Of a DNA stretch of 64,000 nt, positions 1 to 64,000 are shown in pieces; position 1 is the first letter of the stretch; each line of letters starts with the position of its first letter. The notes below the pieces were generated by a model. That model saw nothing but the letters and a program-made list of their open reading frames with translations. It had not been told where the DNA came from and searched no databases. This DNA is from an uncultured Oscillospiraceae bacterium (GTDB lineage Bacteria; Bacillota; Clostridia; Oscillospirales; Oscillospiraceae), in assembly GCA_947169975.1 (NCBI GenBank), contig CAMVRT010000011.1:1-64000 (forward strand), written 5' to 3'. The position numbers and the translations under genes were made by a program.

Positions 1-10
1 GGTTTTGACG

Positions 11-53
11 GAAAAATGGGGCCGCTGCAAAACCCTCGTTTTGCAACGGCCCC
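11..53 (-). terminator. Rho-independent terminator of the zinc-ribbon gene
   Basis: The arms GGGGCCGcTGCAAAAC and its complement (18-53) form a long GC-rich stem. On the minus strand the stem is followed by ATTTTT. It lies 15 bases past the stop codon at 68. Confidence 0.85.
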
Positions 54-67
54 TTCACGTCAATTCT

Positions 68-1024
68 TTATCCCAGCACGCGGCACTTGAGGGTCTGCCC
101 GTCCACTGTGGCGGTGATGTAAGCTGTGCCTCGGCCCACGCGGTTCAGCGTACCGTCGCTGCTCACTGTGACGGCGCTGGAATCACTGGCCCAGGTCACC
201 GCACTGTCCGTTCCGTAAATGAACAGCGTCAGGGAGCCACTGCTCGAATAGAGTGTCAAGTCATATACCGTTTCGCCGATGTCCGTATCGTAGATCTTTG
301 ACAGCTCCTTGCCCTTGCCGTCCCACGTCCGGTAGCAGATGGAGAGATCCTTAGCGGGTGTGGGATCCACCGGGTCGGTACCGGGATCAACCGGGTCAGT
401 GCCGGGGTCCACCGGGTCGGTACCGGGATCAACCGGATCAGTGCCGGGATCAACCGGATCGGTACCGGGATCAACCGGGTCAGTGCCGGGATCAACCGGA
501 TCAGTGCCGGGATCCACAGTGGCCCCCAATACGGTGATCTCGCATTTGGCGGTGCTCTTGCCGTCCTTGGCAGTAACGGTAATGGTGGCGGTTCCCTCGC
601 CCACAGCGGTGACGGCGCCGGTCTCATTCACGGTGGCCACGCTCTCATCGCTGCTGGCCCACGTGCAGCCCTCCGGTTCGGAGACGCTCAACGCGCGGAT
701 CTCACCCACAGTCAGCGAGACATTGGCAGGCTGCATGGTAAACTTCTGTTCCGCGACAGGGGTATTCTCTGCCGGATTTCCCTTGAGCTTGGCCTTGATC
801 TGGTCGCCGAAGAAAGCGAACACCAGCACAGCCGCCAGCAGAAGCAGCACCAGGATCATGGCCGGGCCCAGGATTTTTGGGGTTTTCCGCCGCTGCACGC
901 GGCGACCGCCGCCCTTGCGGCGCTTGACGGTACCCTCATAAGGACCGCTCTCGGCGCAGAAGGGACAGGCTTTATAGCTCTCGGAATACATCTCGCCGCA
1001 GATGGGACATTTTACCAATTCCAT
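68..1024 (-). CDS. Zinc-ribbon, single-pass membrane protein with Big2-like domains and a PGTDPVD repeat linker
   Basis: A 318-residue protein of unknown function. Residues 6-22 form a four-cysteine zinc ribbon (CPIC and CPFC pairs). A basic stretch (RRKGGGRRVQRRK) precedes one membrane segment at about 52-72. A bacterial Ig-like (Big2-type) domain follows at about 95-165, with the usual WASSDESVATV and GEGTATITVTA strands. Then come about eight copies of a seven-residue DPGTDPV unit, and a second Ig-like module closes the protein (VTWASDSSAVTV ... GRGTAYITATV). The layout suggests a cytosolic zinc ribbon, a membrane anchor and an exported C-terminus held off the membrane by the acidic repeat. 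The start has a good Shine-Dalgarno site (GGAGG about 8 bases upstream) and a divergent spacer to udk. Family-level function is not recognised. Confidence 0.85.
   Translation of the reverse strand: MELVKCPICGEMYSESYKACPFCAESGPYEGTVKRRKGGGRRVQRRKTPKILGPAMILVLLLLAAVLVFAFFGDQIKAKLKGNPAENTPVAEQKFTMQPANVSLTVGEIRALSVSEPEGCTWASSDESVATVNETGAVTAVGEGTATITVTAKDGKSTAKCEITVLGATVDPGTDPVDPGTDPVDPGTDPVDPGTDPVDPGTDPVDPGTDPVDPGTDPVDPTPAKDLSICYRTWDGKGKELSKIYDTDIGETVYDLTLYSSSGSLTLFIYGTDSAVTWASDSSAVTVSSDGTLNRVGRGTAYITATVDGQTLKCRVLG
362..515. repeat. In-frame 21-bp tandem repeat encoding DPGTDPV units
   Basis: About seven to eight 21-bp units of the form CCGGGATCAACCGGGTCAGTG differ only at a few third positions (gtcc/atca, gtg/gta). 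The array is in frame with the zinc-ribbon gene and encodes an acidic, proline-rich spacer. The near identity of units at DNA level implies recent expansion or copy-number change by slippage. Confidence 0.9.
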
Positions 1025-1166
1025 ATATTATCCTCCGTAGAAACGCCGTCCGGACCGACGGCGGCACCGTGTTGCACTACTGTGATTATCATACCCAAAA
1101 CGGCTCATTCCGTCAACCTCCATCGGCGGAAATTCATTCTTTTTTTACAAGATGCCGCTCCTTCCC

Positions 1167-1195
1167 TTGCTTTTCCTCCTTTGGCTTTTTATAAT
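1167..1195 (+). promoter_or_regulatory. Sigma-A promoter of udk
   Basis: The -35 TTGCTT (1167-1172) and -10 TATAAT (1190-1195) are 17 bp apart. Transcription would start near 1202, so the upstream in-frame ATG at 1152 cannot be the start of udk. Confidence 0.75.
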
Positions 1196-1229
1196 AAGAA
1201 CATCAACAGGAAAGGGATGCTCTACAACT

Positions 1230-1844
1230 ATGAATACCATGTTCATCGGCATCGCCGGCGGCACCGGCAGCGGCAAAACCACTCTGACAAAGCACCTGGC
1301 CTCCCACTTCGGCGCCGACGTCAGCGTGGTGCATCACGACAACTACTATAAGCGGCAGGACCGCCCCTTTGAGGAGCGCTGCAAGCAGAACTACGACCAT
1401 CCCGACGCCTTCGACACGGAGCTGATGATCGAGGATCTGAAAAAGCTGAAGGCCGGTCAGACCATCCACTGCCCCGTGTATGACTACTCCATCCACAACC
1501 GGACGGACAAGACCGTGGAGGTCAAACCCACCAAGGTGGTCATTGTGGAGGGCATTCTCATTTTTCAAAACAAGGAGCTGCGGGACCTGCTGGACATCAA
1601 GATCTTTGTGGAGACCGACGCCGACGTGCGCATCCTGCGCCGTGCCCTGCGGGACGTGGAGGAGCGGGGCCGCTCCCTGGAATCGGTAATCAACCAGTAT
1701 CTCACCACCGTCAAGCCCATGCATGAGCAGTTCGTGGAGCCCACCCGGAAGTTTGCCGATATCATCGTGCTGGAGGGCGGCCACAATCTGGTGGCCCTGG
1801 ACCTCATCATGCAGCGCATCGCCAACCATGTGGCGCAGAACTGA
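1230..1844 (+). CDS. udk: Uridine kinase
   Basis: Phosphorylates uridine (and cytidine) to the monophosphate with ATP/GTP in cytosolic pyrimidine salvage. The 204-residue product has the Walker A motif GGTGSGKT at residues 10-17. It also has the family motifs HHDNYYK, NYDHPDAFD and PVYDYSIHNR and the strand VVIVEGILIF, and its length is normal for Udk. I placed the start at ATG 1230, with AGGAAAGGG upstream, because the promoter lies at 1167-1195. Its last 17 bases overlap the next gene, so the two are probably co-transcribed. The uracil permease about 3.8 kb away belongs to the same salvage route. Confidence 0.95.
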   Translation: MNTMFIGIAGGTGSGKTTLTKHLASHFGADVSVVHHDNYYKRQDRPFEERCKQNYDHPDAFDTELMIEDLKKLKAGQTIHCPVYDYSIHNRTDKTVEVKPTKVVIVEGILIFQNKELRDLLDIKIFVETDADVRILRRALRDVEERGRSLESVINQYLTTVKPMHEQFVEPTRKFADIIVLEGGHNLVALDLIMQRIANHVAQN

Positions 1845-2601
1845 CAAGCCGGTGCGGCGGCGTCCCGTTTTGGGTATTATCTGTCTGGTATTGACAGCAT
1901 ATTTCCTGCTTCCGCTGTGCATCGGCATTCTCCACATCGGCATGATCTGGCCAACGGCGCTGCTGCTTCTGGCCGCGTCGGTGTGCTTCTGGCCCCGGTG
2001 GCCGGAGCGTCTGCCCCGCTGGCTGCAGAAAACCGCCGCAGGGGTCATTGCGGTGGGGCTTTCCGTTGTGGCAGCCGTGCTGGCACTGATGATCCTGGCT
2101 GCCGCCCACCGCGTCGGTCCCTCTACCGATGCACCGCGGACGGTGATCGTGCTGGGCTGCGAGGTGCATCCCGACAACCGGCCCAGTCTCATGCTGCAGG
2201 ATCGGATCAACGCTGCCTGCGATTATCTCACCGCCCACCCCGAGGCCGTGTGCGTGGCCTCCGGCGGCATGGATGACGACGAGCGCATCACCGAAGCGCA
2301 ATGCATCCGTGATACACTGGTGGGCATGGGGATCGCGCCGGAGCGGATCTATCTGGAGGAATCCTCCGGCTCCACCCGGGAGAATCTGGCCTTCTCGGCA
2401 GGTGTCATCGCCGAAAACGGCCTTGACACCCGCGTGGCGATCTGCACCGACAACTTCCACCAGTACCGCGCCGGGTACTTCGCCAAAATGGAGGGGTTGG
2501 AACCCCTGTCCGCCGGCAATCCGTCCTTCTGGGTGGTCACCCCGGGTTACTGGGCCCGTGAGGTCGTGGGCGTCCTCGCCGCGTGGATACGGGGATACTA
2601 A
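1828..2601 (+). CDS. DUF218/YdcF (SanA/ElyC-like) membrane protein
   Basis: A 257-residue protein with three hydrophobic N-terminal segments (about 10-27, 33-50, 66-88) and a DUF218 domain behind them. Visible family motifs are VIVLGCEVH, ASGGMDDDERITEA, EESSGSTRENLAFS and CTDNFHQYRA; the acidic and Arg/Asn residues are typical of the YdcF/SanA fold. Members are linked to envelope integrity and lipid-carrier or vancomycin phenotypes, but the reaction is not established. The start ATG lies inside the udk end (17-bp overlap), so translation is probably coupled. A bidirectional terminator follows directly. Confidence 0.85.
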   Translation: MWRRTDKPVRRRPVLGIICLVLTAYFLLPLCIGILHIGMIWPTALLLLAASVCFWPRWPERLPRWLQKTAAGVIAVGLSVVAAVLALMILAAAHRVGPSTDAPRTVIVLGCEVHPDNRPSLMLQDRINAACDYLTAHPEAVCVASGGMDDDERITEAQCIRDTLVGMGIAPERIYLEESSGSTRENLAFSAGVIAENGLDTRVAICTDNFHQYRAGYFAKMEGLEPLSAGNPSFWVVTPGYWAREVVGVLAAWIRGY

Positions 2602-2607
2602 GAACGT

Positions 2608-2643
2608 AAAAGTCCGTCGGAACGGTGTTCCGACGGACTTTTT
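2608..2643. terminator. Bidirectional terminator
   Basis: AAAAGTCCGTCGGAAC and its complement flank a short loop, with A-run and T-run at the two ends. It serves the plus-strand udk/DUF218 unit and the minus-strand chromate-transporter unit. Confidence 0.9.
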
Positions 2644-2647
2644 GCCG

Positions 2648-3211
2648 TTAAAACCGGAAGATCACACCCACCACGGCGCTGGCCGCGATGAACACGATGG
2701 GGTGCTGGCTCTTGGTGGGCTTCACCCAACGGGTCAGCACCAGAATGACAGCCGCCAGAGCCACGCCGGGCCAGTTGAAGAAGCCAAGGCCGAAGGTCTT
2801 TTCCGTATGCACCAGCGTCAGCAGCGCCACGCCAATGCCCGCCGCCGCCACCATGGCGGTGGAGGCGGGGCGCAGGCCGTAAAAGGCGGAGCCCACATAC
2901 TTGCTGTCCCGGAAGGCCCGCAGAAACGCCGCCACAATCAGGATGATGATGACGCTGGGAGTGATGAGCCCCAGGGTAGCGATCACTGCCCCGGGGATGC
3001 CCGCCGTGGTAAAGCCCACGTAGGTGGCCATGTTGACGCCGATGGGACCGGGGGTGGACTCGCTGACCGCCAGCATATCCGCCAGCTGTGCCCGTGTAAA
3101 CCAGCCGGTCCGGTCCGCCATATCGTTGAGGAACGGCAGTGTGGCCAGGCCGCCGCCTACGGCGAACAGGCCGGTTTTGAAGAACTCATAAAACAGCTGC
3201 AAATAGATCAT
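2648..3211 (-). CDS. Chromate transporter family protein, second half-length subunit
   Basis: A 187-residue CHR-family membrane protein. It begins at ATG 3211, overlapping the preceding CHR gene by the four bases ATGA. The signature FFKTGLFAVGGGLATLPFL at residues 9-27 and the STPGPIGVNMATYVG loop are typical of CHR domains. About six hydrophobic segments follow. Short CHR proteins work as pairs of homologous subunits, and this one has its partner immediately upstream. Export of chromate is the family label; the natural substrate in anaerobes is unclear. Confidence 0.88.
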   Translation of the reverse strand: MIYLQLFYEFFKTGLFAVGGGLATLPFLNDMADRTGWFTRAQLADMLAVSESTPGPIGVNMATYVGFTTAGIPGAVIATLGLITPSVIIILIVAAFLRAFRDSKYVGSAFYGLRPASTAMVAAAGIGVALLTLVHTEKTFGLGFFNWPGVALAAVILVLTRWVKPTKSQHPIVFIAASAVVGVIFRF

Positions 3212-3750
3212 TTCCGCCCACCTCCCAACGTCTGGATGAGGATGCCGGCCAGAGCGGCCAGCAGCACGTAGACGATGGGGGACAATGACGTAAACAGCGT
3301 CAGGGCCAGCACAGCGGCAAAGATCACGCCGCCCCACACGTCATGGACAGCGCTTTTCCACAGCTTCACCACAGCGTTGAAGATCAGCACGCAGACACAG
3401 ACCCGGATCCCGGCGAAGGCGTGCTGCACCCAGCTCAGATGGGAAAAGTTGGTTATGAGACCCGCCAGCGCGGTGATGATCACAAGGCTGGGAAACACCA
3501 TGCCCAGGGTAGACACGATGCCGCCCAGAATGCCCCGGCGCTTCTGTCCGATGAAGGTGGCGGTGTTCACGGCGATGATGCCGGGGGTGCACTGGCCGAT
3601 GGCAAAATAGTCCGTCAGCTCCTCGTCGGTGGCCCAGCCTTTGTTCTCCACCACCTCACGCTGGAGGATAGGCAGCATGGCCATGCCGCCGCCAAAGGTC
3701 ATGACTCCAACCTTGGCGAAGGTCAGAAACAGTTGAAGCAACTCGCTCAA
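3208..3750 (-). CDS. Chromate transporter family protein, first half-length subunit
   Basis: A 180-residue CHR-family protein with the N-terminal signature FAKVGVMTFGGGMAMLPIL and the QCTPGIIAVNTATFIG loop, followed by hydrophobic segments. It overlaps the next CHR gene by ATGA and starts only 12 bases after birA, so birA and the two CHR genes look like one transcript. The pair would form a heterodimeric transporter. The pairing with birA is positional; no functional link is known to me. Confidence 0.88.
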   Translation of the reverse strand: MSELLQLFLTFAKVGVMTFGGGMAMLPILQREVVENKGWATDEELTDYFAIGQCTPGIIAVNTATFIGQKRRGILGGIVSTLGMVFPSLVIITALAGLITNFSHLSWVQHAFAGIRVCVCVLIFNAVVKLWKSAVHDVWGGVIFAAVLALTLFTSLSPIVYVLLAALAGILIQTLGGGRK

Positions 3751-3762
3751 AACAATCTCTCC

Positions 3763-4749
3763 TTACACATATCCGTACAGGCCCCGCACCGATACCTCGC
3801 CGGCGCGAAGGATCTCCTCTGTGCCGTCGTCTCGGCGGATCACCAGACCGCAGCGGTCATCCACTGCCACCGCATCCGCCTCGATGTGATGACCGTCCCG
3901 AAGGATTTGGACCCGCCTGCCTACGGTCAGGCAGCGGGCGCGGTAGTCCGCCAGCCAGCGTCCGGGATCGCCCAGCACGTCGGTGCGCAGCGTGTCCAGC
4001 TCCTCCATCAATGCGGCAGCCAGCGCTGCGCGGCGCACCCGGACCGGCAGCGCCATATCCAGGGAGATGGCCATGTCAGACAGCTCCGGCGGGAAATCTT
4101 CCACACGCTGGCGGCAGTTGAGGCCGATGCCCGCGATCACGCAATCCACGTGTCCGGTCTCCCCCTCCAGGGACAGCTCCGTCAAAATGCCGCCCAGCTT
4201 GCGGCCGCAGAGCACCAGATCGTTGGGCCACTTGATGGCGGGGCTGACGCCGCCCGTGCGCTCCACCGCCCGGCAAACCGCCACGGCGATCAGCGCCGTC
4301 AGCGGCAGCAGCGATTGCGGCGGACAGTCGGGCCGCCACAGGATCGAGAGATACAGCCCCATGCCTCCGGGAGACGAGAAGCTGCGTCCCCGCCGTCCTC
4401 TCCCCGCCGTCTGGCAGTCCGCTATGACCACGGTGCCGTCCGGGGCGCCGTCCGATGCCAGCCGCCTGCACACCGTGTTGGTGGAGTCCACCTCATCCAG
4501 CACCTGCCAGTTGTCGCGGGGGACAGCGAGACAGGCCGCCACGCTGCAACGATCCAATCGGTCCCCCGGGTCAGTGAGGCGGTAGCCGCAGCCGTTGCGG
4601 GCCTCGATGCCGTATCCCTGGCGGCGCAGGCCCTCCACGGCTTTCCACACCGCCGCCCGGCTGATGCCCAGCGTACGGCTCAGCTCCTGGCCGGACAGAT
4701 ATTCTCCCGGCCGCTCCGCCAGCGCCCGATAGACCAGATCACGGCTCAC
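3763..4749 (-). CDS. birA: Bifunctional biotin-protein ligase / biotin repressor
   Basis: Makes biotinyl-5'-AMP, transfers biotin to carboxylase/decarboxylase carrier domains and, with its N-terminal HTH, represses biotin genes. The 328-residue product has a winged HTH at about 15-60 (SGQELSRTLGISRAAVWKAV). The ligase core shows GRGRRGRSFSSPGG, the KWPNDLVL substrate loop and GGILTE, and a C-terminal SH3-like domain follows. It starts at GTG 4749 with AAAGGGGG upstream. The HTH agrees with the BirA-type operator before the divergent bioY gene. It heads an apparent operon with two chromate-transporter-family genes. Confidence 0.95.
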   Translation of the reverse strand: MSRDLVYRALAERPGEYLSGQELSRTLGISRAAVWKAVEGLRRQGYGIEARNGCGYRLTDPGDRLDRCSVAACLAVPRDNWQVLDEVDSTNTVCRRLASDGAPDGTVVIADCQTAGRGRRGRSFSSPGGMGLYLSILWRPDCPPQSLLPLTALIAVAVCRAVERTGGVSPAIKWPNDLVLCGRKLGGILTELSLEGETGHVDCVIAGIGLNCRQRVEDFPPELSDMAISLDMALPVRVRRAALAAALMEELDTLRTDVLGDPGRWLADYRARCLTVGRRVQILRDGHHIEADAVAVDDRCGLVIRRDDGTEEILRAGEVSVRGLYGYV

Positions 4750-4780
4750 GGTGCTGCCCCCTTTCGTTTCACGTTGTTTT

Positions 4781-4809
4781 ACTGTATCACAAAGACGCGT
4801 GATTGTAAA
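4781..4809 (-). promoter_or_regulatory. Promoter of birA
   Basis: On the minus strand TTTACA (4804-4809) and TACAGT (4781-4786) are 17 bp apart, upstream of the GTG start of birA. Confidence 0.6.
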
Positions 4810-4828
4810 CGGATTTCACCCTCACGGG

Positions 4829-4857
4829 TTGACAAATGCCCTTTTGGCGTATATGGT
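4829..4857 (+). promoter_or_regulatory. Promoter of bioY
   Basis: The -35 TTGACA (4829-4834) and -10 TATGGT (4852-4857) are 17 bp apart. The -10 overlaps the left arm of the BirA operator, so bound BirA would block RNA polymerase. A better-looking TATAAT at 4863-4868 lies inside the operator but is 28 bp from this -35. Confidence 0.6.
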
Positions 4858-4886
4858 AAACCTATAATGTGTCGGGAGGTTTACCA
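4854..4886 (+). promoter_or_regulatory. BirA operator
   Basis: TGGTAAACC (4854-4862) and GGTTTACCA (4878-4886) are perfect inverted arms separated by exactly 15 bases. This matches the half-site and spacing known for Firmicute BirA sites (TTGTTAACC-N15-GGTTAACAA type). It covers the bioY -10 element and its Shine-Dalgarno GGGAGGT. Confidence 0.88.
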
Positions 4887-4888
4887 TT

Positions 4889-5437
4889 GTGAAACTGCGT
4901 CCGCTGATCTTTACCGCCCTTTTTGCCGCGCTGACCGCCGTGGGGGCTTTTTTGCAGATCCCCATCAAGCCGGTGGCCGTTACGCTGCAGTTTCTGTTTA
5001 CCGCCATGGCGGGGATCCTGCTGGGGCGGCGTTACGGTGCGCTGAGCCAGCTGGTTTACGTGGTACTGGGGCTGGTTGGCCTGCCCGTTTTCACCAACGG
5101 CGGCGGATTCGGCTACGTGTTTCAGCCCAGCTTCGGCTTTTTGCTGGGACTGATCCCCTGTGCCTGGGTCATCGGCTATCTCAGCCGAAAGAGGAACAGC
5201 GCACTTTGGCTGGCAGCATCCTGCTTCGCCGGTCTGGCGGTGCTGTATCTGGTGGGCATCCCCTATATGGCTCTGATCCTCAACGTATATCTGGGCAAGG
5301 GGCTGGGGCTGCGGGCGATCCTCATGGCAGGCATGATCCCCTTCCTGCCCGGCGACGCGCTGAAGATTGTTGTGGTGTCGACGGTTTGCCCCGTTTTGAA
5401 ACAGCGTTTGTGCAGTTTTGACGAATTCCAACCCTGA
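4889..5437 (+). CDS. bioY: Biotin transporter substrate-binding (S) component
   Basis: Membrane S component of the ECF-type biotin importer. It works alone or with the shared EcfA/A'/T module, which is not in the window. The 182-residue product is almost entirely hydrophobic with about six membrane segments. It carries the BioY-type stretches PVAVTLQFLFTAMAGILLG and GGGFGYVFQPSFGF near residues 30-95. It starts at GTG 4889 with GGGAGGT seven bases upstream, and an operator for the divergent BirA covers that site. The cell probably scavenges biotin; no biotin synthesis gene is seen here. Confidence 0.93.
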   Translation: MKLRPLIFTALFAALTAVGAFLQIPIKPVAVTLQFLFTAMAGILLGRRYGALSQLVYVVLGLVGLPVFTNGGGFGYVFQPSFGFLLGLIPCAWVIGYLSRKRNSALWLAASCFAGLAVLYLVGIPYMALILNVYLGKGLGLRAILMAGMIPFLPGDALKIVVVSTVCPVLKQRLCSFDEFQP

Positions 5438-5466
5438 ATTTTGGTGGGTTGTGTCGGAGAAAATTA

Positions 5467-5495
5467 TTGCAATTTCCCGGCGCGACTCTTATAAT
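5467..5495 (+). promoter_or_regulatory. Promoter of the uracil permease leader
   Basis: TTGCAA (5467-5472) and TATAAT (5490-5495) are 17 bp apart. The predicted start near 5502 gives a leader of about 180 nucleotides before the permease ATG. Confidence 0.8.
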
Positions 5496-5524
5496 AATCA
5501 AGAAAATTCCAGGAGGTGAGAGTC

Positions 5525-5599
5525 ATGACGCTGCGGAATACCCCTCAGTACGGCGCCGCTCTCTTTTTCTCCTCTTTTATCTGTGCTTTTTCTCTGTAA
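5525..5599 (+). CDS. Leader peptide for pyrimidine attenuation
   Basis: A 24-codon open frame (MTLRNTPQ ... FICAFSL, stop at 5597-5599) with a perfect Shine-Dalgarno AGGAGGTGAG at 5511-5520. Its second half is encoded by a tract with 34 pyrimidines in 38 bases (5559-5596). The stop codon overlaps the first two bases of the terminator stem that follows. This is the arrangement of E. coli pyrL before pyrBI. At low UTP, polymerase would pause in the U-rich tract, the trailing ribosome would catch up and mask the terminator stem, and the downstream gene would be read. The peptide itself need have no function. Too short for ordinary gene callers. Confidence 0.7.
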   Translation: MTLRNTPQYGAALFFSSFICAFSL

Positions 5600-5625
5600 C
5601 CGGTATTTTTACCGGTTATTTTTTT
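5598..5625 (+). terminator. Attenuator of the uracil permease gene
   Basis: AACCGGTA (5598-5605), a TTTT loop and TACCGGTT (5610-5617) form a perfect 8-bp stem, followed by A and seven T. It lies between the leader peptide and the permease, 58 bases before its ATG, so it must be bypassed for expression. Confidence 0.85.
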
Positions 5626-5682
5626 GGGTATTGTCAGCAAATAAGCAAACATATAAACAGGAGAAAGAGAGGTCAACCGCAA

Positions 5683-7080
5683 ATGAAGAAAAAGGACAAG
5701 AAAAACAACCTCGGCCAGGAGGCCATCTACGACGCCCGCACCCTGGGTGTGCCCCGGATGCTGGTGCTGGGTCTGCAGCACCTGTTCGCCATGTTCGGCG
5801 CTACCGTACTGGTGCCCATTCTGGTCACCGGCTACGGCCTGCCCCTGTCCATCCAGACCACCCTGCTGATGGCCGGTCTCGGCACGCTGCTGTTCCACAT
5901 CTGCACCAAGCTGAAGGTTCCCGCCTTTCTGGGCTCCTCCTTCGCCTATCTGGGCGGCTTTGAGGCCGTCGCCCAACTGAAGGCCGGCAAGTACGCCGCC
6001 ATGACCGGCGACGAGAAGCTGGCCTATGCCCTGGGCGGCGTGGTGGTCGCCGGCGCGCTGTATCTGGTGCTGGCCCTGCTGTTCAAGGTGGTAGGCGCCA
6101 AGAAGGTCATGCGTTTCTTCCCGCCCATCGTCACCGGCCCCATGATCATCATGATCGGTCTGAACCTGGCTGGCTCCGCCATCGGCAATGCCCAGACCTG
6201 CTGGTGGCTGGCTCTGGTGGCCATCGCCGTCATCATTGTCGCCAACATCTGGGGCAAGGGCATGATCAAGATCATCCCCATCCTGCTGGGCGTGGTAGTC
6301 AGCTACATCGTGGCTCTGATCGCCACCGCCTGCGGCGCACAGCTGCCTGACGCCGACGGCGTGCTGCAGCCGATGGTCAACTTTGCCTCTGTCAACAAGG
6401 CCGCCTTTGTGGGTCTGCAGAAGTTCGTCATCGCCAAGTTCGACCTGACCTCCATTCTGGTCATGGCCCCCATCGCCATCGCCGCCATGATGGAGCACAT
6501 CGGCGACATCTCCGCCATCTCCTCCACCACCGGCCGCAACTTCATCGCCGATCCCGGCCTGCACCGCACCCTGCTGGGTGACGGTCTGGCCACCGCCTTT
6601 GCCGCCCTGTTCGGCGGCCCCGCCAACACCACCTACGGTGAAAACACCGGCGTCCTGGCCCTGAGCCGCGTGTACGATCCCCGGGTCATCCGTCTGGCCG
6701 CTCTGTACGCCATTATCCTCAGCTTCTCCCCCAAGTTTGACGCCCTGGTCAACTCCATTCCCGCGGCCATCGTGGGCGGCGTCAGCTTCATTCTGTACGG
6801 CATGATCTCCGCTGTCGGCGTCCGCAACATCGTGGAAAACAAGGTGGACCTCACCAAGTCCCGCAACCTGATCATCGCAGCCGTCATGTTCGTCAGCGGT
6901 CTGGGCTTCAGCGCCGTGGGCGGCCTGACCTTCATGGTGGGCGACGCCGCCATCACTCTGACCGGTCTGGCCATCGCTGCTCTGGCCGGCGTGATCCTCA
7001 ACGCCATCCTCCCCGGAAACGACTACGAGTTCGGCTCCAACCCCCAGGGCGACAAGTCCGCCGACATGGGTTCCTATTGA
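5683..7080 (+). CDS. uraA: Uracil/xanthine permease (NCS2 family)
   Basis: A 465-residue proton-coupled nucleobase permease, most likely for uracil. It has about 12-14 hydrophobic segments. NCS2 signatures are GLQHLFAMFGATVLVPIL near the N-terminus, EHIGDISAISSTTGR (the conserved Glu of the substrate site) and GGPANTTYGENTGVLALS after it. I start at ATG 5683 behind GAGAAAGAGAGG. The open frame continues upstream to 5449, but that part contains the promoter and attenuator. A leader-peptide attenuator with a U-rich tract supports pyrimidine control and favours uracil over xanthine. Downstream are strong palindromes. Confidence 0.93.
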   Translation: MKKKDKKNNLGQEAIYDARTLGVPRMLVLGLQHLFAMFGATVLVPILVTGYGLPLSIQTTLLMAGLGTLLFHICTKLKVPAFLGSSFAYLGGFEAVAQLKAGKYAAMTGDEKLAYALGGVVVAGALYLVLALLFKVVGAKKVMRFFPPIVTGPMIIMIGLNLAGSAIGNAQTCWWLALVAIAVIIVANIWGKGMIKIIPILLGVVVSYIVALIATACGAQLPDADGVLQPMVNFASVNKAAFVGLQKFVIAKFDLTSILVMAPIAIAAMMEHIGDISAISSTTGRNFIADPGLHRTLLGDGLATAFAALFGGPANTTYGENTGVLALSRVYDPRVIRLAALYAIILSFSPKFDALVNSIPAAIVGGVSFILYGMISAVGVRNIVENKVDLTKSRNLIIAAVMFVSGLGFSAVGGLTFMVGDAAITLTGLAIAALAGVILNAILPGNDYEFGSNPQGDKSADMGSY

Positions 7081-7104
7081 TCCCGATCGCTCTAAAATCC
7101 ATAA

Positions 7105-7329
7105 AGGCCTCCGGCATGTGCCGGAGGCCTCAGCTTGTCAAAAAAGCGGCTTTGCCGCTTTTTTGACAAGCTGAGGCGTTTTCCGAACTTTCTAAAAAGT
7201 TCGGAAAACGGGGATTAAAAAGCTGAAAGACACCCCTGATGGGTTTCTTTCAGACTATCTTCCTTTCCGTCGCACAACGCCTTTGGGACTTTTTGACAGT
7301 CTGAGGCCTCCGGCTTGAGCCGGAGGCCT
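7105..7329. repeat. Cluster of five palindromes in the spacer after the uracil permease
   Basis: Five inverted repeats lie in 225 bp: 7105-7130 (arm AGGCCTCCGGC), 7131-7173 (a perfect 20-bp stem with TTT loop), 7179-7208 (arm TTTTCCGAACTT), 7223-7253 (arm CTGAAAGA) and 7304-7329 (again arm AGGCCTCCGGC, different loop). A shared motif TTTTTGACA-x-x-CTGAGGC recurs beside three of them in both orientations. The first and last can act as terminators for the flanking convergent genes. The rest looks like a composite intergenic repeat. No protein-coding signal was seen. Confidence 0.8.
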
Positions 7330-7333
7330 TTTC

Positions 7334-7771
7334 TCATTCTTTTTTCAACAGCAAGTCGATCTCGCTCTCGCCATATACCGGGATGCCGTTTTGACGCAGC
7401 AGCTCCGCCGTCACGCCCCAGCCGTCGGTCAACGTGTGGGAAAATGTACCGTCGTAGACGCGTTCCTTGCCGCAGGAGGGACTGCGCTCCTTCAGCACGG
7501 CTGCCTCGCAGCCCAGAACTCGGCACAGGTGAAGGGCCTCCTCCGCGCCGCGGCGGTACTGCTCCGTCACGTCGGCGCCATCCGCCGTCACCACACGCTC
7601 TCCCTGCCGCTCGGACGGCGTGCGAGGCGTGGGCAGGCCGCCCAGCTGCTCCGGGCAAACGGGGATCAGCTGATGGTGCTTCATCAGTTCGATCACACCG
7701 GGATGGGGCTTGCTGCGGCCGTCGTAGCGGCAGGCGATGCCCAGCAGGCAGGCGCTGACAAGGATCCTCAC
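7334..7771 (-). CDS. DUF523 family protein (YbbK-like)
   Basis: A 145-residue member of DUF523. The N-terminus ILVSACLLGIACRYDG and the later KERSPSCGKERVYDGTF are the family's hallmark cysteine-containing motifs (Cys9, Cys14 and the SPSCG cysteine at about 99). The C-terminal FSHTLTDGWGVTAELL is also typical. The cysteines suggest metal or Fe-S binding, but the function is unknown. It overlaps the upstream NUDIX gene by four bases (ATGA), so the two are co-translated. The terminator-like palindrome at 7304-7329 ends the pair. Confidence 0.9.
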   Translation of the reverse strand: MRILVSACLLGIACRYDGRSKPHPGVIELMKHHQLIPVCPEQLGGLPTPRTPSERQGERVVTADGADVTEQYRRGAEEALHLCRVLGCEAAVLKERSPSCGKERVYDGTFSHTLTDGWGVTAELLRQNGIPVYGESEIDLLLKKE

Positions 7772-8247
7772 ATCCCCACCTCCAGCTCTTTTCCGTTGAG
7801 AACGGCCTGCCGCAGCTTCTCCCCCTCATAGCGCAGCTTCAGCGAGAAGAATGGCACATCCTGATCCAGCAGCCGCAGGAAGATGCGGTCGCCCTCCCAC
7901 TGGGGCAGAGCCAGCAGCTCCGCCTTGCCGATCCACTCCAGCACGCCCTCGTTGCACTCGTGGATGGCGCCGGTATAGCCGGTGGCGGTGAACAGGTGCA
8001 TATACTCTGTCTCCCACCGGTCGCTGACAAAGGTGACAAGGCCCCGGTAGCGATAGTCAGTGAGAGTCAGCCCCGTCTCCTCCCGGGTCTCCCGCAGCAC
8101 GCACTCCTCCGGGCTTTCCCCATCCTCGAACTTGCCGCCGATGCCGATCCACTTGTCGTGATTGGCGTCGTTTTCCTTTTTTACCCGGTGGAGCATCAGG
8201 TACTGCCCCCGGTCATTCTCAATGTAGCAAAGCGTGGATTGGATCAT
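7768..8247 (-). CDS. NUDIX hydrolase (8-oxo-dGTP diphosphatase-like)
   Basis: A 159-residue NUDIX hydrolase that probably cleaves oxidised or non-canonical nucleoside triphosphates. The NUDIX box is GGKFEDGESPEECVLRETRE near residues 37-56, with the G-x5-E-x7-R-E pattern intact (REETGL follows). The preceding RVKKENDANHDKWIGIGG matches MutT/YtkD-like enzymes. I start at ATG 8247, which has AAGGGGGCGACGGC before it; a longer frame to 8352 has no such signal. It is coupled to the DUF523 gene by an ATGA overlap. Confidence 0.9.
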   Translation of the reverse strand: MIQSTLCYIENDRGQYLMLHRVKKENDANHDKWIGIGGKFEDGESPEECVLRETREETGLTLTDYRYRGLVTFVSDRWETEYMHLFTATGYTGAIHECNEGVLEWIGKAELLALPQWEGDRIFLRLLDQDVPFFSLKLRYEGEKLRQAVLNGKELEVGM

Positions 8248-8353
8248 GCCGTCGCCCCCTTTTTTCTCATTATACCCGCCGGAAACGCCGCCGTAAAGCC
8301 CCTTTGCCTTTCGGTGCAAAAAGTGATATACTAAAGAAAAAGGGGGCTTCATT

Positions 8354-8569
8354 ATGGAAGAGATCAGACCCGGGCGCTACCGCCACTTCAAAGGCAACGA
8401 ATACCGCGTCATCGGCACCGCGCGCCACAGCGAGACCTTGGAGGAGATGGTGGTGTATCAGGCACTGTACGGTGAGCGCGGACTGTGGGTGCGCCCTGCC
8501 TCTATGTGGAGCGAGACGGTGGAGCGGGACGGCTACTGCGGCCCCCGGTTCGTCTATATTGGGGAATGA
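8354..8569 (+). CDS. DUF1653 domain protein
   Basis: A 71-residue protein made of one DUF1653 domain: PGRYRHFKGNEYRVIGTARHSETLEEMVVYQALY, then LWVRPASMW and the C-terminal FVYIGE (the first motif spans about residues 6-39). Function unknown; the compact beta-rich domain is common in Firmicutes and Proteobacteria. It is followed with a two-base gap by a YgjP-type peptidase gene, so both probably share a transcript. Confidence 0.88.
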   Translation: MEEIRPGRYRHFKGNEYRVIGTARHSETLEEMVVYQALYGERGLWVRPASMWSETVERDGYCGPRFVYIGE

Positions 8570-8571
8570 CC

Positions 8572-9084
8572 ATGGACTACACCGTGATCCGCTCCGCCCG
8601 CCGCACCATGGCTTTGGAGGTCACCCGGGAGGCGCAGGTGCTTGTCCGGGCTCCGCACAGGGCTTCGGCGGCGGAGATTGAGCGGTTTGTGGCCGCCCAC
8701 CGGGACTGGATCGAAACTCATCTGGTCAGGCGGCAGACGTATCTGGAACAGCATCCTCCACTCACCGACGCGGAGATCGCCGCCCTGCGAGCCAAGGCCA
8801 AGTCATATCTGCCCGGCAGGGTGGCCTATTGGGCCGAGCGGATGGGCGTAAAGCCCACCGGCCTTCATATCACCTCCGCCCGCACCCGGTTCGGCAGCTG
8901 CTCCGGGAAAAACAGTCTCTCCTTCTCCCTCTATCTGATGCGGTACCCGGCGGAGGCCATCGACTACGTGGTGGTCCATGAGCTCTCCCACATTCGCCAC
9001 AAAAACCACAGCCCCGCCTTTTACGCCGAGGTGGCAAGGTACATGCCCGACTACAAGACACACCAGGCCATGCTGCGGCCATAG
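8572..9084 (+). CDS. YgjP-type (M48-like) metallopeptidase domain protein
   Basis: A 170-residue protein of the YgjP/DUF45 family of predicted zinc metallopeptidases. The zinc motif HELSHIRHKNH lies at about residues 137-147 (HExxH plus a downstream His), and the RTRFGSCSGKNSLSFSLYL segment before it is diagnostic. I start at ATG 8572 because GGGGA lies six bases upstream. ATG 8566, overlapping the DUF1653 stop, is possible but lacks spacing for a ribosome site. No signal peptide, so cytosolic. Substrate unknown. Confidence 0.88.
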   Translation: MDYTVIRSARRTMALEVTREAQVLVRAPHRASAAEIERFVAAHRDWIETHLVRRQTYLEQHPPLTDAEIAALRAKAKSYLPGRVAYWAERMGVKPTGLHITSARTRFGSCSGKNSLSFSLYLMRYPAEAIDYVVVHELSHIRHKNHSPAFYAEVARYMPDYKTHQAMLRP

Positions 9085-9091
9085 AATCGTA

Positions 9092-9123
9092 AAACAGACC
9101 GCCTTCACACAGGCGGTCTGTTT
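9092..9123. terminator. Bidirectional terminator
   Basis: AAACAGACCGCC (9092-9103) pairs with GGCGGTCTGTTT (9112-9123). It sits between the convergent YgjP-type gene and the TSCPD gene. Confidence 0.88.
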
Positions 9124-9137
9124 CTATATGTTCTTCC

Positions 9138-9398
9138 TCAGGCGGCGTGGGTCTCGTTGTAGGCCGTGCGCACGGCGATGGCCAGCTGATCGGCGCAGGA
9201 GGTGGGCCGGGGACCGCAGGTGTTGCCCCGGAGATACTCCTCGATCTTGTCCACCGTCCAGCCGTTCACCAGCTTGGCAATGGCCTTCAAATTGCCGTTG
9301 CAGCCGCCGATGAACTGGATGTTGGTGATGACGTCGTCCTCGATGCGGAACTTGATCTGGGTCGAGCAGGTCATGTAAGTGTTGTAAGTGTAATCCAT
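9138..9398 (-). CDS. TSCPD domain protein (TIGR03905 type)
   Basis: An 86-residue protein made of one TSCPD domain, related to the C-terminal region of vitamin B12-dependent ribonucleotide reductases. Cysteines occur as MTCST, GGCNGN, GNTCGPRPTSCADQL, the pattern of the stand-alone family, suggesting a metal site. It lies 26 bases after an ArsR-type regulator and probably forms an operon with it. Function of the stand-alone proteins is not established. Confidence 0.85.
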   Translation of the reverse strand: MDYTYNTYMTCSTQIKFRIEDDVITNIQFIGGCNGNLKAIAKLVNGWTVDKIEEYLRGNTCGPRPTSCADQLAIAVRTAYNETHAA

Positions 9399-9424
9399 GG
9401 TATTTCTCCTTCTCTCTATTGAGA

Positions 9425-9739
9425 TTATTCTTCGATATGCTCCTTGCCCATGGCAATGATGGTCTTCACGTGGTCATCCGCCAGGGCGTAGATCATCTGC
9501 TTGCCTTCTCTGCGGGAGCCGATAAGCCGTGCGTTTTTCAGCAGTTTGAGCTGGTGGGAAACGGCGGACTGGTTCATCTCCAGGTCGGCGCAGATCTCCG
9601 TCACGTTCTTCTCCCCGCTGAACAGATCGTACAGGATCTTGATGCGGGTGGAGTCGCCGAATACCTTGAACAGCTCCGCCAGATCGCTCAGCTCATTCTC
9701 CGACACGTTGGCGATCTGATGCTCCGCTCCGTTCATCAT
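9425..9739 (-). CDS. ArsR/SmtB-family transcriptional regulator
   Basis: A 104-residue winged-helix repressor. The HTH is VTEICADLEMNQSAVSHQLK (about 48-67), followed by the wing LIGSRREGKQMIYALAD. The C-terminal helix DDHVKTIIAMGKEHIEE ends in His and Glu residues, as in SmtB/CzrA alpha-5 metal sites (Asp/His ... His/Glu), so zinc-type sensing is possible. The usual ArsR alpha-3 CVC motif is absent (GEKNVTEICAD). The start has GGGGAGG upstream, and an inverted repeat overlaps its promoter. It is first in an operon with the TSCPD gene. Confidence 0.9.
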   Translation of the reverse strand: MMNGAEHQIANVSENELSDLAELFKVFGDSTRIKILYDLFSGEKNVTEICADLEMNQSAVSHQLKLLKNARLIGSRREGKQMIYALADDHVKTIIAMGKEHIEE

Positions 9740-9766
9740 GCGTGACGCCTCCCCTCAAAAATGATC

Positions 9767-9805
9767 TCTATCCCAATAGATTACCGATTTTCGCCCGTTT
9801 GTCAA
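9767..9805 (-). promoter_or_regulatory. Promoter and probable operator of the arsR-TSCPD unit
   Basis: On the minus strand TTGACA (9800-9805) and TAATCT (9778-9783) are 16 bp apart. A perfect inverted repeat TCTAT-CCCA-ATAGA (9767-9780) covers the -10 and the start point, which suits autorepression by the ArsR protein. Confidence 0.6.
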
Positions 9806-9814
9806 GGAGAAACT

Positions 9815-10309
9815 TCATCCCCTGGCGCAGTCCGCCTGTCCGCCCCGCAGCATTTCCAGGCCGTGGCACAGCGACGGCAACACCGCCTCCAGATTCTCTT
9901 TGGCTCCCTTGGGACTGCCGGGCAGATTGATGATGAGGCTCCTGGCCCGGATCCCCGCGGCGGCGCGGGACAGCATGGCCCGATGCGTGATGGCCATAGA
10001 CGCTATCCGCATGGCCTCCGGGATCCCCGGCGTCAGCCGCTGACAGACAGCCACGGTGGCCTCCGGCGTCACGTCACGAGGCGCAAAGCCGGTACCGCCG
10101 GTGGTGACGATCAGCGCCACGTCCGCCTCGGCGGCGGTGATCAGGGCATCTTGGATCTGATCCTGCTCGTCGGGTACGATGACCACGCTGTCCACATCGT
10201 ACCCGGCATCGGTCAGAAGCTGCCGCACCAGCGGGCCGCCCTCGTCGGCGCGCTCACCCCGGTAGCTGCGGTCGCTGACGGTGATAACTCTGGCTGTAAA
10301 CATGTGCAT
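9815..10309 (-). CDS. mogA: Molybdopterin adenylyltransferase (MogA/MoaB type)
   Basis: Activates molybdopterin by adenylation before molybdenum insertion. The 164-residue product has the MoCF-biosynthesis fold: VITVSDRSYRGERADEGGP, the TTGGTGFAPRDVTPEAT motif (about 71-87) and the C-terminal LIINLPGSPKGAKENL. It starts at ATG 10309, two bases after the MoeA-like gene. It is the last gene of the eight-gene molybdenum operon. No strong terminator was seen directly after it. Confidence 0.92.
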   Translation of the reverse strand: MHMFTARVITVSDRSYRGERADEGGPLVRQLLTDAGYDVDSVVIVPDEQDQIQDALITAAEADVALIVTTGGTGFAPRDVTPEATVAVCQRLTPGIPEAMRIASMAITHRAMLSRAAAGIRARSLIINLPGSPKGAKENLEAVLPSLCHGLEMLRGGQADCARG

Positions 10310-10311
10310 CC

Positions 10312-11331
10312 TCACTTTCCGAAGGGGCAGATGGGATAGCGGCACTCACCGCAGCCCAGACACAAGCCGCCCTCGCCCATGTCGATGAAATCGTCTCGCG
10401 TCATCTCCACACCCGCTGCGATGCGGGGCAGCGCCAGATCGAAGATGGTTGCCTTGGCGTACATGACGCAGCCGGGCAGGCCCATGACGGGCATACCGTC
10501 TGGGTAATAGCCCAGCAGGAACATGGCGCCGGGCAGCACCGGCGCGCCGTAGGTGACGATTCGGGCGCCGCTCTGCTTGATGGCGCCGGGGGTGTTGTCG
10601 TCCGGGTCCACGCTCATGCCGCCGGTGCAGAGGATCAGCTCCACGTCCTTTTGCCGCATCTCTGCAATGGCCTTCTTGATGTTCTCCAGTCCGTCGTCCA
10701 CGGTGACGTGCTCCGTCATTTCGATGCCGTAGGCGTTCAGCTTCTTCACCACGGCAGGAGTAAAGGCGTCGGTGATGCGGCCGTGGAATACCTCGCTGCC
10801 GGTGGTGATGACGCCGGCTTTTTTCAGTTTGTAAGGCAGCAGCTCCAGAATGGGACGGTCGCCCACCGCCTTTTCAGCGGCGATCAGCTTGCTCTCCTCG
10901 ATGACCAGCGGAATGCAGCGGGTGCCGCACAGCTTGTCGCCGGGCAGAACGCCGGTGTTGCCGTGGCGGGTGGCGATCATCAGCTCGTCGATGGCGTTCA
11001 CCGCACGGAGCCGGTTGCTGTCCACGCGGAACAATCCCGCAATTTCCGCCCTCAGCTCGATCTTGCCCTCCTTGACGGGGGTGGCGGACATATGCTCGTT
11101 TCGGCAAAGGGCGGCCAACCGCTCCGCCGCCTCGTTCTCATGGAGCATACCGGCATTCTTCTCCCAGACGTACAGGTTCTCCTTGCCCATGGCCAGCAGC
11201 ACCGGGATGTCCGCCTCGGTGACGATATGGCCCTTGCGGAACCGGGCGTCCTTATACTCGCCGGGGATGATCTGGGTCATGTCGTGGCACAGCACGTGTC
11301 CCACGGCGTCCTGCGTGCGGATCAGCCTCAT
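10312..11331 (-). CDS. MoeA-like molybdopterin-binding protein with C-terminal cysteine cluster
   Basis: A 339-residue protein related to MoeA/Cinnamon molybdopterin-binding domains. The MPT-binding core has GVITTGSEVFHGRITD, LILCTGGMSVDPDDNTPGAI and PVMGLPGCVMYAKATIFDL, but the N-terminal half is unlike canonical MoeA. The C-terminus carries CLGCGECRYPICPFGK, a CxxCxxCx4C cluster that could hold an Fe-S centre or metal. Such proteins occur with Mo-hydroxylase genes in Clostridia and probably act in cofactor maturation or insertion. The start ATG overlaps the MOSC gene stop (ATGA). A canonical moeA is not in the window, so this may be its functional substitute. Confidence 0.85.
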   Translation of the reverse strand: MRLIRTQDAVGHVLCHDMTQIIPGEYKDARFRKGHIVTEADIPVLLAMGKENLYVWEKNAGMLHENEAAERLAALCRNEHMSATPVKEGKIELRAEIAGLFRVDSNRLRAVNAIDELMIATRHGNTGVLPGDKLCGTRCIPLVIEESKLIAAEKAVGDRPILELLPYKLKKAGVITTGSEVFHGRITDAFTPAVVKKLNAYGIEMTEHVTVDDGLENIKKAIAEMRQKDVELILCTGGMSVDPDDNTPGAIKQSGARIVTYGAPVLPGAMFLLGYYPDGMPVMGLPGCVMYAKATIFDLALPRIAAGVEMTRDDFIDMGEGGLCLGCGECRYPICPFGK

Positions 11332-11768
11332 TTCGCTACCCCCTCTATCGTAATCGTATCGCCGCTCCGGATGCGGCCTTCCTCCAACACCACGGCAAAG
11401 ATGCCCTCTGTGGGCATGACGCATTTGCCGGTGGTCTTTTTGATCTCGCAGTCGCTGTGGCACTCCTTGCCGATCTGGGTGACCTCCAGCAGCACATTCC
11501 CCACCCGCAGTCGGGTGCCAATGGGCAATGTTTTTAATTCGATGCCCCGGGTAAGGATGTTCTCGGCAAAGGCGCCGGGAGAGAGCGTCAGGCCCAGGGC
11601 GCGCATGGTGTCCACGCTTTCGTCGGCCAACAAACTGATCTGGCGGTGCCAGTCCCCGGCGTGGGCGTCCCCCACGATGCCGTGATGGACGCGCACGTCA
11701 ATACAGGGCACGGTGTGCTTCACCGTGCCTTTTTTCTCACTGATGCAAACGGCAATTACTTCTGCCAT
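11328..11768 (-). CDS. MOSC domain protein
   Basis: A 146-residue single-domain MOSC protein. Motifs are CISEKKGTVK at the N-terminus, GIVGDAHAGDWHRQISLL (about 31-48), PGAFAENILTRG and the conserved cysteine region IGKECHSDCEIKKTTGKCVMP (about 99-119). MOSC domains are linked to handling of molybdenum cofactor and sulfur transfer. It overlaps moaC by 13 bases upstream and the MoeA-like gene by four downstream, and is tightly coupled within the molybdenum operon. Confidence 0.9.
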   Translation of the reverse strand: MAEVIAVCISEKKGTVKHTVPCIDVRVHHGIVGDAHAGDWHRQISLLADESVDTMRALGLTLSPGAFAENILTRGIELKTLPIGTRLRVGNVLLEVTQIGKECHSDCEIKKTTGKCVMPTEGIFAVVLEEGRIRSGDTITIEGVAK

Positions 11769-12241
11769 GTCAGATCCTCCCTTCGAAACGTGCCGCTCTT
11801 GCCGCCGGTCTTTTCCAGCAGGCGTACGTCGGTGATCTCCATATCCTTCTGCAGGGCTTTGCACATATCGTAGACAGTCAGCGCGGCGGCGGAGGCGGCG
11901 GTCAGCGCCTCCATCTCCACCCCGGTTTCCCCCTTGCAGCGGGCGGTGGCCAGAATCTCCAGCCGGTCCTCGCCCAGAGAAAAGCGGATGTCCACCCCGG
12001 TCAGCGCCACGGGATGGCACATGGGGATCCACTCCCCGGTGCGCTTGGCTGCCATGATCCCCGCCACCTGGGCCACCGCCAGCACATCGCCCTTGGCCAC
12101 GCCGCCGGTGCGGATGGCCTCGGCCGTGGCGGAGTTCATCCTTACCACCGCCATGGCGGTGGCGGTGCGGACGGTGGCGGTTTTCTCCGTCACGTCCACC
12201 ATCCGGGCACGGCCCTGTTCGTTGAAATGGGTAAAGTCCAT
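11756..12241 (-). CDS. moaC: Cyclic pyranopterin monophosphate synthase
   Basis: Converts 3',8-cyclo-GTP from MoaA to cyclic pyranopterin monophosphate. The 161-residue length and the motifs MVDVTEK, KRTGEWIPMCHPV and KGETGVEMEALTAAS with YDMCK are diagnostic of MoaC. Four bases separate it from moaA and it overlaps the MOSC gene by 13 bases. MoaD/MoaE (molybdopterin synthase) are not in the window. Confidence 0.96.
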   Translation of the reverse strand: MDFTHFNEQGRARMVDVTEKTATVRTATAMAVVRMNSATAEAIRTGGVAKGDVLAVAQVAGIMAAKRTGEWIPMCHPVALTGVDIRFSLGEDRLEILATARCKGETGVEMEALTAASAAALTVYDMCKALQKDMEITDVRLLEKTGGKSGTFRREDLTWQK

Positions 12242-12245
12242 GGAT

Positions 12246-13190
12246 TCAACCTCCGATCTCGTTCATGTTGCGGCGGCTGTCGCTGTGATGCTCCGCCAGG
12301 TGGTGTCGATCCGGCTTCACAGCCGCCGCCTCCCGGATGGCACGCTCCAGTGCTTCGCCGGAAAGTCCCCGCAGGGGGATCTCCCGGTCCGAGTGGAGAC
12401 AGGGCTTCAGCCTGCCGTCCGCCGTGACGCGGATGCGGTTGCACCGATCGCAGAAGCAGTGGCTCAAAGGCCGGATCAGGCCCACCGTGCCGACCCAGCC
12501 GGGCACACGGTAGAGCTCCGCCACACCATCGGTACCGATGGGCTCCAGCTGCGGCATCGCCTGCAGCACCGTGTCGGCGCTGATAAAACGCTCCTGCGGC
12601 CAATCGGCACAGACGCCCAAAGGCATCAGCTCAATAAACCGTACGCTGACGGGCTTTTCCCTTGTCAGCCCGGCCAGCGCGCCGATCTCGCCGTCATTGA
12701 TCCCGCCCAGCAGCACGGTGTTGATCTTGGTGCCGGTAAAGCCAGCCGCCTCGGCGGCGGCAAGTCCGTCCAGCGTCTGGCGCAGCTCTCCGCGCCGGGT
12801 AATGGCTCGGAACGTATCTTCACGCAGCGTGTCCAGGCTGATGTTCAGCCGGTCCACGCCGGCCTCCTTCAGTGAAACAGCCATCTCCGGCAGGGCGGCG
12901 CCGTTGGTGGTCAGCGTCAATTCCGTCAGACCGTCCAGCCTGCGCAGCATCCGGCAAAGGTCCAGAATGCCGCGCCGCACCAGCGGCTCGCCTCCGGTGA
13001 GCCGGATCTTCCCCACGCCGCAGGCCACGGCGGCACGGCCGATCTCCGCCAACTCCTCGATGGAGAGGATCTCCCGGTGGCTCCGCTTGCAGACGCCGTT
13101 CTCCCCCATGCAGTAGATACAGCGGAAATTGCACAGATCCGTCACCGACAGGCGCAGATAGTCGATTTTTCTTCCCTTCAGATCGTACAT
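12246..13190 (-). CDS. moaA: GTP 3',8-cyclase
   Basis: Radical SAM enzyme making 3',8-cyclo-7,8-dihydro-GTP, the first step of molybdenum cofactor synthesis. The 314-residue product has the N-terminal SAM/Fe-S motif LCNFRCIYCMGENG (CxxxCxxC, residues 18-25). GGEPLVR and TLTTNGAALPE are also present. The C-terminal Fe-S site has FCDRCNRIRVTADGRLKPCL. The typical GG C-terminal end is present (NEIGG). Its start overlaps modC by 13 bases, tying molybdate import to cofactor synthesis. Confidence 0.97.
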   Translation of the reverse strand: MYDLKGRKIDYLRLSVTDLCNFRCIYCMGENGVCKRSHREILSIEELAEIGRAAVACGVGKIRLTGGEPLVRRGILDLCRMLRRLDGLTELTLTTNGAALPEMAVSLKEAGVDRLNISLDTLREDTFRAITRRGELRQTLDGLAAAEAAGFTGTKINTVLLGGINDGEIGALAGLTREKPVSVRFIELMPLGVCADWPQERFISADTVLQAMPQLEPIGTDGVAELYRVPGWVGTVGLIRPLSHCFCDRCNRIRVTADGRLKPCLHSDREIPLRGLSGEALERAIREAAAVKPDRHHLAEHHSDSRRNMNEIGG

Positions 13191-14233
13191 TCCACGCCTC
13201 CCGTCAATACCATCACGTGCTCCGGCGCAATGTGAACGGTCAGGTTTTCTCCCGCACCCACAGCGGCCCAGCGCTCCTTGTCCAGTTCCATGCGCAGCAA
13301 ACCGCCGCCGGGGGTGGTCAGCATAACGATGGTGGAAAACACATCCTCAATGACCCGGGACACGGTACAGGAGATGTTGTTTTCCACTCCCTCACCCGGG
13401 ACAATGTGGTGGGCGCGGACGCCCACGGCGGTGATCCCCGGTCCCACCTCCGCCGCCGTGCGGAGGGTGACGCCCCAGTCATCACATCGGACGGTGTGGT
13501 CATCCAGCCGGGCGGCACGGGAATAGTTCTTGCAGCCGGAGAGCATCGCCGCGCTGACGGTGCCGGGGGACGCCATCAGCTCGCGGACCGGGGCCATGGT
13601 CTCCGAGCGGCCTTCCGTCAGGACGCATACGGTATTACACAGGCGGCACACCTCGTCCCGGTCGTGGCTGACGAACACCACGTCGCCGCCGAAGTCCGCC
13701 AGCGTGTCCATCAGCTCCAGCTCCAGCTGCCATTTGAGGTGGCTGTCCAGCGCCGCAAAGGGCTCATCCAGCAGCAGAAGCTCCGGCTGTCCCGCCAGGA
13801 TCCGGCCCAGCGCCAGCCGCTGCTGCTGTCCGCCGGAGAGCTGGTGCGGATATCGGTCCTCCAACCCCTCCAGGTGAAACCTCTTCACGATACGCGCCAC
13901 CGTCTCTCTCCGTTCCGCTCTCGGCAGATGGTAAGCGCCGGCGGCAATGTTCTGCGCCGCCGTCATATTGGGAAACAGGGCGTACTGCTGGAAGAGATAG
14001 CCCACCCGCCGCTTCTGGGGCGGCAGATCGATGTGCTTTTCGCTGTCGAACAGCACCCGGTCATTGACCACGATGCGGCCGCTGTCCGGCCGCAGGATGC
14101 CGGCAATGCACTTGAGGGTCACGCTCTTGCCGCAGCCGGATGCGCCCAGCAGCGCCAGCACCTGTCCGTCGGTCTCGAAGGACACGGCCAGCCGGAAATC
14201 CCCCAGTTTCTTCTTTATGTCAACTAAAAGCAT
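13178..14233 (-). CDS. modC: Molybdate ABC transporter ATP-binding protein
   Basis: ATPase of the molybdate importer. The 351-residue product has Walker A GASGCGKS (about 31-38), the Q-loop FQQYALFP, signature LSGGQQQRLALGR, Walker B LLLLDEPFAALD and the H-loop SHDRDE. The C-terminal 130 residues form a TOBE-type domain, as in ModC/CysA-class ATPases. It lies four bases after modB. Specificity for molybdate is from the neighbours modA and moaA. Confidence 0.93.
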   Translation of the reverse strand: MLLVDIKKKLGDFRLAVSFETDGQVLALLGASGCGKSVTLKCIAGILRPDSGRIVVNDRVLFDSEKHIDLPPQKRRVGYLFQQYALFPNMTAAQNIAAGAYHLPRAERRETVARIVKRFHLEGLEDRYPHQLSGGQQQRLALGRILAGQPELLLLDEPFAALDSHLKWQLELELMDTLADFGGDVVFVSHDRDEVCRLCNTVCVLTEGRSETMAPVRELMASPGTVSAAMLSGCKNYSRAARLDDHTVRCDDWGVTLRTAAEVGPGITAVGVRAHHIVPGEGVENNISCTVSRVIEDVFSTIVMLTTPGGGLLRMELDKERWAAVGAGENLTVHIAPEHVMVLTGGVECTI

Positions 14234-14237
14234 GACC

Positions 14238-14897
14238 TCACCTCCCCTGCCTGCGTTCCAGCAGGTTCACCGCCAGCAGCACCACGGCGGAGATGGCGAT
14301 ATTCACCGCCACCCAGCGCGCAGCCAGCATGTCGTTGCCGATGCGCCAGAGCTGATAGACCTCCGTGGCCACGGTGGCGGTGCGGCCGGGGGTGTAGCCC
14401 GCCACCATGCTGGTGGCGCCGTACTCGCCGATAGCACGGGCAAAGGACAGCACGGCTCCGGCAATGATGCCCTGCCGGCAGCAGGGCATGCGGATCCGCC
14501 AGAAAATATAGGTATTGCTGAGGCCCAGGGTCCTGCCCGACTGGGCCAGCGTCTCGTCAAAGCTCTCAAATGCGCCCCGTGCGGTGCGGTACATCAGGGG
14601 AAACACCACCACCGTCACGGCGAATACCGCCGACCACCACTGCATGGTCAGCCGGGCGCCGAAGGTTTCCAACACCCACAAGCCCACAGGGCGACGGGGT
14701 CCCAGCAGGCGCAGCAGCAGATAGCCCACCACCGTAGGCGGCAGCACCAGCGGCAGCGTCAGCACCACGTCCAGCACGCCTTTCAGCAGGCGGGGCAGCT
14801 TGGCGATATAGTAGGCGGCGGCGATCCCGGCAAAGAACACGATCCCCGCCGAAATCGCCGCAATGCGCAGGGAGTTGAGTAACGGATACCAGTCCAT
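14238..14897 (-). CDS. modB: Molybdate ABC transporter permease
   Basis: A 219-residue inner-membrane permease with about five membrane helices. The ATPase-contact (EAA) loop is visible as ARAIGEYGATSMVAGYTPGRT at about 155-175. PLVLPPTVVGYLLL is typical of ModB. It lies 24 bases after modA and just before modC. Confidence 0.95.
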   Translation of the reverse strand: MDWYPLLNSLRIAAISAGIVFFAGIAAAYYIAKLPRLLKGVLDVVLTLPLVLPPTVVGYLLLRLLGPRRPVGLWVLETFGARLTMQWWSAVFAVTVVVFPLMYRTARGAFESFDETLAQSGRTLGLSNTYIFWRIRMPCCRQGIIAGAVLSFARAIGEYGATSMVAGYTPGRTATVATEVYQLWRIGNDMLAARWVAVNIAISAVVLLAVNLLERRQGR

Positions 14898-14921
14898 AGG
14901 CCCTCCCGTTAAATAATTATG

Positions 14922-15713
14922 TTAACCAAGCGCGGTAAATCCCACGCTCTCAAAGACGGCGGAGGCCTCTTCCTCTGTCAGATAGAACAGGAAATCCTGC
15001 GCCTCCTGCGGATGCCGGGCATTGCTGAGCACGGCTGCGGGGTAAATCACCGCGCCGCACATATCATCGGTGGCGGTGTCCACCGGAGTGAGCCCGGCGG
15101 AATATGCGTCGGTGGCGTAGATGATGCCGCAGTCGGCGGTGCCCTCCACCACGGCGGTGGTGACCTCCTTGACGTTGGAGCCGTAGGTCAGGCAGGTGGC
15201 CATGGCCGCCTCATCCAGACCGAAATAGGTAAAGATCTTCTGGGTGTACTGGCCCACAGGCACGTCAGCATTGCCCATGGCCAGCAGCACGCTGCCTGCC
15301 TTCAGCGCGTGGGCCAGATCGTCAAAGTTCCTGATATCGGCAGGGTTCCCCTCTGCCACGCACAGGACAACACGGTTTTCCAGCAGCTTGAAGCGGTAAT
15401 CACTGTCCACCATACCCAGCTCCTCCAGCTGGTCCATCTGCTTGGGTGCAGCGGAGATGAACAGGTCACAGTCCGCGCCCTCCTCGATCTGGGTCTTCAG
15501 CGTGCCGGAGGAGTCAAAGGTGAACACCAGGTCGATGTCGCTGTGGGCGGCCTCGTATTTCTTTTCAATTTCCGTCAGCGTCTCGGTCATGGAGGCGGCG
15601 GCAAACACGTTCAGTTGGATTCTTTTCCGTTCTGTCCCCTGTTTATCCTTGCCGCAGGCAGCCAGAGACAGGAGCATCAGCAGCGCCATTACCAGAGCCA
15701 TTGCTTTTTTCAT
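14922..15713 (-). CDS. modA: Molybdate-binding lipoprotein
   Basis: Extracytoplasmic receptor for molybdate (and probably tungstate). The 263-residue product has a lipoprotein signal (lipobox LAAC at about 18-21). The ModA core follows: LNVFAAASMTETLTEIEKKYE, DSSGTLKTQIEEGADCDLFISA and the C-terminal HPQEAQDFLFYL. GGAGG-type ribosome site precedes the ATG. It is first in the mod-moa operon, with its promoter at 15740-15768 divergent from iclR. Confidence 0.95.
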   Translation of the reverse strand: MKKAMALVMALLMLLSLAACGKDKQGTERKRIQLNVFAAASMTETLTEIEKKYEAAHSDIDLVFTFDSSGTLKTQIEEGADCDLFISAAPKQMDQLEELGMVDSDYRFKLLENRVVLCVAEGNPADIRNFDDLAHALKAGSVLLAMGNADVPVGQYTQKIFTYFGLDEAAMATCLTYGSNVKEVTTAVVEGTADCGIIYATDAYSAGLTPVDTATDDMCGAVIYPAAVLSNARHPQEAQDFLFYLTEEEASAVFESVGFTALG

Positions 15714-15739
15714 GGGGATCCCTCCTGTTTTTTTTGATG

Positions 15740-15768
15740 ATTTTATCAGTTATTCTGACAGATAGCAA
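15740..15768 (-). promoter_or_regulatory. Promoter of the mod-moa operon
   Basis: On the minus strand TTGCTA (15763-15768) and TAAAAT (15740-15745) are 17 bp apart, about 27 bases from the modA start. Confidence 0.65.
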
Positions 15769-15788
15769 CACCGTGATTCGGTATTACA

Positions 15789-15799
15789 GAATGATATTC
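15789..15799. promoter_or_regulatory. Possible IclR-family operator
   Basis: GAAT-GAT-ATTC is a perfect inverted repeat between the divergent modA and iclR promoters; nearby ACAGAAT sequences repeat. IclR-type sites are often short GAA/TTC palindromes. Whether this regulator binds here is inference. Confidence 0.35.
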
Positions 15800-15817
15800 C
15801 AGCAATACAGAATTCTC

Positions 15818-15846
15818 TTGTTTTTCTGCCTGTCTCGTGGTATTCT
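15818..15846 (+). promoter_or_regulatory. Promoter of iclR-xdhC
   Basis: TTGTTT (15818-15823) and TATTCT (15841-15846) are 17 bp apart, just before the AGGAGG site of the regulator gene. Confidence 0.55.
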
Positions 15847-15869
15847 CAAAAAAAGGAGGCGATGTCCCC

Positions 15870-16637
15870 ATGTCCGCTGAACCACGCACTGTCCACTCGG
15901 TGGACAAGGCCATGGAGCTGCTGGAGCAGCTTCTGCGCAGCCGCCTGCCTATGTCGCTGCAGGAGCTGTCCGGCGCCACGGGCTATCCCAAGAGCACGGT
16001 CCACGCCCTGCTGGCCACCCTGCGCCGCCATGAGATGGTACGGCAGAACGACGACGGCCGCTACGATCTGGGCATCCGTCTCTTTGAGTGCGGCTGCGCC
16101 GTGGCGGAGCGGTGGGACGTGTCCCGGCTGGCAAGGCCCTATCTGGAACGTCTGGCAGCACAGACCGGCGCCAGTGCCTTTGTCTCCGTGCTGGAGGGGG
16201 ATCACGCCATCTCTCTGGATCAGTGCGCCGGAGGCGGCGGACTGCAGGTGATCCCGGAGGTGGGCAGCCGCCTGCCCCTCCACGCCACAGCCCAGGGCAA
16301 GCTGTTTCTCAGCCGGCTTTCGGAGAGCGACGCCCTCCAGCGCGTGCAGCGGGCGGGACTGACCGCCTATACGCCCCACACCATCACCGACACGGGAAAG
16401 CTGCTCCACGCCCTGGAGCCGATACGGCGCTGCGGTTACGCCGTGGAAAACGGCGAGTACAAGATCGGTCTGCGGGCCGTGGCGGCCCCGGTTTCCGACC
16501 GTGACCGCACGACCCGGTACGCTCTGGGCGTGGTGGGACTCTTCCGCCGGGTGGAAAGCGAGGAATTTCAGTACGCCGTGGAACAGACCGTGCTTCTGGC
16601 CCGCCAGCTTTCACAGGCGCTTGGCGCTGAACTGTGA
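15870..16637 (+). CDS. IclR-family transcriptional regulator
   Basis: A 255-residue regulator with an N-terminal winged HTH (LQELSGATGYPKSTVHALLA at about 28-47) and a C-terminal IclR effector domain (RLPLHATAQGKLFLS, ENGEYKIGLRAVAAPV). ATG 15870 has AGGAGG nine bases upstream. It is divergent from the molybdate/molybdenum-cofactor operon and precedes an xdhC-like gene by 18 bases. It may control a molybdenum hydroxylase programme such as purine or aldehyde oxidation. The effector is not predictable from sequence. Confidence 0.9.
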   Translation: MSAEPRTVHSVDKAMELLEQLLRSRLPMSLQELSGATGYPKSTVHALLATLRRHEMVRQNDDGRYDLGIRLFECGCAVAERWDVSRLARPYLERLAAQTGASAFVSVLEGDHAISLDQCAGGGGLQVIPEVGSRLPLHATAQGKLFLSRLSESDALQRVQRAGLTAYTPHTITDTGKLLHALEPIRRCGYAVENGEYKIGLRAVAAPVSDRDRTTRYALGVVGLFRRVESEEFQYAVEQTVLLARQLSQALGAEL

Positions 16638-16655
16638 GAAATAGAGGTCGATATT

Positions 16656-17570
16656 ATGTCAACTAATGAGTTTGTTCGTATTGCAGAAGAGCTGGCCCAA
16701 GGACGGGCGGCTGATCTGATCCGTCAGGCGGAGGGGGAAATCTATGTCCGCCGTTTCGTGCCGGAGGAGCGGCTGATCCTGCTGGGCGGCGGCCACATCG
16801 CCCGGCCCCTGTGCGCCATGGGCGCTATGCTGGATTTTGCCGTCACGGTGGTGGATGACCGGCCGGAATACGCAAACCGCCAGCGCTTCCCCGACGCCGC
16901 GCAGATGATCTGCGGTGCGTTTGTCCACGCCATCGAAGGATTGGAGATCCGCCCCACCGACTACGTGTGCGTTATTACAAGGGGCCACCGGTGGGACCGG
17001 GAGTGCCTGCGGGCCATTCTGGGCGGTCAGCGCCCCACCTATTTGGGGCTCATCAGCTCCCGGAGCCGTGCTTCGGCGCTGAAGGAGCTGCTGGTGTCAG
17101 AGGGCTTTGACGCCGACGCCGTGGGCGCCATCCACGCCCCCATCGGCCTGATGATCGGGGCCATCACCCCGGCGGAGATCGCCGTTTCCATCTGCGCCCA
17201 GCTGGTGGAGCATCGCCGCAGCCTGCCCACCCGCGCCAAGGTGCCGGGTCTCCTTGCCCAGACCAACACCGACCCGGCCTTTCTCCGCTTTATGACGGAA
17301 GATTGTCCAAAGGCGCTGCTGCTGGTACTCTCGGCCACCGGGTCCACCCCGGTGAAATCCGGCGCCATTATGGCGGTGGACGCCGCAGGCCGGGGCTACG
17401 GCACCATCGGCGGCGGCGAGGGCGAGGCCGAGGCCATGGAGCTGGCCCGCGATCTCATCGGTACCGGGCAGACACGAGTCCTCACGGTGGATATGGACGG
17501 CGATCCGGCCGGCGAGGACGATCTGGTCTGCGGAGGCTCTCTGCGCCTTCTGATCGAGGACGTCAAATAA
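16656..17570 (+). CDS. XdhC/CoxI-family maturation factor, domains in reversed order
   Basis: A 304-residue protein of the XdhC/CoxI family, which helps load sulfurated molybdenum cofactor into xanthine-dehydrogenase-type enzymes. The Rossmann domain comes first (LILLGGGHIARPLCAMGAML at about 35-54, CVITRGHRWD, YLGLISSRSRA). The XdhC_CoxI domain comes last (LVLSATGSTPVKSGAIMAVD and YGTIGGGEGEAEAM, then DLVCGGSLRLL). Classical XdhC has the opposite order. It forms a probable operon with the IclR gene. No molybdenum hydroxylase lies in the window, so its client is elsewhere. Confidence 0.85.
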   Translation: MSTNEFVRIAEELAQGRAADLIRQAEGEIYVRRFVPEERLILLGGGHIARPLCAMGAMLDFAVTVVDDRPEYANRQRFPDAAQMICGAFVHAIEGLEIRPTDYVCVITRGHRWDRECLRAILGGQRPTYLGLISSRSRASALKELLVSEGFDADAVGAIHAPIGLMIGAITPAEIAVSICAQLVEHRRSLPTRAKVPGLLAQTNTDPAFLRFMTEDCPKALLLVLSATGSTPVKSGAIMAVDAAGRGYGTIGGGEGEAEAMELARDLIGTGQTRVLTVDMDGDPAGEDDLVCGGSLRLLIEDVK

Positions 17571-17583
17571 CAATTCCCATAGC

Positions 17584-17612
17584 AAAAGGACGGGCTGCGG
17601 CCCGTCCTTTTT
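17584..17612. terminator. Bidirectional terminator
   Basis: AAAAGGACGGGC and GCCCGTCCTTTTT flank a short loop. It separates the plus-strand xdhC-like gene from the end of the minus-strand cobalamin operon. Confidence 0.9.
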
Positions 17613-17643
17613 CCCATCTTTTTGGCTATAAAAGTTACATGTA

Positions 17644-18276
17644 TCACTCTCTGCCCAGCATGTAGAGCAGGGCGTTGCAGATGGCTGCGGCTACGTTGCT
17701 GCCGCCCTTGCGGCCACGGGCCACAATGTAGGGCACGTCTGCCGTCATGATCAGCTCCTTGGACTGCACCACGTTCACAAAGCCCACCGGCACGCCGATG
17801 ATCAGCTCCGGGCGGAGCTTGCCCGCCTCGATCAGCTCATAGAGGCGGATCAGAGCCGTTGGCGCGTTGCCGATGGCGAAGATCAGAGGTCGGTCCAGGG
17901 CGGCGGCCTTGTCCATGGAGGCCACGGCCCGGGTGGTACCGTTGGCCTTGGCCATGGCGGCCACGTCCTCATCCGCCATGAAGCAGAACACCTCGCCGCC
18001 ATGCTTGGCCAGGGCCTTCTTGTTGATGCCCGCCTTGCCCATATTGGTGTCGGTGACGATACAGGCCCCGTTTCGGATGGCGGTCAGGGCCTTGTTCACC
18101 ACGTCCGGGGAGAAGCACAGGGTGTCGGCGTACTCAAAATCCGCCGAGGTGTGGATGACGCGCTTAATGATGGGGGCCAGCTGCGGATCCAGGGGATGGG
18201 GCAGCTCCGACTCGATGATCTCAAAGCTGCGGCGCTCGATTTCCATGGGGGTGACCTGTTCCAGTTCGATGTTCAT
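17644..18276 (-). CDS. cbiC: Cobalt-precorrin-8 methylmutase
   Basis: Moves the C-11 methyl group to C-12, giving cobyrinate. The 210-residue product has the catalytic-His region [14 protein letters not shown] (about 38-51), [12 protein letters not shown] and [15 protein letters not shown], all typical of CbiC/CobH. It is the last gene of the cobalamin operon and overlaps cbiP by ATGA. Confidence 0.96.
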
Positions 18277-19754
18277 TCCGTGATGCCCTCCTCCAAAATG
18301 CGGTAGATAGCTGCCATGTCCATGTTCTTTCGCACGGCGTCAGCCAGCAGGTCGTACTGCTGCTCCTTGTAGGCGGCGTAGTCAAAAGCCGTCAGCTCGC
18401 CCTCGTCTATCCCCTTGCGGCGGCACAGCATGCCCAGCACCGCCCGGCGGCAGGACTCCGTGTCATAAAAGCCGTGGAGATAGCTGCCGAACACGTTGCC
18501 GCTGACGCAGCCGTCAAAGGCGCCGCTCTCCAGCCGCACCAGAGGCTGCGCGCCATCGTCCAGTTTGGTCTCACCCATGTGGATCTCGTAGCCCTCCAGC
18601 TCCGCACCGATGAGCTCGCCGCCAATGACGGTACCCCGGACGCGGGTGCGGTGCTTCTCGGCGGCGAAATCCGTGACCATGGGCAGCAGACCCATGCCGT
18701 CCACGCTGCCGCCGCCCTCGGCGCCGCAGCTGTCGGTGATCCTGCGGCCCAGCATCTGGTAGCCGCCGCAGATGCCGCACACCGGCGTGCCGGCAGAAGC
18801 CAGCTTCTTGATGGCGGCCTCCAGACCGCACTGGCGCAGCCACAGCAGGTCGGCGATAGTGCTCTTGGTGCCGGGCAGGATCACCAGATCGGGATTGCCC
18901 AGCTGACGGGGCGAGGCGACGTACCGCACGCCTACCCCCGCGGTGGCCTCCAGAGCGGAGAAATCGGTGAAATTGGAGATGCGGGGCAGGCGCACAACGG
19001 CGATGTCCAGTGCGGCGCGGCTCTGGCGGCCGAAACGCTCGGTGAGACTGTCCTCGTCCTCGATGTCCACCTTCAGGTAGGGCAGCACGCCCACCACCGG
19101 CTTATGGGTCAGGTCCTCCAGCATCTTGAGACCGGGGCGCAGGATCTCCACGTCGCCCCGGAACTTGTTGATGACCGTGCCCTTCACCAGATTCTGCTCC
19201 TCCTCATCCAGCAGGGCCACGGTGCCGTAGAGCTGGGCAAACACGCCGCCCCGGTCAATGTCGCCCACCAGCAATACGGGGGCGTGGACCATTTTGGCAA
19301 GGCCCATGTTGACGATGTCGTCGGTTTTCAGATTGATCTCCGCCGGGCTGCCGGCGCCCTCGATGACGATGATATCGTTTTGGGCGGACAGGGTGTTGAA
19401 CGCCTCCATGATCCGGGGAATCAGACTGCGCTTCATGGCGAAGTATTCCACCGCCGACATGTTGCCCAGCACCTCGCCGTTCACGATGACCTGGGAACCC
19501 ACGTCCGTGGTGGGCTTGAGGAGGATGGGGTTCATCAGCACTGAGGGCTCCACGCCGCATGCCTCTGCCTGGACCACCTGAGCCCGGCCCATCTCCAGCC
19601 CCTCTTTCGTGATGAAGGAATTGAGGGCCATATTCTGGCTCTTGAAGGGCGCCACCCGGTAGCCGTCCTGACGGAACACCCGGCACAGCCCCGCCACCAG
19701 CAGGCTCTTGCCCGCGTTGGACATGGTGCCCTGCACCATAATCACTTTAGCCAT
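18273..19754 (-). CDS. cbiP: Cobyric acid synthase
   Basis: Amidates the b, d, e and g carboxylates of adenosylcobyrinate a,c-diamide using glutamine and ATP. The 493-residue product has a dethiobiotin-synthase-like P-loop [14 protein letters not shown] at about 8-21. Its C-terminal class I glutaminase-like domain has the nucleophile in [15 protein letters not shown]. Length and [14 protein letters not shown] are typical of CbiP/CobQ. It overlaps cobD by eight bases and cbiC by four. Confidence 0.96.
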
Positions 19755-20784
19755 GCAGCACCTCCCGCAGCGTATCGATCAGCAGTTGATTTTCCGCCGC
19801 CGTCTTGACGCCGATGCGGAAATACGTTTCATTCAGCCCGGTGAACGTGGAGCCGTCCCGGATCATCAGCCCCCGCTCCAGCAGGGGTTGGCGGATGGGG
19901 CGGTCTGCGCGCAAAAGCAGATAATTGGCCTCACCGGGATAGACCTGCAGGCCCAGCTTGGTCAGCTCCTCCGCCAGATACCGGCGCTGAGCGGATACGA
20001 ACGCCCGGGTTTTCTCCGCCCAGTCCCGCTCCGTCAGCGCGGCGATCCCGGCACGCTGGGCCACGGTGGACACGCTCCACTGGGCGCCGTGGGCGGCGAT
20101 GCGGTCCAGAAGTGCCTCATCTGTGCAAAGCAGATATCCCAGCCGCAGACCGGCCATGGCGTAGAGCTTGGTAAAGGCCCGCAGGATCAGCAGATGGGGA
20201 TTTCCGGCAAGCAGCGGCAGCAGACTTTTCCCCTCAGTGAACTCGATGAAGCACTCGTCCACCACCAGCACCGTGCCGTTTTCCCCACACTGGAGAACGA
20301 TCTCCTCCAGCAGCGCCGGGTCGCACAGCCGCCCGGTGGGGTTGTTGGGATTACAGAGAAACACCATATCCGTTCCCGGTGTGATGGCGGCCAGAATGCC
20401 GCTGTCCACGGCAAAGCCGTTCTCCTCCCGCAGGGGGTATTCAACAATTTCCGCGCCGAACAGGGCGGCGCTCCTGCCGTATTCGGAGAAGGTGGGCGCA
20501 ACTGTCAGCACACGTCCAGGCCGCAGACAGGCGCAGAGGCGGAAAATGAGGTCCGCCGCGCCGTTGCCGCAGAGGACGGTATTTTCCGGCGTGCCGTATC
20601 GCTCCGACAGCGCCCGCCGCAGGGCGCGGCACTGATAGTCGGGGTAGCGTACGTCCTGATCCGTGCCCTCCCGGATGGCGCGCACCACCGATTCCGGCAT
20701 TCCCAGCGGGTTGGTATTCACGGAGAAATCCACGCGGATCGCTTCACCGCCGTAGATATCTCCGCCGTGGTCATAGGGCAGCAT
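19747..20784 (-). CDS. cobD: Threonine-phosphate decarboxylase
   Basis: PLP enzyme that makes (R)-1-amino-2-propanol phosphate for the nucleotide loop of cobalamin. The 345-residue product is an aspartate-aminotransferase-fold protein: [12 protein letters not shown] near the N-terminus, [30 protein letters not shown] and the PLP-lysine region [14 protein letters not shown]. HisC-like aminotransferases share this fold, but the position between cbiB and cbiP makes CobD the best call. Overlaps: 14 bases with cbiB, eight with cbiP. Confidence 0.93.
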
Positions 20785-21727
20785 ACAGACACATCCTCTC
20801 CAGCAGCGTCAAGAGCAGCATCAGCCACGCCGTGCCGTAGAGCAGGGCGTGGGAACGGCGAATGTCCTCCGTCTCAATGGGGCGGAGATCATCGCCGATA
20901 TAGGGTTTTTGGTGCACCACGCCGCCGTACACCGCGTCGCCGGCCAGGCGCACCCGGAGGGCGCCGGCCATCACCGACTCGGTCTGGGCGGAGTTGGGGC
21001 TGGCGTGCTTGCGCCGGTCCCGCCGCCAGATCCGCCAGGCATTCTTCGCGTCAGCGCGGCAGATGGCCGCCGCGGCGATCATCAGCAGGGCCGAGAGCCG
21101 GGCGGGGATGTAATTCATCACGTCGTCCAGCCGGGCGGCGCAGGTGCCGAACCGCTCATATCTCTCGTTGCGGTAGCCCACCATGGAATCCATGGTGTTC
21201 ACCGCCTTGTAGAGGCAGCCGCCTGCCGGGCCCAGCAGCATCATATAGAAGAGAGGGGCCACCTCCCCGTCGGAGGTGTTCTCCGCCACGGTCTCCACCG
21301 CGGCGCGGGTCACGCCCGCCTCGTCCAGCACAGCGGTGTCACGGCCCACGATCATGCCCACGGCTTTTTGCGCCTCAGCCAAGGTGCCGGTTTTCAGCAC
21401 ACGGTAGACCCGCAGGCTTTCTACCCGCAGGCTCCGGGCGGCCAGGCACTGCCAGCTCAACAAAGCGCCGATGGCCACATAGCACCAGGGGCTCACCTTC
21501 CACGCAAGCCACAGCACGGCAACGGGAATGCCAGCGCCAAGTATCAGCGTACCAATCACCAGCAGCACGCCGCCAAGGCGTTTGTTGGACATGGGATACA
21601 GCAGCTTTTCCAGCCCCTCGATCACCTTGCCGTAGTACCGCACCAGATGGGGCCAGCCCTGGGGGTCCCCCAGCAGCAGGTCCAGTCCGAAGCCCAGCAG
21701 CAGCGCCAGCGTATCATAGAGCAGCAT
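20771..21727 (-). CDS. cbiB: Adenosylcobinamide-phosphate synthase
   Basis: Membrane enzyme that attaches aminopropanol phosphate to adenosylcobyric acid. The 318-residue product opens with LLLGFGLDLLLGDPQGWPHLVR, the CbiB/CobD(Pd) signature (about residues 10-30). It has several membrane segments and TVAENTSDGEVAPLFY. It precedes cobD, which supplies its substrate, and overlaps both neighbours by 14 bases. Confidence 0.95.
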   Translation of the reverse strand: MLLYDTLALLLGFGLDLLLGDPQGWPHLVRYYGKVIEGLEKLLYPMSNKRLGGVLLVIGTLILGAGIPVAVLWLAWKVSPWCYVAIGALLSWQCLAARSLRVESLRVYRVLKTGTLAEAQKAVGMIVGRDTAVLDEAGVTRAAVETVAENTSDGEVAPLFYMMLLGPAGGCLYKAVNTMDSMVGYRNERYERFGTCAARLDDVMNYIPARLSALLMIAAAAICRADAKNAWRIWRRDRRKHASPNSAQTESVMAGALRVRLAGDAVYGGVVHQKPYIGDDLRPIETEDIRRSHALLYGTAWLMLLLTLLERMCLYAAL

Positions 21728-23039
21728 AGTCCGCCGCCTTTCTCACATAGTTTTCCGCAAACGCGGGATTTGCCGGGAAGTAGAGATGGGGAAAGCCTGC
21801 GTACAGTGTTTCCGTTGCGTGGGCGCATGGCCAGCTCCGCTTGCCGGAGGGCTTGGCGGCGGTAAAGCCGCTGCCGTTGTCCTCGCTGTCATAGTAATGG
21901 AATTCATGGGCCCGGATGCTCTCCCCTGCGCGGCACAGGAGGTTGTCACGCTCCGCCGTCAGATTGACGTAGCCGAACCGCTGGAGCTTTTTGGTGCCGA
22001 AGGCGGCGGCGTGGATCACGCCTGCCATTTCCGCACCGTCCAGCGTGTCGTGGAGATAGAGGAAGCCGCCGCACTCCGCCACGGTGGGCAGTCCCGCCTC
22101 CACCGCCCGGCAGATCTCATGCCGGATGGGGTTTCGGGACAGCTCCGCCAGGTGCAGCTCCGGGTAGCCACCCGGCAGGTAAAGGCCCTGCACGTTTTCC
22201 GGGAGATGTGCGTCGTGGATGGGGCTGAAAAAAGTCAGTTCACAGCCAAGCTCTTCCAGCAGGCGCAAATTCTCCTCGTAGAGGAAGCAGAACGCCTCGT
22301 CCCGGGCCACGGCGATGCGAACGCCCTTTGCCACGGGAGCCGCCGGCTTCGGCTGCGGAAGATCGGGAGCTTCCGACGCAAGGGCCAGAATGCCGTCCAG
22401 ATCCAGATACCGCTCCGCCAGTTCTCCCAGCCGGTCCAGCCGCTGCTGGAGATCGGCGATCTCGGCGGCGGTGATGAGCCCCAGATGGCGGCTGCCGATG
22501 ACAGCTTCCTCCGCACGGGGCAGGAAGCCCAGGGGCTTCACTCCGGCATCCTCCGCAATTTTGCAAAGGTCTCCATAGAGCATGGGCGAGGCCTGATTGA
22601 AGATGACGCCCGCCACGCCGCTCTCCGGCCGGAAGTCCCGGAAGCCCCGGATCAGCGCGCCGGCGGAGGTGTACATGCCCCGGACGTTGACGGTGAGGAT
22701 CACAGGCGTCTGTGTCGCCTTGGCCACGTGGTAGGTGCTGCAGTCGCCTTGAGTGCCGATGCCGTCATAGTAGCCCATGACGCCCTCCAGCACGGAGAGC
22801 CTGTCCGCAGCACCGCCCAACTGGCAGCGCAGCTGCTCCGGCGTGCTGAAAAACGGGTCCAGATTCCGGGCAGGCACGCCGATGACCTCCCGATGAAACA
22901 TGGGGTCGATATAGTCCGGTCCGCACTTGAAGGACTGGACGGCCAGTCCCCGGTTCTTCAGCGCCCGCAGCACCGCGCAGGTCACGGTGGTCTTGCCGCA
23001 GCCGGAGTTGGTACCGGCGATCAGAACACGGTCATTCAT
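21714..23039 (-). CDS. cbiA: Cobyrinate a,c-diamide synthase
   Basis: Glutamine-dependent amidase for the a and c side chains of cobyrinate. The 441-residue product has the P-loop AGTNSGCGKTTVTCAV at about 8-23 and FKCGPDYIDPMFH. The C-terminal glutaminase domain has LYLPGGYPELH and the nucleophile in TVAECGGFLYLHD. It overlaps cbiET by eight bases and cbiB by 14. Confidence 0.96.
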   Translation of the reverse strand: MNDRVLIAGTNSGCGKTTVTCAVLRALKNRGLAVQSFKCGPDYIDPMFHREVIGVPARNLDPFFSTPEQLRCQLGGAADRLSVLEGVMGYYDGIGTQGDCSTYHVAKATQTPVILTVNVRGMYTSAGALIRGFRDFRPESGVAGVIFNQASPMLYGDLCKIAEDAGVKPLGFLPRAEEAVIGSRHLGLITAAEIADLQQRLDRLGELAERYLDLDGILALASEAPDLPQPKPAAPVAKGVRIAVARDEAFCFLYEENLRLLEELGCELTFFSPIHDAHLPENVQGLYLPGGYPELHLAELSRNPIRHEICRAVEAGLPTVAECGGFLYLHDTLDGAEMAGVIHAAAFGTKKLQRFGYVNLTAERDNLLCRAGESIRAHEFHYYDSEDNGSGFTAAKPSGKRSWPCAHATETLYAGFPHLYFPANPAFAENYVRKAADYAAL

Positions 23040-24222
23040 GGTTTCCGCCTCCGCTGATGACGAAGATGGGGTTCTGGGCCATCATCATATGGAGCCCCGC
23101 CACGGTTTTGGCGGCGGACACCCCCACCTGCACCAGCTCGGCCTCCAGACCGTGGGCGGCAAAGGCCGCCAGCGCAGCCTGGGCGCTCTCCAGCGCGATG
23201 GCGTTGACCACGATGCGGGCGCGGGGATTCTTCTCGAAAACGATGTCAAAGACGGCGTTCATCCGACCGCCGCTGCCGCCCACGAACACAGCGTCCGGGG
23301 CTGGCAGTTCCCGCAGCGCATCCGGTGCGCCGCCGCAGATGGCCTTCACGTTGCCCAGATGGAAGGCGGCGGCGTTCTGCTCCGTCAGGGCGATGGCCTC
23401 CCCGTTTTTGTCCACGCCGTATACACGGCCCTTGTAGGCAGCCAGTGCCATCTCCACCGTCACCGAGCCGGTGCCGCAGCCCACGTCCCAGCAGACGTCG
23501 CCGGGACGGACGCCCAGCTTGCTCATGGTGACGGCCCGGACCTCTGCCTTGGTCATGGGCACCTTGCCCCGGATAAACGCCTCGTCCGGGATGCCGCAGC
23601 GGATCCGGTCATCGGATGTCGGATTATCGATCAGCAGCACCGCCAGAGAGTCAAAGCTCTCCTCCTTCAGTTGTTCCACAGACATGGTGCGAATCCGCTG
23701 GCCCTCCATGCCCAGCCGCTCCCCCACCTGTGCGGTGAGGAAACCGAAACCGGCACGGCACAGAGCCTCCGCCAGTTCGGAGATGTTGCCGCCGGTGAGG
23801 GCAAAGGTGCTCTGATTGCGGCGGACGGCGTCCACCAGCGCGCCTTCCCGGCCGTGGCAGCTGACAAGGGCGGTATCCTGCCACGTCCGGCCCAGCCGTG
23901 CGGAAAAATAATGGAGGGACGAGATGCCGGGCAGTATCTGTACTTCACAGTCCGCCAGCTCACGGCACAGGGCTGTCGCGGCGCTGTAGAAGCCCGTGTC
24001 CCCGGACACCAGCACCGCGTAGTTCCCCTCGCCATGCTCCGCCAGCACCGGGCGGATCTTATCCGCCGTGTAGGCTGCCACGGAGGGCTTGTTCAGATAG
24101 GCGTAGTCCGCCAGCATACGGGGCGCGCCCAGCAGCACGTCAGCGTTCTCGATGGCCCGCAGGCCCTCCGCCGTCACGGTATCGGGTCCCATGCCGGTCC
24201 CTACGATGGTCACAGTTTTCAT
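23032..24222 (-). CDS. cbiET: Cobalt-precorrin-7 C5-methyltransferase / cobalt-precorrin-6B C15-methyltransferase (fused CbiE-CbiT)
   Basis: A 396-residue fusion. The N-terminal CbiE half (1 to about 200) has VTIVGTGMGPDTVTAEG and LVSGDTGFYSAA. The C-terminal CbiT half has SAM-binding GDVCWDVGCGTGSVTVEMAL near residue 240. Together they methylate C-5 and C-15 and decarboxylate the C-12 acetate. I start at ATG 24222, overlapping the cbiJ stop by ATGA; the longer frame runs through cbiJ. It corresponds to CobL of the aerobic pathway. Confidence 0.95.
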   Translation of the reverse strand: MKTVTIVGTGMGPDTVTAEGLRAIENADVLLGAPRMLADYAYLNKPSVAAYTADKIRPVLAEHGEGNYAVLVSGDTGFYSAATALCRELADCEVQILPGISSLHYFSARLGRTWQDTALVSCHGREGALVDAVRRNQSTFALTGGNISELAEALCRAGFGFLTAQVGERLGMEGQRIRTMSVEQLKEESFDSLAVLLIDNPTSDDRIRCGIPDEAFIRGKVPMTKAEVRAVTMSKLGVRPGDVCWDVGCGTGSVTVEMALAAYKGRVYGVDKNGEAIALTEQNAAAFHLGNVKAICGGAPDALRELPAPDAVFVGGSGGRMNAVFDIVFEKNPRARIVVNAIALESAQAALAAFAAHGLEAELVQVGVSAAKTVAGLHMMMAQNPIFVISGGGNHE

Positions 24223-24971
24223 ATCGTTCCTTCCTCGATGCGGCGAAGCCACTCCGCCGCCGTCAGACCGTCGGCGTCCTTGGGCCGGGCCAGCACCGCC
24301 GTGGTCATGCCGCAGGCACGGGCGGCTGCCAGCTTCTCCGTGAATCCGCCGGCGGCGCCGGATTCCTTGGTCACCAGAATGCCGGCTCCGGCGGCGCGGA
24401 ACATGGCCTCGTTCAGTTCCCGGGAAAACGGTCCCTGCATACAGATGATGTGCCTGGCCGGGAAGCCCGCCTGCAGGCAGCCCTCCAGTCCCTCCAGAGA
24501 GGGCAGCACCCGCAGCCACACCCGCTGCTCAAAGCCGGGTATTTCGCTCAATGCCCGGGCCTCCTTGGAGCCCAGAGAGGAGAAGATGACTCCTTCCTGC
24601 CTTTTCAGCCAATCGATGAGCGCCGCCATGTCCGGGAAGGTGAGACAGCCCTCCTCCATGGCAGACTGCCGCAGCACGCGGCGGTAGGTCATGCCCGTTG
24701 CGGCGCAGGCCCTTTGGATGCAGCGGCTGACCCCGTCGGCGTAGGGATGGGTGGCGTCCAGCACCAGCCGGGGCTGCTCCCGCTCCATCAGTGCTGCCAT
24801 GGCGGCCTCGTCCAGCCGGCCTGCATGGACCTGCAAAGAGCCGCCCGGCTCTAAGAGGGATTCGCCGTACTCCGTGGCCACGCAGACCATGGACGGGACG
24901 TTTTTCCTTTTCAGCGCCTCCGACAGCTCACGGCCCTCGGTGGTGCCGCCGAACAGCAGAATGTCAACCAA
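24219..24971 (-). CDS. cbiJ: Cobalt-precorrin-6A reductase
   Basis: NADH/NADPH-dependent reductase in corrin ring synthesis. The 250-residue product starts with ILLFGGTTEGRELSEAL, the CobK/CbiJ signature. LVLDATHPYADGVSRCIQRAC (about 69-89) and ILVTKESGAAGGFTEKL are also typical. It overlaps cbiH by eight bases and cbiET by four. Confidence 0.95.
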   Translation of the reverse strand: MVDILLFGGTTEGRELSEALKRKNVPSMVCVATEYGESLLEPGGSLQVHAGRLDEAAMAALMEREQPRLVLDATHPYADGVSRCIQRACAATGMTYRRVLRQSAMEEGCLTFPDMAALIDWLKRQEGVIFSSLGSKEARALSEIPGFEQRVWLRVLPSLEGLEGCLQAGFPARHIICMQGPFSRELNEAMFRAAGAGILVTKESGAAGGFTEKLAAARACGMTTAVLARPKDADGLTAAEWLRRIEEGTI

Positions 24972-25695
24972 GGCGATACCCCCTGGGCGTCACCATTTTG
25001 CCGCCGATGACACGGGTCTGGGAGTTGCCGATGAACACGGTGGTGAACATATCCACCGTGGTGTCGCGCAGCTCGCCCAGGGTCAGCACACGGAAGGTCT
25101 CCCCCTCCCGGCCGATCTGCATGGCAAGGCCGCAGACCGTTTCGGCCGGCAGCGTCTCCAGCAGGATGTCGCAGGCCTTCTGCAGATAGTCGGTGCGCTT
25201 GTGGCTGCCGGGGTTGTAAAGACTCATGCAGAAGTCCCCGGCGGCACCGGCGCGCAGCCGCTTTTCGATGGTCTCCCAGGGCGTCAGCAGGTCGCTGAGG
25301 CTGATGACGGCAAAGTCATGGCCCAGAGGCGCGCCCAGAATGGCGCCGCCGCTGAGAGCCGCCGTCACACCGGGGATCACGCCGATTTCCACCTCGCTGT
25401 TCTCCCCGGCCAGCTCATAGATGAGGCCCGCCATGCCGTAGACGCTGCTGTCGCCGCTGCAAACCAGGGCCACAGTCTTGCCCCCTCGGGCCAGTTCCAG
25501 CGCCAGAGCGCAGCGCTCCGTCTCACGGGTCATGCCGGTGTCCCGGTACTCCTTGTGGGGGTAATAGGGGCGCACCAGCTCCACGTACTTGCTGTAACCG
25601 ATGATGATCTCCGCCTCGCGGAGCGCCTCGTCGGCGGCGATGGTCATACCCCGGTAGCTGCCGGGTCCGATGCCAACTACATATAATCTCTTCAT
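24964..25695 (-). CDS. cbiH: Cobalt-precorrin-3 C17-methyltransferase
   Basis: SAM-dependent ring-contracting methyltransferase. The 243-residue product has the tetrapyrrole methylase fold: YVVGIGPGSYRGMTIAADEAL at the N-terminus, LVCSGDSSVYGMAGLIYEL, GVTAALSGGAILGAPLGHDF and SLYNPGSHKRTDYLQ. It overlaps cbiG by four bases and cbiJ by eight. Confidence 0.95.
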   Translation of the reverse strand: MKRLYVVGIGPGSYRGMTIAADEALREAEIIIGYSKYVELVRPYYPHKEYRDTGMTRETERCALALELARGGKTVALVCSGDSSVYGMAGLIYELAGENSEVEIGVIPGVTAALSGGAILGAPLGHDFAVISLSDLLTPWETIEKRLRAGAAGDFCMSLYNPGSHKRTDYLQKACDILLETLPAETVCGLAMQIGREGETFRVLTLGELRDTTVDMFTTVFIGNSQTRVIGGKMVTPRGYRLG

Positions 25696-26684
25696 ACGCT
25701 CTCTCCAAATCTCAGTTCAGGTTCCCGGATGGCAAGGGCCACGGTGACGCCGTTGCCCGCCTCCTTCTTGGTCAGCAGCCGTCCGCCGCAAAAGCGCACC
25801 GCCGCCCGCTCACACACGTTGTCCACGCCGGTGGTCTTCTTCACAAATGCCGAGCCGGTGAAAGTGCCCGGCACCGATGCAAGCTCGTCGGCGGAATAGG
25901 TGTAAAGCGGCAAATCGTACTTTCGGCAGAATGCCAGCAGCCCCGGCTCGTCCGCCTTCAGGTCGATGGTGGCCACGGCCTCCACCGCCGCCGTGTGGCA
26001 GCCGTTCTTGCTGAGCGAGGCCATCACCGCCTCCTCGATGGCAGCTTCGTCAGTGCCGCGCCGGCAGCCGATGCCCACGGTGACGACCCTGGGCACCAGG
26101 CGCAGCGCCTCGGCACGACCGCGGGAGCGGTGGCTCACCAACACGTCGTAATCCTCCTCCGCCATTTCCACGTGGGCAGGCAGATCCCCGGCGATGGGGT
26201 ACAGGCTTTTGAGGCGGATAGTCTCCCCTGCCAGAAGCCGGGCGGAGATCCACTTGATCCGCTGGGGATTGGCCACCGTCAGGCCCTGGGACCGGGCCCA
26301 GCTGTCCACGGCGAACATGCCGTGGACGTCGGTGGCGGTGGTGATCACCGGCAGGGCGTCCACATAGCGAGCCAGCGCAGCCGCCAGTTCGTTGGCGCCG
26401 CCCAGATGCCCCGACAGGATGGGGATGGCAAAGGTGCCCAGCTCGTCCATCACCACCACGGCGGGATCGTGGACCTTGGTGCGCACGTGGGGAGCGATCG
26501 CCCGCACGGCAATGCCCGCGGCTCCGATAAACACCAGGGCATCGTTCTCGGCAAAGGCCCGCTCCGTCCACTGCCCCAGGCCGCCGCTCTCGCAGCGGCT
26601 CAGCGTCAAACCCTCCACCTTCTCCTGCAGTCTCTGGCCCAGGGCCATGCCGCAGTCGGTGAAGGCAATGGCGGCAACCCTCAT
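25692..26684 (-). CDS. cbiG: Cobalt-precorrin-5A hydrolase
   Basis: Opens the lactone ring and releases the two-carbon fragment as acetaldehyde in the anaerobic pathway. The 330-residue product has FIGAAGIAVRAIAPHV (about 51-66), PILSGHLGGANELAAALA and the C-terminal GIGCRRGTDEAAIEEAV domain, typical of CbiG. The presence of cbiG and cbiD identifies the oxygen-independent route. Confidence 0.95.
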   Translation of the reverse strand: MRVAAIAFTDCGMALGQRLQEKVEGLTLSRCESGGLGQWTERAFAENDALVFIGAAGIAVRAIAPHVRTKVHDPAVVVMDELGTFAIPILSGHLGGANELAAALARYVDALPVITTATDVHGMFAVDSWARSQGLTVANPQRIKWISARLLAGETIRLKSLYPIAGDLPAHVEMAEEDYDVLVSHRSRGRAEALRLVPRVVTVGIGCRRGTDEAAIEEAVMASLSKNGCHTAAVEAVATIDLKADEPGLLAFCRKYDLPLYTYSADELASVPGTFTGSAFVKKTTGVDNVCERAAVRFCGGRLLTKKEAGNGVTVALAIREPELRFGESV

Positions 26685-27436
26685 TTGCTGGCCTCCCGGA
26701 ACTCGGTGGAGAAATCCGCCGCGTACAGCCGGGACAGGTCATAATCGCTGCCCAGGCAGTGGCCCACCACGATGAGGGCCGTCTTGCGCACGTGGTTCCG
26801 CTCCGCCGTCTCATGAAGGTCTGCCACGGTGCAGCGCATGACCTTCTCATCGGGCCAGGTGGCCTTGTAGACGATGGCGGCGGGTGTATCGGGGGCATAT
26901 CCTCCGGCGATCAGCTCCGCGCTCAGCTCCCGCAGCAATCCGGTGCTCAAAAAGATCACCATGGTGGCGCCGTGGGCGGCAAAGGAGCGGATGCTCTCCC
27001 GCTCCGGCACCGGGGTGCGTCCCGCCATGCGGGTGATGATCACCGACTGGCTCACGTTGGGCAAGGTGTACTCCGCCTCCAGCGCAGCAGCTGCGCCGCA
27101 GAAGCTGGACACCCCGGGGCACACGTCATAGTCGATCTTCAGCTCTTTCAGCCGATCCATCTGCTCCCGGATAGCCCCGTAAAGGCAGGGATCACCGGTG
27201 TGGAGCCGCACCGTCATCTTATTCTCTTTTTCCGCCCGCTCCATCTGGGCGATGACCTCCTCCAGCGTCATGGTGGCGCTGTTGAAGATTTCACAGCCAG
27301 GCTTGGCGTAGTCCAGCAAAGCCGGATTCACCAGAGAGCCGGCGTAGATGATCACGTCCGCCTGCTCCAGATAGTTCTTTCCCCGGATCGTGATGAGATC
27401 CGGCGCGCCGCTGCCGGCACCCACAAAATGAATCAT
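26681..27436 (-). CDS. cbiF: Cobalt-precorrin-4 C11-methyltransferase
   Basis: SAM-dependent methyltransferase. The 251-residue product has the tetrapyrrole methylase motifs FVGAGSGAPDLITIRGKNYL, RLHTGDPCLYGAIREQM and CPGVSSFCGAAAALEAEYTLP. I start at ATG 27436, which overlaps the cbiD stop (ATGA) and has GGAGGG upstream; a TTG 15 bases earlier is less likely. Overlaps cbiG by four bases. Confidence 0.96.
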   Translation of the reverse strand: MIHFVGAGSGAPDLITIRGKNYLEQADVIIYAGSLVNPALLDYAKPGCEIFNSATMTLEEVIAQMERAEKENKMTVRLHTGDPCLYGAIREQMDRLKELKIDYDVCPGVSSFCGAAAALEAEYTLPNVSQSVIITRMAGRTPVPERESIRSFAAHGATMVIFLSTGLLRELSAELIAGGYAPDTPAAIVYKATWPDEKVMRCTVADLHETAERNHVRKTALIVVGHCLGSDYDLSRLYAADFSTEFREASK

Positions 27437-28572
27437 ACTCTTTCCCTCCAATTATCCATCAAACGCTCCGCGTTGTCGCTCTCGTGCAGCAGGCCGCCCA
27501 GATCCTCCCGGTTGGTGAACAGGACGTAGCCGATGTCGATATCTGCCGGGACCCGCCGCAGCAGCGTGGCCTCGATCCGCTGACCCAGCAGGGCGCAGAC
27601 CGCGTCCTTCAGCCCCGCCGAGCGCAGATGCTCCAGAGCGGCGTCGGTGGTGACGCACCCGGCGATTTGGCGCAGCAGCGGAAGATCTGCCCCGCACAGC
27701 AGGGCGCAGGTCACCAGCGTCTCCATCCGCCCGTCTCCGGCGGAGGAGTGGGTGTTGGTCTGGCCGATGCCCAGCTTCACCAGCTTGCCAATGTGGCCCA
27801 CCAGCAATATCTCCTTGAAGCCGCACTCCACCGCCGCGTCGATGGCGTCGCCGATGAAGTTGGAGCAGCTGACACACTCGTCCACCCGGAGGTGGAGCTT
27901 GTCCGCGGCAAAATCCCGTCCGTAGTTCCCCGGCGTCAACAGAAGCCGATGGCTCCCCTTGGCCGCCAGCTGCCGCAGCTCCAGCGCGATGGTGTCCACC
28001 AGAGCCTGGTTGCTCATGGGCTCCACGATGCCGGAGGTTCCCAAAACCGACAGGCCGCCCTCGATGCCCATGCGGGGGTTGAAGGTCCGCGCCGCCAGTT
28101 CCCGGCCCGCCGGGATGGAGACGGTGACGGCAATGCCGCCGCTGTAGCCGCAGCCAGCGCATATCCGGGACACGTTCTCGGCGATCATCCGACGGGGCGT
28201 GGAGTTGATGGCGGCGGCGCCAACCGGCTGATCGAGGCCCGGCTTGGTCACACGGCCCACGCCCTCGCCGCCGTCAATGGTTATGCCGCTTTCAATCCGC
28301 TCCGCCGTGGCGTAAACCAGCATCCCCGCTGTCACGTCCGGGTCGTCGCCGGAGTCCTTGCGCACGGCGCAGGAGGCCCGGTCCCCGTCCATGACCCCAT
28401 CCAGAATATCCAGCGTCAGCCGGATGCCCTTGGGCGTGTCCAGTTCCACGCTGTCCACCCGTTTTCCGGTCAGCAGCATCTGCGTTGCCGCTTTGGCGGC
28501 TCCCGCAGCGCAGGAGCCGGTGGTGTAGCCGCAGCGCAGCAGCTTGCCGTTGATATTTCTCGTCAGATCCAT
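27433..28572 (-). CDS. cbiD: Cobalt-precorrin-5B C1-methyltransferase
   Basis: Methylates C-1 in the anaerobic corrin pathway. The 379-residue product has LLRCGYTTGSCAAGAAKAA near residues 11-29, INSTPRRMIAENV, GTSGIVEPMSNQAL and VGHIGKLVKLGIGQTNTHS, all typical of CbiD. I start at ATG 28572. The open frame goes on to 28707, but that stretch is a structured leader RNA with the promoter just beyond it. It is the first gene of the operon; its Shine-Dalgarno GGGGG sits in a stem (28575-28605). Confidence 0.95.
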   Translation of the reverse strand: MDLTRNINGKLLRCGYTTGSCAAGAAKAATQMLLTGKRVDSVELDTPKGIRLTLDILDGVMDGDRASCAVRKDSGDDPDVTAGMLVYATAERIESGITIDGGEGVGRVTKPGLDQPVGAAAINSTPRRMIAENVSRICAGCGYSGGIAVTVSIPAGRELAARTFNPRMGIEGGLSVLGTSGIVEPMSNQALVDTIALELRQLAAKGSHRLLLTPGNYGRDFAADKLHLRVDECVSCSNFIGDAIDAAVECGFKEILLVGHIGKLVKLGIGQTNTHSSAGDGRMETLVTCALLCGADLPLLRQIAGCVTTDAALEHLRSAGLKDAVCALLGQRIEATLLRRVPADIDIGYVLFTNREDLGGLLHESDNAERLMDNWRERV

Positions 28573-28729
28573 AAAATAAACCCCCGGCAGCGGCTGCCGG
28601 AGGCGGAAATGGGCATAGTACACCCTCATACTTCCTCCGGTGGCCGCAAAGGAATAGGAAACGTGGAACCCGGCTGTCACGGTAACGCACTTGCGAGGGA
28701 ATTTCACCCTGCTTTCCCACTGATTTGTG
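28573..28729 (-). promoter_or_regulatory. Structured leader of the cobalamin operon, probable cobalamin riboswitch
   Basis: About 155 nucleotides lie between the predicted transcript start and cbiD. The minus strand holds GTGGGAAAGCAGGGTGAAAT (reading down from about 28717), which resembles the GGGAA...GGTGAAAxTCC core of cobalamin riboswitches, with TTCCC closing the small stem. ACCGTGACAGCC and GGCCACCGG follow. A 10-bp stem (CCTCCGGCAG / CTGCCGGGGG) next to cbiD contains its Shine-Dalgarno GGGGG. This suggests control of translation, or termination given the T-rich tail. A full match to the class (the 3' B12-box region) could not be confirmed by eye. Confidence 0.55.
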
Positions 28730-28735
28730 AGTCAC

Positions 28736-28765
28736 ATTATATCCTTCCCTGCCGCAGCTTGTCAA
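28736..28765 (-). promoter_or_regulatory. Promoter of the cobalamin operon
   Basis: On the minus strand TTGACA (28760-28765) and TATAAT (28736-28741) are both consensus, 18 bp apart. Confidence 0.85.
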
Positions 28766-28774
28766 GGAAAACCC

Positions 28775-28803
28775 TTGCAACGGCGGCGGCGCCTTGCTAT
28801 AAT
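28775..28803 (+). promoter_or_regulatory. Promoter of the lipoate ligase gene
   Basis: TTGCAA (28775-28780) and TATAAT (28798-28803) are 17 bp apart; the region is back to back with the cobalamin promoter. Confidence 0.8.
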
Positions 28804-28839
28804 GCGGTCGAGAACGCAGAATCACCGGAGGAGCCGCCC

Positions 28840-29835
28840 ATGAAGCTGTCCTATCTGGATCTTTACACCACCGATCCGGCTTACAATCTGGCCGTGGAGC
28901 AGGTGGTTTTTGACCGTCTGCCCCGAGACCGGGCCTATCTCATGCTGTGGCAGAATGACAACGCCATCATCATCGGCAAGCACCAGAACGCCCTGGCGGA
29001 GATCGATCAGGCCTACGTGGATGCCCACGGTATCGCCGTGGTGCGCCGTCTCTCCGGCGGCGGCGCCGTGTATCACGACATGGGCAACCTGAACTTCACC
29101 TTCATCACCGACGCGGCGGACACCGAGCATCTCAACTTCCGGCTCTTCTGCCAGCCGGTGGTGGACACGCTGGCCGAGCTGGGCGTCCACGCAGAGATCA
29201 ACGGCCGCAACGACATCACCATCGACGGCAAAAAATTCTCCGGCAACTCCCAGTACCTCCGGCAGGGCCGGGTCATGCACCACGGCACCATTCTCTTCGA
29301 CTCCGATCTGGATGTGGTGAGCCACGCTCTGCGGGTAGACCCGGCCAAAATTCAGGCCAAGGGGGTATCCTCCGTCCGCAGCCGGGTGACCAACGTGGGG
29401 GAGCATCTGCCCGGTCCTGTCGACCTGCCCGCTTTCCGGGCGGCGCTGCTGCGGCACATTCTGGCCGCCACACCCGGCGAAGCCTATTCCTTGACAGAGG
29501 CCGATTTGGCGGCGGTGGAGGAATTGCGCCGGACGCGCTACGCCACCTATGAATGGAACTACGGTATCTCCCCCCGCTGCACCCTCTCCAAAAAGAAACG
29601 CGTGGAGGGCTGCGGCACGGTGGAGGTGTACCTCACCGTGGAGCGGGGGCTCATTACGGACGCGGCTTTTCGGGGCGACTTCTTCAGCGCCGTGGAGCCG
29701 GAGGAGCTGGCGAGACACCTCATCGGCCTGCGCCCCACGGCGGAGGACTACGCCCGCGCGCTGGAGAACGTGGATGTGGGGCGCTATTTCACCGGACTGA
29801 CCAACCAACAGTTTTTGGAGATAATGTGCGAATAA
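28840..29835 (+). CDS. lplA: Lipoate-protein ligase
   Basis: Activates lipoate with ATP and attaches it to lipoyl domains (GcvH, 2-oxoacid dehydrogenase E2). The 331-residue product has RRLSGGGAVYHDMGNLNFTF (about 68-87), the lysine region DGKKFSGNSQ and VRSRVTNVGEHL. A C-terminal accessory domain is present (WNYGISP, VYLTVERGLITDAAF), as in full-length LplA. ATG 28840 follows CGGAGGAG and its promoter; the long open frame upstream of 28840 is antisense to cbiD and is not coding. Confidence 0.94.
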   Translation: MKLSYLDLYTTDPAYNLAVEQVVFDRLPRDRAYLMLWQNDNAIIIGKHQNALAEIDQAYVDAHGIAVVRRLSGGGAVYHDMGNLNFTFITDAADTEHLNFRLFCQPVVDTLAELGVHAEINGRNDITIDGKKFSGNSQYLRQGRVMHHGTILFDSDLDVVSHALRVDPAKIQAKGVSSVRSRVTNVGEHLPGPVDLPAFRAALLRHILAATPGEAYSLTEADLAAVEELRRTRYATYEWNYGISPRCTLSKKKRVEGCGTVEVYLTVERGLITDAAFRGDFFSAVEPEELARHLIGLRPTAEDYARALENVDVGRYFTGLTNQQFLEIMCE

Positions 29836-29842
29836 GAGTGAA

Positions 29843-29870
29843 CGGCCTGCGGGATCGATCCCGCAGGCCG
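29843..29870. terminator. Terminator between lplA and malQ
   Basis: CGGCCTGCGGGATC and its complement form a near-perfect palindrome followed by GTTTCTG on the plus strand. It lies between the convergent ends of lplA and malQ. Confidence 0.75.
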
Positions 29871-29880
29871 GTTTCTGTGT

Positions 29881-31359
29881 TCAGTCTCTTCGATAGGTGT
29901 GCGTCACCCGGCGCAGCTTCCGTGTCAGGGCGGCGGTGATGGCGTCCGGTTTCATGCGCCACTGCCAGTTGCCCTCGGCGGTGCCGGGGGAATTCATCCG
30001 GCTCCAGCCCGGCAGCTCCAGCACGTCCTGCATCTGCATGACGAACAGCTCCGAGGCGGTGGACATGCCGGTGCGGATCATGCCCCAGCACCAGCCCTCA
30101 TCGGGCTCGATGTGCATATACTCCCTGGCGTACCGGACGTAGGCCTGACCATGCCCGGCCTGTACCCAGCCACGCACCGTCTCGTTGTCGTGGGTGCCGA
30201 TATAGCAGACGCTGTGGCTCTGGCAGTTGTGGGGCGCGTAGCCGGACTCGCCCCGGGGATCGAAGCCGAACTCCAGCACCTTCATGCCCGGCAGGCCGGA
30301 GTCCCGCAGCAGTTTCTCCACCTCGGGGGTGGTGTAGCCCAGATCCTCGGCGATAAAACGCAGATTGGGAAACCAGCTTGTCAGCACGCCCACCAGATCC
30401 ATGCCCGGGCCGGGCTTCCAGTAGCCGCATCTGGCGGTGGTATCACCATAGGGTACGGCCCAGTAGCTCTCAAAGCCCCGGAAATGGTCGATGCGGATCA
30501 CGTCGTACAGCTTTTGAGCGCCTTCGATGCGGCGGATCCACCAGCCGAAGCCGTCTTTCCGCATGGCGTCCCAGTCGTAGAGGGGATTGCCCCACAGCTG
30601 GCCGTCCTCGGTAAAGGCATCCGGCGGCACGCCGGCCACCTCCTTGGGCACGTTCTTCTCGTCCAGCTGGAAGAAGTGGGGCGCGCTCCACACGTCCGCG
30701 GAGTCCAGCGCCACGTAGATGGGAACGTCGCCGATGAACTGCACGCCCTTGCTGTGGGCGTACTCCCGCAGGGCGTTCCACTGGTGGAAGAACAGGAACT
30801 GGAGAAAAACCCAGAAGTCCATCTCCTCCCGGTTTTCCGCTGCGCAGCGCGCCACCGCCTCCGGCTTGTGGAGCCGGATATCCTCCTCCGGCCACTCTGT
30901 CCAGCCGGCCATGCCGAAGCGGGACTTCATGGTCATATAGAGGGCGTAGTCCTCCAGCCAGCCGCTGTTTTGGCGGCGGAAGGCGGCGATCTCCGACCCC
31001 ATCATCCCGCTGCGCCCAAAGGCCCTGCGCAGCACCGGGAAGCGGTTTTCATAGATCTTGCCGTAGTCCACCCGCTGGGGATCCTCCCCCCAGTCGATGC
31101 CCTGCAGCTCGGCGCGCTTGAGGAGACCGTCCTTTACCAGCATGTCCAGGTCGATGTAATAGGGGTTTCCGGCAAAGGTGGAAAAGGCCGAATAGGGACT
31201 GTCGCCGTAGCCGGTGGGGCCAAGGGGCAGCAGCTGCCAGTAGGTCTGGCCGGAGGCGTGCAGGAAATCCACAAAACGATAAGCGCTCTTGCCCATGGTG
31301 CCGATCCCGTAGGGGGAGGGCAGCGAGCTCATGGCCATCAGAATGCCGCTCTTTCGCAT
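29881..31359 (-). CDS. malQ: 4-alpha-glucanotransferase
   Basis: Disproportionates maltooligosaccharides (amylomaltase, GH77). The 492-residue product has SSLPSPYGIGTMG at the N-terminus and GYGDSPYSAFSTFAGNPYYI. The nucleophile region is VIRIDHFRGFESYW, the acid/base region IAEDLGYTTPEV, and the third acid lies in GTHDNETVRGW. I prefer ATG 31359 (MRKSG) over GTG 31368 because AGAAGAGAG is spaced for the former. It has its own promoter and no other glycogen or maltose genes nearby. Confidence 0.95.
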   Translation of the reverse strand: MRKSGILMAMSSLPSPYGIGTMGKSAYRFVDFLHASGQTYWQLLPLGPTGYGDSPYSAFSTFAGNPYYIDLDMLVKDGLLKRAELQGIDWGEDPQRVDYGKIYENRFPVLRRAFGRSGMMGSEIAAFRRQNSGWLEDYALYMTMKSRFGMAGWTEWPEEDIRLHKPEAVARCAAENREEMDFWVFLQFLFFHQWNALREYAHSKGVQFIGDVPIYVALDSADVWSAPHFFQLDEKNVPKEVAGVPPDAFTEDGQLWGNPLYDWDAMRKDGFGWWIRRIEGAQKLYDVIRIDHFRGFESYWAVPYGDTTARCGYWKPGPGMDLVGVLTSWFPNLRFIAEDLGYTTPEVEKLLRDSGLPGMKVLEFGFDPRGESGYAPHNCQSHSVCYIGTHDNETVRGWVQAGHGQAYVRYAREYMHIEPDEGWCWGMIRTGMSTASELFVMQMQDVLELPGWSRMNSPGTAEGNWQWRMKPDAITAALTRKLRRVTHTYRRD

Positions 31360-31409
31360 ATCAGTCACTCTCTTCTGTTTCTCTTTTCTGCCCGGGGCAG
31401 ATCGGTTTC

Positions 31410-31438
31410 AGTTTACCAATTTGCCGCACAAATGTCAA
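31410..31438 (-). promoter_or_regulatory. Promoter of malQ
   Basis: On the minus strand TTGACA (31433-31438) and TAAACT (31410-31415) are 17 bp apart. Confidence 0.8.
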
Positions 31439-31458
31439 CGCCGGGACAGGAGTGAGAA

Positions 31459-31487
31459 TTGACTTCCCGGCCGTTAGATGGTAACAT
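31459..31487 (+). promoter_or_regulatory. Promoter of hutI
   Basis: TTGACT (31459-31464) and TAACAT (31482-31487) are 17 bp apart, with AGGAGG of hutI at 31521-31526. Confidence 0.7.
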
Positions 31488-31533
31488 ATTTTTATGGTAT
31501 CATTGCGGCGAAATGCTTTGAGGAGGAGTCAAT

Positions 31534-32778
31534 ATGAGTATTCTGCTGATCCACAATATCGGTCTGCTGGCCACCCCTGTGGGCACCGCCGCACGCCGCG
31601 GCGCAGAGCAGGGGCAGATCCAGCTGCGCAAAAACGCCTGGGTCCTGATCAACGACGGCGTCATCGCCGGTGTGGGCGAGGGAGCGATCCCCGATCTCTC
31701 CGGCTATTTTGTACCCATGCTGGACGCCGGCGGCCGCCTGGTGACCCCCGGTCTGGTGGACGCCCACACCCACCTGGTCTTCGGCGGCTGGCGGCAGAAC
31801 GAGCTGGGGCTGAAGCTCCACGGCGCCACCTATCTGGATATTCTGGCGCAGGGCGGCGGTATTCTCTCTACCGTCACCGCCACGCGAAAGGCAACAGAGC
31901 AGGAGCTCTTTGACAAGGCCCGCGCCGCCCTGGACGAGATGATGGGCATGGGCGTCACCACAGCGGAGGCCAAGAGCGGCTACGGTCTGGACACGGACAC
32001 GGAGCTCAAGCAGCTGCGGGTGATCCGCCGGCTGAACGAGGAGCACCCGTTGGACGTGGCCGCCACCTTCCTGGGCGCTCACGCTGTGCCCATCAAGTAC
32101 AAGAACAACCGGGAGACCTATATCAAGCTGCTGTGCGAGCAGATGATCCCCGCCGTGGCGCGGGAGGGACTGGCCAAATTCTGCGATGTGTTCTGCGAGA
32201 CCGGTGTGTTCTCCGCCGAGGAGTCCCGCCGCATCCTGGAGACGGGCAAGCGGTACGGTCTGATCCCCAAGATCCATGCCGACGAGATCGACCCCATCGG
32301 CGGATCGGAGCTGACGGCCGAGGTGGGCGCTATCTCCGCCGAGCACCTGATCGTCTGCCCGCCGGACGGCATCGCTGCCATGGCAAAGGCCGGCACGGTA
32401 GCCTGCTGCCTGCCCGCCACCAGCTTCTATCTGGGCTCCACCTACGCTCCGGCGCGAGATATGGTGAACGCCGGCGTAGCCGTGGCCATGGCCTCGGATT
32501 TCAACCCCGGCTCCTGCCCCAGCCTCAACCTGCAATTCGTCATGAATCTGGGCTGCCTCAAGTACAAGCTGACGCCGGAGGAGGTGCTCACCGCCGTCAC
32601 CCTCAACGGCGCCGCCGCCATCGGCATGGCCGACAAGGTGGGTTCCATCGAGACAGGCAAGCAGGGTGATCTGGTGATCTGGGACGCCCCGGATCTGGAC
32701 TACATCTGCTACCGCATGGGCAGCAATCTGGCTAAAACCGTGGTCAAAAAGGGCGAAGTGGTGAAAAACAGGGTATAA
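31534..32778 (+). CDS. hutI: Imidazolonepropionase
   Basis: Hydrolyses imidazolone-5-propionate to N-formimino-L-glutamate in histidine breakdown. The 414-residue amidohydrolase has the metal-binding PGLVDAHTHLVFGGWR (about 69-84), the EAKSGYGLDTDTEL loop, FLGAHAVP, KIHADEIDPIGGSEL and the late Asp region MASDFNPGSCPSLNLQ. It has its own promoter; hutH, hutU and a formiminotransferase are not in the window. A bidirectional terminator follows. Confidence 0.96.
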   Translation: MSILLIHNIGLLATPVGTAARRGAEQGQIQLRKNAWVLINDGVIAGVGEGAIPDLSGYFVPMLDAGGRLVTPGLVDAHTHLVFGGWRQNELGLKLHGATYLDILAQGGGILSTVTATRKATEQELFDKARAALDEMMGMGVTTAEAKSGYGLDTDTELKQLRVIRRLNEEHPLDVAATFLGAHAVPIKYKNNRETYIKLLCEQMIPAVAREGLAKFCDVFCETGVFSAEESRRILETGKRYGLIPKIHADEIDPIGGSELTAEVGAISAEHLIVCPPDGIAAMAKAGTVACCLPATSFYLGSTYAPARDMVNAGVAVAMASDFNPGSCPSLNLQFVMNLGCLKYKLTPEEVLTAVTLNGAAAIGMADKVGSIETGKQGDLVIWDAPDLDYICYRMGSNLAKTVVKKGEVVKNRV

Positions 32779-32791
32779 CCTTTATCCATAA

Positions 32792-32827
32792 AACAATGCC
32801 GTGGAGCGCTGCTCCACGGCATTGTTA
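32792..32827. terminator. Bidirectional terminator
   Basis: AACAATGCCGTGGAGC and its complement around a two- to four-base loop, between convergent hutI and glsA. Confidence 0.9.
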
Positions 32828-32839
32828 TTTATATTTCTA

Positions 32840-33805
32840 TTAACCAAACAGTTCCTCGGCGTAGTCGAAGACGCTTAAATGGAGCTGGGCGGACAGGCTC
32901 TCCAGGGCAGCGATGCCGGCAATGCTGTTGCCCCGCTCATCCAGCGCGGGACCGTAGACGCCGATTCCCATGCGGCCCTTGACGCCGCAGGTGATGCCGC
33001 CGCCCACGCCGCTCTTGGCGGGGACGCCCACCTTCACGCCGAACTCGCCGGAGCCGTCGTACATGCCGCAGGTGAACATGATGCTGTTGATGGTGCGGAT
33101 GTACCGGGGATCCATCAGACGTCTGCCGGTAAAGGGATTCCGGCCGTCGTTGGCCAGGATCAGTCCCAGCCCTGCCAGACTCCGTGCCGTCACATTCAGA
33201 GAGCACATCCTAAAGTAGAGGTCCAGCGTCTTTTCCGGGTCGGCCTGCAGGACCCCCTTGCTTTTGAGCAGATAGGCGATGGCACGGTTCCGGTCACCCG
33301 TCTGAGCTTCGGACTCGTACACCGCGCGGTTCAGCGTGATGCCGTCATCCATGCAGAAGGCCCGGGTCATCGCCAGCAGCTCCTCAAAGGTGAGCTCATT
33401 GGCCAGCAGGCTTACCACCTGGATGGCTCCGGCGTTGATCATGGGGTTGTAGGGCAGGTTGCTTGCTGTGTCCAGCTTGATGATGGAGTTGAAGGAGTCG
33501 CCGGAGGGCTCCATCTTCACATGAGAGAAGGTCTTGACGAAGCCGAACTTGTCGAGAGCGGCGGCAAGCGTCACCGTCTTGCTGATGCTCTGCATGGAAA
33601 AGCGGGTGTCCACGTCGCCATAGCTTAAAACCGTACCATCCTTTTTCATCAGGCAGATGCCGAAATCATCCCGGTGGGCTTTTTTCAGCTCCGGAATATA
33701 ATCCGCCACCTTGCCCCGTTCCGTCCAGGACCGGCCGATCACATAGGCGGCATAGAGCGCCTGGCGCAGCGCATCGGCCTCGTTTCGCTCCCGGTTTTGG
33801 GTCAT
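32840..33805 (-). CDS. glsA: Glutaminase
   Basis: Hydrolyses glutamine to glutamate and ammonia. The 321-residue serine-dependent enzyme has the active-site S-x-x-K in MQSISKTVTLAAAL (about 71-84), NPMINAGAIQ, NRAIAYLL, MFTCGMYDGSGEF and GVPAKSGVGGGI, all characteristic of GlsA. It starts 20 bases after the GlmL-like gene and so may be the last cistron of the ornithine operon. GGTAAGGAC precedes the ATG. Confidence 0.95.
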   Translation of the reverse strand: MTQNRERNEADALRQALYAAYVIGRSWTERGKVADYIPELKKAHRDDFGICLMKKDGTVLSYGDVDTRFSMQSISKTVTLAAALDKFGFVKTFSHVKMEPSGDSFNSIIKLDTASNLPYNPMINAGAIQVVSLLANELTFEELLAMTRAFCMDDGITLNRAVYESEAQTGDRNRAIAYLLKSKGVLQADPEKTLDLYFRMCSLNVTARSLAGLGLILANDGRNPFTGRRLMDPRYIRTINSIMFTCGMYDGSGEFGVKVGVPAKSGVGGGITCGVKGRMGIGVYGPALDERGNSIAGIAALESLSAQLHLSVFDYAEELFG

Positions 33806-33825
33806 GTCCTTACCCCCCTGTCATC

Positions 33826-35196
33826 TCACGCAATACCCAGGCTCTGCTTCATCAGATTCAGAGCCGCCTCCGGGTACGTCTTGCTCAGCACACCCAGGGA
33901 GGCCATGATATAGTGGTTGTCAAACAGCACCTTTGCCTTCCCCGGCTTGGGGTAGAGCATCATGCCGTTTTTGTTGCTGTCGGCGATTTTCCGCTGGATC
34001 TCCTCATGGTGAGGCAGACGGGTCAGGGCGCCGCCGGTGCCCACGATGGTGCGCACCACGCTCAGGTCCTTGCCCTCGGCGATGGTCTGGCGGCCCCGGG
34101 GCGTGTAGATATACCGCAGGTGCCCGGCGTGGCGCTCCACCGCCAGCAGTCCCGCCTCCAGACACAGCCGCTCGGTGAGCTTGAACTGCTCCGGTGTGTC
34201 TGGGATGGGCTTGTAGTGCTCCATCACCGCGTCCATGTCGAGATCCAGTTCCCGGGCCAGCTTGTCCTTGCCGATGATCTCGATGAGGTTTTTGGCGTTG
34301 ACGTACAGGCCCAGATCACCCTCCACGGTCCGCTTGGCAAAGGGCTCCGGCGTGGTCTGCAGCACGGCGATCTCCTCGGAGCCGGCGGTGACGGAGTGGA
34401 CGTCGGTGGTGGCGCCGCCGATGTCGATGACCGCCAGGTCGCCCAGCTCGCCGTAGAGCAGCTGGGCCGCCTCCATGACCGCACCGGGGGTGGGGATGAT
34501 GTTGCCGGTGACCATGTCCCGGATGTGCTCCATGCCGGCAGCCTTGACGATGTGCTCTTCAAAGACGCTGTGGATGATCCGCCGGGCGGGCTCGATGTTC
34601 AGCAGGTCCAGCTTGGGGTACACGTTCTCCGTGATGTAGCACGGGATACCGGCATCGGCAAAGATCTTCTCAATGAGCCGCTGATTCTGGACGTTGCCGC
34701 CGTAAATCACCGGGGTCTTGAGGCCCATGGACGAGAGCATTTTGGCGTTGTACACCGCCGTTTCCCGCTCGCCGTAGTCGGTGCCGCCGGCCAGCAGGAT
34801 GAGATTGGGCTTCACCAGGGCAATGTCCTCCAAATCAAACTCGGTGAGCTTGCCCGCGGTGGTCAGCTTGATGATGGCGCCGGCACCGAGAGCCGCGGCC
34901 TGGGCGGCCTTGGCCGTCATGTCGTACACCAGGCCGTGTACCGTCATGCGCAGGCCGCCGGCGGCGCTGGAGGTGGCGAACATCTCGCCGTACTCGATGC
35001 CATCCGCGCCCAGATTGCGGGCCAGGTCGTCCACAGCGCCCTGCAATCCGATGCGCACGTCGCCCTCCAGCACGCTGGTGGGCGCCTGCCCCTGTCCGAT
35101 GAACCGAGGTTGATCCGTGCCGATGCCCTGGAAGCCGTTTACCAAAGTCGTGGTGGAGCCGATCTCCGCCACCAGAATGTCAATAAACATAGTCAT
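33826..35196 (-). CDS. GlmL/MutL-family protein of the ornithine-degradation operon
   Basis: A 456-residue ASKHA-fold ATPase-like protein of the GlmL/MutL family. These lie beside AdoCbl-dependent mutases and are thought to act as chaperones or reactivases. N-terminal VAEIGSTTTLVNGF (phosphate loop), LAVIDIGGATTDVHSV at about 257-272 and TIVGTGGALTR near the C-terminus are visible. It follows oraE, whose product is AdoCbl-dependent. No good Shine-Dalgarno precedes the ATG, which instead abuts a strong hairpin; ATG 35190 is an alternative start. Confidence 0.88.
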   Translation of the reverse strand: MTMFIDILVAEIGSTTTLVNGFQGIGTDQPRFIGQGQAPTSVLEGDVRIGLQGAVDDLARNLGADGIEYGEMFATSSAAGGLRMTVHGLVYDMTAKAAQAAALGAGAIIKLTTAGKLTEFDLEDIALVKPNLILLAGGTDYGERETAVYNAKMLSSMGLKTPVIYGGNVQNQRLIEKIFADAGIPCYITENVYPKLDLLNIEPARRIIHSVFEEHIVKAAGMEHIRDMVTGNIIPTPGAVMEAAQLLYGELGDLAVIDIGGATTDVHSVTAGSEEIAVLQTTPEPFAKRTVEGDLGLYVNAKNLIEIIGKDKLARELDLDMDAVMEHYKPIPDTPEQFKLTERLCLEAGLLAVERHAGHLRYIYTPRGRQTIAEGKDLSVVRTIVGTGGALTRLPHHEEIQRKIADSNKNGMMLYPKPGKAKVLFDNHYIMASLGVLSKTYPEAALNLMKQSLGIA

Positions 35197-35203
35197 AAAA
35201 GAG

Positions 35204-35253
35204 GGGCGGAACGGTCAAGGCTCAACATACCGTTGACCGCTGCCGTTCCGCCC
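35204..35253 (-). other. Intercistronic hairpin between oraE and the GlmL-like gene
   Basis: GGGCGGAACGG (35204-35214) pairs with CCGTTCCGCCC (35243-35253). An overlapping alternative stem pairs CGGTCAA (35212-35218) with TTGACCG (35233-35239). On the minus strand it lies 12 bases past oraE and ends just before the next ATG, followed by only TCTTTT. It may terminate partially, stabilise the oraE end or hold back translation of the next gene. Confidence 0.7.
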
Positions 35254-35265
35254 ACGGGTCCTGAT

Positions 35266-37512
35266 TTACTTGTTCTCCTGCTTAGCCTTCTCGGCGGCCT
35301 CCATCTCCCATCTGCGCTTGATGAGGAAGGTGGCGTTGTGGACGCCGTGGCTGCCGCGGCCGAAGCCCTCGTCGGCGCCGGCCTTGCGGGCCAGCTCCGG
35401 CGTGACCTGGGTGCCGCCGGCGATGAAGATGATCTTGTCGCGGATGCCCATCTCACGGGCGATCTTGTCGATCTTGGCGATGTTCTTGTAGTGGATGTCG
35501 TCGTGGCTGATGATGGTGGAGGCCATGATGGCGTCGGCATTCAGCTCGACGGCGGCGTTCACCAGCTTCTCCGGCGGGCAGGAAGTGCCCAGATAGACGA
35601 CCTCCATGCCGTACTTCTCGATGCCGCCGTGCTTGATGTCGATGATCTCACGCAGGCCCACGGAGTGCTCGTCCTCGCCCACAGTGGCGGCGACGATCTT
35701 CATGGGACGGCGCTCGATATCCTTGCGGATCACATCGTCACTGAGCACATCGGGCTCCTTGGGGATCACCAGGGAGTCCACGTCGATGGCGAAGGGCACC
35801 TTGCCCTTGATCTCGATGCGGGTGCCCTCCTGGCCGTGCATGATCTCGCGGCTGATGACCTCGCACTCGGTGAGGTTCATCCGCTTGGCGCACTCCAGGC
35901 CGGCGGCCTCGGCGATGGGCTTGGGAGCCGGGAAGAACATGGTCAGCATGACGGTGCCGTCAGCCAGCCACTCCATCTCGGGGCGGATCTGCTTGCCGGC
36001 GCCGGGGACGAAGTCCTTGACCTCGTTCATGCGGACATTGACGTTGTCCTGCTCGTCCAGCTCGTCGATGTAGACGATCTTCTCCGGGCACTCCAGGGTG
36101 CAGCCGCCGATGAGGGCGGAGGGATTGGCCACGTACTCCTCGCCGTACTGGGCCACGTTGTTGTAGCCGTAGTGGGCGGTGACGGGGGCCATGTAATCCT
36201 TGCTGCGCTTGAAGATGGTGCCGGCGCCGATGCCGCCGTCGATCTTGCGGGCGATGCCGTCGCCATTGCGCTCGGGATAGATGCCGCTGTCCACGAAGAA
36301 GCCCTCCTGAACGGCGTTGAAGTAGCCGCCCAGCTCCAGCATCTCCTCCATGAACAGCACCGCGCGCTCCTTCAGCTCGCGGGCCTTCTCACGGAGATAG
36401 CCGTCCTTCTTCAGCTCCACCATCTCCATCAGGCCGTCCAGACCCACCAGCGTCTGCTTGGCGGTGTCGCAGGCCTCGATGTTGTAGATGTGCCAGGGCA
36501 CATTGCGGCCCTCGTCGGGGGTGATGGTGCTCTGGATGTCGGCACGGGTCAGCTTGGAGATCACCATGTTCAGCACGTGGGTCACGGTGGCCTCACGGGT
36601 GCTGGACTCGATGTACTTGGTGTTCATCTGGGCGCGCATCCGGTACTCGTGGAAGATGTCGCGCAGAGCCACGGCGTAGGGCAGGTCCATGTACACGCAG
36701 GGGGCCGGGGTGGCCGTGGGCGGCACGGTGGACAGGCAGATATTGGATTTGGGAATGCCCACGCGGGCGGAGAAAATGGCATTGATGCCGTGCTGCACCA
36801 TCAGCTCGGGCATGACCTTCCAGGCCTCACGGGCAGTGGCGTTGGCGTTGTGGGCGCCGTCGATCTGGGCCATGTTGGCCCAGGCGATGAGCTTCTTGCT
36901 CTCGCAGGCATCCACGAAAGAGCGGATCATGTTGATGTTGCGGTAGATGACGTTGTACTGGGGGTCCTGATGGACGCCGTTGACGCCTTCCTCGGCAAAC
37001 ATGACGGCAATGTCGGGGCCGGCCACGCCGGAGACGTAGCTGTGGTAGTTGATGGGACGGCCCACTTCATCCTCGATCATGTCCAGGGCCTTGCGCTGGG
37101 CACGGACCTGCTTGCGGGTGATGGGCACGCCGCCCATGCCCTGGGGAGTGCCCTCGATCAGGCCGTCAAAGTGGCTCTGACCGGCGGTGCGGATGACCAT
37201 GATGTGGTCGGCGCCGTGGTGGGCAGCCATGCGCATGCGGCGGATATCGTCCTCAAACCGGCCGGAGGCGATCTCCGTGGTGATGACGGGACCGGGCTGG
37301 GGGTCGATGTCGCCGAAATAGTGGGCGGGAGGCAGGGGGACACTGCGCTTCAGGGGCTTGGTGCAGTCGTGATACTCGAAGGGGCCCATGTGCAGATCGG
37401 GCACGGGGGTGCGCCACGTCCAGCCGCGGCGGCGGGGACGGTAGGAATCCAGATCCTTCAGGATCTCCGCCACGTCAATGGGCTTGTTGGGATCCAGCTT
37501 GTACTCGCTCAT
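35266..37512 (-). CDS. oraE: D-ornithine 4,5-aminomutase large subunit (component E)
   Basis: AdoCbl- and PLP-dependent mutase that converts D-ornithine to 2,4-diaminopentanoate. The 748-residue product has an N-terminal TIM-barrel region and a C-terminal B12 domain with DEHSVG (His616, DxHxxG cobalt ligand). Lys627 lies 11 residues later in IDIKHGG, the spacing of cobalt-binding His and PLP-binding Lys in the Clostridium sticklandii enzyme. GGTQVT and GFGRGSHG complete the B12 fold. It overlaps oraS by ATGA, so the two subunits are made together. Cobalamin comes from the cbi operon nearby. Confidence 0.96.
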   Translation of the reverse strand: MSEYKLDPNKPIDVAEILKDLDSYRPRRRGWTWRTPVPDLHMGPFEYHDCTKPLKRSVPLPPAHYFGDIDPQPGPVITTEIASGRFEDDIRRMRMAAHHGADHIMVIRTAGQSHFDGLIEGTPQGMGGVPITRKQVRAQRKALDMIEDEVGRPINYHSYVSGVAGPDIAVMFAEEGVNGVHQDPQYNVIYRNINMIRSFVDACESKKLIAWANMAQIDGAHNANATAREAWKVMPELMVQHGINAIFSARVGIPKSNICLSTVPPTATPAPCVYMDLPYAVALRDIFHEYRMRAQMNTKYIESSTREATVTHVLNMVISKLTRADIQSTITPDEGRNVPWHIYNIEACDTAKQTLVGLDGLMEMVELKKDGYLREKARELKERAVLFMEEMLELGGYFNAVQEGFFVDSGIYPERNGDGIARKIDGGIGAGTIFKRSKDYMAPVTAHYGYNNVAQYGEEYVANPSALIGGCTLECPEKIVYIDELDEQDNVNVRMNEVKDFVPGAGKQIRPEMEWLADGTVMLTMFFPAPKPIAEAAGLECAKRMNLTECEVISREIMHGQEGTRIEIKGKVPFAIDVDSLVIPKEPDVLSDDVIRKDIERRPMKIVAATVGEDEHSVGLREIIDIKHGGIEKYGMEVVYLGTSCPPEKLVNAAVELNADAIMASTIISHDDIHYKNIAKIDKIAREMGIRDKIIFIAGGTQVTPELARKAGADEGFGRGSHGVHNATFLIKRRWEMEAAEKAKQENK

Positions 37513-37877
37513 TCCTCGTTCCCTCCTTCAAACAGCTTTTCGGCCTCGTTCCACAGCTTGCCGTCGGCAAGGGCCACACCGGCCTCGCGGAGCTCCATGT
37601 TCTTTTCCTTGGACAGGCGGTATACCACATGGCCCGCGCCGTGGGACATGAGATCGTGCTCCATGCAGCCCTCCACGATGGCCTTGGCCTCGATGGAGGA
37701 GAAGCCCATGCGCAGCAGAACGGAACGCTCCACCGCGGGGGAGGTGTACTCATAGCCCATCTGCAGCAGGGGGTCCACCAGCTTGTTGGCCAGCTCCCAG
37801 AACCGCTCCTCCAGCTGCTTGTCGGTGAGATCGGCCAGGTGCGCTCTGCGCTCCAGGTAATCGTCGTTTCTCTTCAT
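37509..37877 (-). CDS. oraS: D-ornithine 4,5-aminomutase small subunit (component S)
   Basis: Partner subunit of OraE. The 122-residue product has the OraS-like core ERRAHLADLTDKQLEERFWE, the stretch SPAVERSVLLRMGFSSIEAKAI and HGAGHVVYRLSKE. Length matches the family. It lies 42 bases after ortB and overlaps oraE by four bases. Confidence 0.94.
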   Translation of the reverse strand: MKRNDDYLERRAHLADLTDKQLEERFWELANKLVDPLLQMGYEYTSPAVERSVLLRMGFSSIEAKAIVEGCMEHDLMSHGAGHVVYRLSKEKNMELREAGVALADGKLWNEAEKLFEGGNEE

Positions 37878-37919
37878 ATCTCCATATTCCTTATCAAAAA
37901 GATTGTAAATGCAGCGGCT

Positions 37920-39332
37920 TTACAGCGTCTCCAGGACCTTGCGCACGAAGGCCTCGTTGCTCTTGGTCTCCTCCACCAGGTAGGCCACGTCGGCGTCGGT
38001 GATGGGACCGGCGGCGTGAGAGGCCTGACGGCGGATGAGGGAGGCGCGCATGTGATCCAGGTCGGCGTCACGGGCCTTCAGCAGGCCGGGGTCGGCGGGG
38101 AAGACGATGTTGGTGCCGGGGATCTCGTCTTCGGGGTTGCCGAACAGCAGCTCGATACCGTTCTGACGGGCAAAGGCCAGCTGGGGCTGGATGTGCTTGC
38201 CGGCGCCGGTGTACTCGGTCTCCTGAGCAACAATGATCTGATCCTGATCCATCTCCTGGGCAAGAGAGAACGCAGCGGCCAGACTGGTGTTGCCGGCAGG
38301 GCCCTTTTCCATACCCTCCAGGGTGGCCAGGGCCTCGGTGATATAGAACACCTCGCCCTGCTTCACGGTGACGTAGCGGTCCATGTAGCGCAGAGGACGG
38401 GCGGCGCTGCGGGGCACGTCGCTGTGATCGGGATCGGTGGCATAGGGCACGCCGAAGCCGGTGTGGGCGGTGGTGAAGCTCTTGCGGTTAAACTGCTTGT
38501 CGGAGGCCATGCTCAGGCCCTTCAGATCCACGGAGGCAGCCACCACCTGGGCGGGGCAGCCGGCCTTGATGAGGCCGCGGGCGGTACCGGTCAGGTTGCC
38601 GCCGCCGGCGTTGGCGCACACCACCACGTCGGGGTGCCTGCCGTAGCGGTCCATGAACTGGTGGCCCAGCTCCCAACCCAGGGTCTCCACACCGCCGATA
38701 CCGAAGGCGGAGTACAGAGAGGCGTTGAAGTAGCCGGTCTCCTCCAGCATCATCAGCACTTCATAGAACAGCTCCGGGCCCACGCTCAGCTGCAGGACTT
38801 CAGCGCCCAGCGCCTCGCACTTGCGGGCCTTCTCGATGATCTCCGGCTGGCCGCTGGCCTTGGAGTCGTAGCACTCCTGGACAATGATGCACTTGAGGCC
38901 CTGCATGGCGGCCTGGGAGGCAACGGCAGCGCCGTAGTTGCCGCTGGTGGCGGCAATAACGCCCTTGTAGCCCATCTTCTTGGCGTGGTAGACGGAGGCG
39001 GCGGCGCGGCGCTCCTTGAAGCTGCCGGCGGGGTTGGAGGCCTCGTCCTTCACGAAAATACGGGCGCCCTTGCCGGGGGCCGCGTACTTGCGGGCCAGAG
39101 CGGTCAGATTCTTCAGTTCAAAAACGGGGGTGTTGCCCACGTTGTGCTCACGCTGGATGCGGATATGATCCTCCAGCGTGTAGCCGGTGTCGTTCATCAG
39201 GGCCTCGTAATCAAACACGATGCCGTCGCGCTCGTACTTGCTGTAGTCCACGCCCATGGCCTTGTTGATGATCTCGCCCTTGCGGCCGGTAACGGCCTGG
39301 TAGCTCTTATCGACGATCATTCCGTTGATCAT
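37920..39332 (-). CDS. ortB: 2-amino-4-oxopentanoate thiolase subunit OrtB
   Basis: PLP-containing subunit of the thiolase that cleaves 2-amino-4-oxopentanoate with CoA to alanine and acetyl-CoA. The 470-residue product has a threonine-synthase-like fold. The PLP lysine lies in EASNPAGSFKERRA (about 97-110), the phosphate-binding glycine loop is CANAGGGNLTGTARG, and FGIGGVETLGWELGHQF precedes it. It overlaps ortA by ATGA. The acetyl-CoA yields ATP via acetate, which is the point of the pathway. Confidence 0.95.
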   Translation of the reverse strand: MINGMIVDKSYQAVTGRKGEIINKAMGVDYSKYERDGIVFDYEALMNDTGYTLEDHIRIQREHNVGNTPVFELKNLTALARKYAAPGKGARIFVKDEASNPAGSFKERRAAASVYHAKKMGYKGVIAATSGNYGAAVASQAAMQGLKCIIVQECYDSKASGQPEIIEKARKCEALGAEVLQLSVGPELFYEVLMMLEETGYFNASLYSAFGIGGVETLGWELGHQFMDRYGRHPDVVVCANAGGGNLTGTARGLIKAGCPAQVVAASVDLKGLSMASDKQFNRKSFTTAHTGFGVPYATDPDHSDVPRSAARPLRYMDRYVTVKQGEVFYITEALATLEGMEKGPAGNTSLAAAFSLAQEMDQDQIIVAQETEYTGAGKHIQPQLAFARQNGIELLFGNPEDEIPGTNIVFPADPGLLKARDADLDHMRASLIRRQASHAAGPITDADVAYLVEETKSNEAFVRKVLETL

Positions 39333-39634
39333 GCCTGGTCACCTCCAAAAAGGGCGCTGCGCAGCCGGTTCTCCATCTCCAGGATCTCGGGCACAAAGGC
39401 GCCGTAGTTCAGCTCATAGCAGGGATTGACCTCGATGAGCTTGCCGTGCTCGGTGCGGCCCACGCTGGTCACGATCGTCACTTCATCGCCGATCTCGGCG
39501 GTGTCGTTCTGCAGGCGGCCCTTGACCCACATCTCCAGAGGCACCTGCTTGGTATCCTCGGGCAGCTTACCGGTGCGCTGTTCGGGCTCCAGCACGTTCC
39601 GGTGGATCCGGACCCAGTCGTTTTTCTTAGCCAT
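39329..39634 (-). CDS. ortA: 2-amino-4-oxopentanoate thiolase subunit OrtA
   Basis: Small subunit of the OrtAB thiolase. The 101-residue product has DWVRIHRNVLEPEQRTGKLP and VTSVGRTEHGKLIEVNPCYEL, typical of OrtA. I start at ATG 39634 with GGAGG upstream; the longer frame lacks such a site. It overlaps ortB by four bases and is separated from ord by 85 bases that hold a hairpin. Confidence 0.93.
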   Translation of the reverse strand: MAKKNDWVRIHRNVLEPEQRTGKLPEDTKQVPLEMWVKGRLQNDTAEIGDEVTIVTSVGRTEHGKLIEVNPCYELNYGAFVPEILEMENRLRSALFGGDQA

Positions 39635-39662
39635 CTTTTCCTCCATACAACATTCATATGAC

Positions 39663-39705
39663 GGGGATTTGGCGGGAAAACCAACCGGTCTTCCCGCCAG
39701 TCCCC
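39663..39705 (-). other. Intercistronic hairpin between ord and ortA
   Basis: GGGGA and TGGCGGGAA pair with TTCCCGCCA and TCCCC around a 14- to 16-base loop containing ACCGGTTGGT. There is no T-run on the minus strand, so it is more likely an RNA-stability or processing element than a full terminator. Confidence 0.65.
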
Positions 39706-39719
39706 CCATGGGTTACTGT

Positions 39720-40787
39720 TTACTTGACAATCTTCTTGTCGGGGTTGATGCGCTTGCGCATATCACCCATAATGGCGCGGGGCACGGGCAGGGTCAGCAT
39801 GGTGTGCAGGCCCGGCTCGGCGTTGATGATCTGGGGGATCATGTTCACGCACATGGCAATGGTGCCGATGCCGCCGTCGATCTCAGGAGAGTTGAGCATG
39901 TTGACAGCGGGGGTGCCGTTGATGATGACGTAGTCACCGGTCTGAACGCCCACCTGCTCGGGCTCGATCTGCTGGGGGTGATCCATCTCGATGAGGCACT
40001 CGCCGTTCTTGTAACCCCAGGCCTTCATGGCCACACCGGCCACGTTGCCGGCAGCGGCGAAGCCGTAGGGGGACTTGCGATCCACGTCGGTGATGATGGG
40101 CTCCATGTCCTGCTTGAACTCATCCAGCTCCCAGCCGATGCCGTCGCAGATCATGCCAACGGACTCGGCAAAGCCCACGTGGCCGGACAGATGGCCGGAG
40201 CCCTTGCCTTCCTTGCGCAGGTAGAACTCCTCGGGGGTGATACCGATGCCCTGCTCGGTCATGACAGCGGGGCCGAAGGGGGACAGGCTGTTGACGCGGC
40301 GGGAGACGATGTGATCCACGTCCACCATGCAGCCGGTCCAGATCAGGACCAGCAGGTCCATGATGAGGCCGGGGTTGATGCCGGTACCCAGGACGGACAC
40401 GCCGTGGGCCTTGGCGATCTTGTCCAGCTCCTCAGCCAGCTCCGGATTCTGAGCCTTGGGATAGGCCATCTCCTCGGCGGAGGTGATGACGTTGATGCCC
40501 TGCTCCAGGATGAACTTCAGACGGGGGAAAGCGTCCTTGGTGAAGGAGTCCGTGCACAGCAGCACCACGTCGGCGGCGCCGGGCTTGATGACGTCCTCGG
40601 CAGCGCCGATGATGACGTCGGGACGGTTGCCGCGCTCGGTCTTGATGTAGTCATACATGCTGGTACCGATCTTCTTGCCGCGGCCGACTACGCCGACGAT
40701 GTCCACGCCCTGCTTCTTGAGCAGCATGTCAGCCATGCCGCCGCCCATGGCGCCCAGACCCCAGATGATAACCTTTACGTTTTCCAT
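39720..40787 (-). CDS. ord: 2,4-diaminopentanoate dehydrogenase
   Basis: NAD(P)-dependent oxidative deamination of 2,4-diaminopentanoate to 2-amino-4-oxopentanoate. The 355-residue product has the Rossmann start VIIWGLGAMGGGMADML (about 5-21), LGTGINPGLIMDLLVLIWTG and KSPYGFAAAGNVAG, as in the dihydrodipicolinate-reductase-like Ord family. I start at ATG 40787 behind AGGAGGCATCTC. It is the first gene of the ornithine operon. Confidence 0.95.
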   Translation of the reverse strand: MENVKVIIWGLGAMGGGMADMLLKKQGVDIVGVVGRGKKIGTSMYDYIKTERGNRPDVIIGAAEDVIKPGAADVVLLCTDSFTKDAFPRLKFILEQGINVITSAEEMAYPKAQNPELAEELDKIAKAHGVSVLGTGINPGLIMDLLVLIWTGCMVDVDHIVSRRVNSLSPFGPAVMTEQGIGITPEEFYLRKEGKGSGHLSGHVGFAESVGMICDGIGWELDEFKQDMEPIITDVDRKSPYGFAAAGNVAGVAMKAWGYKNGECLIEMDHPQQIEPEQVGVQTGDYVIINGTPAVNMLNSPEIDGGIGTIAMCVNMIPQIINAEPGLHTMLTLPVPRAIMGDMRKRINPDKKIVK

Positions 40788-40846
40788 GAGATGCCTCCTG
40801 CAAATAGTATTTCTTTCGGCATGGTTCACATGCCCAATTCCAGTCG

Positions 40847-40852
40847 ATTATA
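40847..40852 (-). promoter_or_regulatory. Likely promoter -10 of the ornithine operon
   Basis: TATAAT on the minus strand, about 60 bases from the ord ATG. The best -35 is a weak TTTCAA 16 bp upstream, so an activator may be needed. Confidence 0.5.
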
Positions 40853-40992
40853 GCACAACTTGTCTCTCTTGAAAATACCCAATCTCACCGAATTTGCTGA
40901 AAAATACACAAAATATCGCCGTCCTCTCCCTGTGCGGCGTTCCCCCGTCGTCATGTCCATCTTCCGCGATTGAAACAGGACTGTTCTGCTTC

Positions 40993-41029
40993 AAAAAATG
41001 AAGCCGGCTTGTAATGCCAAGCCGGCTTC
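40993..41029 (-). terminator. Terminator of the tRNA gene
   Basis: GAAGCCGGCTTG (41000-41011) pairs with CAAGCCGGCTTC (41018-41029). On the minus strand the stem is followed by A, then TTTTTT (40993-40998). Confidence 0.9.
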
Positions 41030-41105
41030 TGGAGCTACTGGCCGGATTCGAACCGGCGACCTGCTGATTACGAATCAGCTGCTCTACCAGCTGAGCCACA
41101 GTAGC
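41030..41105 (-). tRNA. tRNA-Thr (anticodon CGU)
   Basis: The minus strand folds as a full cloverleaf. The acceptor is GCTACTG/CAGTAGC, the D-arm GCTC-AGCTGGTAGA-GC, the anticodon stem GCTGA/TCAGC with loop TTCGTAA (anticodon CGT), and the T-arm GCCGG-TTCGAAT-CCGGC. Discriminator T is followed by encoded CCA (41032-41030). CGU reads ACG threonine codons. Confidence 0.97.
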
Positions 41106-41151
41106 ATATGGAGTTTTACGCAATCTCGGCTCCGCCGAAAACCACCTTGTT

Positions 41152-41180
41152 ATTTTACCATTCTTTTTTCTGTTCGTCAA
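41152..41180 (-). promoter_or_regulatory. Promoter of tRNA-Thr
   Basis: On the minus strand TTGACG (41175-41180) and TAAAAT (41152-41157) are 17 bp apart, about 45 bases before the tRNA. Confidence 0.75.
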
Positions 41181-41205
41181 CTGTAAATTCCTGCTTATAG
41201 CTGCC

Positions 41206-41643
41206 ATTTTTGCGGATAATACATAACGTAATCAATATGCGTGAAGCACACCGTTGTTTGCAAAAAAAGCTCCTGTCCTCCCTCGCGGAAACTCTTTACC
41301 ATATCAAAACCGCCTGTTGAAAAAACCGCCTTAAAACGAAATAAACCTCTCTTTTCTTTACTTTTCGGGCGGCAAACAGGTTCAGGCCGATCCGGACATT
41401 ATTTGACATAATTCTTTATCCGATAAACATTTACAAGAAGTTATCCACACTTTCCACAGAGTTTTCCACATCTCTGAATTCGTTGAAATAAAAGGATTTT
41501 CACGTTTTTTACCAAAAAATGCAGAATTCGCAAATCCACTTTCCGATTCCTTTACACATCATTATTTTATTTACATAATGTCATTATACCTATTTTTTCG
41601 TTTTTTACTGCCCTTTTTCTGTGCCCATGGTGGTTTACATGTA
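41206..41643. other. AT-rich gene-free spacer with DnaA-box-like sites
   Basis: About 440 bases much richer in A+T than the surroundings, with no credible coding frame. TTATCCACA (41441-41449) is a perfect DnaA box. TTTTCCACA (41462-41470) differs at one base and CTTTCCACA (41450-41458) at two, giving three box-like units in 30 bases. A very AT-rich stretch follows (about 41540-41610). No dnaA, dnaN, rpmH or gidA is in the window. Confidence 0.6.
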
Positions 41644-41676
41644 AAAAAGGCACGGGGATAAGTCCCGTGCCTTTTT
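41644..41676 (-). terminator. Terminator of the polA-rimI-tsaD unit
   Basis: AAAAAGGCACGGG (41644-41656) and CCCGTGCCTTTTT (41664-41676) flank a seven-base loop, with a T-run on the minus strand two bases past the tsaD stop. Confidence 0.9.
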
Positions 41677-41678
41677 CA

Positions 41679-42692
41679 TTACGCGTTCTCCCCCAGATCC
41701 ATGGTGGCCCAGGCGTTGAGATCCAGCCCCGCCGTGTGGCCGGCCAGGTACTCGTAGTAGCCCTGGGCGCCGATCATGGCGCCGTTGTCGCCGCACCAGC
41801 GCAGGGGCGGCAGATAGAGCTTTACGCCGGCTTTGGCGCAGGCCGCCTCCAGATCCGCGCGAATGATGGAGTTGGCCGCTACGCCGCCGGCAGCCACCAG
41901 CTTGGTGTGCCCGGTCTGCTCAATGGCCTGCATGGCCCGGGGCACCAGTTCGTCGCTGACGGCACGGGTAAAGTCACGGGCCAGAGCGGCGGCATCCAGC
42001 GTCTCCCCTTTCTGCTCCGCGTTGTGGGCCAGATTCACCACCGCTGTCTTGAGACCGGAAAAGCTCATATCCAGCTCGGCGCCGACTACATGGGCCCGGG
42101 GCAGCTCGTACTTGCCACCGGTGGATTGCTGTGCCAGCTGATCCATGGGCTTGCCGCCGGGATAGGGCAGGCCCAGCACGCGGGCGGCCTTGTCGAAGCA
42201 CTCTCCCGCCGCGTCGTCACGGGTGGAGCCGAGAATCTCCATGTCCGTATAGCCCCGCACGTCCACGATAAGGGTGTTGCCGCCGGAGATGGCCAGCGCC
42301 AGGAAGGGCGGCTCCAGATCGGGAAAGGCCAGATAGTTGGCGGCGATATGGCCCCGGATATGATGCACCGGGATCAGCGGCACGCCCAGCGCCCAGGCCA
42401 CGGACTTGGCGAAGCTGACGCCCACCAGAACCGCGCCGATAAGACCGGGCGCATAGGTGACTGCCACAGCGTCCACATCCTTCTTGGTGAGTCCCGCTTC
42501 GGTGAGGGCCTGGTCGGTGAGACCCGCAATGGCCTCCACGTGCTTGCGGGAGGCAATCTCCGGCACCACGCCGCCGTAGAGGGCGTGCATATCCGCCTGG
42601 GAGAGAATGGCGTCGGACAGCACCGTGCGGCCGTCTCGCACCACCGCCACGGCGGTCTCGTCGCAGGATGATTCAAAAGCCAATATGTTCAT
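41679..42692 (-). CDS. tsaD: tRNA N6-adenosine threonylcarbamoyltransferase
   Basis: Transfers threonylcarbamoyl to A37 of ANN-reading tRNAs (t6A), with TsaB and TsaE. The 337-residue product has ILAFESSCDETAVAVV at the N-terminus and the metal-binding H-x3-H in VHHIRGHIAANYL (about 108-120). ALAISGGNTLIVDV, LVAAGGVAANSIIR and WCGDNGAMIGAQG are also typical. I start at ATG 42692, behind GGGAGGAGTGACACAG. tsaB and tsaE are not adjacent. Confidence 0.96.
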   Translation of the reverse strand: MNILAFESSCDETAVAVVRDGRTVLSDAILSQADMHALYGGVVPEIASRKHVEAIAGLTDQALTEAGLTKKDVDAVAVTYAPGLIGAVLVGVSFAKSVAWALGVPLIPVHHIRGHIAANYLAFPDLEPPFLALAISGGNTLIVDVRGYTDMEILGSTRDDAAGECFDKAARVLGLPYPGGKPMDQLAQQSTGGKYELPRAHVVGAELDMSFSGLKTAVVNLAHNAEQKGETLDAAALARDFTRAVSDELVPRAMQAIEQTGHTKLVAAGGVAANSIIRADLEAACAKAGVKLYLPPLRWCGDNGAMIGAQGYYEYLAGHTAGLDLNAWATMDLGENA

Positions 42693-42697
42693 CTGTG

Positions 42698-43291
42698 TCA
42701 CTCCTCCCAGGGGTGTTTTTCCGGCATTCCCATGGACGGATCCCACGGGATGCGGATAAAGCGCTGAAACAGGTCGGCGGGAAGTCGGCTGCGGTAGGCG
42801 CTCTCATGTACCGCCATCATCTCCGTCTCGTCGATCTCGCCCTCCGCCAGATACAGCGCACGATAGGGCACGCCGAATACCGCCGCCAGATAACCCGCCT
42901 GACGGGCGCCGCAGCGGGCATAAAAGTCCAGACGACGCCGTGCCATGTCCGGGTCGGGAGCGTATTCCGGCGCCTCGGACTCGCCGAAGATGACGCAGCC
43001 GCGCTCCGCCTTGACCAGCTCCCCGATCAGCGCCGCGCCGAGGCCGCCGTTGCGGTGCTCCGGCGCCACGCACAGGTAGTCAAACAGCTTCCATCCCGGT
43101 GCGCAGTCCCACAGGAACGCCTCGCCCAGGATCTCCTCGCCGTCCACCAGCCCGTAGGTGCGGTAGATGCCCCGGCGCACCATGTCCTCCATGGCGTGCA
43201 GAGGCCGCAGCTCGGCCGCCGGAAAGGCGGGCTTGAGATGCCGGTCGTAGACATCCGCCAATTCCTTATCGTTCAGCAGCCGGATCTCCAT
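42698..43291 (-). CDS. GNAT-family N-acetyltransferase
   Basis: A 197-residue GNAT protein. The acetyl-CoA loop is CVAPEHRNGGLGAALIGELV (about 72-91), preceded by GEAFLWDCAPGWKLFDYL. Substrate unknown. It starts 26 bases inside the end of rimI and ends five bases before tsaD, so it belongs to the same transcript. It is not a second RimI: it lacks the RimI N-terminal features. Confidence 0.88.
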   Translation of the reverse strand: MEIRLLNDKELADVYDRHLKPAFPAAELRPLHAMEDMVRRGIYRTYGLVDGEEILGEAFLWDCAPGWKLFDYLCVAPEHRNGGLGAALIGELVKAERGCVIFGESEAPEYAPDPDMARRRLDFYARCGARQAGYLAAVFGVPYRALYLAEGEIDETEMMAVHESAYRSRLPADLFQRFIRIPWDPSMGMPEKHPWEE

Positions 43292-43763
43292 TTGTCTCCT
43301 CCCCGTAGTCGTAGTTCTTCGTCATGATCAGGGCGTCCTCCTTGGGCAGATCGTAGTAGTTCCGCCGGCGCCCTACCTCCTCAAAGCCGAAGCTCTGATA
43401 GAGGGCGATAGCCGCCGTATTGGACGGGCGCACCTCCAGTGTGAGGAACGCCAGGCGGTTGCCCCGGGCAAATTTGTCGAACACGGTGATCAGCTGCTCC
43501 GCCACACCCCGGCGGCGGTACTCCGGGAACACCGCCACGTTGGTGATATAGCCCTCGTCCGCCATCACCAGCAGCCCGGCGTAGCCCACCACCTTATCGG
43601 TGACCGGCTCCACCGCCACCAGAAAGGCGGCGCACTGGTTGTCCAGTTCCTCGGCCAGCATGGCGCGGGACCATGGCCGGGAAAAGCAGATCTTCTCCAG
43701 CCGGGCCAGCTCGTCCAGATGATCCGGGTGCATGGGCACCACGTTTACTCGCATTTTCTCCAT
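43266..43763 (-). CDS. rimI: Ribosomal-protein-alanine N-acetyltransferase
   Basis: Acetylates the N-terminal alanine of ribosomal protein S18 in model species. The 165-residue GNAT protein has LEKICFSRPWSRAMLAEEL (about 22-40), the acetyl-CoA loop AVFPEYRRRGVAEQLI and FLTLEVRPSNTAAIALYQSFGF, all RimI hallmarks. The ATG at 43763 is three bases after polA. The rimI-tsaD neighbourhood is common in Firmicutes. Confidence 0.93.
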   Translation of the reverse strand: MEKMRVNVVPMHPDHLDELARLEKICFSRPWSRAMLAEELDNQCAAFLVAVEPVTDKVVGYAGLLVMADEGYITNVAVFPEYRRRGVAEQLITVFDKFARGNRLAFLTLEVRPSNTAAIALYQSFGFEEVGRRRNYYDLPKEDALIMTKNYDYGEETNGDPAAER

Positions 43764-43766
43764 ACT

Positions 43767-46415
43767 TTATCCTTTCGCCTCCAGCCAGTTGCGCCCTGCG
43801 TTGGCGTCGGAGCGCAGAGGCACCGCCAGATGCGCCACCTGCTCCATTTCCTCTGTCAGCAGCTTCTTCACCGTCTCCTGCTCCGCTTCCGGGCACTCCA
43901 CAATGAGCTCGTCGTGAACCTGCATGATGAGCCGGGCCTTCAGTCCTTCTTCTTTCAAACGGTGATAAACCCGCACCATAGCCAGCTTGATGATGTCGGC
44001 GGCGGTGCCCTGAATGGGCATATTCAGCGCCACCCGCTCGCCGAAGGCGCGCATATTGAAATTGGAGGATTTCAGTTCCGGAAGCGCCCGGCGGCGATGC
44101 CACAGCGTCTCCACGTAGCCCTTCTCCTTCGCCTGCTCCACCACGTCGGTCATATACTTTTTCACGCCCTGATAGGTGTCGAAGTACCGCTCCATATAGT
44201 CCTTGGCCTCCGCCACCGTGACGCCGATATCCCGGCTCAAAGAGAAGGCGGAGATACCGTACACAATGCCGAAGTTCACCGCCTTGGCGCTTCGGCGCAT
44301 ATCCGCCGTCACCTGCTCCGGCGCCACGTGGAACACCCGGGCAGCGGTGACGGTGTGGAAATCCGCACCCTGCAGGAAGGCCTGCTGCATCACTTCATCG
44401 CCGGCCATGTGAGCCAGGAGCCGCAGTTCGATCTGGGAGTAGTCGGCGTCCACCAGCACGCAGCCCTTCTCCGCCGTGAACAGACGGCGGATCTGGCTGC
44501 CCAGCTCCGTGCGGGTGGGAATGTTCTGCAGGTTGGGCTCGGTGGAGCTCAGCCGCCCCGTGGCTGTGACGGTCATCTGGAAGCTGGTGCGCACCCGGCC
44601 GTCCGGGTCGATGGCCTTCAGCAGTCCGTCGGCGTAGGTGGATTTGAGCTTGGTGTACTGCCGGTAGGTCAGGATCTTGTCCACAATGGGAGCGTCGTAG
44701 CGCAGATTCTCCAGCACGTCGGCGCTGGTGGACCAGCCGGTCTTGGTCTTCTTCCCGTGAGGCAGCTGCAGATCTTCAAAGAGCACCTTGCCCAGCTGCT
44801 TGGGAGAGTTGATGTTGAATCTCCCGCCGGCCATGGCATAGATCTCCCGCTCCAGAGCGTCGATCTCCCCCCGGAGCCAGTCGCCGAAGGCGGCCAGCGC
44901 CTTCCCGTCGCACCGCATACCGGCGCGCTCCATCTCCGCCAGCACACGGCAAAGAGGCAGCTCCACCTCCGTGAAGAGGCGCCACATATCCATCTCCTTC
45001 AGCCGGGGCTCCTGGTACTCCCGCAGAGCAGCCACGGCGCTGCACCGGCTGTCCAGCGCAGCCTCCGCCATGGCGGGATCGCCCAGCGGGGTGAAATCGG
45101 AGGCGTCCAGACGGCTTTGGCCCGCCACCTCCTCGTTGTAATAGCTCATGAACAGCCGCTCGATGTCGAATCCGGCGGCGGTAGCGTCCAGCAGATAGCC
45201 GCCCAGCGCCGTGTCAAAGATGAAGCCGTCCGCCTCGATGTCCCGCTCCAGCAGAGCGCGGATCAGATCCTTTACATCGTGGGCGGTCTTTTTGATGTCC
45301 GCGGCGAACAGAGAGCGCAGCAGCTCCTCCCAGTCACCGGTATAGCGGCTCTCGATGAGGTTTGCGGTCAGGGAGGCTTTCTCACCTGTCTCGCATTCCA
45401 CGGCGATGGCGGCAAAATCCGGCAGGGCATATACCGTTACGCTCTCCGACTTGCGCCACAGGGCCAGCAGCTCCTGCGCACGGTTCGGGGCAGTGACGTT
45501 CTCCACGGTCACTTCGCAGTCCGTGTCCCGCTCCACCGTGTCCCGCCGGGGCGTCAGATGGTACTTGTCGATGAGCTTCTTGAACTCCAGGCGCAGGAAA
45601 ATGTCATACAGCTCCGGCCGGAAGGGTTTGCGCAGATTGTCCTCCGGCCGGAAATCCAACGGCGCGTCGGTGACGATGGTGGCCAGCCAGTAGGAGTGGC
45701 GGGCGCTCTCCTCCCCCTCGGCCAGCTTCTTGATGACGCCGGGCTTGGCGTGGAGACCGGGCAGGTCAGCGTAGATGGCGTCGATGGTACGATACTCCTG
45801 CACAAGAGCCATGGCGGTTTTCTCGCCCACGCCGGGCACGCCGGGGATGTTGTCGGAGGTGTCGCCCATCAGGGCCTTCAGGTCGATCATGTGGATGGGC
45901 TCAAAGCCGTACTCCTCATAGAAGCTGGCGGGAGTCATGTCCCTGGTGGTGGTCTGTCCCATGCGGGTGGACACCAGCTTGACCTTGGTACGGTCCGTCA
46001 CCAGCTGGAGGCTGTCCTTGTCGCCGGTGACGGCTACGCAGTCCCAGCCCTCCGCCTCGCAGCGGCGGGAGATGGTGCCGATCAGGTCGTCGGCCTCGTA
46101 GCCCACCAGCTCGTAGCGGGGGATGGACATGGCGTCCAGCACCTGCTTGAGAACCGGCATCTGCATGGCCAGCTCCTCCGGCATGGGCTTGCGGGTAGCC
46201 TTATAGGTGTCGTCCGCCTGATGGCGGAAGGTCGGCTCCTTCCGGTCAAAGGTAACGCACAGTGCCTCCGGCTGCTCCTCGTCGATGAGGCGCTGCAGGG
46301 TGGTGAGAAAGCCCAGCACGGCGTGGGTATATAACCCCTCCCGGGTGGTGAGGGGGCGGATGCCGTAAAAGGCGCGGTTGATGATGCTGTTGCCGTCCAG
46401 AACCATGAGCTTCAA
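43767..46415 (-). CDS. polA: DNA polymerase I
   Basis: Gap-filling and Okazaki-primer-removing polymerase. The 882-residue product has an N-terminal 5' nuclease (MALMGDTSDNIPGVPGVGEK near 175-200). The middle domain has lost the 3'-5' exonuclease DxE motif (AIAVECETGEKASL in its place). The polymerase core has motif A DYSQIELRLLAHMAGD, motif B RRSAKAVNFGIVYGIS and motif C QVHDELIVEC. I start at TTG 46415 (M-KLMVLDGNSI). It has GGGAGG eight bases upstream and the family N-terminus, and the promoter at 46455-46483 would start transcription too near the ATG at 46445. Confidence 0.95.
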   Translation of the reverse strand: MKLMVLDGNSIINRAFYGIRPLTTREGLYTHAVLGFLTTLQRLIDEEQPEALCVTFDRKEPTFRHQADDTYKATRKPMPEELAMQMPVLKQVLDAMSIPRYELVGYEADDLIGTISRRCEAEGWDCVAVTGDKDSLQLVTDRTKVKLVSTRMGQTTTRDMTPASFYEEYGFEPIHMIDLKALMGDTSDNIPGVPGVGEKTAMALVQEYRTIDAIYADLPGLHAKPGVIKKLAEGEESARHSYWLATIVTDAPLDFRPEDNLRKPFRPELYDIFLRLEFKKLIDKYHLTPRRDTVERDTDCEVTVENVTAPNRAQELLALWRKSESVTVYALPDFAAIAVECETGEKASLTANLIESRYTGDWEELLRSLFAADIKKTAHDVKDLIRALLERDIEADGFIFDTALGGYLLDATAAGFDIERLFMSYYNEEVAGQSRLDASDFTPLGDPAMAEAALDSRCSAVAALREYQEPRLKEMDMWRLFTEVELPLCRVLAEMERAGMRCDGKALAAFGDWLRGEIDALEREIYAMAGGRFNINSPKQLGKVLFEDLQLPHGKKTKTGWSTSADVLENLRYDAPIVDKILTYRQYTKLKSTYADGLLKAIDPDGRVRTSFQMTVTATGRLSSTEPNLQNIPTRTELGSQIRRLFTAEKGCVLVDADYSQIELRLLAHMAGDEVMQQAFLQGADFHTVTAARVFHVAPEQVTADMRRSAKAVNFGIVYGISAFSLSRDIGVTVAEAKDYMERYFDTYQGVKKYMTDVVEQAKEKGYVETLWHRRRALPELKSSNFNMRAFGERVALNMPIQGTAADIIKLAMVRVYHRLKEEGLKARLIMQVHDELIVECPEAEQETVKKLLTEEMEQVAHLAVPLRSDANAGRNWLEAKG

Positions 46416-46454
46416 GGCGGATCCCTCCCGGTCGTTGATTGGCATAGTATGTGT

Positions 46455-46483
46455 ATTATAGTACATTTTTTCCGGCAAAACAA
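46455..46483 (-). promoter_or_regulatory. Promoter of polA
   Basis: On the minus strand TTGTTT (46478-46483) and TATAAT (46455-46460) are 17 bp apart; start predicted near 46448. Confidence 0.75.
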
Positions 46484-46505
46484 CCGGAAACTCACCATTT
46501 CACAC

Positions 46506-46533
46506 TTGACAAGCCGCGGCGGTGTGATAGACT
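46506..46533 (+). promoter_or_regulatory. Promoter of the AEC transporter gene
   Basis: TTGACA (46506-46511) with TAGACT (46528-46533), 16 bp apart; the -10 is imperfect. Confidence 0.5.
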
Positions 46534-46583
46534 TCCCTTGTCCGCTTTTTTCAAAATCCGGCGGCACAGGGAGGCGACAGATC

Positions 46584-47507
46584 ATGCTCGAATCATTTAC
46601 CACCGTAGGGCAGAGTGTCCTGCAGCTGTTTCTCATGGGAACCGTCGGGTTTCTGGCGGGTAAAACAAAGCTGATGGACGACCGGGCTGCCGTGGGCATG
46701 ACCAATCTGCTGCTGTATATCTGCACGCCGTTTATGATGGTGGTGGCCTTTCAAGGCGCGCCGGCTGACGGGGGCATGCGGGGCTTCGGCATCGCTGCGG
46801 CGCTGACGGCGGCGATCCACGCCGTCATGATTCCCGTGACCCATCTGGTGATCCGTCAGAAGGATCGCCGGCAGGAAACTGTCTTTCGTCTTGCCTCTGT
46901 ATTGAGCAACTCCGGCTTCATGGCACTGCCGCTGCAGCTGGCTCTGCTGGGCACTGCCGGCGTGTTTTACGGCTCGGCCTATCAGCTGGTGTTCAACCTG
47001 ATCGCCTGGACCTACGGTCTGAGCATGATCACCGGCGGCAGCGCCAGGCCGTCCCTGAAGCAGCTCCTCAATCCGGGCCTTCTGGGCGTATTGGCTGCCA
47101 TGGCCCTGTTCCTCTCCGGGATCCATGTGCCGGAGCTGCTGATGACACCGCTGACCCATGTAGGCAACCTCACCATCCCGCTGCCCATGATCGTCATCGG
47201 CTACCAGCTGTCCCAGGCGGATCTTGGCGCCGTGCTCCGCAAGGGCGGGCTGTGGCTTTCCATGCTGCTGCGGCTGCTGATCTTCCCCGCCATTTCTCTG
47301 GCGCTGATGCTGGCGCTGCACATCGACCGCACCGTCCTTCTGGCGGTGATGATCGCCGCAGCCGCCCCGTGCGCCGCCATTGTCAACATGTTCGCCGTGC
47401 ACTACGGCGGCGACACGGAGCTGTCCTCCGCCACTGTGGCTACCCATACCCTGTTCTCCGTCCTCACCATGTCTGTGATGGTGGGACTGGCCATGGCACT
47501 GGCCTGA
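46584..47507 (+). CDS. AEC-family (auxin efflux carrier-like) transporter
   Basis: A 307-residue membrane protein with about ten hydrophobic segments in two halves. AEC features include LFLMGTVGFLAGKTKLMDD at the N-terminus, LASVLSNSGFMALPLQLALLG in the middle and IAAAAPCAAIVNMFAVHYGGD near the C-terminus. Bacterial members move organic or amino acids (malate/malonate types), but the substrate cannot be read here. ATG 46584 follows GGGAGG. Single gene with its own promoter and terminator. Confidence 0.9.
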   Translation: MLESFTTVGQSVLQLFLMGTVGFLAGKTKLMDDRAAVGMTNLLLYICTPFMMVVAFQGAPADGGMRGFGIAAALTAAIHAVMIPVTHLVIRQKDRRQETVFRLASVLSNSGFMALPLQLALLGTAGVFYGSAYQLVFNLIAWTYGLSMITGGSARPSLKQLLNPGLLGVLAAMALFLSGIHVPELLMTPLTHVGNLTIPLPMIVIGYQLSQADLGAVLRKGGLWLSMLLRLLIFPAISLALMLALHIDRTVLLAVMIAAAAPCAAIVNMFAVHYGGDTELSSATVATHTLFSVLTMSVMVGLAMALA

Positions 47508-47520
47508 ATAATCGCAGATC

Positions 47521-47560
47521 AAAACGCCTCCGCGAATCAAGTGATTCGCGAAGGCGTTTT
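47521..47560. terminator. Bidirectional terminator
   Basis: AAAACGCCT...GAATCA pairs with TGATTC...AGGCGTTTT over nearly 19 bp with an AG loop, between convergent genes. Confidence 0.9.
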
Positions 47561-47564
47561 TTGT

Positions 47565-48500
47565 TCAGTTCTCCGGCGTTGTTTCCGGGATCTCGCCGGT
47601 CAGCGGCTGGCTGATGTCCACCGCGCCAAAGGTGCCCCGCATCTCGCCGTCCACCAGGATCTGAACGGCGTCCACATCGTCCAGCGCGCAGAGGGAGCAG
47701 ACAATGCTCCGGATCATCAGCTCCTGCAGTTCCTCATCCTCCGGCAGCAGATCCTCGTCCGCGGCAGGCAGATTCATCACGCACACGCTCTCCTCCTTCC
47801 GGAAGGACAGGGCGGAGAAGCCCTGGGGCAGAAGCGTCTCCAGCTCGTCGGTCTCCGGTTTTGCCAGCAGCGCATTGAGGATCACCGCGCCGCGGCTCTC
47901 CCCCTCATAAAGCGTCAGCAGCCGATCCTCCCCCACCAGCTCTCCCTCCGCGCCGCGGTAGTAGAGCCGGGCGGCAAAGGTGCGCACCACGTCCTCCGTG
48001 CTGGAAAACAGGGCGTCACCGGCCAGAATGGCGTTTCCGTGAGGACGGGGCAGCTCCTGCCCGTTCACCAGGATCCGCACCATCCGGATGGGCTCGATCT
48101 GTGTCAGCGTCAGGGCGACGCAGTAGTCAGCAATGGTCAGCTTCATGCCGGTGAGCTGGCCGTATTCCCCGGAGAAATCCACCACGGCGATGTTGCCGGA
48201 GATGCTGCAATCCAGCAGCTGCGTTCCCTCGGGCACGGGGCTGGCGAAGCCCTCCTCCCGGCAATCGCCCAGCAGAAGCTCCAGAGCCCGGCGCATCTGC
48301 TGTCCCACAGGCTTTCCCGCCTGCTCCTTCCACGAGACGCGGACAGTGGTCAGAATATCTCCGCCTGCTGCCTGGGCGGCGTCCCGGGCATAGTAGATGG
48401 CCAACATTTTCCCCTCAGGGGGGCGGTGGGATGCTACGGCACAGCCGGCGGTGCACAGCGCCAGCACGATCGCCGTCAGAAATGCGATCCAGCGTTTCAT
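47565..48500 (-). CDS. GerMN-domain lipoprotein
   Basis: A 311-residue exported lipoprotein (lipobox TAGC after a hydrophobic signal, about 16-20). It carries two GerMN modules: residues about 30-165 (IAVVDFSGEYGQLTG, CVALTLTQIEPIRMVRILVNGQE) and 170-290 (MIRSIVCSLCALDDVDAVQILVDGE). GerMN domains occur in GerM of sporulation and in actinobacterial LpqB. Its start overlaps the histidine kinase stop by one base (TGATG), so it is made with the two-component system and may modulate the sensor outside the membrane. Confidence 0.88.
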   Translation of the reverse strand: MKRWIAFLTAIVLALCTAGCAVASHRPPEGKMLAIYYARDAAQAAGGDILTTVRVSWKEQAGKPVGQQMRRALELLLGDCREEGFASPVPEGTQLLDCSISGNIAVVDFSGEYGQLTGMKLTIADYCVALTLTQIEPIRMVRILVNGQELPRPHGNAILAGDALFSSTEDVVRTFAARLYYRGAEGELVGEDRLLTLYEGESRGAVILNALLAKPETDELETLLPQGFSALSFRKEESVCVMNLPAADEDLLPEDEELQELMIRSIVCSLCALDDVDAVQILVDGEMRGTFGAVDISQPLTGEIPETTPEN

Positions 48501-49876
48501 CACAGCTCGCCTCCCTCCGCCAGAGGCAGACGCACGGTGAACACCGAGCCTCTGCCGGATTTGCGGTGCTCCACCGCCACGGTACCGCCGCGGCGCACCA
48601 CGGTGTCCCGCACGATGGACAGCCCCAGTCCGGTGCCGCCCACCTGACGGGAACGCATCTTGTCCACGCGGTAGAAACGGTCAAAGATATGCTCCATATC
48701 CTCGTCCGGGATGCCGATGCCGTTGTCCTCCACCCGGATGACCACAGCTTCCCCCTCCACGGTCACCGCCGTGTGGACAAAGCCCATCTGGGACGAGTAT
48801 TTGATGCCGTTTTCCATGAGGTTATAGAGGATCTGGTGGATATCGTCCTCCGTAGTCATGACCACGGCGCGATCATCAGCCTCCCAGGAGATGGAAACCT
48901 CCTTCTCCCGGGCCACCATTCCCAGCATGCGCACCACGCGCTCCAGCACCGGCTTCACGGGGATGACGGCGGGACGGTCCACATTGTCGCTGTCCAGTCG
49001 GGTCAGACGCAGCAGATCCTCGGTGATGCGGCTCAATCGCTCTGCCTCCTGCCCGATGTCCGTGACAAATTCCCGCACCGTGGTGCCGTCCATCTCGTCC
49101 GTTTGCAGAATGGAGTCGGTCAGCAGCCGGATACCGGCCAGAGGCGTTTTCAGCTCATGGCTGGCGTCGGACACGAAACGGCGGCGGGCATTCTCCGTGG
49201 TCTGCAGCCGGTCGGTAAGGCTGTTGAATTCCGCTGCGATCTGGGCGATCTCATCGGTGCCGCGGACGTTGGCGCGGCGGCTGTATGCGCCCTCCCGCAC
49301 GCTGCGGATGGCCTGGAGCAGGTCGCTGATCTGGCGGGTGAACAGCCGCGACAGCAGCACGCTCAGCAGCAGCACCAACACGCCCACGATCACAGAGATG
49401 GTGGCCAGGTTCTTCTGAAAGCTCTGCAGAAGTCTGGCCTGCTCCGTGTCGTATTCATAGGCAAAGATGGCGCCGATGATCTGGTTGCGGTACACCACGG
49501 GCTGGGCGCAGCGGCTTAAAAATGCCTCGCTGTCATAGCGGCAGAAATAGGCGTCGTTTCCGTCCAGCGCCTGGGCAACCTCGGTGTAAAAGGCGTACAT
49601 GCCCTGGGCATTGCCGGTCTCACGGGTGTCGTATAGAACATATCCGGCCGTATCCGTCACGATGATGCGGCTGACGCCGGTCTCGCGCAGATCGCTCAAA
49701 GCCTGGCCCACATTTTCCGTCGTCAGCTGCGCCAGGCCTGACAGTGACGACTCGATCATTTTCACGCTGCTGTTCATGCTCGTCTGCTTCGAGCGAAACA
49801 CCAGATTCTGGGAAACCAGCAGCGGATAGGAGTTCAGCAGCACCAGCACCGCCAGGATGATGACGATGTAGCTCAT
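48500..49876 (-). CDS. Sensor histidine kinase
   Basis: A 458-residue membrane kinase. It has a first membrane helix at 1-25, an extracytoplasmic sensor region to about 155 and a second helix (ISVIVGVLVLLLSVLL). HAMP follows, then DHp with the phospho-His in SDASHELKTPLAG. The ATPase core has NLMENGIKYS, VEDNGIGIP and GGTGLGLSIV. It resembles WalK/PhoR-type kinases without an obvious PAS domain. I start at ATG 49876, eight bases after the regulator; upstream in-frame codons (GLQVKFG) would suit a non-ATG start, so the exact N-terminus is uncertain. Confidence 0.92.
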   Translation of the reverse strand: MSYIVIILAVLVLLNSYPLLVSQNLVFRSKQTSMNSSVKMIESSLSGLAQLTTENVGQALSDLRETGVSRIIVTDTAGYVLYDTRETGNAQGMYAFYTEVAQALDGNDAYFCRYDSEAFLSRCAQPVVYRNQIIGAIFAYEYDTEQARLLQSFQKNLATISVIVGVLVLLLSVLLSRLFTRQISDLLQAIRSVREGAYSRRANVRGTDEIAQIAAEFNSLTDRLQTTENARRRFVSDASHELKTPLAGIRLLTDSILQTDEMDGTTVREFVTDIGQEAERLSRITEDLLRLTRLDSDNVDRPAVIPVKPVLERVVRMLGMVAREKEVSISWEADDRAVVMTTEDDIHQILYNLMENGIKYSSQMGFVHTAVTVEGEAVVIRVEDNGIGIPDEDMEHIFDRFYRVDKMRSRQVGGTGLGLSIVRDTVVRRGGTVAVEHRKSGRGSVFTVRLPLAEGGEL

Positions 49877-49883
49877 GCCGAAC

Positions 49884-50585
49884 TTAACCTGCAGTCCGGC
49901 TCTCCCCTTGAAAATAGTAACCAACTCCCCACTTGGTGATGATATACACCGGCTCGGCCGGGTTTGGCTCCAGCTTCTCACGCAGACGGCGGATATGGAC
50001 GTCCACCGTGCGATAGTCCCCCACGTAGGAGTAGCCCCACACCAGGTTCATCAGGCTCTCCCGGCTGTAAACATGGCGGGGATTCTTCATCAGCAGCTCG
50101 ATGAGGTCAAACTCCTTGGCCGTCAGATCAATGACCTGCCCGTCCCGGATGGCCACGCGCTGCTCCGTGTCCAGGCTCAATCCGCCCACCGTCAAAAGGG
50201 CAGCGGCACGCTGCTGCTGTGCGCTGCCGCCGGAACGGCGCAGCAGGGCACGGACGCGGGCAATGACCTCCCGGATATTAAAGGGCTTGGTCACGTAGTC
50301 ATCCGCACCGCAGGCAAAGCCCATGAGCTTGTCCTCGTCCTCACTGCGGGCGGTGAGCATGATGACGGGCACATCGGAAAACTCCCGGATCTTCATGCAC
50401 GCCTCGGTACCGGACAGCACCGGCATCATCAGATCCAGGATAATGAGATCGAACTGCCCCGTCCGGGCTTTCTCCACGGCAGTGGCGCCGTCATAGGCCA
50501 CATCCACCTGGAACCCTTCGTTTTCCAGATTGAACCGGATACCCTTGACCAACAGCTCCTCGTCGTCAACCACCAGTATCTTCAC
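49884..50585 (-). CDS. OmpR/PhoB-type response regulator
   Basis: A 233-residue regulator. The receiver domain has VDDEELL, phospho-Asp in LIILDLMMP (about residue 52), TAR and the conserved Lys in DDYVTKPF. The C-terminal winged helix has LTAKEFDLIELLMKNP and YRTVDVHIRRLREKLE. It pairs with the kinase just downstream. Its start lies 20 bases inside comEA. Target genes unknown; the partner lipoprotein suggests envelope functions. Confidence 0.94.
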   Translation of the reverse strand: MKILVVDDEELLVKGIRFNLENEGFQVDVAYDGATAVEKARTGQFDLIILDLMMPVLSGTEACMKIREFSDVPVIMLTARSEDEDKLMGFACGADDYVTKPFNIREVIARVRALLRRSGGSAQQQRAAALLTVGGLSLDTEQRVAIRDGQVIDLTAKEFDLIELLMKNPRHVYSRESLMNLVWGYSYVGDYRTVDVHIRRLREKLEPNPAEPVYIITKWGVGYYFQGESRTAG

Positions 50586-50967
50586 GTTGTGCCTCCTCTC
50601 CCGCGCCCTGAACCGTCACATACGGCCGCAGCGCTTCCAGTTTGCTCTCTCCGATGCCGGAGACCCTCGTCAGATCGTCCACCGATGCATACGGCCCGTT
50701 GGCGGTGCGCTCCTCTATGATCCGCTCCGCCAGTGCTTCGCCGATGCCGGGCAGCTGCTGCAGCGTCGTTTTGTCCGCCGTGTTGATGTCGATCAGCTCC
50801 GCCGGTGCCGCGGAACGCTCCGCCGCCCGGGATGTGCGGACGGAATAGCCGTCACGGGAATCCCCGGCGCTGCCGGAAAAGCGGATCGCCAGCGCCAAAG
50901 CGATAAACAGAACCGTGGCTGCCAGCAGAAGGATCTCACTTTTTGTCAGTTTTCCCGGTTTTCTCAC
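50566..50967 (-). CDS. comEA: ComEA-type helix-hairpin-helix protein
   Basis: A 133-residue protein with one N-terminal membrane helix (about 11-28) and an exported C-terminal pair of helix-hairpin-helix motifs (INTADKTTLQQLPGIGEALAERII, DDLTRVSGIGESKLEALRPYV). It matches ComEA, the DNA receptor for uptake, though similar proteins exist in non-competent species. It heads an operon with a two-component system; comEC is not in the window. Confidence 0.85.
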   Translation of the reverse strand: MRKPGKLTKSEILLLAATVLFIALALAIRFSGSAGDSRDGYSVRTSRAAERSAAPAELIDINTADKTTLQQLPGIGEALAERIIEERTANGPYASVDDLTRVSGIGESKLEALRPYVTVQGAGEEAQREDTGG

Positions 50968-50969
50968 GG

Positions 50970-50998
50970 TTGACTACCCCACATTTTACGCTTATAAT
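50970..50998 (+). promoter_or_regulatory. Promoter of the D,D-carboxypeptidase gene
   Basis: TTGACT (50970-50975) and TATAAT (50993-50998) are 17 bp apart, about 90 bases from the ATG. Confidence 0.75.
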
Positions 50999-51095
50999 GG
51001 TGATAACTACTGGAATAAGGCTCGCGGAATGGGACGTAGCCGCCGCGAAAGCCCTGTTTTTCGATATTATACCATATGGGGAGAGAAAAAAGAAC

Positions 51096-52436
51096 ATGAA
51101 AATACGACGGTTTTTATCTGTTTTTTTGCTGATTGCCGTGCTGATCGGTCTGATGGGCGTTGTTCCGGCCAATGCGCTGGAGGATCCCGATATTCAGGCC
51201 GGCGCCGCCCTTCTGGTGGACGCGGAGACCGGCCATGTTCTCTACGCCAAAAACGAGCATGAGCAGCGCGCCCAGGCCAGCCTGACCAAGATCATGGTCG
51301 CCCTGCTGGTGCTGGAGGAGGTAGACAAGCCGGACGGCACGATGACGTTGGACGAGGAGATCACCGCCACCGCCAGGTCCCTGTCCAACCTGACCTGGGA
51401 CAGCAGCACCGCCAACATCAAGGTCGGCGAGACCATGACGGTGGAGGACCTGCTCTATTGCATGCTGCTCAAATCCGCCAACGAGGTGGGCGATATCTTC
51501 GGCGAGGCCAAGTGGGGCAGCTGGGAGAACCTCGTGGCTCGGATGAACCAGCGTGCCGCGGAGCTGGGCTGCGTCGACACCCACTTCACCAACACCTCCG
51601 GCCTGGATGATCCCCAGCACTACTCCTCCGCCTGGGACATCTATCTCATCACCCGGGAGGCCATGACGCACCCCACGTTCATGACCGTTTGCAGCAGCAA
51701 GTCCCACACCGTGCCCGCGACCAACATGTCAGACGCAAGGGAGCTGCACACCACCAACGCCCTGCTCGACAACTGGAACTACGGGCCGGACTACATGTAT
51801 GACGGAGCCGCCGGCGTCAAGACCGGCTCCACCCCGGAGGCCGGCAGCTGTCTGGTGTCCACCGCCCGGCGGGATGACCGCACCGTCATCAGCGTGGTGC
51901 TGGGTGCCGGCGAAACCTGGAACGACCTCATGCGTTTTTCCGAGACGACCCGTCTGTTCGACTGGGGCTTTGACAACTGGGACTATCAGACGGTTTTGAA
52001 GGAGGACCAGCCTGTCTCCGTCAATGTGGAGCTTTCCAAGGAGACCAACTCCGTTTTCCTCTATCCGGAGAAAAATCCCCTGCTGCTTTTGCCCAGGGAT
52101 CTGGACACGGAGAACGATCCCGACTTCTCCTGTGTCTATGATATACCCGATTCCGTGGACGCCCCCGTCAAGGCCGGTCAGAAGCTGGGCACCGTGACCA
52201 TCTATTACCGCGGCGAGGAGTACGCCAAGGTGCCGCTGCTGGCGGCTGCCGGCGTGCCCATGTCCCGCTTTCTGGAGGCCCGCCGGATGGTGGAGCAGTA
52301 CGTCTCCCACAGCAACGTGAAGCTGGGCCTGATCCTGCTGGCCGTTTGCGTTGTGCTGCTGATCATCTGGCTCCGCCTCGTTCTCCGGGGCAAACAGCGC
52401 GGCGGCAGCAGACGCTATCACGGCAGAACAAGATAA
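51096..52436 (+). CDS. dacF: D-alanyl-D-alanine carboxypeptidase (DacF/PBP5 type)
   Basis: Trims the terminal D-Ala from peptidoglycan stem peptides. The 446-residue product has a signal peptide (1-27) and the penicillin-binding motifs S-x-x-K in ASLTKIM (about 62-68), S-x-N in LLKSANEVG and KTG in AGVKTGSTPEAG. A PBP5-like C-terminal beta domain follows, then one membrane helix (about 408-428) and a basic tail. The membrane anchor is a full helix. dacF is the sporulation-linked name; the vegetative dacA role is equally possible. Confidence 0.92.
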   Translation: MKIRRFLSVFLLIAVLIGLMGVVPANALEDPDIQAGAALLVDAETGHVLYAKNEHEQRAQASLTKIMVALLVLEEVDKPDGTMTLDEEITATARSLSNLTWDSSTANIKVGETMTVEDLLYCMLLKSANEVGDIFGEAKWGSWENLVARMNQRAAELGCVDTHFTNTSGLDDPQHYSSAWDIYLITREAMTHPTFMTVCSSKSHTVPATNMSDARELHTTNALLDNWNYGPDYMYDGAAGVKTGSTPEAGSCLVSTARRDDRTVISVVLGAGETWNDLMRFSETTRLFDWGFDNWDYQTVLKEDQPVSVNVELSKETNSVFLYPEKNPLLLLPRDLDTENDPDFSCVYDIPDSVDAPVKAGQKLGTVTIYYRGEEYAKVPLLAAAGVPMSRFLEARRMVEQYVSHSNVKLGLILLAVCVVLLIIWLRLVLRGKQRGGSRRYHGRTR

Positions 52437-52439
52437 AAC

Positions 52440-52472
52440 ATACTGCCATCCCGGGTTTCGGGATGGCAGTAT
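52440..52472 (+). terminator. Terminator of the D,D-carboxypeptidase gene
   Basis: ATACTGCCATCCCG (52440-52453) pairs with CGGGATGGCAGTAT (52459-52472). The T-run is short (ATTTCG), so some read-through into the next gene is likely. Confidence 0.65.
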
Positions 52473-52491
52473 TTCGCGAAAGGAGCACTTC

Positions 52492-53157
52492 ATGCCGGAC
52501 GTGACCATTCTCTATGAGGACAAATACCTGACAGTGGCCGTAAAGCCCGTGGGCGTATTGAGTGAAGAGAGCGAAAGCGGCGCATCCATGCCCGCTCTGC
52601 TGCGGGAACACTACGCCGCGCTGGGGCAGGACACGCAGATTTACACCGTGCACCGGCTGGATAAGATCGTAGGCGGCGTGATGGTTTTCTCCCGGCGCCG
52701 GGAGATCACCGGCCGCCTCACCGAGGCCGTGCGGGAGCACCGGGTCACCAAGGAGTATCTGGCGGTGCTGCGGGGCCATCCGGCCCAGCCGGAGGCCACT
52801 CTCACCGACCTGCTGTTCCGTGACGCCGCCCATAACAAGAGCTATGTGGTGGGGCGCATGCGCAAGGGTGTCCGGGAGGCATCGCTGGACTACCGGGAAT
52901 TGGGCCGAACCGACACGCTGTCCCTTGTCCGCGTCCGGCTCCGCACCGGGCGCACCCATCAGATCCGGGTGCAGTTCTCCTCCCGCGGTCTTCCTCTGCT
53001 GGGCGACATCCGCTACGGCAGCAAGGATCCCGCCTGCACTGCCGCTCTGTGGTCGTATCATCTGGCCTTTGCCCATCCCGTTACCGGCAAGAGCGTGGAC
53101 GTCACCTGCCCGCCGCCCGCCGCCTATCCCTGGACGCTGTTTGATGGTGTGATTTGA
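52492..53157 (+). CDS. RluA-family pseudouridine synthase
   Basis: Isomerises specific uridines in rRNA or tRNA. The 221-residue product has the catalytic-Asp motif VHRLDKIVGGVMVF (about 53-66), KEYLAVLRGHP, LRTGRTHQIRVQFSSRGLPLLGD and YGSK. The usual HRLDxxTSG is changed to HRLDKIVGG, so Asp is kept but the next loop differs. It is a short, S4-less member; the target site cannot be assigned. AAAGGAG precedes the ATG. Confidence 0.92.
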   Translation: MPDVTILYEDKYLTVAVKPVGVLSEESESGASMPALLREHYAALGQDTQIYTVHRLDKIVGGVMVFSRRREITGRLTEAVREHRVTKEYLAVLRGHPAQPEATLTDLLFRDAAHNKSYVVGRMRKGVREASLDYRELGRTDTLSLVRVRLRTGRTHQIRVQFSSRGLPLLGDIRYGSKDPACTAALWSYHLAFAHPVTGKSVDVTCPPPAAYPWTLFDGVI

Positions 53158-53171
53158 CGCCGCTTTCTTGA

Positions 53172-53197
53172 AAAAGCCGCCCGGCCGGGCGGCTTTT
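53172..53197. terminator. Bidirectional terminator
   Basis: A near-perfect palindrome with arms AAAAGCCGCCCGG and CCGGGCGGCTTTT between convergent genes. Confidence 0.85.
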
Positions 53198-53211
53198 CTA
53201 TATTTTGCCGA

Positions 53212-53940
53212 TTACGCTACCGTGTTTTCCCGCTCGCCCCGCAGCTTTTCCGCCAGGGCGGCGATGAACGAACCGTTGCTGGGCTTGTCCACAGTGAAAT
53301 AGCCCCGCTGGATCTCCGGATCTCCCCGCATCCACGCCGCGTCCACGGCACTGCGGATGGAGCGCTCCACGCAGGAGGGTGTGGTGCCGAACTGCCTGGC
53401 CAGAGCGGGGTACAGCTCCTTGGTCAGCGCGTGGCACAGCTCCGGACGCTCCATCACCATCAGAATGGCACGGCGCACATAGGGGTAGCCCTTGATATGG
53501 GCGGGTACGCCAACCGTGTGCAGGGCACGGGTCACGCAGGTCTCCCAATGAGCCGGCGCGCGATATTCCGCCGCTCCGCAGCAGGCGCGGCGCAGCAGTG
53601 CCAGAAGCGCGTCTTCCTGATATGGCTTCGGCAGGAACAGGCGGATCTCCCGTCGGATCACTTCCAGCAGTACGCTTTGCCGGCAGTGCCCCGTCACCAT
53701 GGCAATCCCGGGCACCATTCCCGTCAGATCGTCTATCAGCGCAAAGCCGTCCCGATCCTTCAGCACAGCGTCTGTTATCACCACATCCGGCCGCAGCCGG
53801 CGCGCCAGCTCCAGGGCCTCGGCCGCGCTGTCCGTGTGGGCGACCATCCGGAACTCGCCGGTGCTTTCAATGACCGGTTTTATCAAAAGGCAGTATTCCT
53901 CATCGGGATCCGCCAGCAGTACGTCGAATGTACGTCCCAT
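53212..53940 (-). CDS. Spo0A-like response regulator (paralogue)
   Basis: A 242-residue protein with the Spo0A domain plan. The receiver keeps the acidic pocket (LLADPDEEY), a phospho-Asp in VVITDAVLKDRDG (about 57) and Lys in FLPKP. The C-terminal Spo0A DNA-binding domain has [20 protein letters not shown] and KELYPALARQFGTT. The recognition helix reads SCVERSIRSAVDAAW, whereas the second copy at 55353-56114 has the canonical [15 protein letters not shown]. The canonical GKPTNSEF near the end is KPSNGSF here. A perfect 0A box and a sigma-A-like promoter lie upstream. It is probably a Spo0A-controlled regulator with shifted DNA specificity. Confidence 0.85.
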   Translation of the reverse strand: MGRTFDVLLADPDEEYCLLIKPVIESTGEFRMVAHTDSAAEALELARRLRPDVVITDAVLKDRDGFALIDDLTGMVPGIAMVTGHCRQSVLLEVIRREIRLFLPKPYQEDALLALLRRACCGAAEYRAPAHWETCVTRALHTVGVPAHIKGYPYVRRAILMVMERPELCHALTKELYPALARQFGTTPSCVERSIRSAVDAAWMRGDPEIQRGYFTVDKPSNGSFIAALAEKLRGERENTVA

Positions 53941-53987
53941 GTCCGCTCCCTCTTTTCGTGCAATTCAGCCCGGATCGATGTAGTCGT

Positions 53988-54016
53988 ACATTAGCACAAA
54001 AATGTTCCGTTTTCAA
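53988..54016 (-). promoter_or_regulatory. Promoter of the Spo0A paralogue
   Basis: On the minus strand TTGAAA (54011-54016) and TAATGT (53988-53993) are 17 bp apart. Confidence 0.55.
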
Positions 54017-54046
54017 CTGTTTTTCGTCCGAATATGGCAAATTTCA

Positions 54047-54055
54047 TTCGACAAA
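54047..54055 (-). promoter_or_regulatory. 0A box upstream of the Spo0A paralogue
   Basis: TTTGTCGAA on the minus strand, a perfect Spo0A-binding consensus (core TGTCGAA), 31 bases before the predicted -35. The surrounding TTCGACAAAATCCGC is shared exactly with the site upstream of spo0A. Confidence 0.7.
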
Positions 54056-54133
54056 ATCCGCACTTTCCCACTTTTTCAAACATGTTGTGTTTTCGGCCAT
54101 ATGCGCCCACAATATGTGGATAGCTGTTTATGG

Positions 54134-54162
54134 CTGACAAAAGCGGCGCTATGTGGTACAAT
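54134..54162 (+). promoter_or_regulatory. Promoter of the phosphodiesterase gene
   Basis: CTGACA (54134-54139) and TACAAT (54157-54162) are 17 bp apart. Confidence 0.65.
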
Positions 54163-54188
54163 GGAGAAAAACGACGGAGGTATCTGCG

Positions 54189-54731
54189 ATGAAATGGATG
54201 GTTGCTTCGGATCTTCACGGCAGCGCTGCGGTGTGTGAAAAGCTGTTGAAGGCCTACCGGCGGGAGAACGCGGACAAGCTTCTGCTGCTGGGTGATCTGC
54301 TGTATCACGGCCCGCGAAATCCGCTGCCGGAGGGCTATGACCCCAAGCGCTGCTATGAAAAACTCAACGAGTGCCGGGACGAGATTCTGTGCGTCCGCGG
54401 CAACTGCGACGCCGAGGTGGACCAGATGGTGCTGGAGTTCCCCATCATGGCGGAGTATATCCTGCTGCAGCTGGGCGAGCGCACGGTGTTCGCCACCCAC
54501 GGCCACGTATGGCATCCGGAGCACCCGCCGCTGCTGGCCCCGGGCTTCATCCTGCTGACGGGCCACACCCATCACGCCGCCTGCGACCTGTTCCCCGACT
54601 TCCTCTACCTCAACCCCGGCTCCCCCGCCCTGCCCAAGGGCACCGACCACCGGGGCTATCTGGTGCTGGAGGAGGACAAGGTGACGTTCAAGGCGCTGGA
54701 CGGTGGCGTGTATTGGGAACGGGAGCTGTAA
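54189..54731 (+). CDS. yfcE: YfcE/MJ0936-family metallophosphodiesterase
   Basis: A 180-residue calcineurin-like phosphodiesterase. Metal ligands are in MVASDLHGS (4-12), LLLGDLLYHGP, VRGNCDAEVD, FATHGHVW and LLTGHTHHA, the full set for the family. The product YLNPGSPALPKG segment is typical of YfcE. It probably hydrolyses phosphodiesters such as cyclic or modified nucleotides; the natural substrate is unknown. ATG 54189 follows CGGAGG. Confidence 0.92.
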   Translation: MKWMVASDLHGSAAVCEKLLKAYRRENADKLLLLGDLLYHGPRNPLPEGYDPKRCYEKLNECRDEILCVRGNCDAEVDQMVLEFPIMAEYILLQLGERTVFATHGHVWHPEHPPLLAPGFILLTGHTHHAACDLFPDFLYLNPGSPALPKGTDHRGYLVLEEDKVTFKALDGGVYWEREL

Positions 54732-54789
54732 ATCGGCGCCGGCATCTGATCGGCACAGCGATTCGGCCCGCATAAACTAAATACACATG

Positions 54790-54816
54790 AAAAAGAGCGG
54801 CGATGCCGCTCTTTTT
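54790..54816. terminator. Bidirectional terminator
   Basis: AAAAAGAGCGGC-GAT-GCCGCTCTTTTT, serving the phosphodiesterase gene and the minus-strand orphan gene. Confidence 0.92.
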
Positions 54817-54833
54817 CATATATTAACTGATTT

Positions 54834-55157
54834 TTATACCTTTGTTTCGCTGCTGACACCAAGGCAAATGTCGTTCTGATCGAAAAGCAGGACAATGTGA
54901 TAGCCCGTTGCCATCCATTGCTTAATCTTTACAACTTTTCCATCAGCCGTGGTTGTCGCAGACGTGGAATTGGGTGCTCCGCATTTTGCCACGATTTCAT
55001 TGTATGTCTTTCCTGTGAGCGTACCCAGAGAAGAAAACTTCATCTGAAGCGCATCACCGGGAGCCTTAACAGCTGCGCTCGTAATCAGATGAATAATAAA
55101 ACCTCCAATGATTGGCAGTACGAACAAGTACCAATACTCCCCGAATATTTCTCCCAT
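54834..55157 (-). CDS. Small membrane-anchored protein of unknown function
   Basis: A 107-residue orphan. One N-terminal membrane helix (about 9-29, LFVLPIIGGFIIHLITSAAV) is followed by a small domain: SLGTLTGKTYNEIVAKCGAP, KIKQWMATGYHIVLLFDQNDICLGV. The GKTYNEIVAKCGxP turn and the later hydrophobic strands recall the BamE/SmpA-like fold. This is only a resemblance. The gene and its upstream spacer are clearly more A+T-rich than neighbours, and codon choice is unlike them (TTT, AAA, ATT rich), which suggests acquisition. AGGAGAAACAGGAAA precedes the ATG. Confidence 0.7.
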   Translation of the reverse strand: MGEIFGEYWYLFVLPIIGGFIIHLITSAAVKAPGDALQMKFSSLGTLTGKTYNEIVAKCGAPNSTSATTTADGKVVKIKQWMATGYHIVLLFDQNDICLGVSSETKV

Positions 55158-55301
55158 TTTCCTGTTTCTCCTTTTCTATTTGAATATTGCAAATGTCTTT
55201 TGCATTTGCGATTAAATTATACCACACTATTTCGCAAAATGTGTGGGCTTTTGGCCCAATTTCGGTACTTTTTTCAACTTTTTTGATATTTTTTGCAAAA
55301 T

Positions 55302-55330
55302 AATATCCGCAGGCCCGGCCTGCGGATATT
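55302..55330 (-). terminator. Terminator of spo0A
   Basis: AATATCCGCAGGCC (55302-55315) pairs with GGCCTGCGGATATT (55317-55330); on the minus strand ATTATTTTG follows. Confidence 0.75.
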
Positions 55331-55352
55331 TTGATCTTCCGTTTTCTCGTCC

Positions 55353-56114
55353 TCACGCCCGCTTTTGCTTCATCTGGAGGCTCAAACGGTCTGCGATCAT
55401 GGCGATGAATTCACTATTGGTGGGCTTGCCCTTGGCGGAGTTGACGGTGTAGCCGAAGTACTTTTGCAGCGTCTCCAGATCGCCGCGGTCCCAGGCCACC
55501 TCGATGGCGTGACGGATGGCGCGCTCCACCCGGGAGGCGGTGGTGTCGAACCGGCGCGCCACCTCCGGGTACAACACCTTGGTGACGGCGTTGATGACGT
55601 CCATATCGCTGACGGCAATCAGAATGGCCTCCCGCAGATACTGGTAGCCCTTGATGTGGGCGGGTACGCCGATCTCGTGGATGATGGCTGTGACCTGCGC
55701 CTCCAGCGCCGGGGACACGCTCTCCTCCGCCGCCGGCTCCGGGCGCACCGCGCGGCGCATATGATCCAGAAGCGACGGCCCGTTCACCGGCTTGGGCAGA
55801 AATGCCCACACCCCCAGCTCCGCCGCCTGGGCTACCGTCTGGCGGCCGCAAAAGGCCGAGGTAACAATAACCTGCGGCCCGGTCTCGCCCAGATCGGCAC
55901 ACCGGCGCAGCAGCGCGAAGCCGTCCAGACCCGGCAGCACCAGATCCGTCACCAGAAGCTCCGGGCGGCGCTCTACCACCATGCGCCAGGCCTCCTGCCC
56001 ATCGCCGGTGTCGCCGACCACCTCGAAATCGCCCGATTCCTCCAACACCTGACGGATCAAAACGCGAAACTCCTCGCTGCTGTCGGCGAGGATCACCTTG
56101 CACTTATTATCCAT
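55353..56114 (-). CDS. spo0A: Sporulation master regulator Spo0A
   Basis: Response regulator that starts sporulation when phosphorylated. The 253-residue product has a receiver with ILADSSEEF, phospho-Asp in [13 protein letters not shown] (about 57), VTSAF and FLPKP. The Spo0A C-terminal domain is canonical: [35 protein letters not shown], recognition helix [15 protein letters not shown] and the [16 protein letters not shown] end. It lies downstream of spoIVB on the same strand, the classical order. A 0A box at 56262-56270 suggests autoregulation. Confidence 0.96.
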
Positions 56115-56320
56115 GCGCTCCCATCTCCTCTTTCACAGAATAGACCGTACACCGCTGCCGCCGTTCCACGGCAAATCAGCATTCGTCCCTCGTCATGGCT
56201 ATAATGTAGCAGAATCGGACAGCGTTTTTCGGCGGATATCGTCGAATTTCACGGATAATCGTTCGACAAAATCCGCCGGGAGATGCGGTCATAGGACGAG
56301 CGTGCCGCTCATGCCCATCG
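56115..56320 (-). promoter_or_regulatory. spo0A upstream region
   Basis: Gene-free spacer between spo0A and the palindromic element. It holds a perfect 0A box and possible -10 sequences (TACATT/CATTAT around 56202-56209 on the minus strand) without a convincing -35, which would suit activator- or sigma-H-dependent control. No coding signal seen. Confidence 0.5.
56262..56270 (-). promoter_or_regulatory. 0A box upstream of spo0A
   Basis: TTTGTCGAA on the minus strand, about 150 bases before the spo0A start. A weaker inverted copy (TCGTCGAAT, about 56240) lies beside it. Confidence 0.7.
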
Positions 56321-56478
56321 CCGTCATTGCGAGGCCCCAACGGGGCCGTGGCGCCAGCCGACGCCCGCGAAGCATGAGCGGCTGCGGCGGCAAGTACCCT
56401 TGGGGTACAATCCGTTTGTTCCAAAAGAGAAGACGGATTCCCACGCCGGTGACGTCGGTCACCGGCTCGGAATGACGG
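56321..56478. repeat. MITE/REP-like palindromic element between spoIVB and spo0A
   Basis: A 158-bp element bounded by terminal inverted repeats CCGTCATTGCGAG (56321-56333) and CTCGGAATGACGG (56466-56478), 12 of 13 matching. Internal palindromes include GGCCCCAACGGGGCC and CGGTGACGTCGGTCACCG. The CGTCATTGCGAGG/GGAATGACGG ends resemble dispersed intergenic repeats known from many gut Firmicutes. No transposase is inside; a small frame across it is not credible. Confidence 0.7.
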
Positions 56479-56512
56479 GTGCACGGCATTCTGCAGCACG
56501 CCCCTCCTTTTG

Positions 56513-57544
56513 TCATCCGGCCATTTTCAGCATATTTTCCATGAGGATCCCATAGCCCTGGGTGGGATCGTTGACCAGCACATGGGTCACGGCGCCCACA
56601 AACTTGCCGTTCTGGATAATGGGACTGCCGCTCATGCCCTGCACGATGCCGCCGGTAGCGTCCAGCAGGCGCTGATCCGTGACACGAAGCAGCAGGTTGC
56701 GCATATCCTGCTTGTTGGGACTCACGCGCACAATCTCCACCCGGTAACTCTCGGTACGGTCGCCCGAAACGGTGCAGAGAATCGACGCCTCGCCCACATG
56801 AACCTCGCCCGCCTTGGCCACCGGGATCGGACGCGCGTCTCCGGCAAAGCTCTCATCCGATACGGTTCCGAAAATCCCGGCTGTGGTGTTGGCCGATACG
56901 GTGCCCAGATCGCGCTGGAAAGAGAAGTCGCCCTTCAGCTCACCCGGCTGACCGCGCTGGCCCTTTTTCACCGCTCGAACTGTGGTTTCCATGATGGAAC
57001 CGGCGCTCAGAGGCATCAGCACATGAGTATCCACATCGGTAATACCGTGACCCAGCGCCCCATAGCTGCCGGTTTCCGGATCGTAAAAGGTCAGCGTGCC
57101 GATACCGGCCATGCTGTCACGGATCCACACGCCAAGGCGGTAGACGCCGTCCGGACATTCAACGGCACAGGTCTTTTTTTCCATGGTTGTGCCGCCGCGG
57201 CGAACGGTCAGTGTCACCGGGGCGGTGCCGGTCTCCTGCAAAACGGACTGCAGATGCTCCGTTGACTGGATCTCCTCATTGTTGATCCGGAGAATCAGGT
57301 CTCCTTCCTTCAGGCCGCAGTCCTTTGCCGGAGATGTTCCGCTGGTGTTCAGATCGGACGTGGACACCACAATCACGCCGTCGGAGAAGAGCTTGATGCC
57401 CACGGCCGTTCCCATGGGAATCAACTGCCGCGTATCTCCTTGGGATGCCCAGACCTGCCGCGGGCTGAGGACAAGGCCCAGCAGGATCGCCAGCAGCAGC
57501 GCCGCGCTCCGCTGCCGAAGGGATGGTTTTCGCGTTCCATGCAT
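56513..57544 (-). CDS. spoIVB: SpoIVB peptidase
   Basis: Forespore-secreted serine protease that triggers pro-sigma-K processing. The 343-residue product has an N-terminal signal/anchor helix (about 12-33) and a PDZ domain (about 70-130, AKDCGLKEGDLILRINNEEI). The peptidase domain has the His in GALGHGITDVDTH and the Ser in GGIVQGMSGSPIIQNGK. Ends with VLVNDPTQGYGI as in the family. It lies upstream of spo0A as in Bacillus and Clostridia, here with a repeat element inserted between. Confidence 0.95.
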   Translation of the reverse strand: MHGTRKPSLRQRSAALLLAILLGLVLSPRQVWASQGDTRQLIPMGTAVGIKLFSDGVIVVSTSDLNTSGTSPAKDCGLKEGDLILRINNEEIQSTEHLQSVLQETGTAPVTLTVRRGGTTMEKKTCAVECPDGVYRLGVWIRDSMAGIGTLTFYDPETGSYGALGHGITDVDTHVLMPLSAGSIMETTVRAVKKGQRGQPGELKGDFSFQRDLGTVSANTTAGIFGTVSDESFAGDARPIPVAKAGEVHVGEASILCTVSGDRTESYRVEIVRVSPNKQDMRNLLLRVTDQRLLDATGGIVQGMSGSPIIQNGKFVGAVTHVLVNDPTQGYGILMENMLKMAG

Positions 57545-57655
57545 CGGATCACCCCTTAAATATATTTTTGTCGCCGGCGACAGCGTTACTTTGCGCCGGA
57601 CAGCGTCGATTTATGAACATAAAATACAGGAAACAATGGCAAGAAGCTGACAAAA

Positions 57656-57683
57656 GACCGCCGCTGCTGCTGCAGCGGCGGTC
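57656..57683 (-). terminator. Terminator of ftsZ
   Basis: GACCGCCGCTGC pairs with GCAGCGGCGGTC, and TTTTG follows on the minus strand. It ends the division/cell-wall cluster. Confidence 0.88.
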
Positions 57684-57701
57684 CGGTATGTTCTGGAAGA
57701 T

Positions 57702-58796
<1,095 letters not shown>

Positions 58797-58873
58797 GACG
58801 GTTCCTCCTGCCATCCCTTGTATTTCAAAGACGGATTATCTGCTTGTAACCCCAATATAGAGTAGTTTATAGT

Positions 58874-58902
58874 ATTGTATTACGGATTGTTCCGCAGGTC
58901 AA
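58874..58902 (-). promoter_or_regulatory. Promoter of ftsZ
   Basis: On the minus strand TTGACC (58897-58902) and TACAAT (58874-58879) are 17 bp apart. Confidence 0.75.
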
Positions 58903-58940
58903 GTATTACCGGATTATTTCCTTGAAAAAAGTTGGGGAAA

Positions 58941-59690
58941 TCACTCCGGGATAAAGCTGACCTGTCCTTCCTGCATCATGTTGATAGTGCCCCGTTCGTT
59001 GTCCTCCAGACGCTCCACCACCTTTTGCAGGTAATTGAGCTTGTAGTTCATGTCTGCTCCCCACGGGATGAGAACATCGAAGCGATCCAGATAGCGAACA
59101 GTGATCTGGGAGGCGTCCTCCAGATGGATGGCCTGCACATCGCCCAGCATTTCCTTGTCGCGCAGCAGATGCAGCAGCTCCAGCAGAGCAGAGCAAACGG
59201 TCTCGTCCTCGCTCTCGATGCTGCGGCCGATTTGGGGGTCCTTCAGCGCAAGGCCCGTGACCGTGGCGCCGCCCTTCTGATCCGGTTCGGCGGTGTCCAC
59301 GATTTTGCCGCTGCCCGACACCAGCCACAGCTTGCCGTCCTGCTCCACCGCCACAGTGAAGCGGCTCTCGGTGATGACAATGTGCAGCGTGCTGGGCAGA
59401 TCCCGGGTGATCCGCACCGACTCCACATAGCTCAGGCCGTCACGGATGCGGCCTGCTACGTCGTATTTATTCATCAGAAACAGGTTGTCGCCGATCTTCA
59501 CACCGCTGGCGGCGATCACTTCCTCCGGGGTGTAGCGGGTGCTGCCATCCACTTTGATGTGCTCCACCTTGAAAAACAGGGCCAGCGCCGCCACAATGGC
59601 GCCGCAGATCACCACGAAGGTCAGCAGACGGTAGAGGACGGCGAACCGTCCCCTGCGGTTTCTGCGTTTTCTTCTCGTTCGTCTGGCCAT
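58941..59690 (-). CDS. ftsQ: Cell division protein FtsQ/DivIB
   Basis: Bitopic divisome protein. The 249-residue product has a very basic cytoplasmic tail (ARRTRRKRRNRRGR), one membrane helix (about 18-40), a POTRA domain (KVEHIKVDGSTRYTPEEVIAASG) and the beta domain (ITESRFTVAVEQDGKLWLV). It lies nine bases after murA. Confidence 0.93.
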   Translation of the reverse strand: MARRTRRKRRNRRGRFAVLYRLLTFVVICGAIVAALALFFKVEHIKVDGSTRYTPEEVIAASGVKIGDNLFLMNKYDVAGRIRDGLSYVESVRITRDLPSTLHIVITESRFTVAVEQDGKLWLVSGSGKIVDTAEPDQKGGATVTGLALKDPQIGRSIESEDETVCSALLELLHLLRDKEMLGDVQAIHLEDASQITVRYLDRFDVLIPWGADMNYKLNYLQKVVERLEDNERGTINMMQEGQVSFIPE

Positions 59691-59699
59691 GAGATCCTC

Positions 59700-60956
59700 C
59701 TATCTGTCGATCTCCCGTATCTCCGCGCCTAACCGGGCCAGGTCGCCCGTCAGGTCGCTGTATCCTCGCTTAATGTGGTGGATCTCCTCCACCTGCGTAA
59801 TGCCGTCGGCCTGCAGACCGGCCAGCACCAGCGCCGCTCCGCCCCGCAGGTCCGTACACCGAACGGTGGCGCCGCACAGACGCGGCACGCCGCACAGCAC
59901 TGCCACGCGGCCTTCCAGCCGGATGTTTGCGCCCATGCGCTGCAGCTCCGCCACATGGCGGTAGCGGTTCTGAAACATGTTCTCCACAAATACGGTGGTG
60001 CCGCTGGAGCGCAGCAGCGCCGCCATCACCACCGCCTGGGCATCTGTGGGAAACCCGGGGTGAGGGGAGGTGTGGACGGGACAGATGCCCCGCAGCTGTC
60101 CTCCGCTCTGGAGGCGGATATGTCCGGCTGCGCTGCTGATGCGGCAGCCCGCCTGGCTCAGCGCCGTTGTCACTGTGGAGAGGTGGCGGTAGTCCACGCC
60201 CTTGAGCGTGACGTCGCCGCCGGTGGCGGCCACAGCAGAGAGATATGTAGCAGCGGCGATCCGGTCGCCGATGCAGCGGTGGCGGCAGCCGTGGAAATTC
60301 CGGCAGCCCTCCACGATCACCGTGGAGGTGCCCGCGCCACGGACATTGACACCCATTTTGCGCAGGAATGCTTGGAGGTCCGTGATCTCCGGCTCCCGCG
60401 CCGCGTTGGAGATCACGGTGACGCCTGCTGCGCCGCAGGCGGCCAGCATGGCGTTCTCCGTAGCGCCCACACTGGGCAGGCTCAGTACGATCTCCGCACC
60501 TCGCAGACCGCCGCTGCGGCAGCGCATCATGCCGCCGCACTCGTCGATCCGGGCGCCCAGGGTGCGCAGGGCACTCAAATGCAGGTCGATGGGCCGCGGG
60601 CCCAGCTCGCAGCCGCCGGGATAGCTCAACTCCGCCCGGCCGCACCGGGCCAGCACGGCGCCGAGGAATATGACAGAGGAGCGCATGCGCCGCATAAGGT
60701 CATCCGGGATGTCCCAGCGGCAAAGGCCGCTGCTGTCCACCTCCAGATCCTCGCCCACCCGGCGCACCCGGCAGCCCAGGTGCCGCAGAATGGCCGCGCT
60801 GGCCTCTACGTCCTCCAGCCGGGGGCAGTTCTCGATCACGCAGACGTCTCCGCACAAAACACAGGCCGCCAGGATCGGCAGCACGCTGTTTTTGGCGCTC
60901 TGCACCGTCAGCTCTCCCCGAAGCGGCCTGCCGCCCTCCACCGCGATCACTTTCAT
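59700..60956 (-). CDS. murA: UDP-N-acetylglucosamine 1-carboxyvinyltransferase
   Basis: Adds enolpyruvate to UDP-GlcNAc, the first committed step of peptidoglycan synthesis and target of fosfomycin. The 418-residue product has AKNSVLPILAACVL (about 20-33), the catalytic cysteine loop YPGGCELGPRPIDLHL (Cys near 115), SVGATENAMLAAC and the C-terminal DLRGGAALVLAGLQADG. Firmicutes often have two copies; which one this is cannot be told. Position between murG and ftsQ matches many Clostridia. Confidence 0.95.
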   Translation of the reverse strand: MKVIAVEGGRPLRGELTVQSAKNSVLPILAACVLCGDVCVIENCPRLEDVEASAAILRHLGCRVRRVGEDLEVDSSGLCRWDIPDDLMRRMRSSVIFLGAVLARCGRAELSYPGGCELGPRPIDLHLSALRTLGARIDECGGMMRCRSGGLRGAEIVLSLPSVGATENAMLAACGAAGVTVISNAAREPEITDLQAFLRKMGVNVRGAGTSTVIVEGCRNFHGCRHRCIGDRIAAATYLSAVAATGGDVTLKGVDYRHLSTVTTALSQAGCRISSAAGHIRLQSGGQLRGICPVHTSPHPGFPTDAQAVVMAALLRSSGTTVFVENMFQNRYRHVAELQRMGANIRLEGRVAVLCGVPRLCGATVRCTDLRGGAALVLAGLQADGITQVEEIHHIKRGYSDLTGDLARLGAEIREIDR

Positions 60957-61017
60957 CCCACGCCCCGCCTTTCATCGCTTTTTCAAGCCATTCTATGCAG
61001 GGACGCGGCAGATGTGT

Positions 61018-62136
61018 TTACTTTACCAGCGCCATCACCGTGTTATAAATACGCTCGGTGGCGTCCAGGATCCCCAGCTCGCTCATGCCGCGGCTCATGG
61101 AGACGCGGAGGGCGGGATCGGACAGGATCTCGCGGGCAGCCTCGTACAGATCGTTGCCGGAGCACTCCGTCTCCAGCAGGATCCGGGCGCCGCCGTGCTT
61201 TTCCAGGATCCGGGCATTCTTCTCCTGGTGGTTGTTGGTCACGTAGGGTGAGGGCACGATGATGGCCGGAACGGCCAGGGCCGTGATCTCGCTGACGGTG
61301 GAGGCGCCGGCCCGGCAGATCACCAGATCCGCCGCGCGCATGACCACCGCCATGTCATAAATATACTCCCGCACGTCCAGAGACGGACACTTGTCCAGTC
61401 CCCGGGCGGAAAGAGCCTGTTTCATGGTCTCCCAGCCGCTGCTGCCAACGGCGTGGATGTGGTGGAAGGGCTCGCCGTCCGCCTGCTCCCGGGCGAAGAA
61501 ATCCACCATTTTGGCGTTCATATCCCGGGCGCCCAGGCTGCCCCAGAAGGAGGCAACCAGCGGGCGGTCGTCGGTAAGCCCCAGCTTCTGCCGGGCCTGG
61601 GCCCGGGTCAGCTCAAAGAAGTCGCCCCGCACCGGCGTACCGGTGACGGCGATCTTCTCGGGGTGGCGGTAGTGCTGGCGGCACTCCTCAAAGCCCACCA
61701 TGATCCGGTCGGCGTAGCCCTCCAGCTGCCTGGTGGTGAGGCCGGGCACCATGTTGGACTCGTGGACCGCCGTGGGAACCCCCGCTTTGGCCGCGCAGCG
61801 CACCATGGGATAGCTGGCGTAGCCGCCGGTACCCACCACCAGATCGGGGCGGAACTCCCGCAGGATGGCCTTCGCCTGACGGGGCGAGGTAATGAGGTTT
61901 TTCACCGAGCGCAGATTGTCCCGCAGGGCGCTGCCGCTGAGGGAGCGGCGAAAGCCGGAGACCTCCACGCCGCGGAAGGCATAGCCCTGCTTCTCCACCA
62001 GAGCGCGCTCCATGCCGCCCGGCGTACCAACGAACAAAATGTTGATGCCGGGCTTCTTTTCCTTCATATAGCCTGCCAGCGCCAGCGCCGGGTTCACATG
62101 GCCCGCCGTGCCGCCGCAGGTGAAAATCACGTTCAT
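61018..62136 (-). CDS. murG: Lipid II synthase MurG
   Basis: Membrane-associated glycosyltransferase that adds GlcNAc to lipid I. The 372-residue product has FTCGGTAGHVNPALALA (4-20), VGTGGYASYPMVRCAAKAGVPT, the ALHESN-type motif AVHESNMVPG, FWGSLGARDMN and CRAGASTVSEITALAVPAIIVPSPYVTNNHQEKNA near the C-terminus (about 275-310). Length is normal. Confidence 0.97.
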   Translation of the reverse strand: MNVIFTCGGTAGHVNPALALAGYMKEKKPGINILFVGTPGGMERALVEKQGYAFRGVEVSGFRRSLSGSALRDNLRSVKNLITSPRQAKAILREFRPDLVVGTGGYASYPMVRCAAKAGVPTAVHESNMVPGLTTRQLEGYADRIMVGFEECRQHYRHPEKIAVTGTPVRGDFFELTRAQARQKLGLTDDRPLVASFWGSLGARDMNAKMVDFFAREQADGEPFHHIHAVGSSGWETMKQALSARGLDKCPSLDVREYIYDMAVVMRAADLVICRAGASTVSEITALAVPAIIVPSPYVTNNHQEKNARILEKHGGARILLETECSGNDLYEAAREILSDPALRVSMSRGMSELGILDATERIYNTVMALVK

Positions 62137-62166
62137 AGTTTATCCTCCCGCCTTGGGGAAATGCCG

Positions 62167-63387
62167 CTATCCGTTTTTCGGTGCGGGGATTTGTCTCGAT
62201 ACGCTGAGCACGATGCCCATTTCAAAAAGCTGCAGCGCCAGCGCCGTGCCGCCGTAGCTGAAAAACGGCAGGGAGATGCCGGTGGCCGGCACAAGGCCGC
62301 TGACCACGGCGATGTTCAAAAAGGTCTGCAGGGCAATGTGGGTGGTGATGCCCACCACCAGCAATGCGCCGAAGCGATCTCTTGCGTGGAGGGCGATCCA
62401 GAAGCCGCGGATGATGAGCAGGGCGAAGATCAGCATGATGACGCAGGCGCCGATAAGGCCCAGCTCCTCGCAGACGATGGCAAAGATACAGTCGTTGTGC
62501 TCCTCCGGCAGGTACAGGAACTTCTGGCGGCTCTTGCCCAGGCCAACGCCCAGCAGTCCGCCGGAGCCGATGGCGATGAGGCTCTGCACCATCTGATAGC
62601 CCTCGTCGCCGGCGTCCAGCCAGGGGTTGTGCCACATGGCGATTCGGCTGGAGCCATAGGAGATCACGCCTTTCTCCACCAGCTTTACGTAGAGAAACGC
62701 AGCCACCGCGCCGCCGCCCAGGCCAACGCCGGCGATCCAGGCGCGGATGCCGCCCACGATCATCATGGCCACGCCGGTGCCCACGATGAGAATGGTGCCG
62801 GACAGGTGGGGCTCCAGCAGCATCAGGACGGAGATCATGCCCAGCACCGCCAGATACGGCCAGATGCCGTAGCGCCAGGTGCGCATCTTGTCCCGCTTTT
62901 TGGAGATGCTGTCGGCAAAAAAGACGATGACGCCCAGCTTGGCGATTTCGGAGGGCTGGAAGGTAAAAACGCCGGGTATTCCCAGCCAGCGGGTGGCGTT
63001 GTTGACGGTGACGCCCACATGGGGAATGATAACCAGAATCAGCAGAAACACGGAGAAGCCCAGCAGGATCTTGGCGGCGCCGCGCCAGCGCTGGTAGGTG
63101 AATTTGCTGATGGCGAGCATGGCCGCTACGCCGACGACGGCAAAGATGGCCTGCCGCTTGAAATAATAGGCAGGATCGCCATTTTCGGCATAGGCCGAAG
63201 GAAAACTGGCGGAGAACACCATCACAAGGCCGATGGCGGTCAGCAGCAGCGTCAGCAGCAGGAACGGGATGTCCATCCGGCCCTTGGCGGCCTTCAGCGT
63301 GGCCTGTTCCGTCTCCTGTGCCCGCTTCAGCCGGAGCTTTTCCCGTGCCCGGCGCTCTTTTTCCGCGCGGTATTCCTCACGTGTCAT
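62167..63387 (-). CDS. ftsW: Lipid II polymerase FtsW (SEDS family)
   Basis: SEDS glycosyltransferase of septal peptidoglycan synthesis. The 406-residue product has a charged N-terminal tail (about 1-38) and about ten membrane helices. GDPAYYFKRQAIF, FTFQPSEIAKLGVIVFFAD, AIVCEELGLIGACV and the C-terminal TGISLPFFSYGGTALALQLFEMG are SEDS signatures. Its place between mraY and murG makes FtsW rather than RodA the call. Confidence 0.94.
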   Translation of the reverse strand: MTREEYRAEKERRAREKLRLKRAQETEQATLKAAKGRMDIPFLLLTLLLTAIGLVMVFSASFPSAYAENGDPAYYFKRQAIFAVVGVAAMLAISKFTYQRWRGAAKILLGFSVFLLILVIIPHVGVTVNNATRWLGIPGVFTFQPSEIAKLGVIVFFADSISKKRDKMRTWRYGIWPYLAVLGMISVLMLLEPHLSGTILIVGTGVAMMIVGGIRAWIAGVGLGGGAVAAFLYVKLVEKGVISYGSSRIAMWHNPWLDAGDEGYQMVQSLIAIGSGGLLGVGLGKSRQKFLYLPEEHNDCIFAIVCEELGLIGACVIMLIFALLIIRGFWIALHARDRFGALLVVGITTHIALQTFLNIAVVSGLVPATGISLPFFSYGGTALALQLFEMGIVLSVSRQIPAPKNG

Positions 63388-63420
63388 CCCTTTCCCTCCT
63401 TTCCGGTTTGGCGATATCCA

Positions 63421-64000
63421 TCAGATGTTAAAGCGGTCCATGACGCCCAGATAAGCCAGGACGCAGAAGATCACGCTCACCGCGGTGAATACGGCCACGA
63501 TCTTGGTCTCCTTCCAGCCGCACATCTCAAAGTGGTGGTGCAGCGGGGCCATCTTGAACACGCGCTTTCCGTGGGTCAGCTTAAAGTAGCCCACCTGAAT
63601 GATATCGCTCATGGTCTCGCAGATATAGACGATACCCACCAGAATCAGCACCAGCGGCATATCGTAGGCAAAGGCCAGGGCCGCCACGGCGCCGCCCAGG
63701 AACAGCGAGCCGGTGTCGCCCATGAAGACCTTGGCGGGATAGTGGTTATAGAGCAGGAAGCCCAGCAGACCGCCCAGCAGAGCCGCGCCGAACACGCTCA
63801 GCTGCAGGTAGTCCGTGCCCCAGTGATAGCCGATCACGGCGAAGAAGATGGCTACCGGCACCGTAACAGAGGAGCTGAGTCCATCCAGGCCGTCGGTGAT
63901 GTTGACCGCGTTGACCGTGCCAACAATGATGAAGGCGGCCAGAATCATGTAGACCACCCAGTTCAGCACGATGTGGGTGTTAAAAAACGGGATATACAGG
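63421..64000 (-). CDS. mraY: Phospho-N-acetylmuramoyl-pentapeptide transferase, C-terminal part
   Basis: Makes lipid I from UDP-MurNAc-pentapeptide and undecaprenyl phosphate. The window end cuts the gene; about the last 193 residues are present. The frame is open to 64000 and reads [15 protein letters not shown] before the first in-window start-like codon. [14 protein letters not shown] (catalytic Asp region), [23 protein letters not shown] and the [13 protein letters not shown] motif are intact. No murD follows before ftsW. Confidence 0.96.

Follow-up and report, generated by a model that had tools for sequence, protein, structure and literature searches.

Upstream of a uracil permease gene in an uncultured Oscillospiraceae bacterium lies a short reading frame that passes through pyrimidine-rich DNA and ends at an intrinsic terminator. 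It raises the question of whether a translating ribosome adjusts uracil import to the UTP supply in this member of the Firmicutes. According to the cited part of a 2026 review, the pyrimidine genes of Gram-positive bacteria are controlled by PyrR, and those of Gram-negative bacteria by premature termination or changes of the start site (PMC13328217). We analysed a window of 64,000 nucleotides (positions 1 to 64,000 of contig CAMVRT010000011.1, forward strand) together with the matching loci of related genomes.

Architecture of the leader and its gene

The preliminary description had listed, in order, a promoter, a Shine-Dalgarno sequence, a leader of 24 codons, a tract with 34 pyrimidines among 38 nucleotides, a terminator with the stop codon in its stem and then the permease, and all of these were read directly from the DNA. 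The sigma-70-type promoter TTGCAA-17-TATAAT (5467..5495, plus strand) has its -35 element at 5467-5472, a spacer of 17 bp and its -10 element at 5490-5495, and matches the consensus at 10 of 12 bases. The Shine-Dalgarno AGGAGGTGA (5511..5519, plus strand) precedes the leader frame MTLRNTPQYGAALFFSSFICAFSL (5525..5599, plus strand), which runs from an ATG at 5525 to a TAA stop at 5597-5599. The second half of the frame is the U-rich tract CTCTC...TCTCTG (5559..5596, plus strand), in which T is enriched at the third codon position.

The first three stem bases of the intrinsic terminator (5597..5625, plus strand) are the leader stop codon. Sequence reading, covariation and folding point to a 9-bp hairpin, TAACCGGTA-TTTT-TACCGGTTA (5597-5618; arms 5597-5605 and 5610-5618, loop 5606-5609), which is followed by a T run at 5619-5625. 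A purine-rich stretch, GAAAGAGAGG (5663..5672, plus strand), is the putative ribosome-binding site of the permease and was found by eye to be exact in 23 of the 28 leaders of the genus. The label low-GC, used in the preliminary description, is a poor fit to the window, which has a GC content of 62%.

The gene behind the leader (5683..7080, plus strand) encodes an NCS2 uracil permease of 465 aa. In profile searches it matched PF00860 with 286 bits and TIGR00801 above the cut-off, and it reached 290 bits against the uracil permease model PRK10720, which is under the cut-off of 477. The open reading frame 5449-7080 was rejected as a separate gene, being merely an upstream extension of the permease frame. 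A BioY-type gene lies upstream of the leader and so, at a distance of about 3.6 kb, does a gene of the uridine kinase family (1179-1844), a second possible pyrimidine-salvage gene near the permease. The minus-strand gene at 68-1024 encodes a Big_2 (bacterial Ig-like) domain, and the repeat DPVDPGT occurs in it about seven times. The Rfam scan of the window found one tRNA and no cis-regulatory family, and the leader gave chance-level matches only.

Conservation within the genus

A permease match was present in 29 of the 32 genus genomes, and reading upstream of it on the correct strand revealed the full leader layout in 28 of these 29, one of them (L020) assigned by eye because of an interrupted T run. 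The exception, G008, is 79% complete and has a distant paralogue alone, which lacks the leader. G014, G017 and G018 had neither a permease match nor a strong leader match in a covariance-model search. The peptides are 19-28 codons long and very different in sequence, and in all 28 leaders the short frame led by a Shine-Dalgarno is open and a TGA or TAA stop opens the stem. Lack of conservation of the short frame or of its stop/stem overlap in relatives had been named beforehand as evidence against the attenuator, and both were found to be conserved. The comparison of relatives that had been proposed for uraA and pyr genes bore out the frame, the U-tract and the stop-in-stem geometry; the peptide sequence varied, and leaders at pyrB were generally absent.

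The alignments (A1 and A2) comprised 27 of the 28 leaders, with L008 omitted as a near copy of L007. In A1, TATAAT and the TTG of the -35 element were invariant. The stem was paired in 94% of its cells, and 17 cells and four of the nine pairs had changed on both sides. The covariation score was reached by none of 500 shuffles, and two of five measures were reached by 22 and 37 of the 500. The outermost pair was broken in 10 of the 27 leaders. Covariation also links the second stop-codon base to its stem partner, the pair being G-C in 17 leaders, A-U in seven and G-U in three.

A covariance model of the leader, which was trained on these same loci and scored at most 103 candidates per genome, found a single strong place in each of 28 genomes of the 32, always at the permease (E ≤ 2.4e-17). 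Among the matches listed, all others had E ≥ 0.0022, and the search informs only that further strong places were not seen.

Leader frames across the family

The frame test covered the stretches upstream of 100 of the best permease matches outside the genus and of the 28 genus loci (128 loci); four places of similar score were omitted (one duplicate, two pieces of one gene and one other). It asked for a terminator with a score of at least 20 at most 160 nt from the permease, and for a frame led by a Shine-Dalgarno with its stop in the hairpin or at most 4 nt before it. The terminator was present in 79 of the 128 loci, and 73 of these 79, including the 28 genus loci that were preselected for having the leader, had such a frame. 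When one or two bases were deleted, the number fell to 14 and 17 of 79, and dinucleotide shuffling gave 9.3%. Outside the genus, 45 of 51 loci had the frame, compared with 8 and 15 after the removal of bases. At the shuffle rate about five of the 51 flags would arise by chance, so that genera represented by a single locus are uncertain. Altogether the flagged leader occurred in 15 genera.

Outside the genus, 55 of the 100 family loci failed the test, and the leader was commoner at permeases closer to that of the window, being present at 36 of the 53 with the best scores and at 9 of the remaining 47. The stem type varies by genus (CCGGT, GACAATCAC, GCAATTG) and the geometry is retained. Of the 73 leaders, 69 have a stop that overlaps the hairpin or the base at which it begins; in open reading frames of at least 120 aa with a nearby terminator the median distance from the first stop-codon base to the stem was 16 nt, and in none of 29 such ordinary gene ends did the stem start inside the stop codon, a contrast that is partly built in by a leader search which demanded a stop near the hairpin.

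Among named loci, 23 of 80 were flagged, some probably by chance; L228, L230 and L241 look like such cases. By-eye counting found no flag in the 39 loci titled Lachnospiraceae, Lachnospira, Butyrivibrio or Pseudobutyrivibrio.

Leaders before other genes

The same kind of leader was found before different uracil permeases. In G004 and G030 these have 39% and 35-43% (two pieces) identity to the permease of the window, and in G348, G208 and G043 the identity is 30-34%. In G133 the leader precedes pyrB (TIGR00670, 346 bits against a cut-off of 237). As this genome, 68% complete, alone represents its genus in the data set, the pyrB case is a single sighting. Leaders were found at none of 18 pyrB loci of the genus, and no convincing one was found in the 29 family pyrB loci scanned of 30 (the top-scoring 30 among 119 genomes that had a match), where the flagged loci L312 and L322 look like chance. 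With both scans negative, pyrB was rejected as a general site of the leader. At many genus loci a gene that by eye resembles orotate phosphoribosyltransferase runs directly into pyrB.

Twenty stretches with weaker matches to the model were inspected. L331, L340, L342 and L343 precede permeases, and L333 does so too by sequence. The remaining 15 were rejected, since they lie before other genes or no called genes, and several are by eye signal-peptide genes with T-rich codons. At L329 (G161:C4:271209-271316, minus strand) a leader frame, MTLAATKNQANVFFFNCYYFFWFKK, stands before a DAHP synthase gene and resembles a classical attenuator for aromatic amino acids, within this same family. L327 (G185:C14:15639-15809) has a leader-like frame rich in Ala, Val, Ser and Cys with a T-rich end, before a putative XRE-cupin regulator gene. 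At L328 (G373:C235:3527-3567) a LacI-type regulator gene is preceded, at a distance of about 270 nt, by a very similar terminator, TAACCGGT...ACCGGTTA and a T run, with T-rich DNA 5' of it.

Selection on the U-rich tract

Averaged over genera, the T fraction increases over the last 30 nt before the hairpin, from roughly 0.2 to about 0.5. In the last 12 codons of the genus leaders, 125 of the 199 codons of four-fold boxes ended in T, compared with 138 of 1582 in the 12 window open reading frames that were taken as genes. Valine in these tails was written GTT 50 times and never GTG, the commonest Val codon of the window genes. Outside the genus the four-fold count was 122 of 268, with no local gene set to compare. 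The tails hold Ser, Phe, Val and Ile in mixture with T-biased codons and without a run of any single amino acid; Phe occurs in 70 and Ser in 67 of the 73. The bias at third positions points to selection on nucleotides and not on one amino acid.

The Shine-Dalgarno of the leader itself can pair with the tract (region 5511-5596 in the window) in 64 of the 73 leaders. Since shuffled and swapped tracts pair nearly as often (0.75 and 0.82), this pairing is largely a matter of composition. It could limit late ribosome loading.

Proposed mechanism and alternative explanations

From the sequence data, we think it likely that the leader attenuates transcription by way of a coupled ribosome and senses UTP, as in E. 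coli pyrBI, and that it probably arose separately in the Oscillospiraceae. Transcription would start about 7 nt past TATAAT, and a ribosome would load on the leader and trail the RNA polymerase. With plentiful UTP, the polymerase would cross the U-rich tract far ahead of the ribosome, the hairpin would fold and transcription would terminate before the permease. With scarce UTP, the polymerase would dwell in the tract, the ribosome would catch up and, standing at the last codons or the stop, would mask the 5' arm of the hairpin, by which the hairpin would be blocked, the permease transcribed and uracil imported. Both the read-through and its direction are what we infer.

Pairing prediction gave the 5' arm of the hairpin an upstream partner at P > 0.5 in none of the 73 leaders. 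With no predicted antiterminator of the trp type in any of them, the ribosome itself would have to be the antiterminator. Between the hairpin and the gene, one locus had a promoter match with 3 of 12 positions mismatched; the other 72 had at least four mismatches at best, or no match was possible. The 95 nt before the leader frame held a promoter with 1-3 mismatches in 54 of the 73. It suggests that the permease should depend on read-through, as there is no good promoter between the hairpin and the gene. UTP is suggested as the signal by the U-rich codons, the gene and the missing antiterminator, and in a U-rich tract low UTP would be a natural cause of polymerase delay, by analogy with E. coli pyrBI.

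In E. coli pyrBI, tight coupling across the leader is required to prevent the terminator from forming (PMC5021804, cited in part). In B. subtilis the RNA polymerase is reported to outpace the ribosome (PMC9226507, PMC7858274), and a stop codon close to a terminator has served as an indicator of runaway transcription (PMC7858274). If the polymerase outruns the ribosome here as well, the coupling would be weakened. The frame-dependent attenuator of B. subtilis vmlR (PMC9226507) sets a precedent for ribosome-dependent attenuation in Firmicutes. We lean slightly towards a broader reading in which pyrimidine shortage creates transcription-translation coupling on demand at this one transcript. The U-rich tract would hold the polymerase until a ribosome occupies the hairpin, and a protein, an antiterminator or a riboswitch would be unneeded. 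The leader was kept across the exchange of permeases, and unrelated stems show the same geometry; in this respect it behaves as a portable and repeatedly re-made UTP switch, which would be convergent with pyrBI.

The conserved feature is the geometry by which the ribosome would act as antiterminator, and the leader might in principle respond to ribosome availability, growth rate or translation speed, with the U-rich tract serving as a general pause. The pause motif TTNTTT, described for NusG of B. subtilis (PMC9226507), was enriched outside the genus (26 of 45 leaders, shuffled mean 16.0, reached by none of 500 shuffles) whereas no clear enrichment was seen inside it (17 of 28, shuffled mean 14.1, reached by 79 of 500). 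We consider such a general sensor unlikely, because the clear cases lie at uracil permeases and at one pyrB, and T is favoured at third positions throughout the tail, beyond the needs of a short motif. Starvation for Phe, Ser or Val could also stall a ribosome in the leader tail over the hairpin. The composition of the tails alone would suit such an amino-acid signal, and the aromatic leader before DAHP synthase belongs to the same family; the T bias, however, spans Val, Ser, Ile, Ala and Leu besides Phe, which an amino-acid sensor would not need, no antiterminator is predicted, and the downstream gene imports uracil, all of which makes this explanation decidedly improbable. Slightly less probable again is that the frame is a gene for a small protein, which has a terminator of its own and lies upstream of the permease by accident. 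The pooled pN/pS of 0.54 (ten close, non-independent pairs) indicates mild constraint on the peptide, and the terminators of ordinary genes lie at most 12 nt from the stop in 10 of 29 cases. Against this, the peptides are widely divergent, the hairpin starts inside the stop codon in none of the 29 ordinary gene ends, no good promoter lies between hairpin and permease, and the same leader stands before swapped permeases.

The tract might instead control translation of the permease by pairing with its ribosome-binding site, which translation of the leader would release. The minimum-energy fold of the window transcript does form this pairing, and the site is widely exact in the genus. The pairing is striking in the window, yet there is no species-specific match: the duplexes have -15.6 kcal/mol within species and -15.7 kcal/mol between species (the site was mis-cut in L028 and L030), and L012 and L013, which lack the exact site, still have the U-rich tract. 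We give this explanation very little credence. Least credible of all, in our judgement, is that UTP is sensed at the transcription start, whether by reiterative transcription or by a switch of start site; the leader would then be a bystander. The start region is similar across the genus, and in 6 of the 27 aligned leaders (L011-L014, L016 and L023), counted by eye, three or four T stand at the start, as in E. coli pyrBI. In the window, however, AAAATTCC follows at TATAAT+7, and the window and most relatives have at most two T at the presumed start. At the E. coli carAB P1 promoter, breaking the run of three T abolishes this kind of control (PMC6245113, cited in part). Sensing at the start would also leave the frame and the terminator unexplained.

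PyrR and pyrimidine genes of the host

The preliminary description had seen no PyrR anti-antiterminator in the leader and had named a PyrR-binding motif there as a second finding that would speak against the attenuator. The searches gave no such finding: Rfam gave no PyrR element there, a PyrR consensus had no match in the window at one mismatch or fewer, and in the genome of the window (G000, 97% complete) the PyrR protein matches were weak, the best with 36.7 bits against a cut-off of 138. PyrR exceeded the cut-off in 5 of the 32 genus genomes (G010, G022, G024, G025 and G031), all of which also have the leader. At the gathering score, the PyrR element family RF00515 was found in none of the 32. 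Sub-threshold matches in G031 (52.8 bits), G022 (42.6) and G024 (39.0), against a threshold of 54 (L345, L346 and L348), precede dihydroorotase genes, identified as such in G031 and G024 and by similarity in G022; there were no RF00515 matches in G010 and G025. A fourth sub-threshold match, in G026, looks like chance. It appears from these matches that in some species of the genus the de novo operon is under PyrR and the permease under the leader frame. Rfam likewise found no PyrR element in 20 named permease loci, mostly of Lachnospiraceae.

In G000 neither PyrB nor PyrD of the TIGR01037 type, the one PyrD type searched, was over the cut-off. It suggests that this organism is possibly a uracil auxotroph that depends on the permease, and that the leader may control a needed uracil import in a gut bacterium without detectable PyrB, PyrD of this type or PyrR.

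Relation to known attenuators

By analogy, the leader shares with E. coli pyrL-pyrBI a short U-rich frame, an intrinsic terminator before a pyrimidine gene and the ribosome as the likely antiterminator. The earlier statement that this is the pyrL-pyrBI layout holds for the leader, the U-tract and the terminator. It does not hold for the course of the frame: pyrL, of 44 codons, extends past the attenuator and ends 3 nt short of pyrB, whereas the frames found here have 15-45 codons and stop at or inside the hairpin, so the layout is not literally that of pyrL. The phylum also differs, and the gene encodes a transporter.

In the E. coli pyrE (rph/orfE) attenuator, the translated frame stops right before the terminator hairpin, and a ribosome near the stop covers the hairpin. 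Our leader resembles pyrE in that the frame ends at the hairpin, and differs in that it is a dedicated leader and not a full-length upstream gene. With the PyrR attenuation of Bacillus and its relatives (RF00515) it has in common that transcription of Firmicute pyrimidine genes would be attenuated, but no PyrR element was found here. A leader frame with a terminator is known elsewhere from hisS (PMC2965389) and from uORFC-13-1 at aroF of Acholeplasma (PMC8632094). Those leaders are tied to amino acids, whereas ours stand at pyrimidine genes and have no run of a single amino acid.

In the cited part of a survey of 2010, the authors knew of no leader-peptide systems beyond Proteobacteria and Actinobacteria before their own, except ermC (PMC2965389). 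Among the matches listed in our literature search, no title or abstract opening mentioned attenuation by a leader peptide at a Firmicute uracil permease or pyr gene; subscription literature was mostly outside this search. The principle is known from pyrBI but was unexpected in this group, and what is new lies in the lineage and the gene concerned, in the stop-in-hairpin form and in its breadth.

The extent of transcription-translation coupling in Firmicutes is under question, and the polymerase is thought to outrun ribosomes in this phylum. A conserved leader that should work only if the ribosome catches the polymerase would offer a natural and direct test of coupling in Clostridia.

The likeness to the pyrBI leader is one of layout. 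In the peptides, one resemblance was seen by eye: the L025 peptide ...RKDAGLAFSSF... resembles KKDAGLPFFF of E. coli PyrL, which may be due to chance or to shared U-rich coding.
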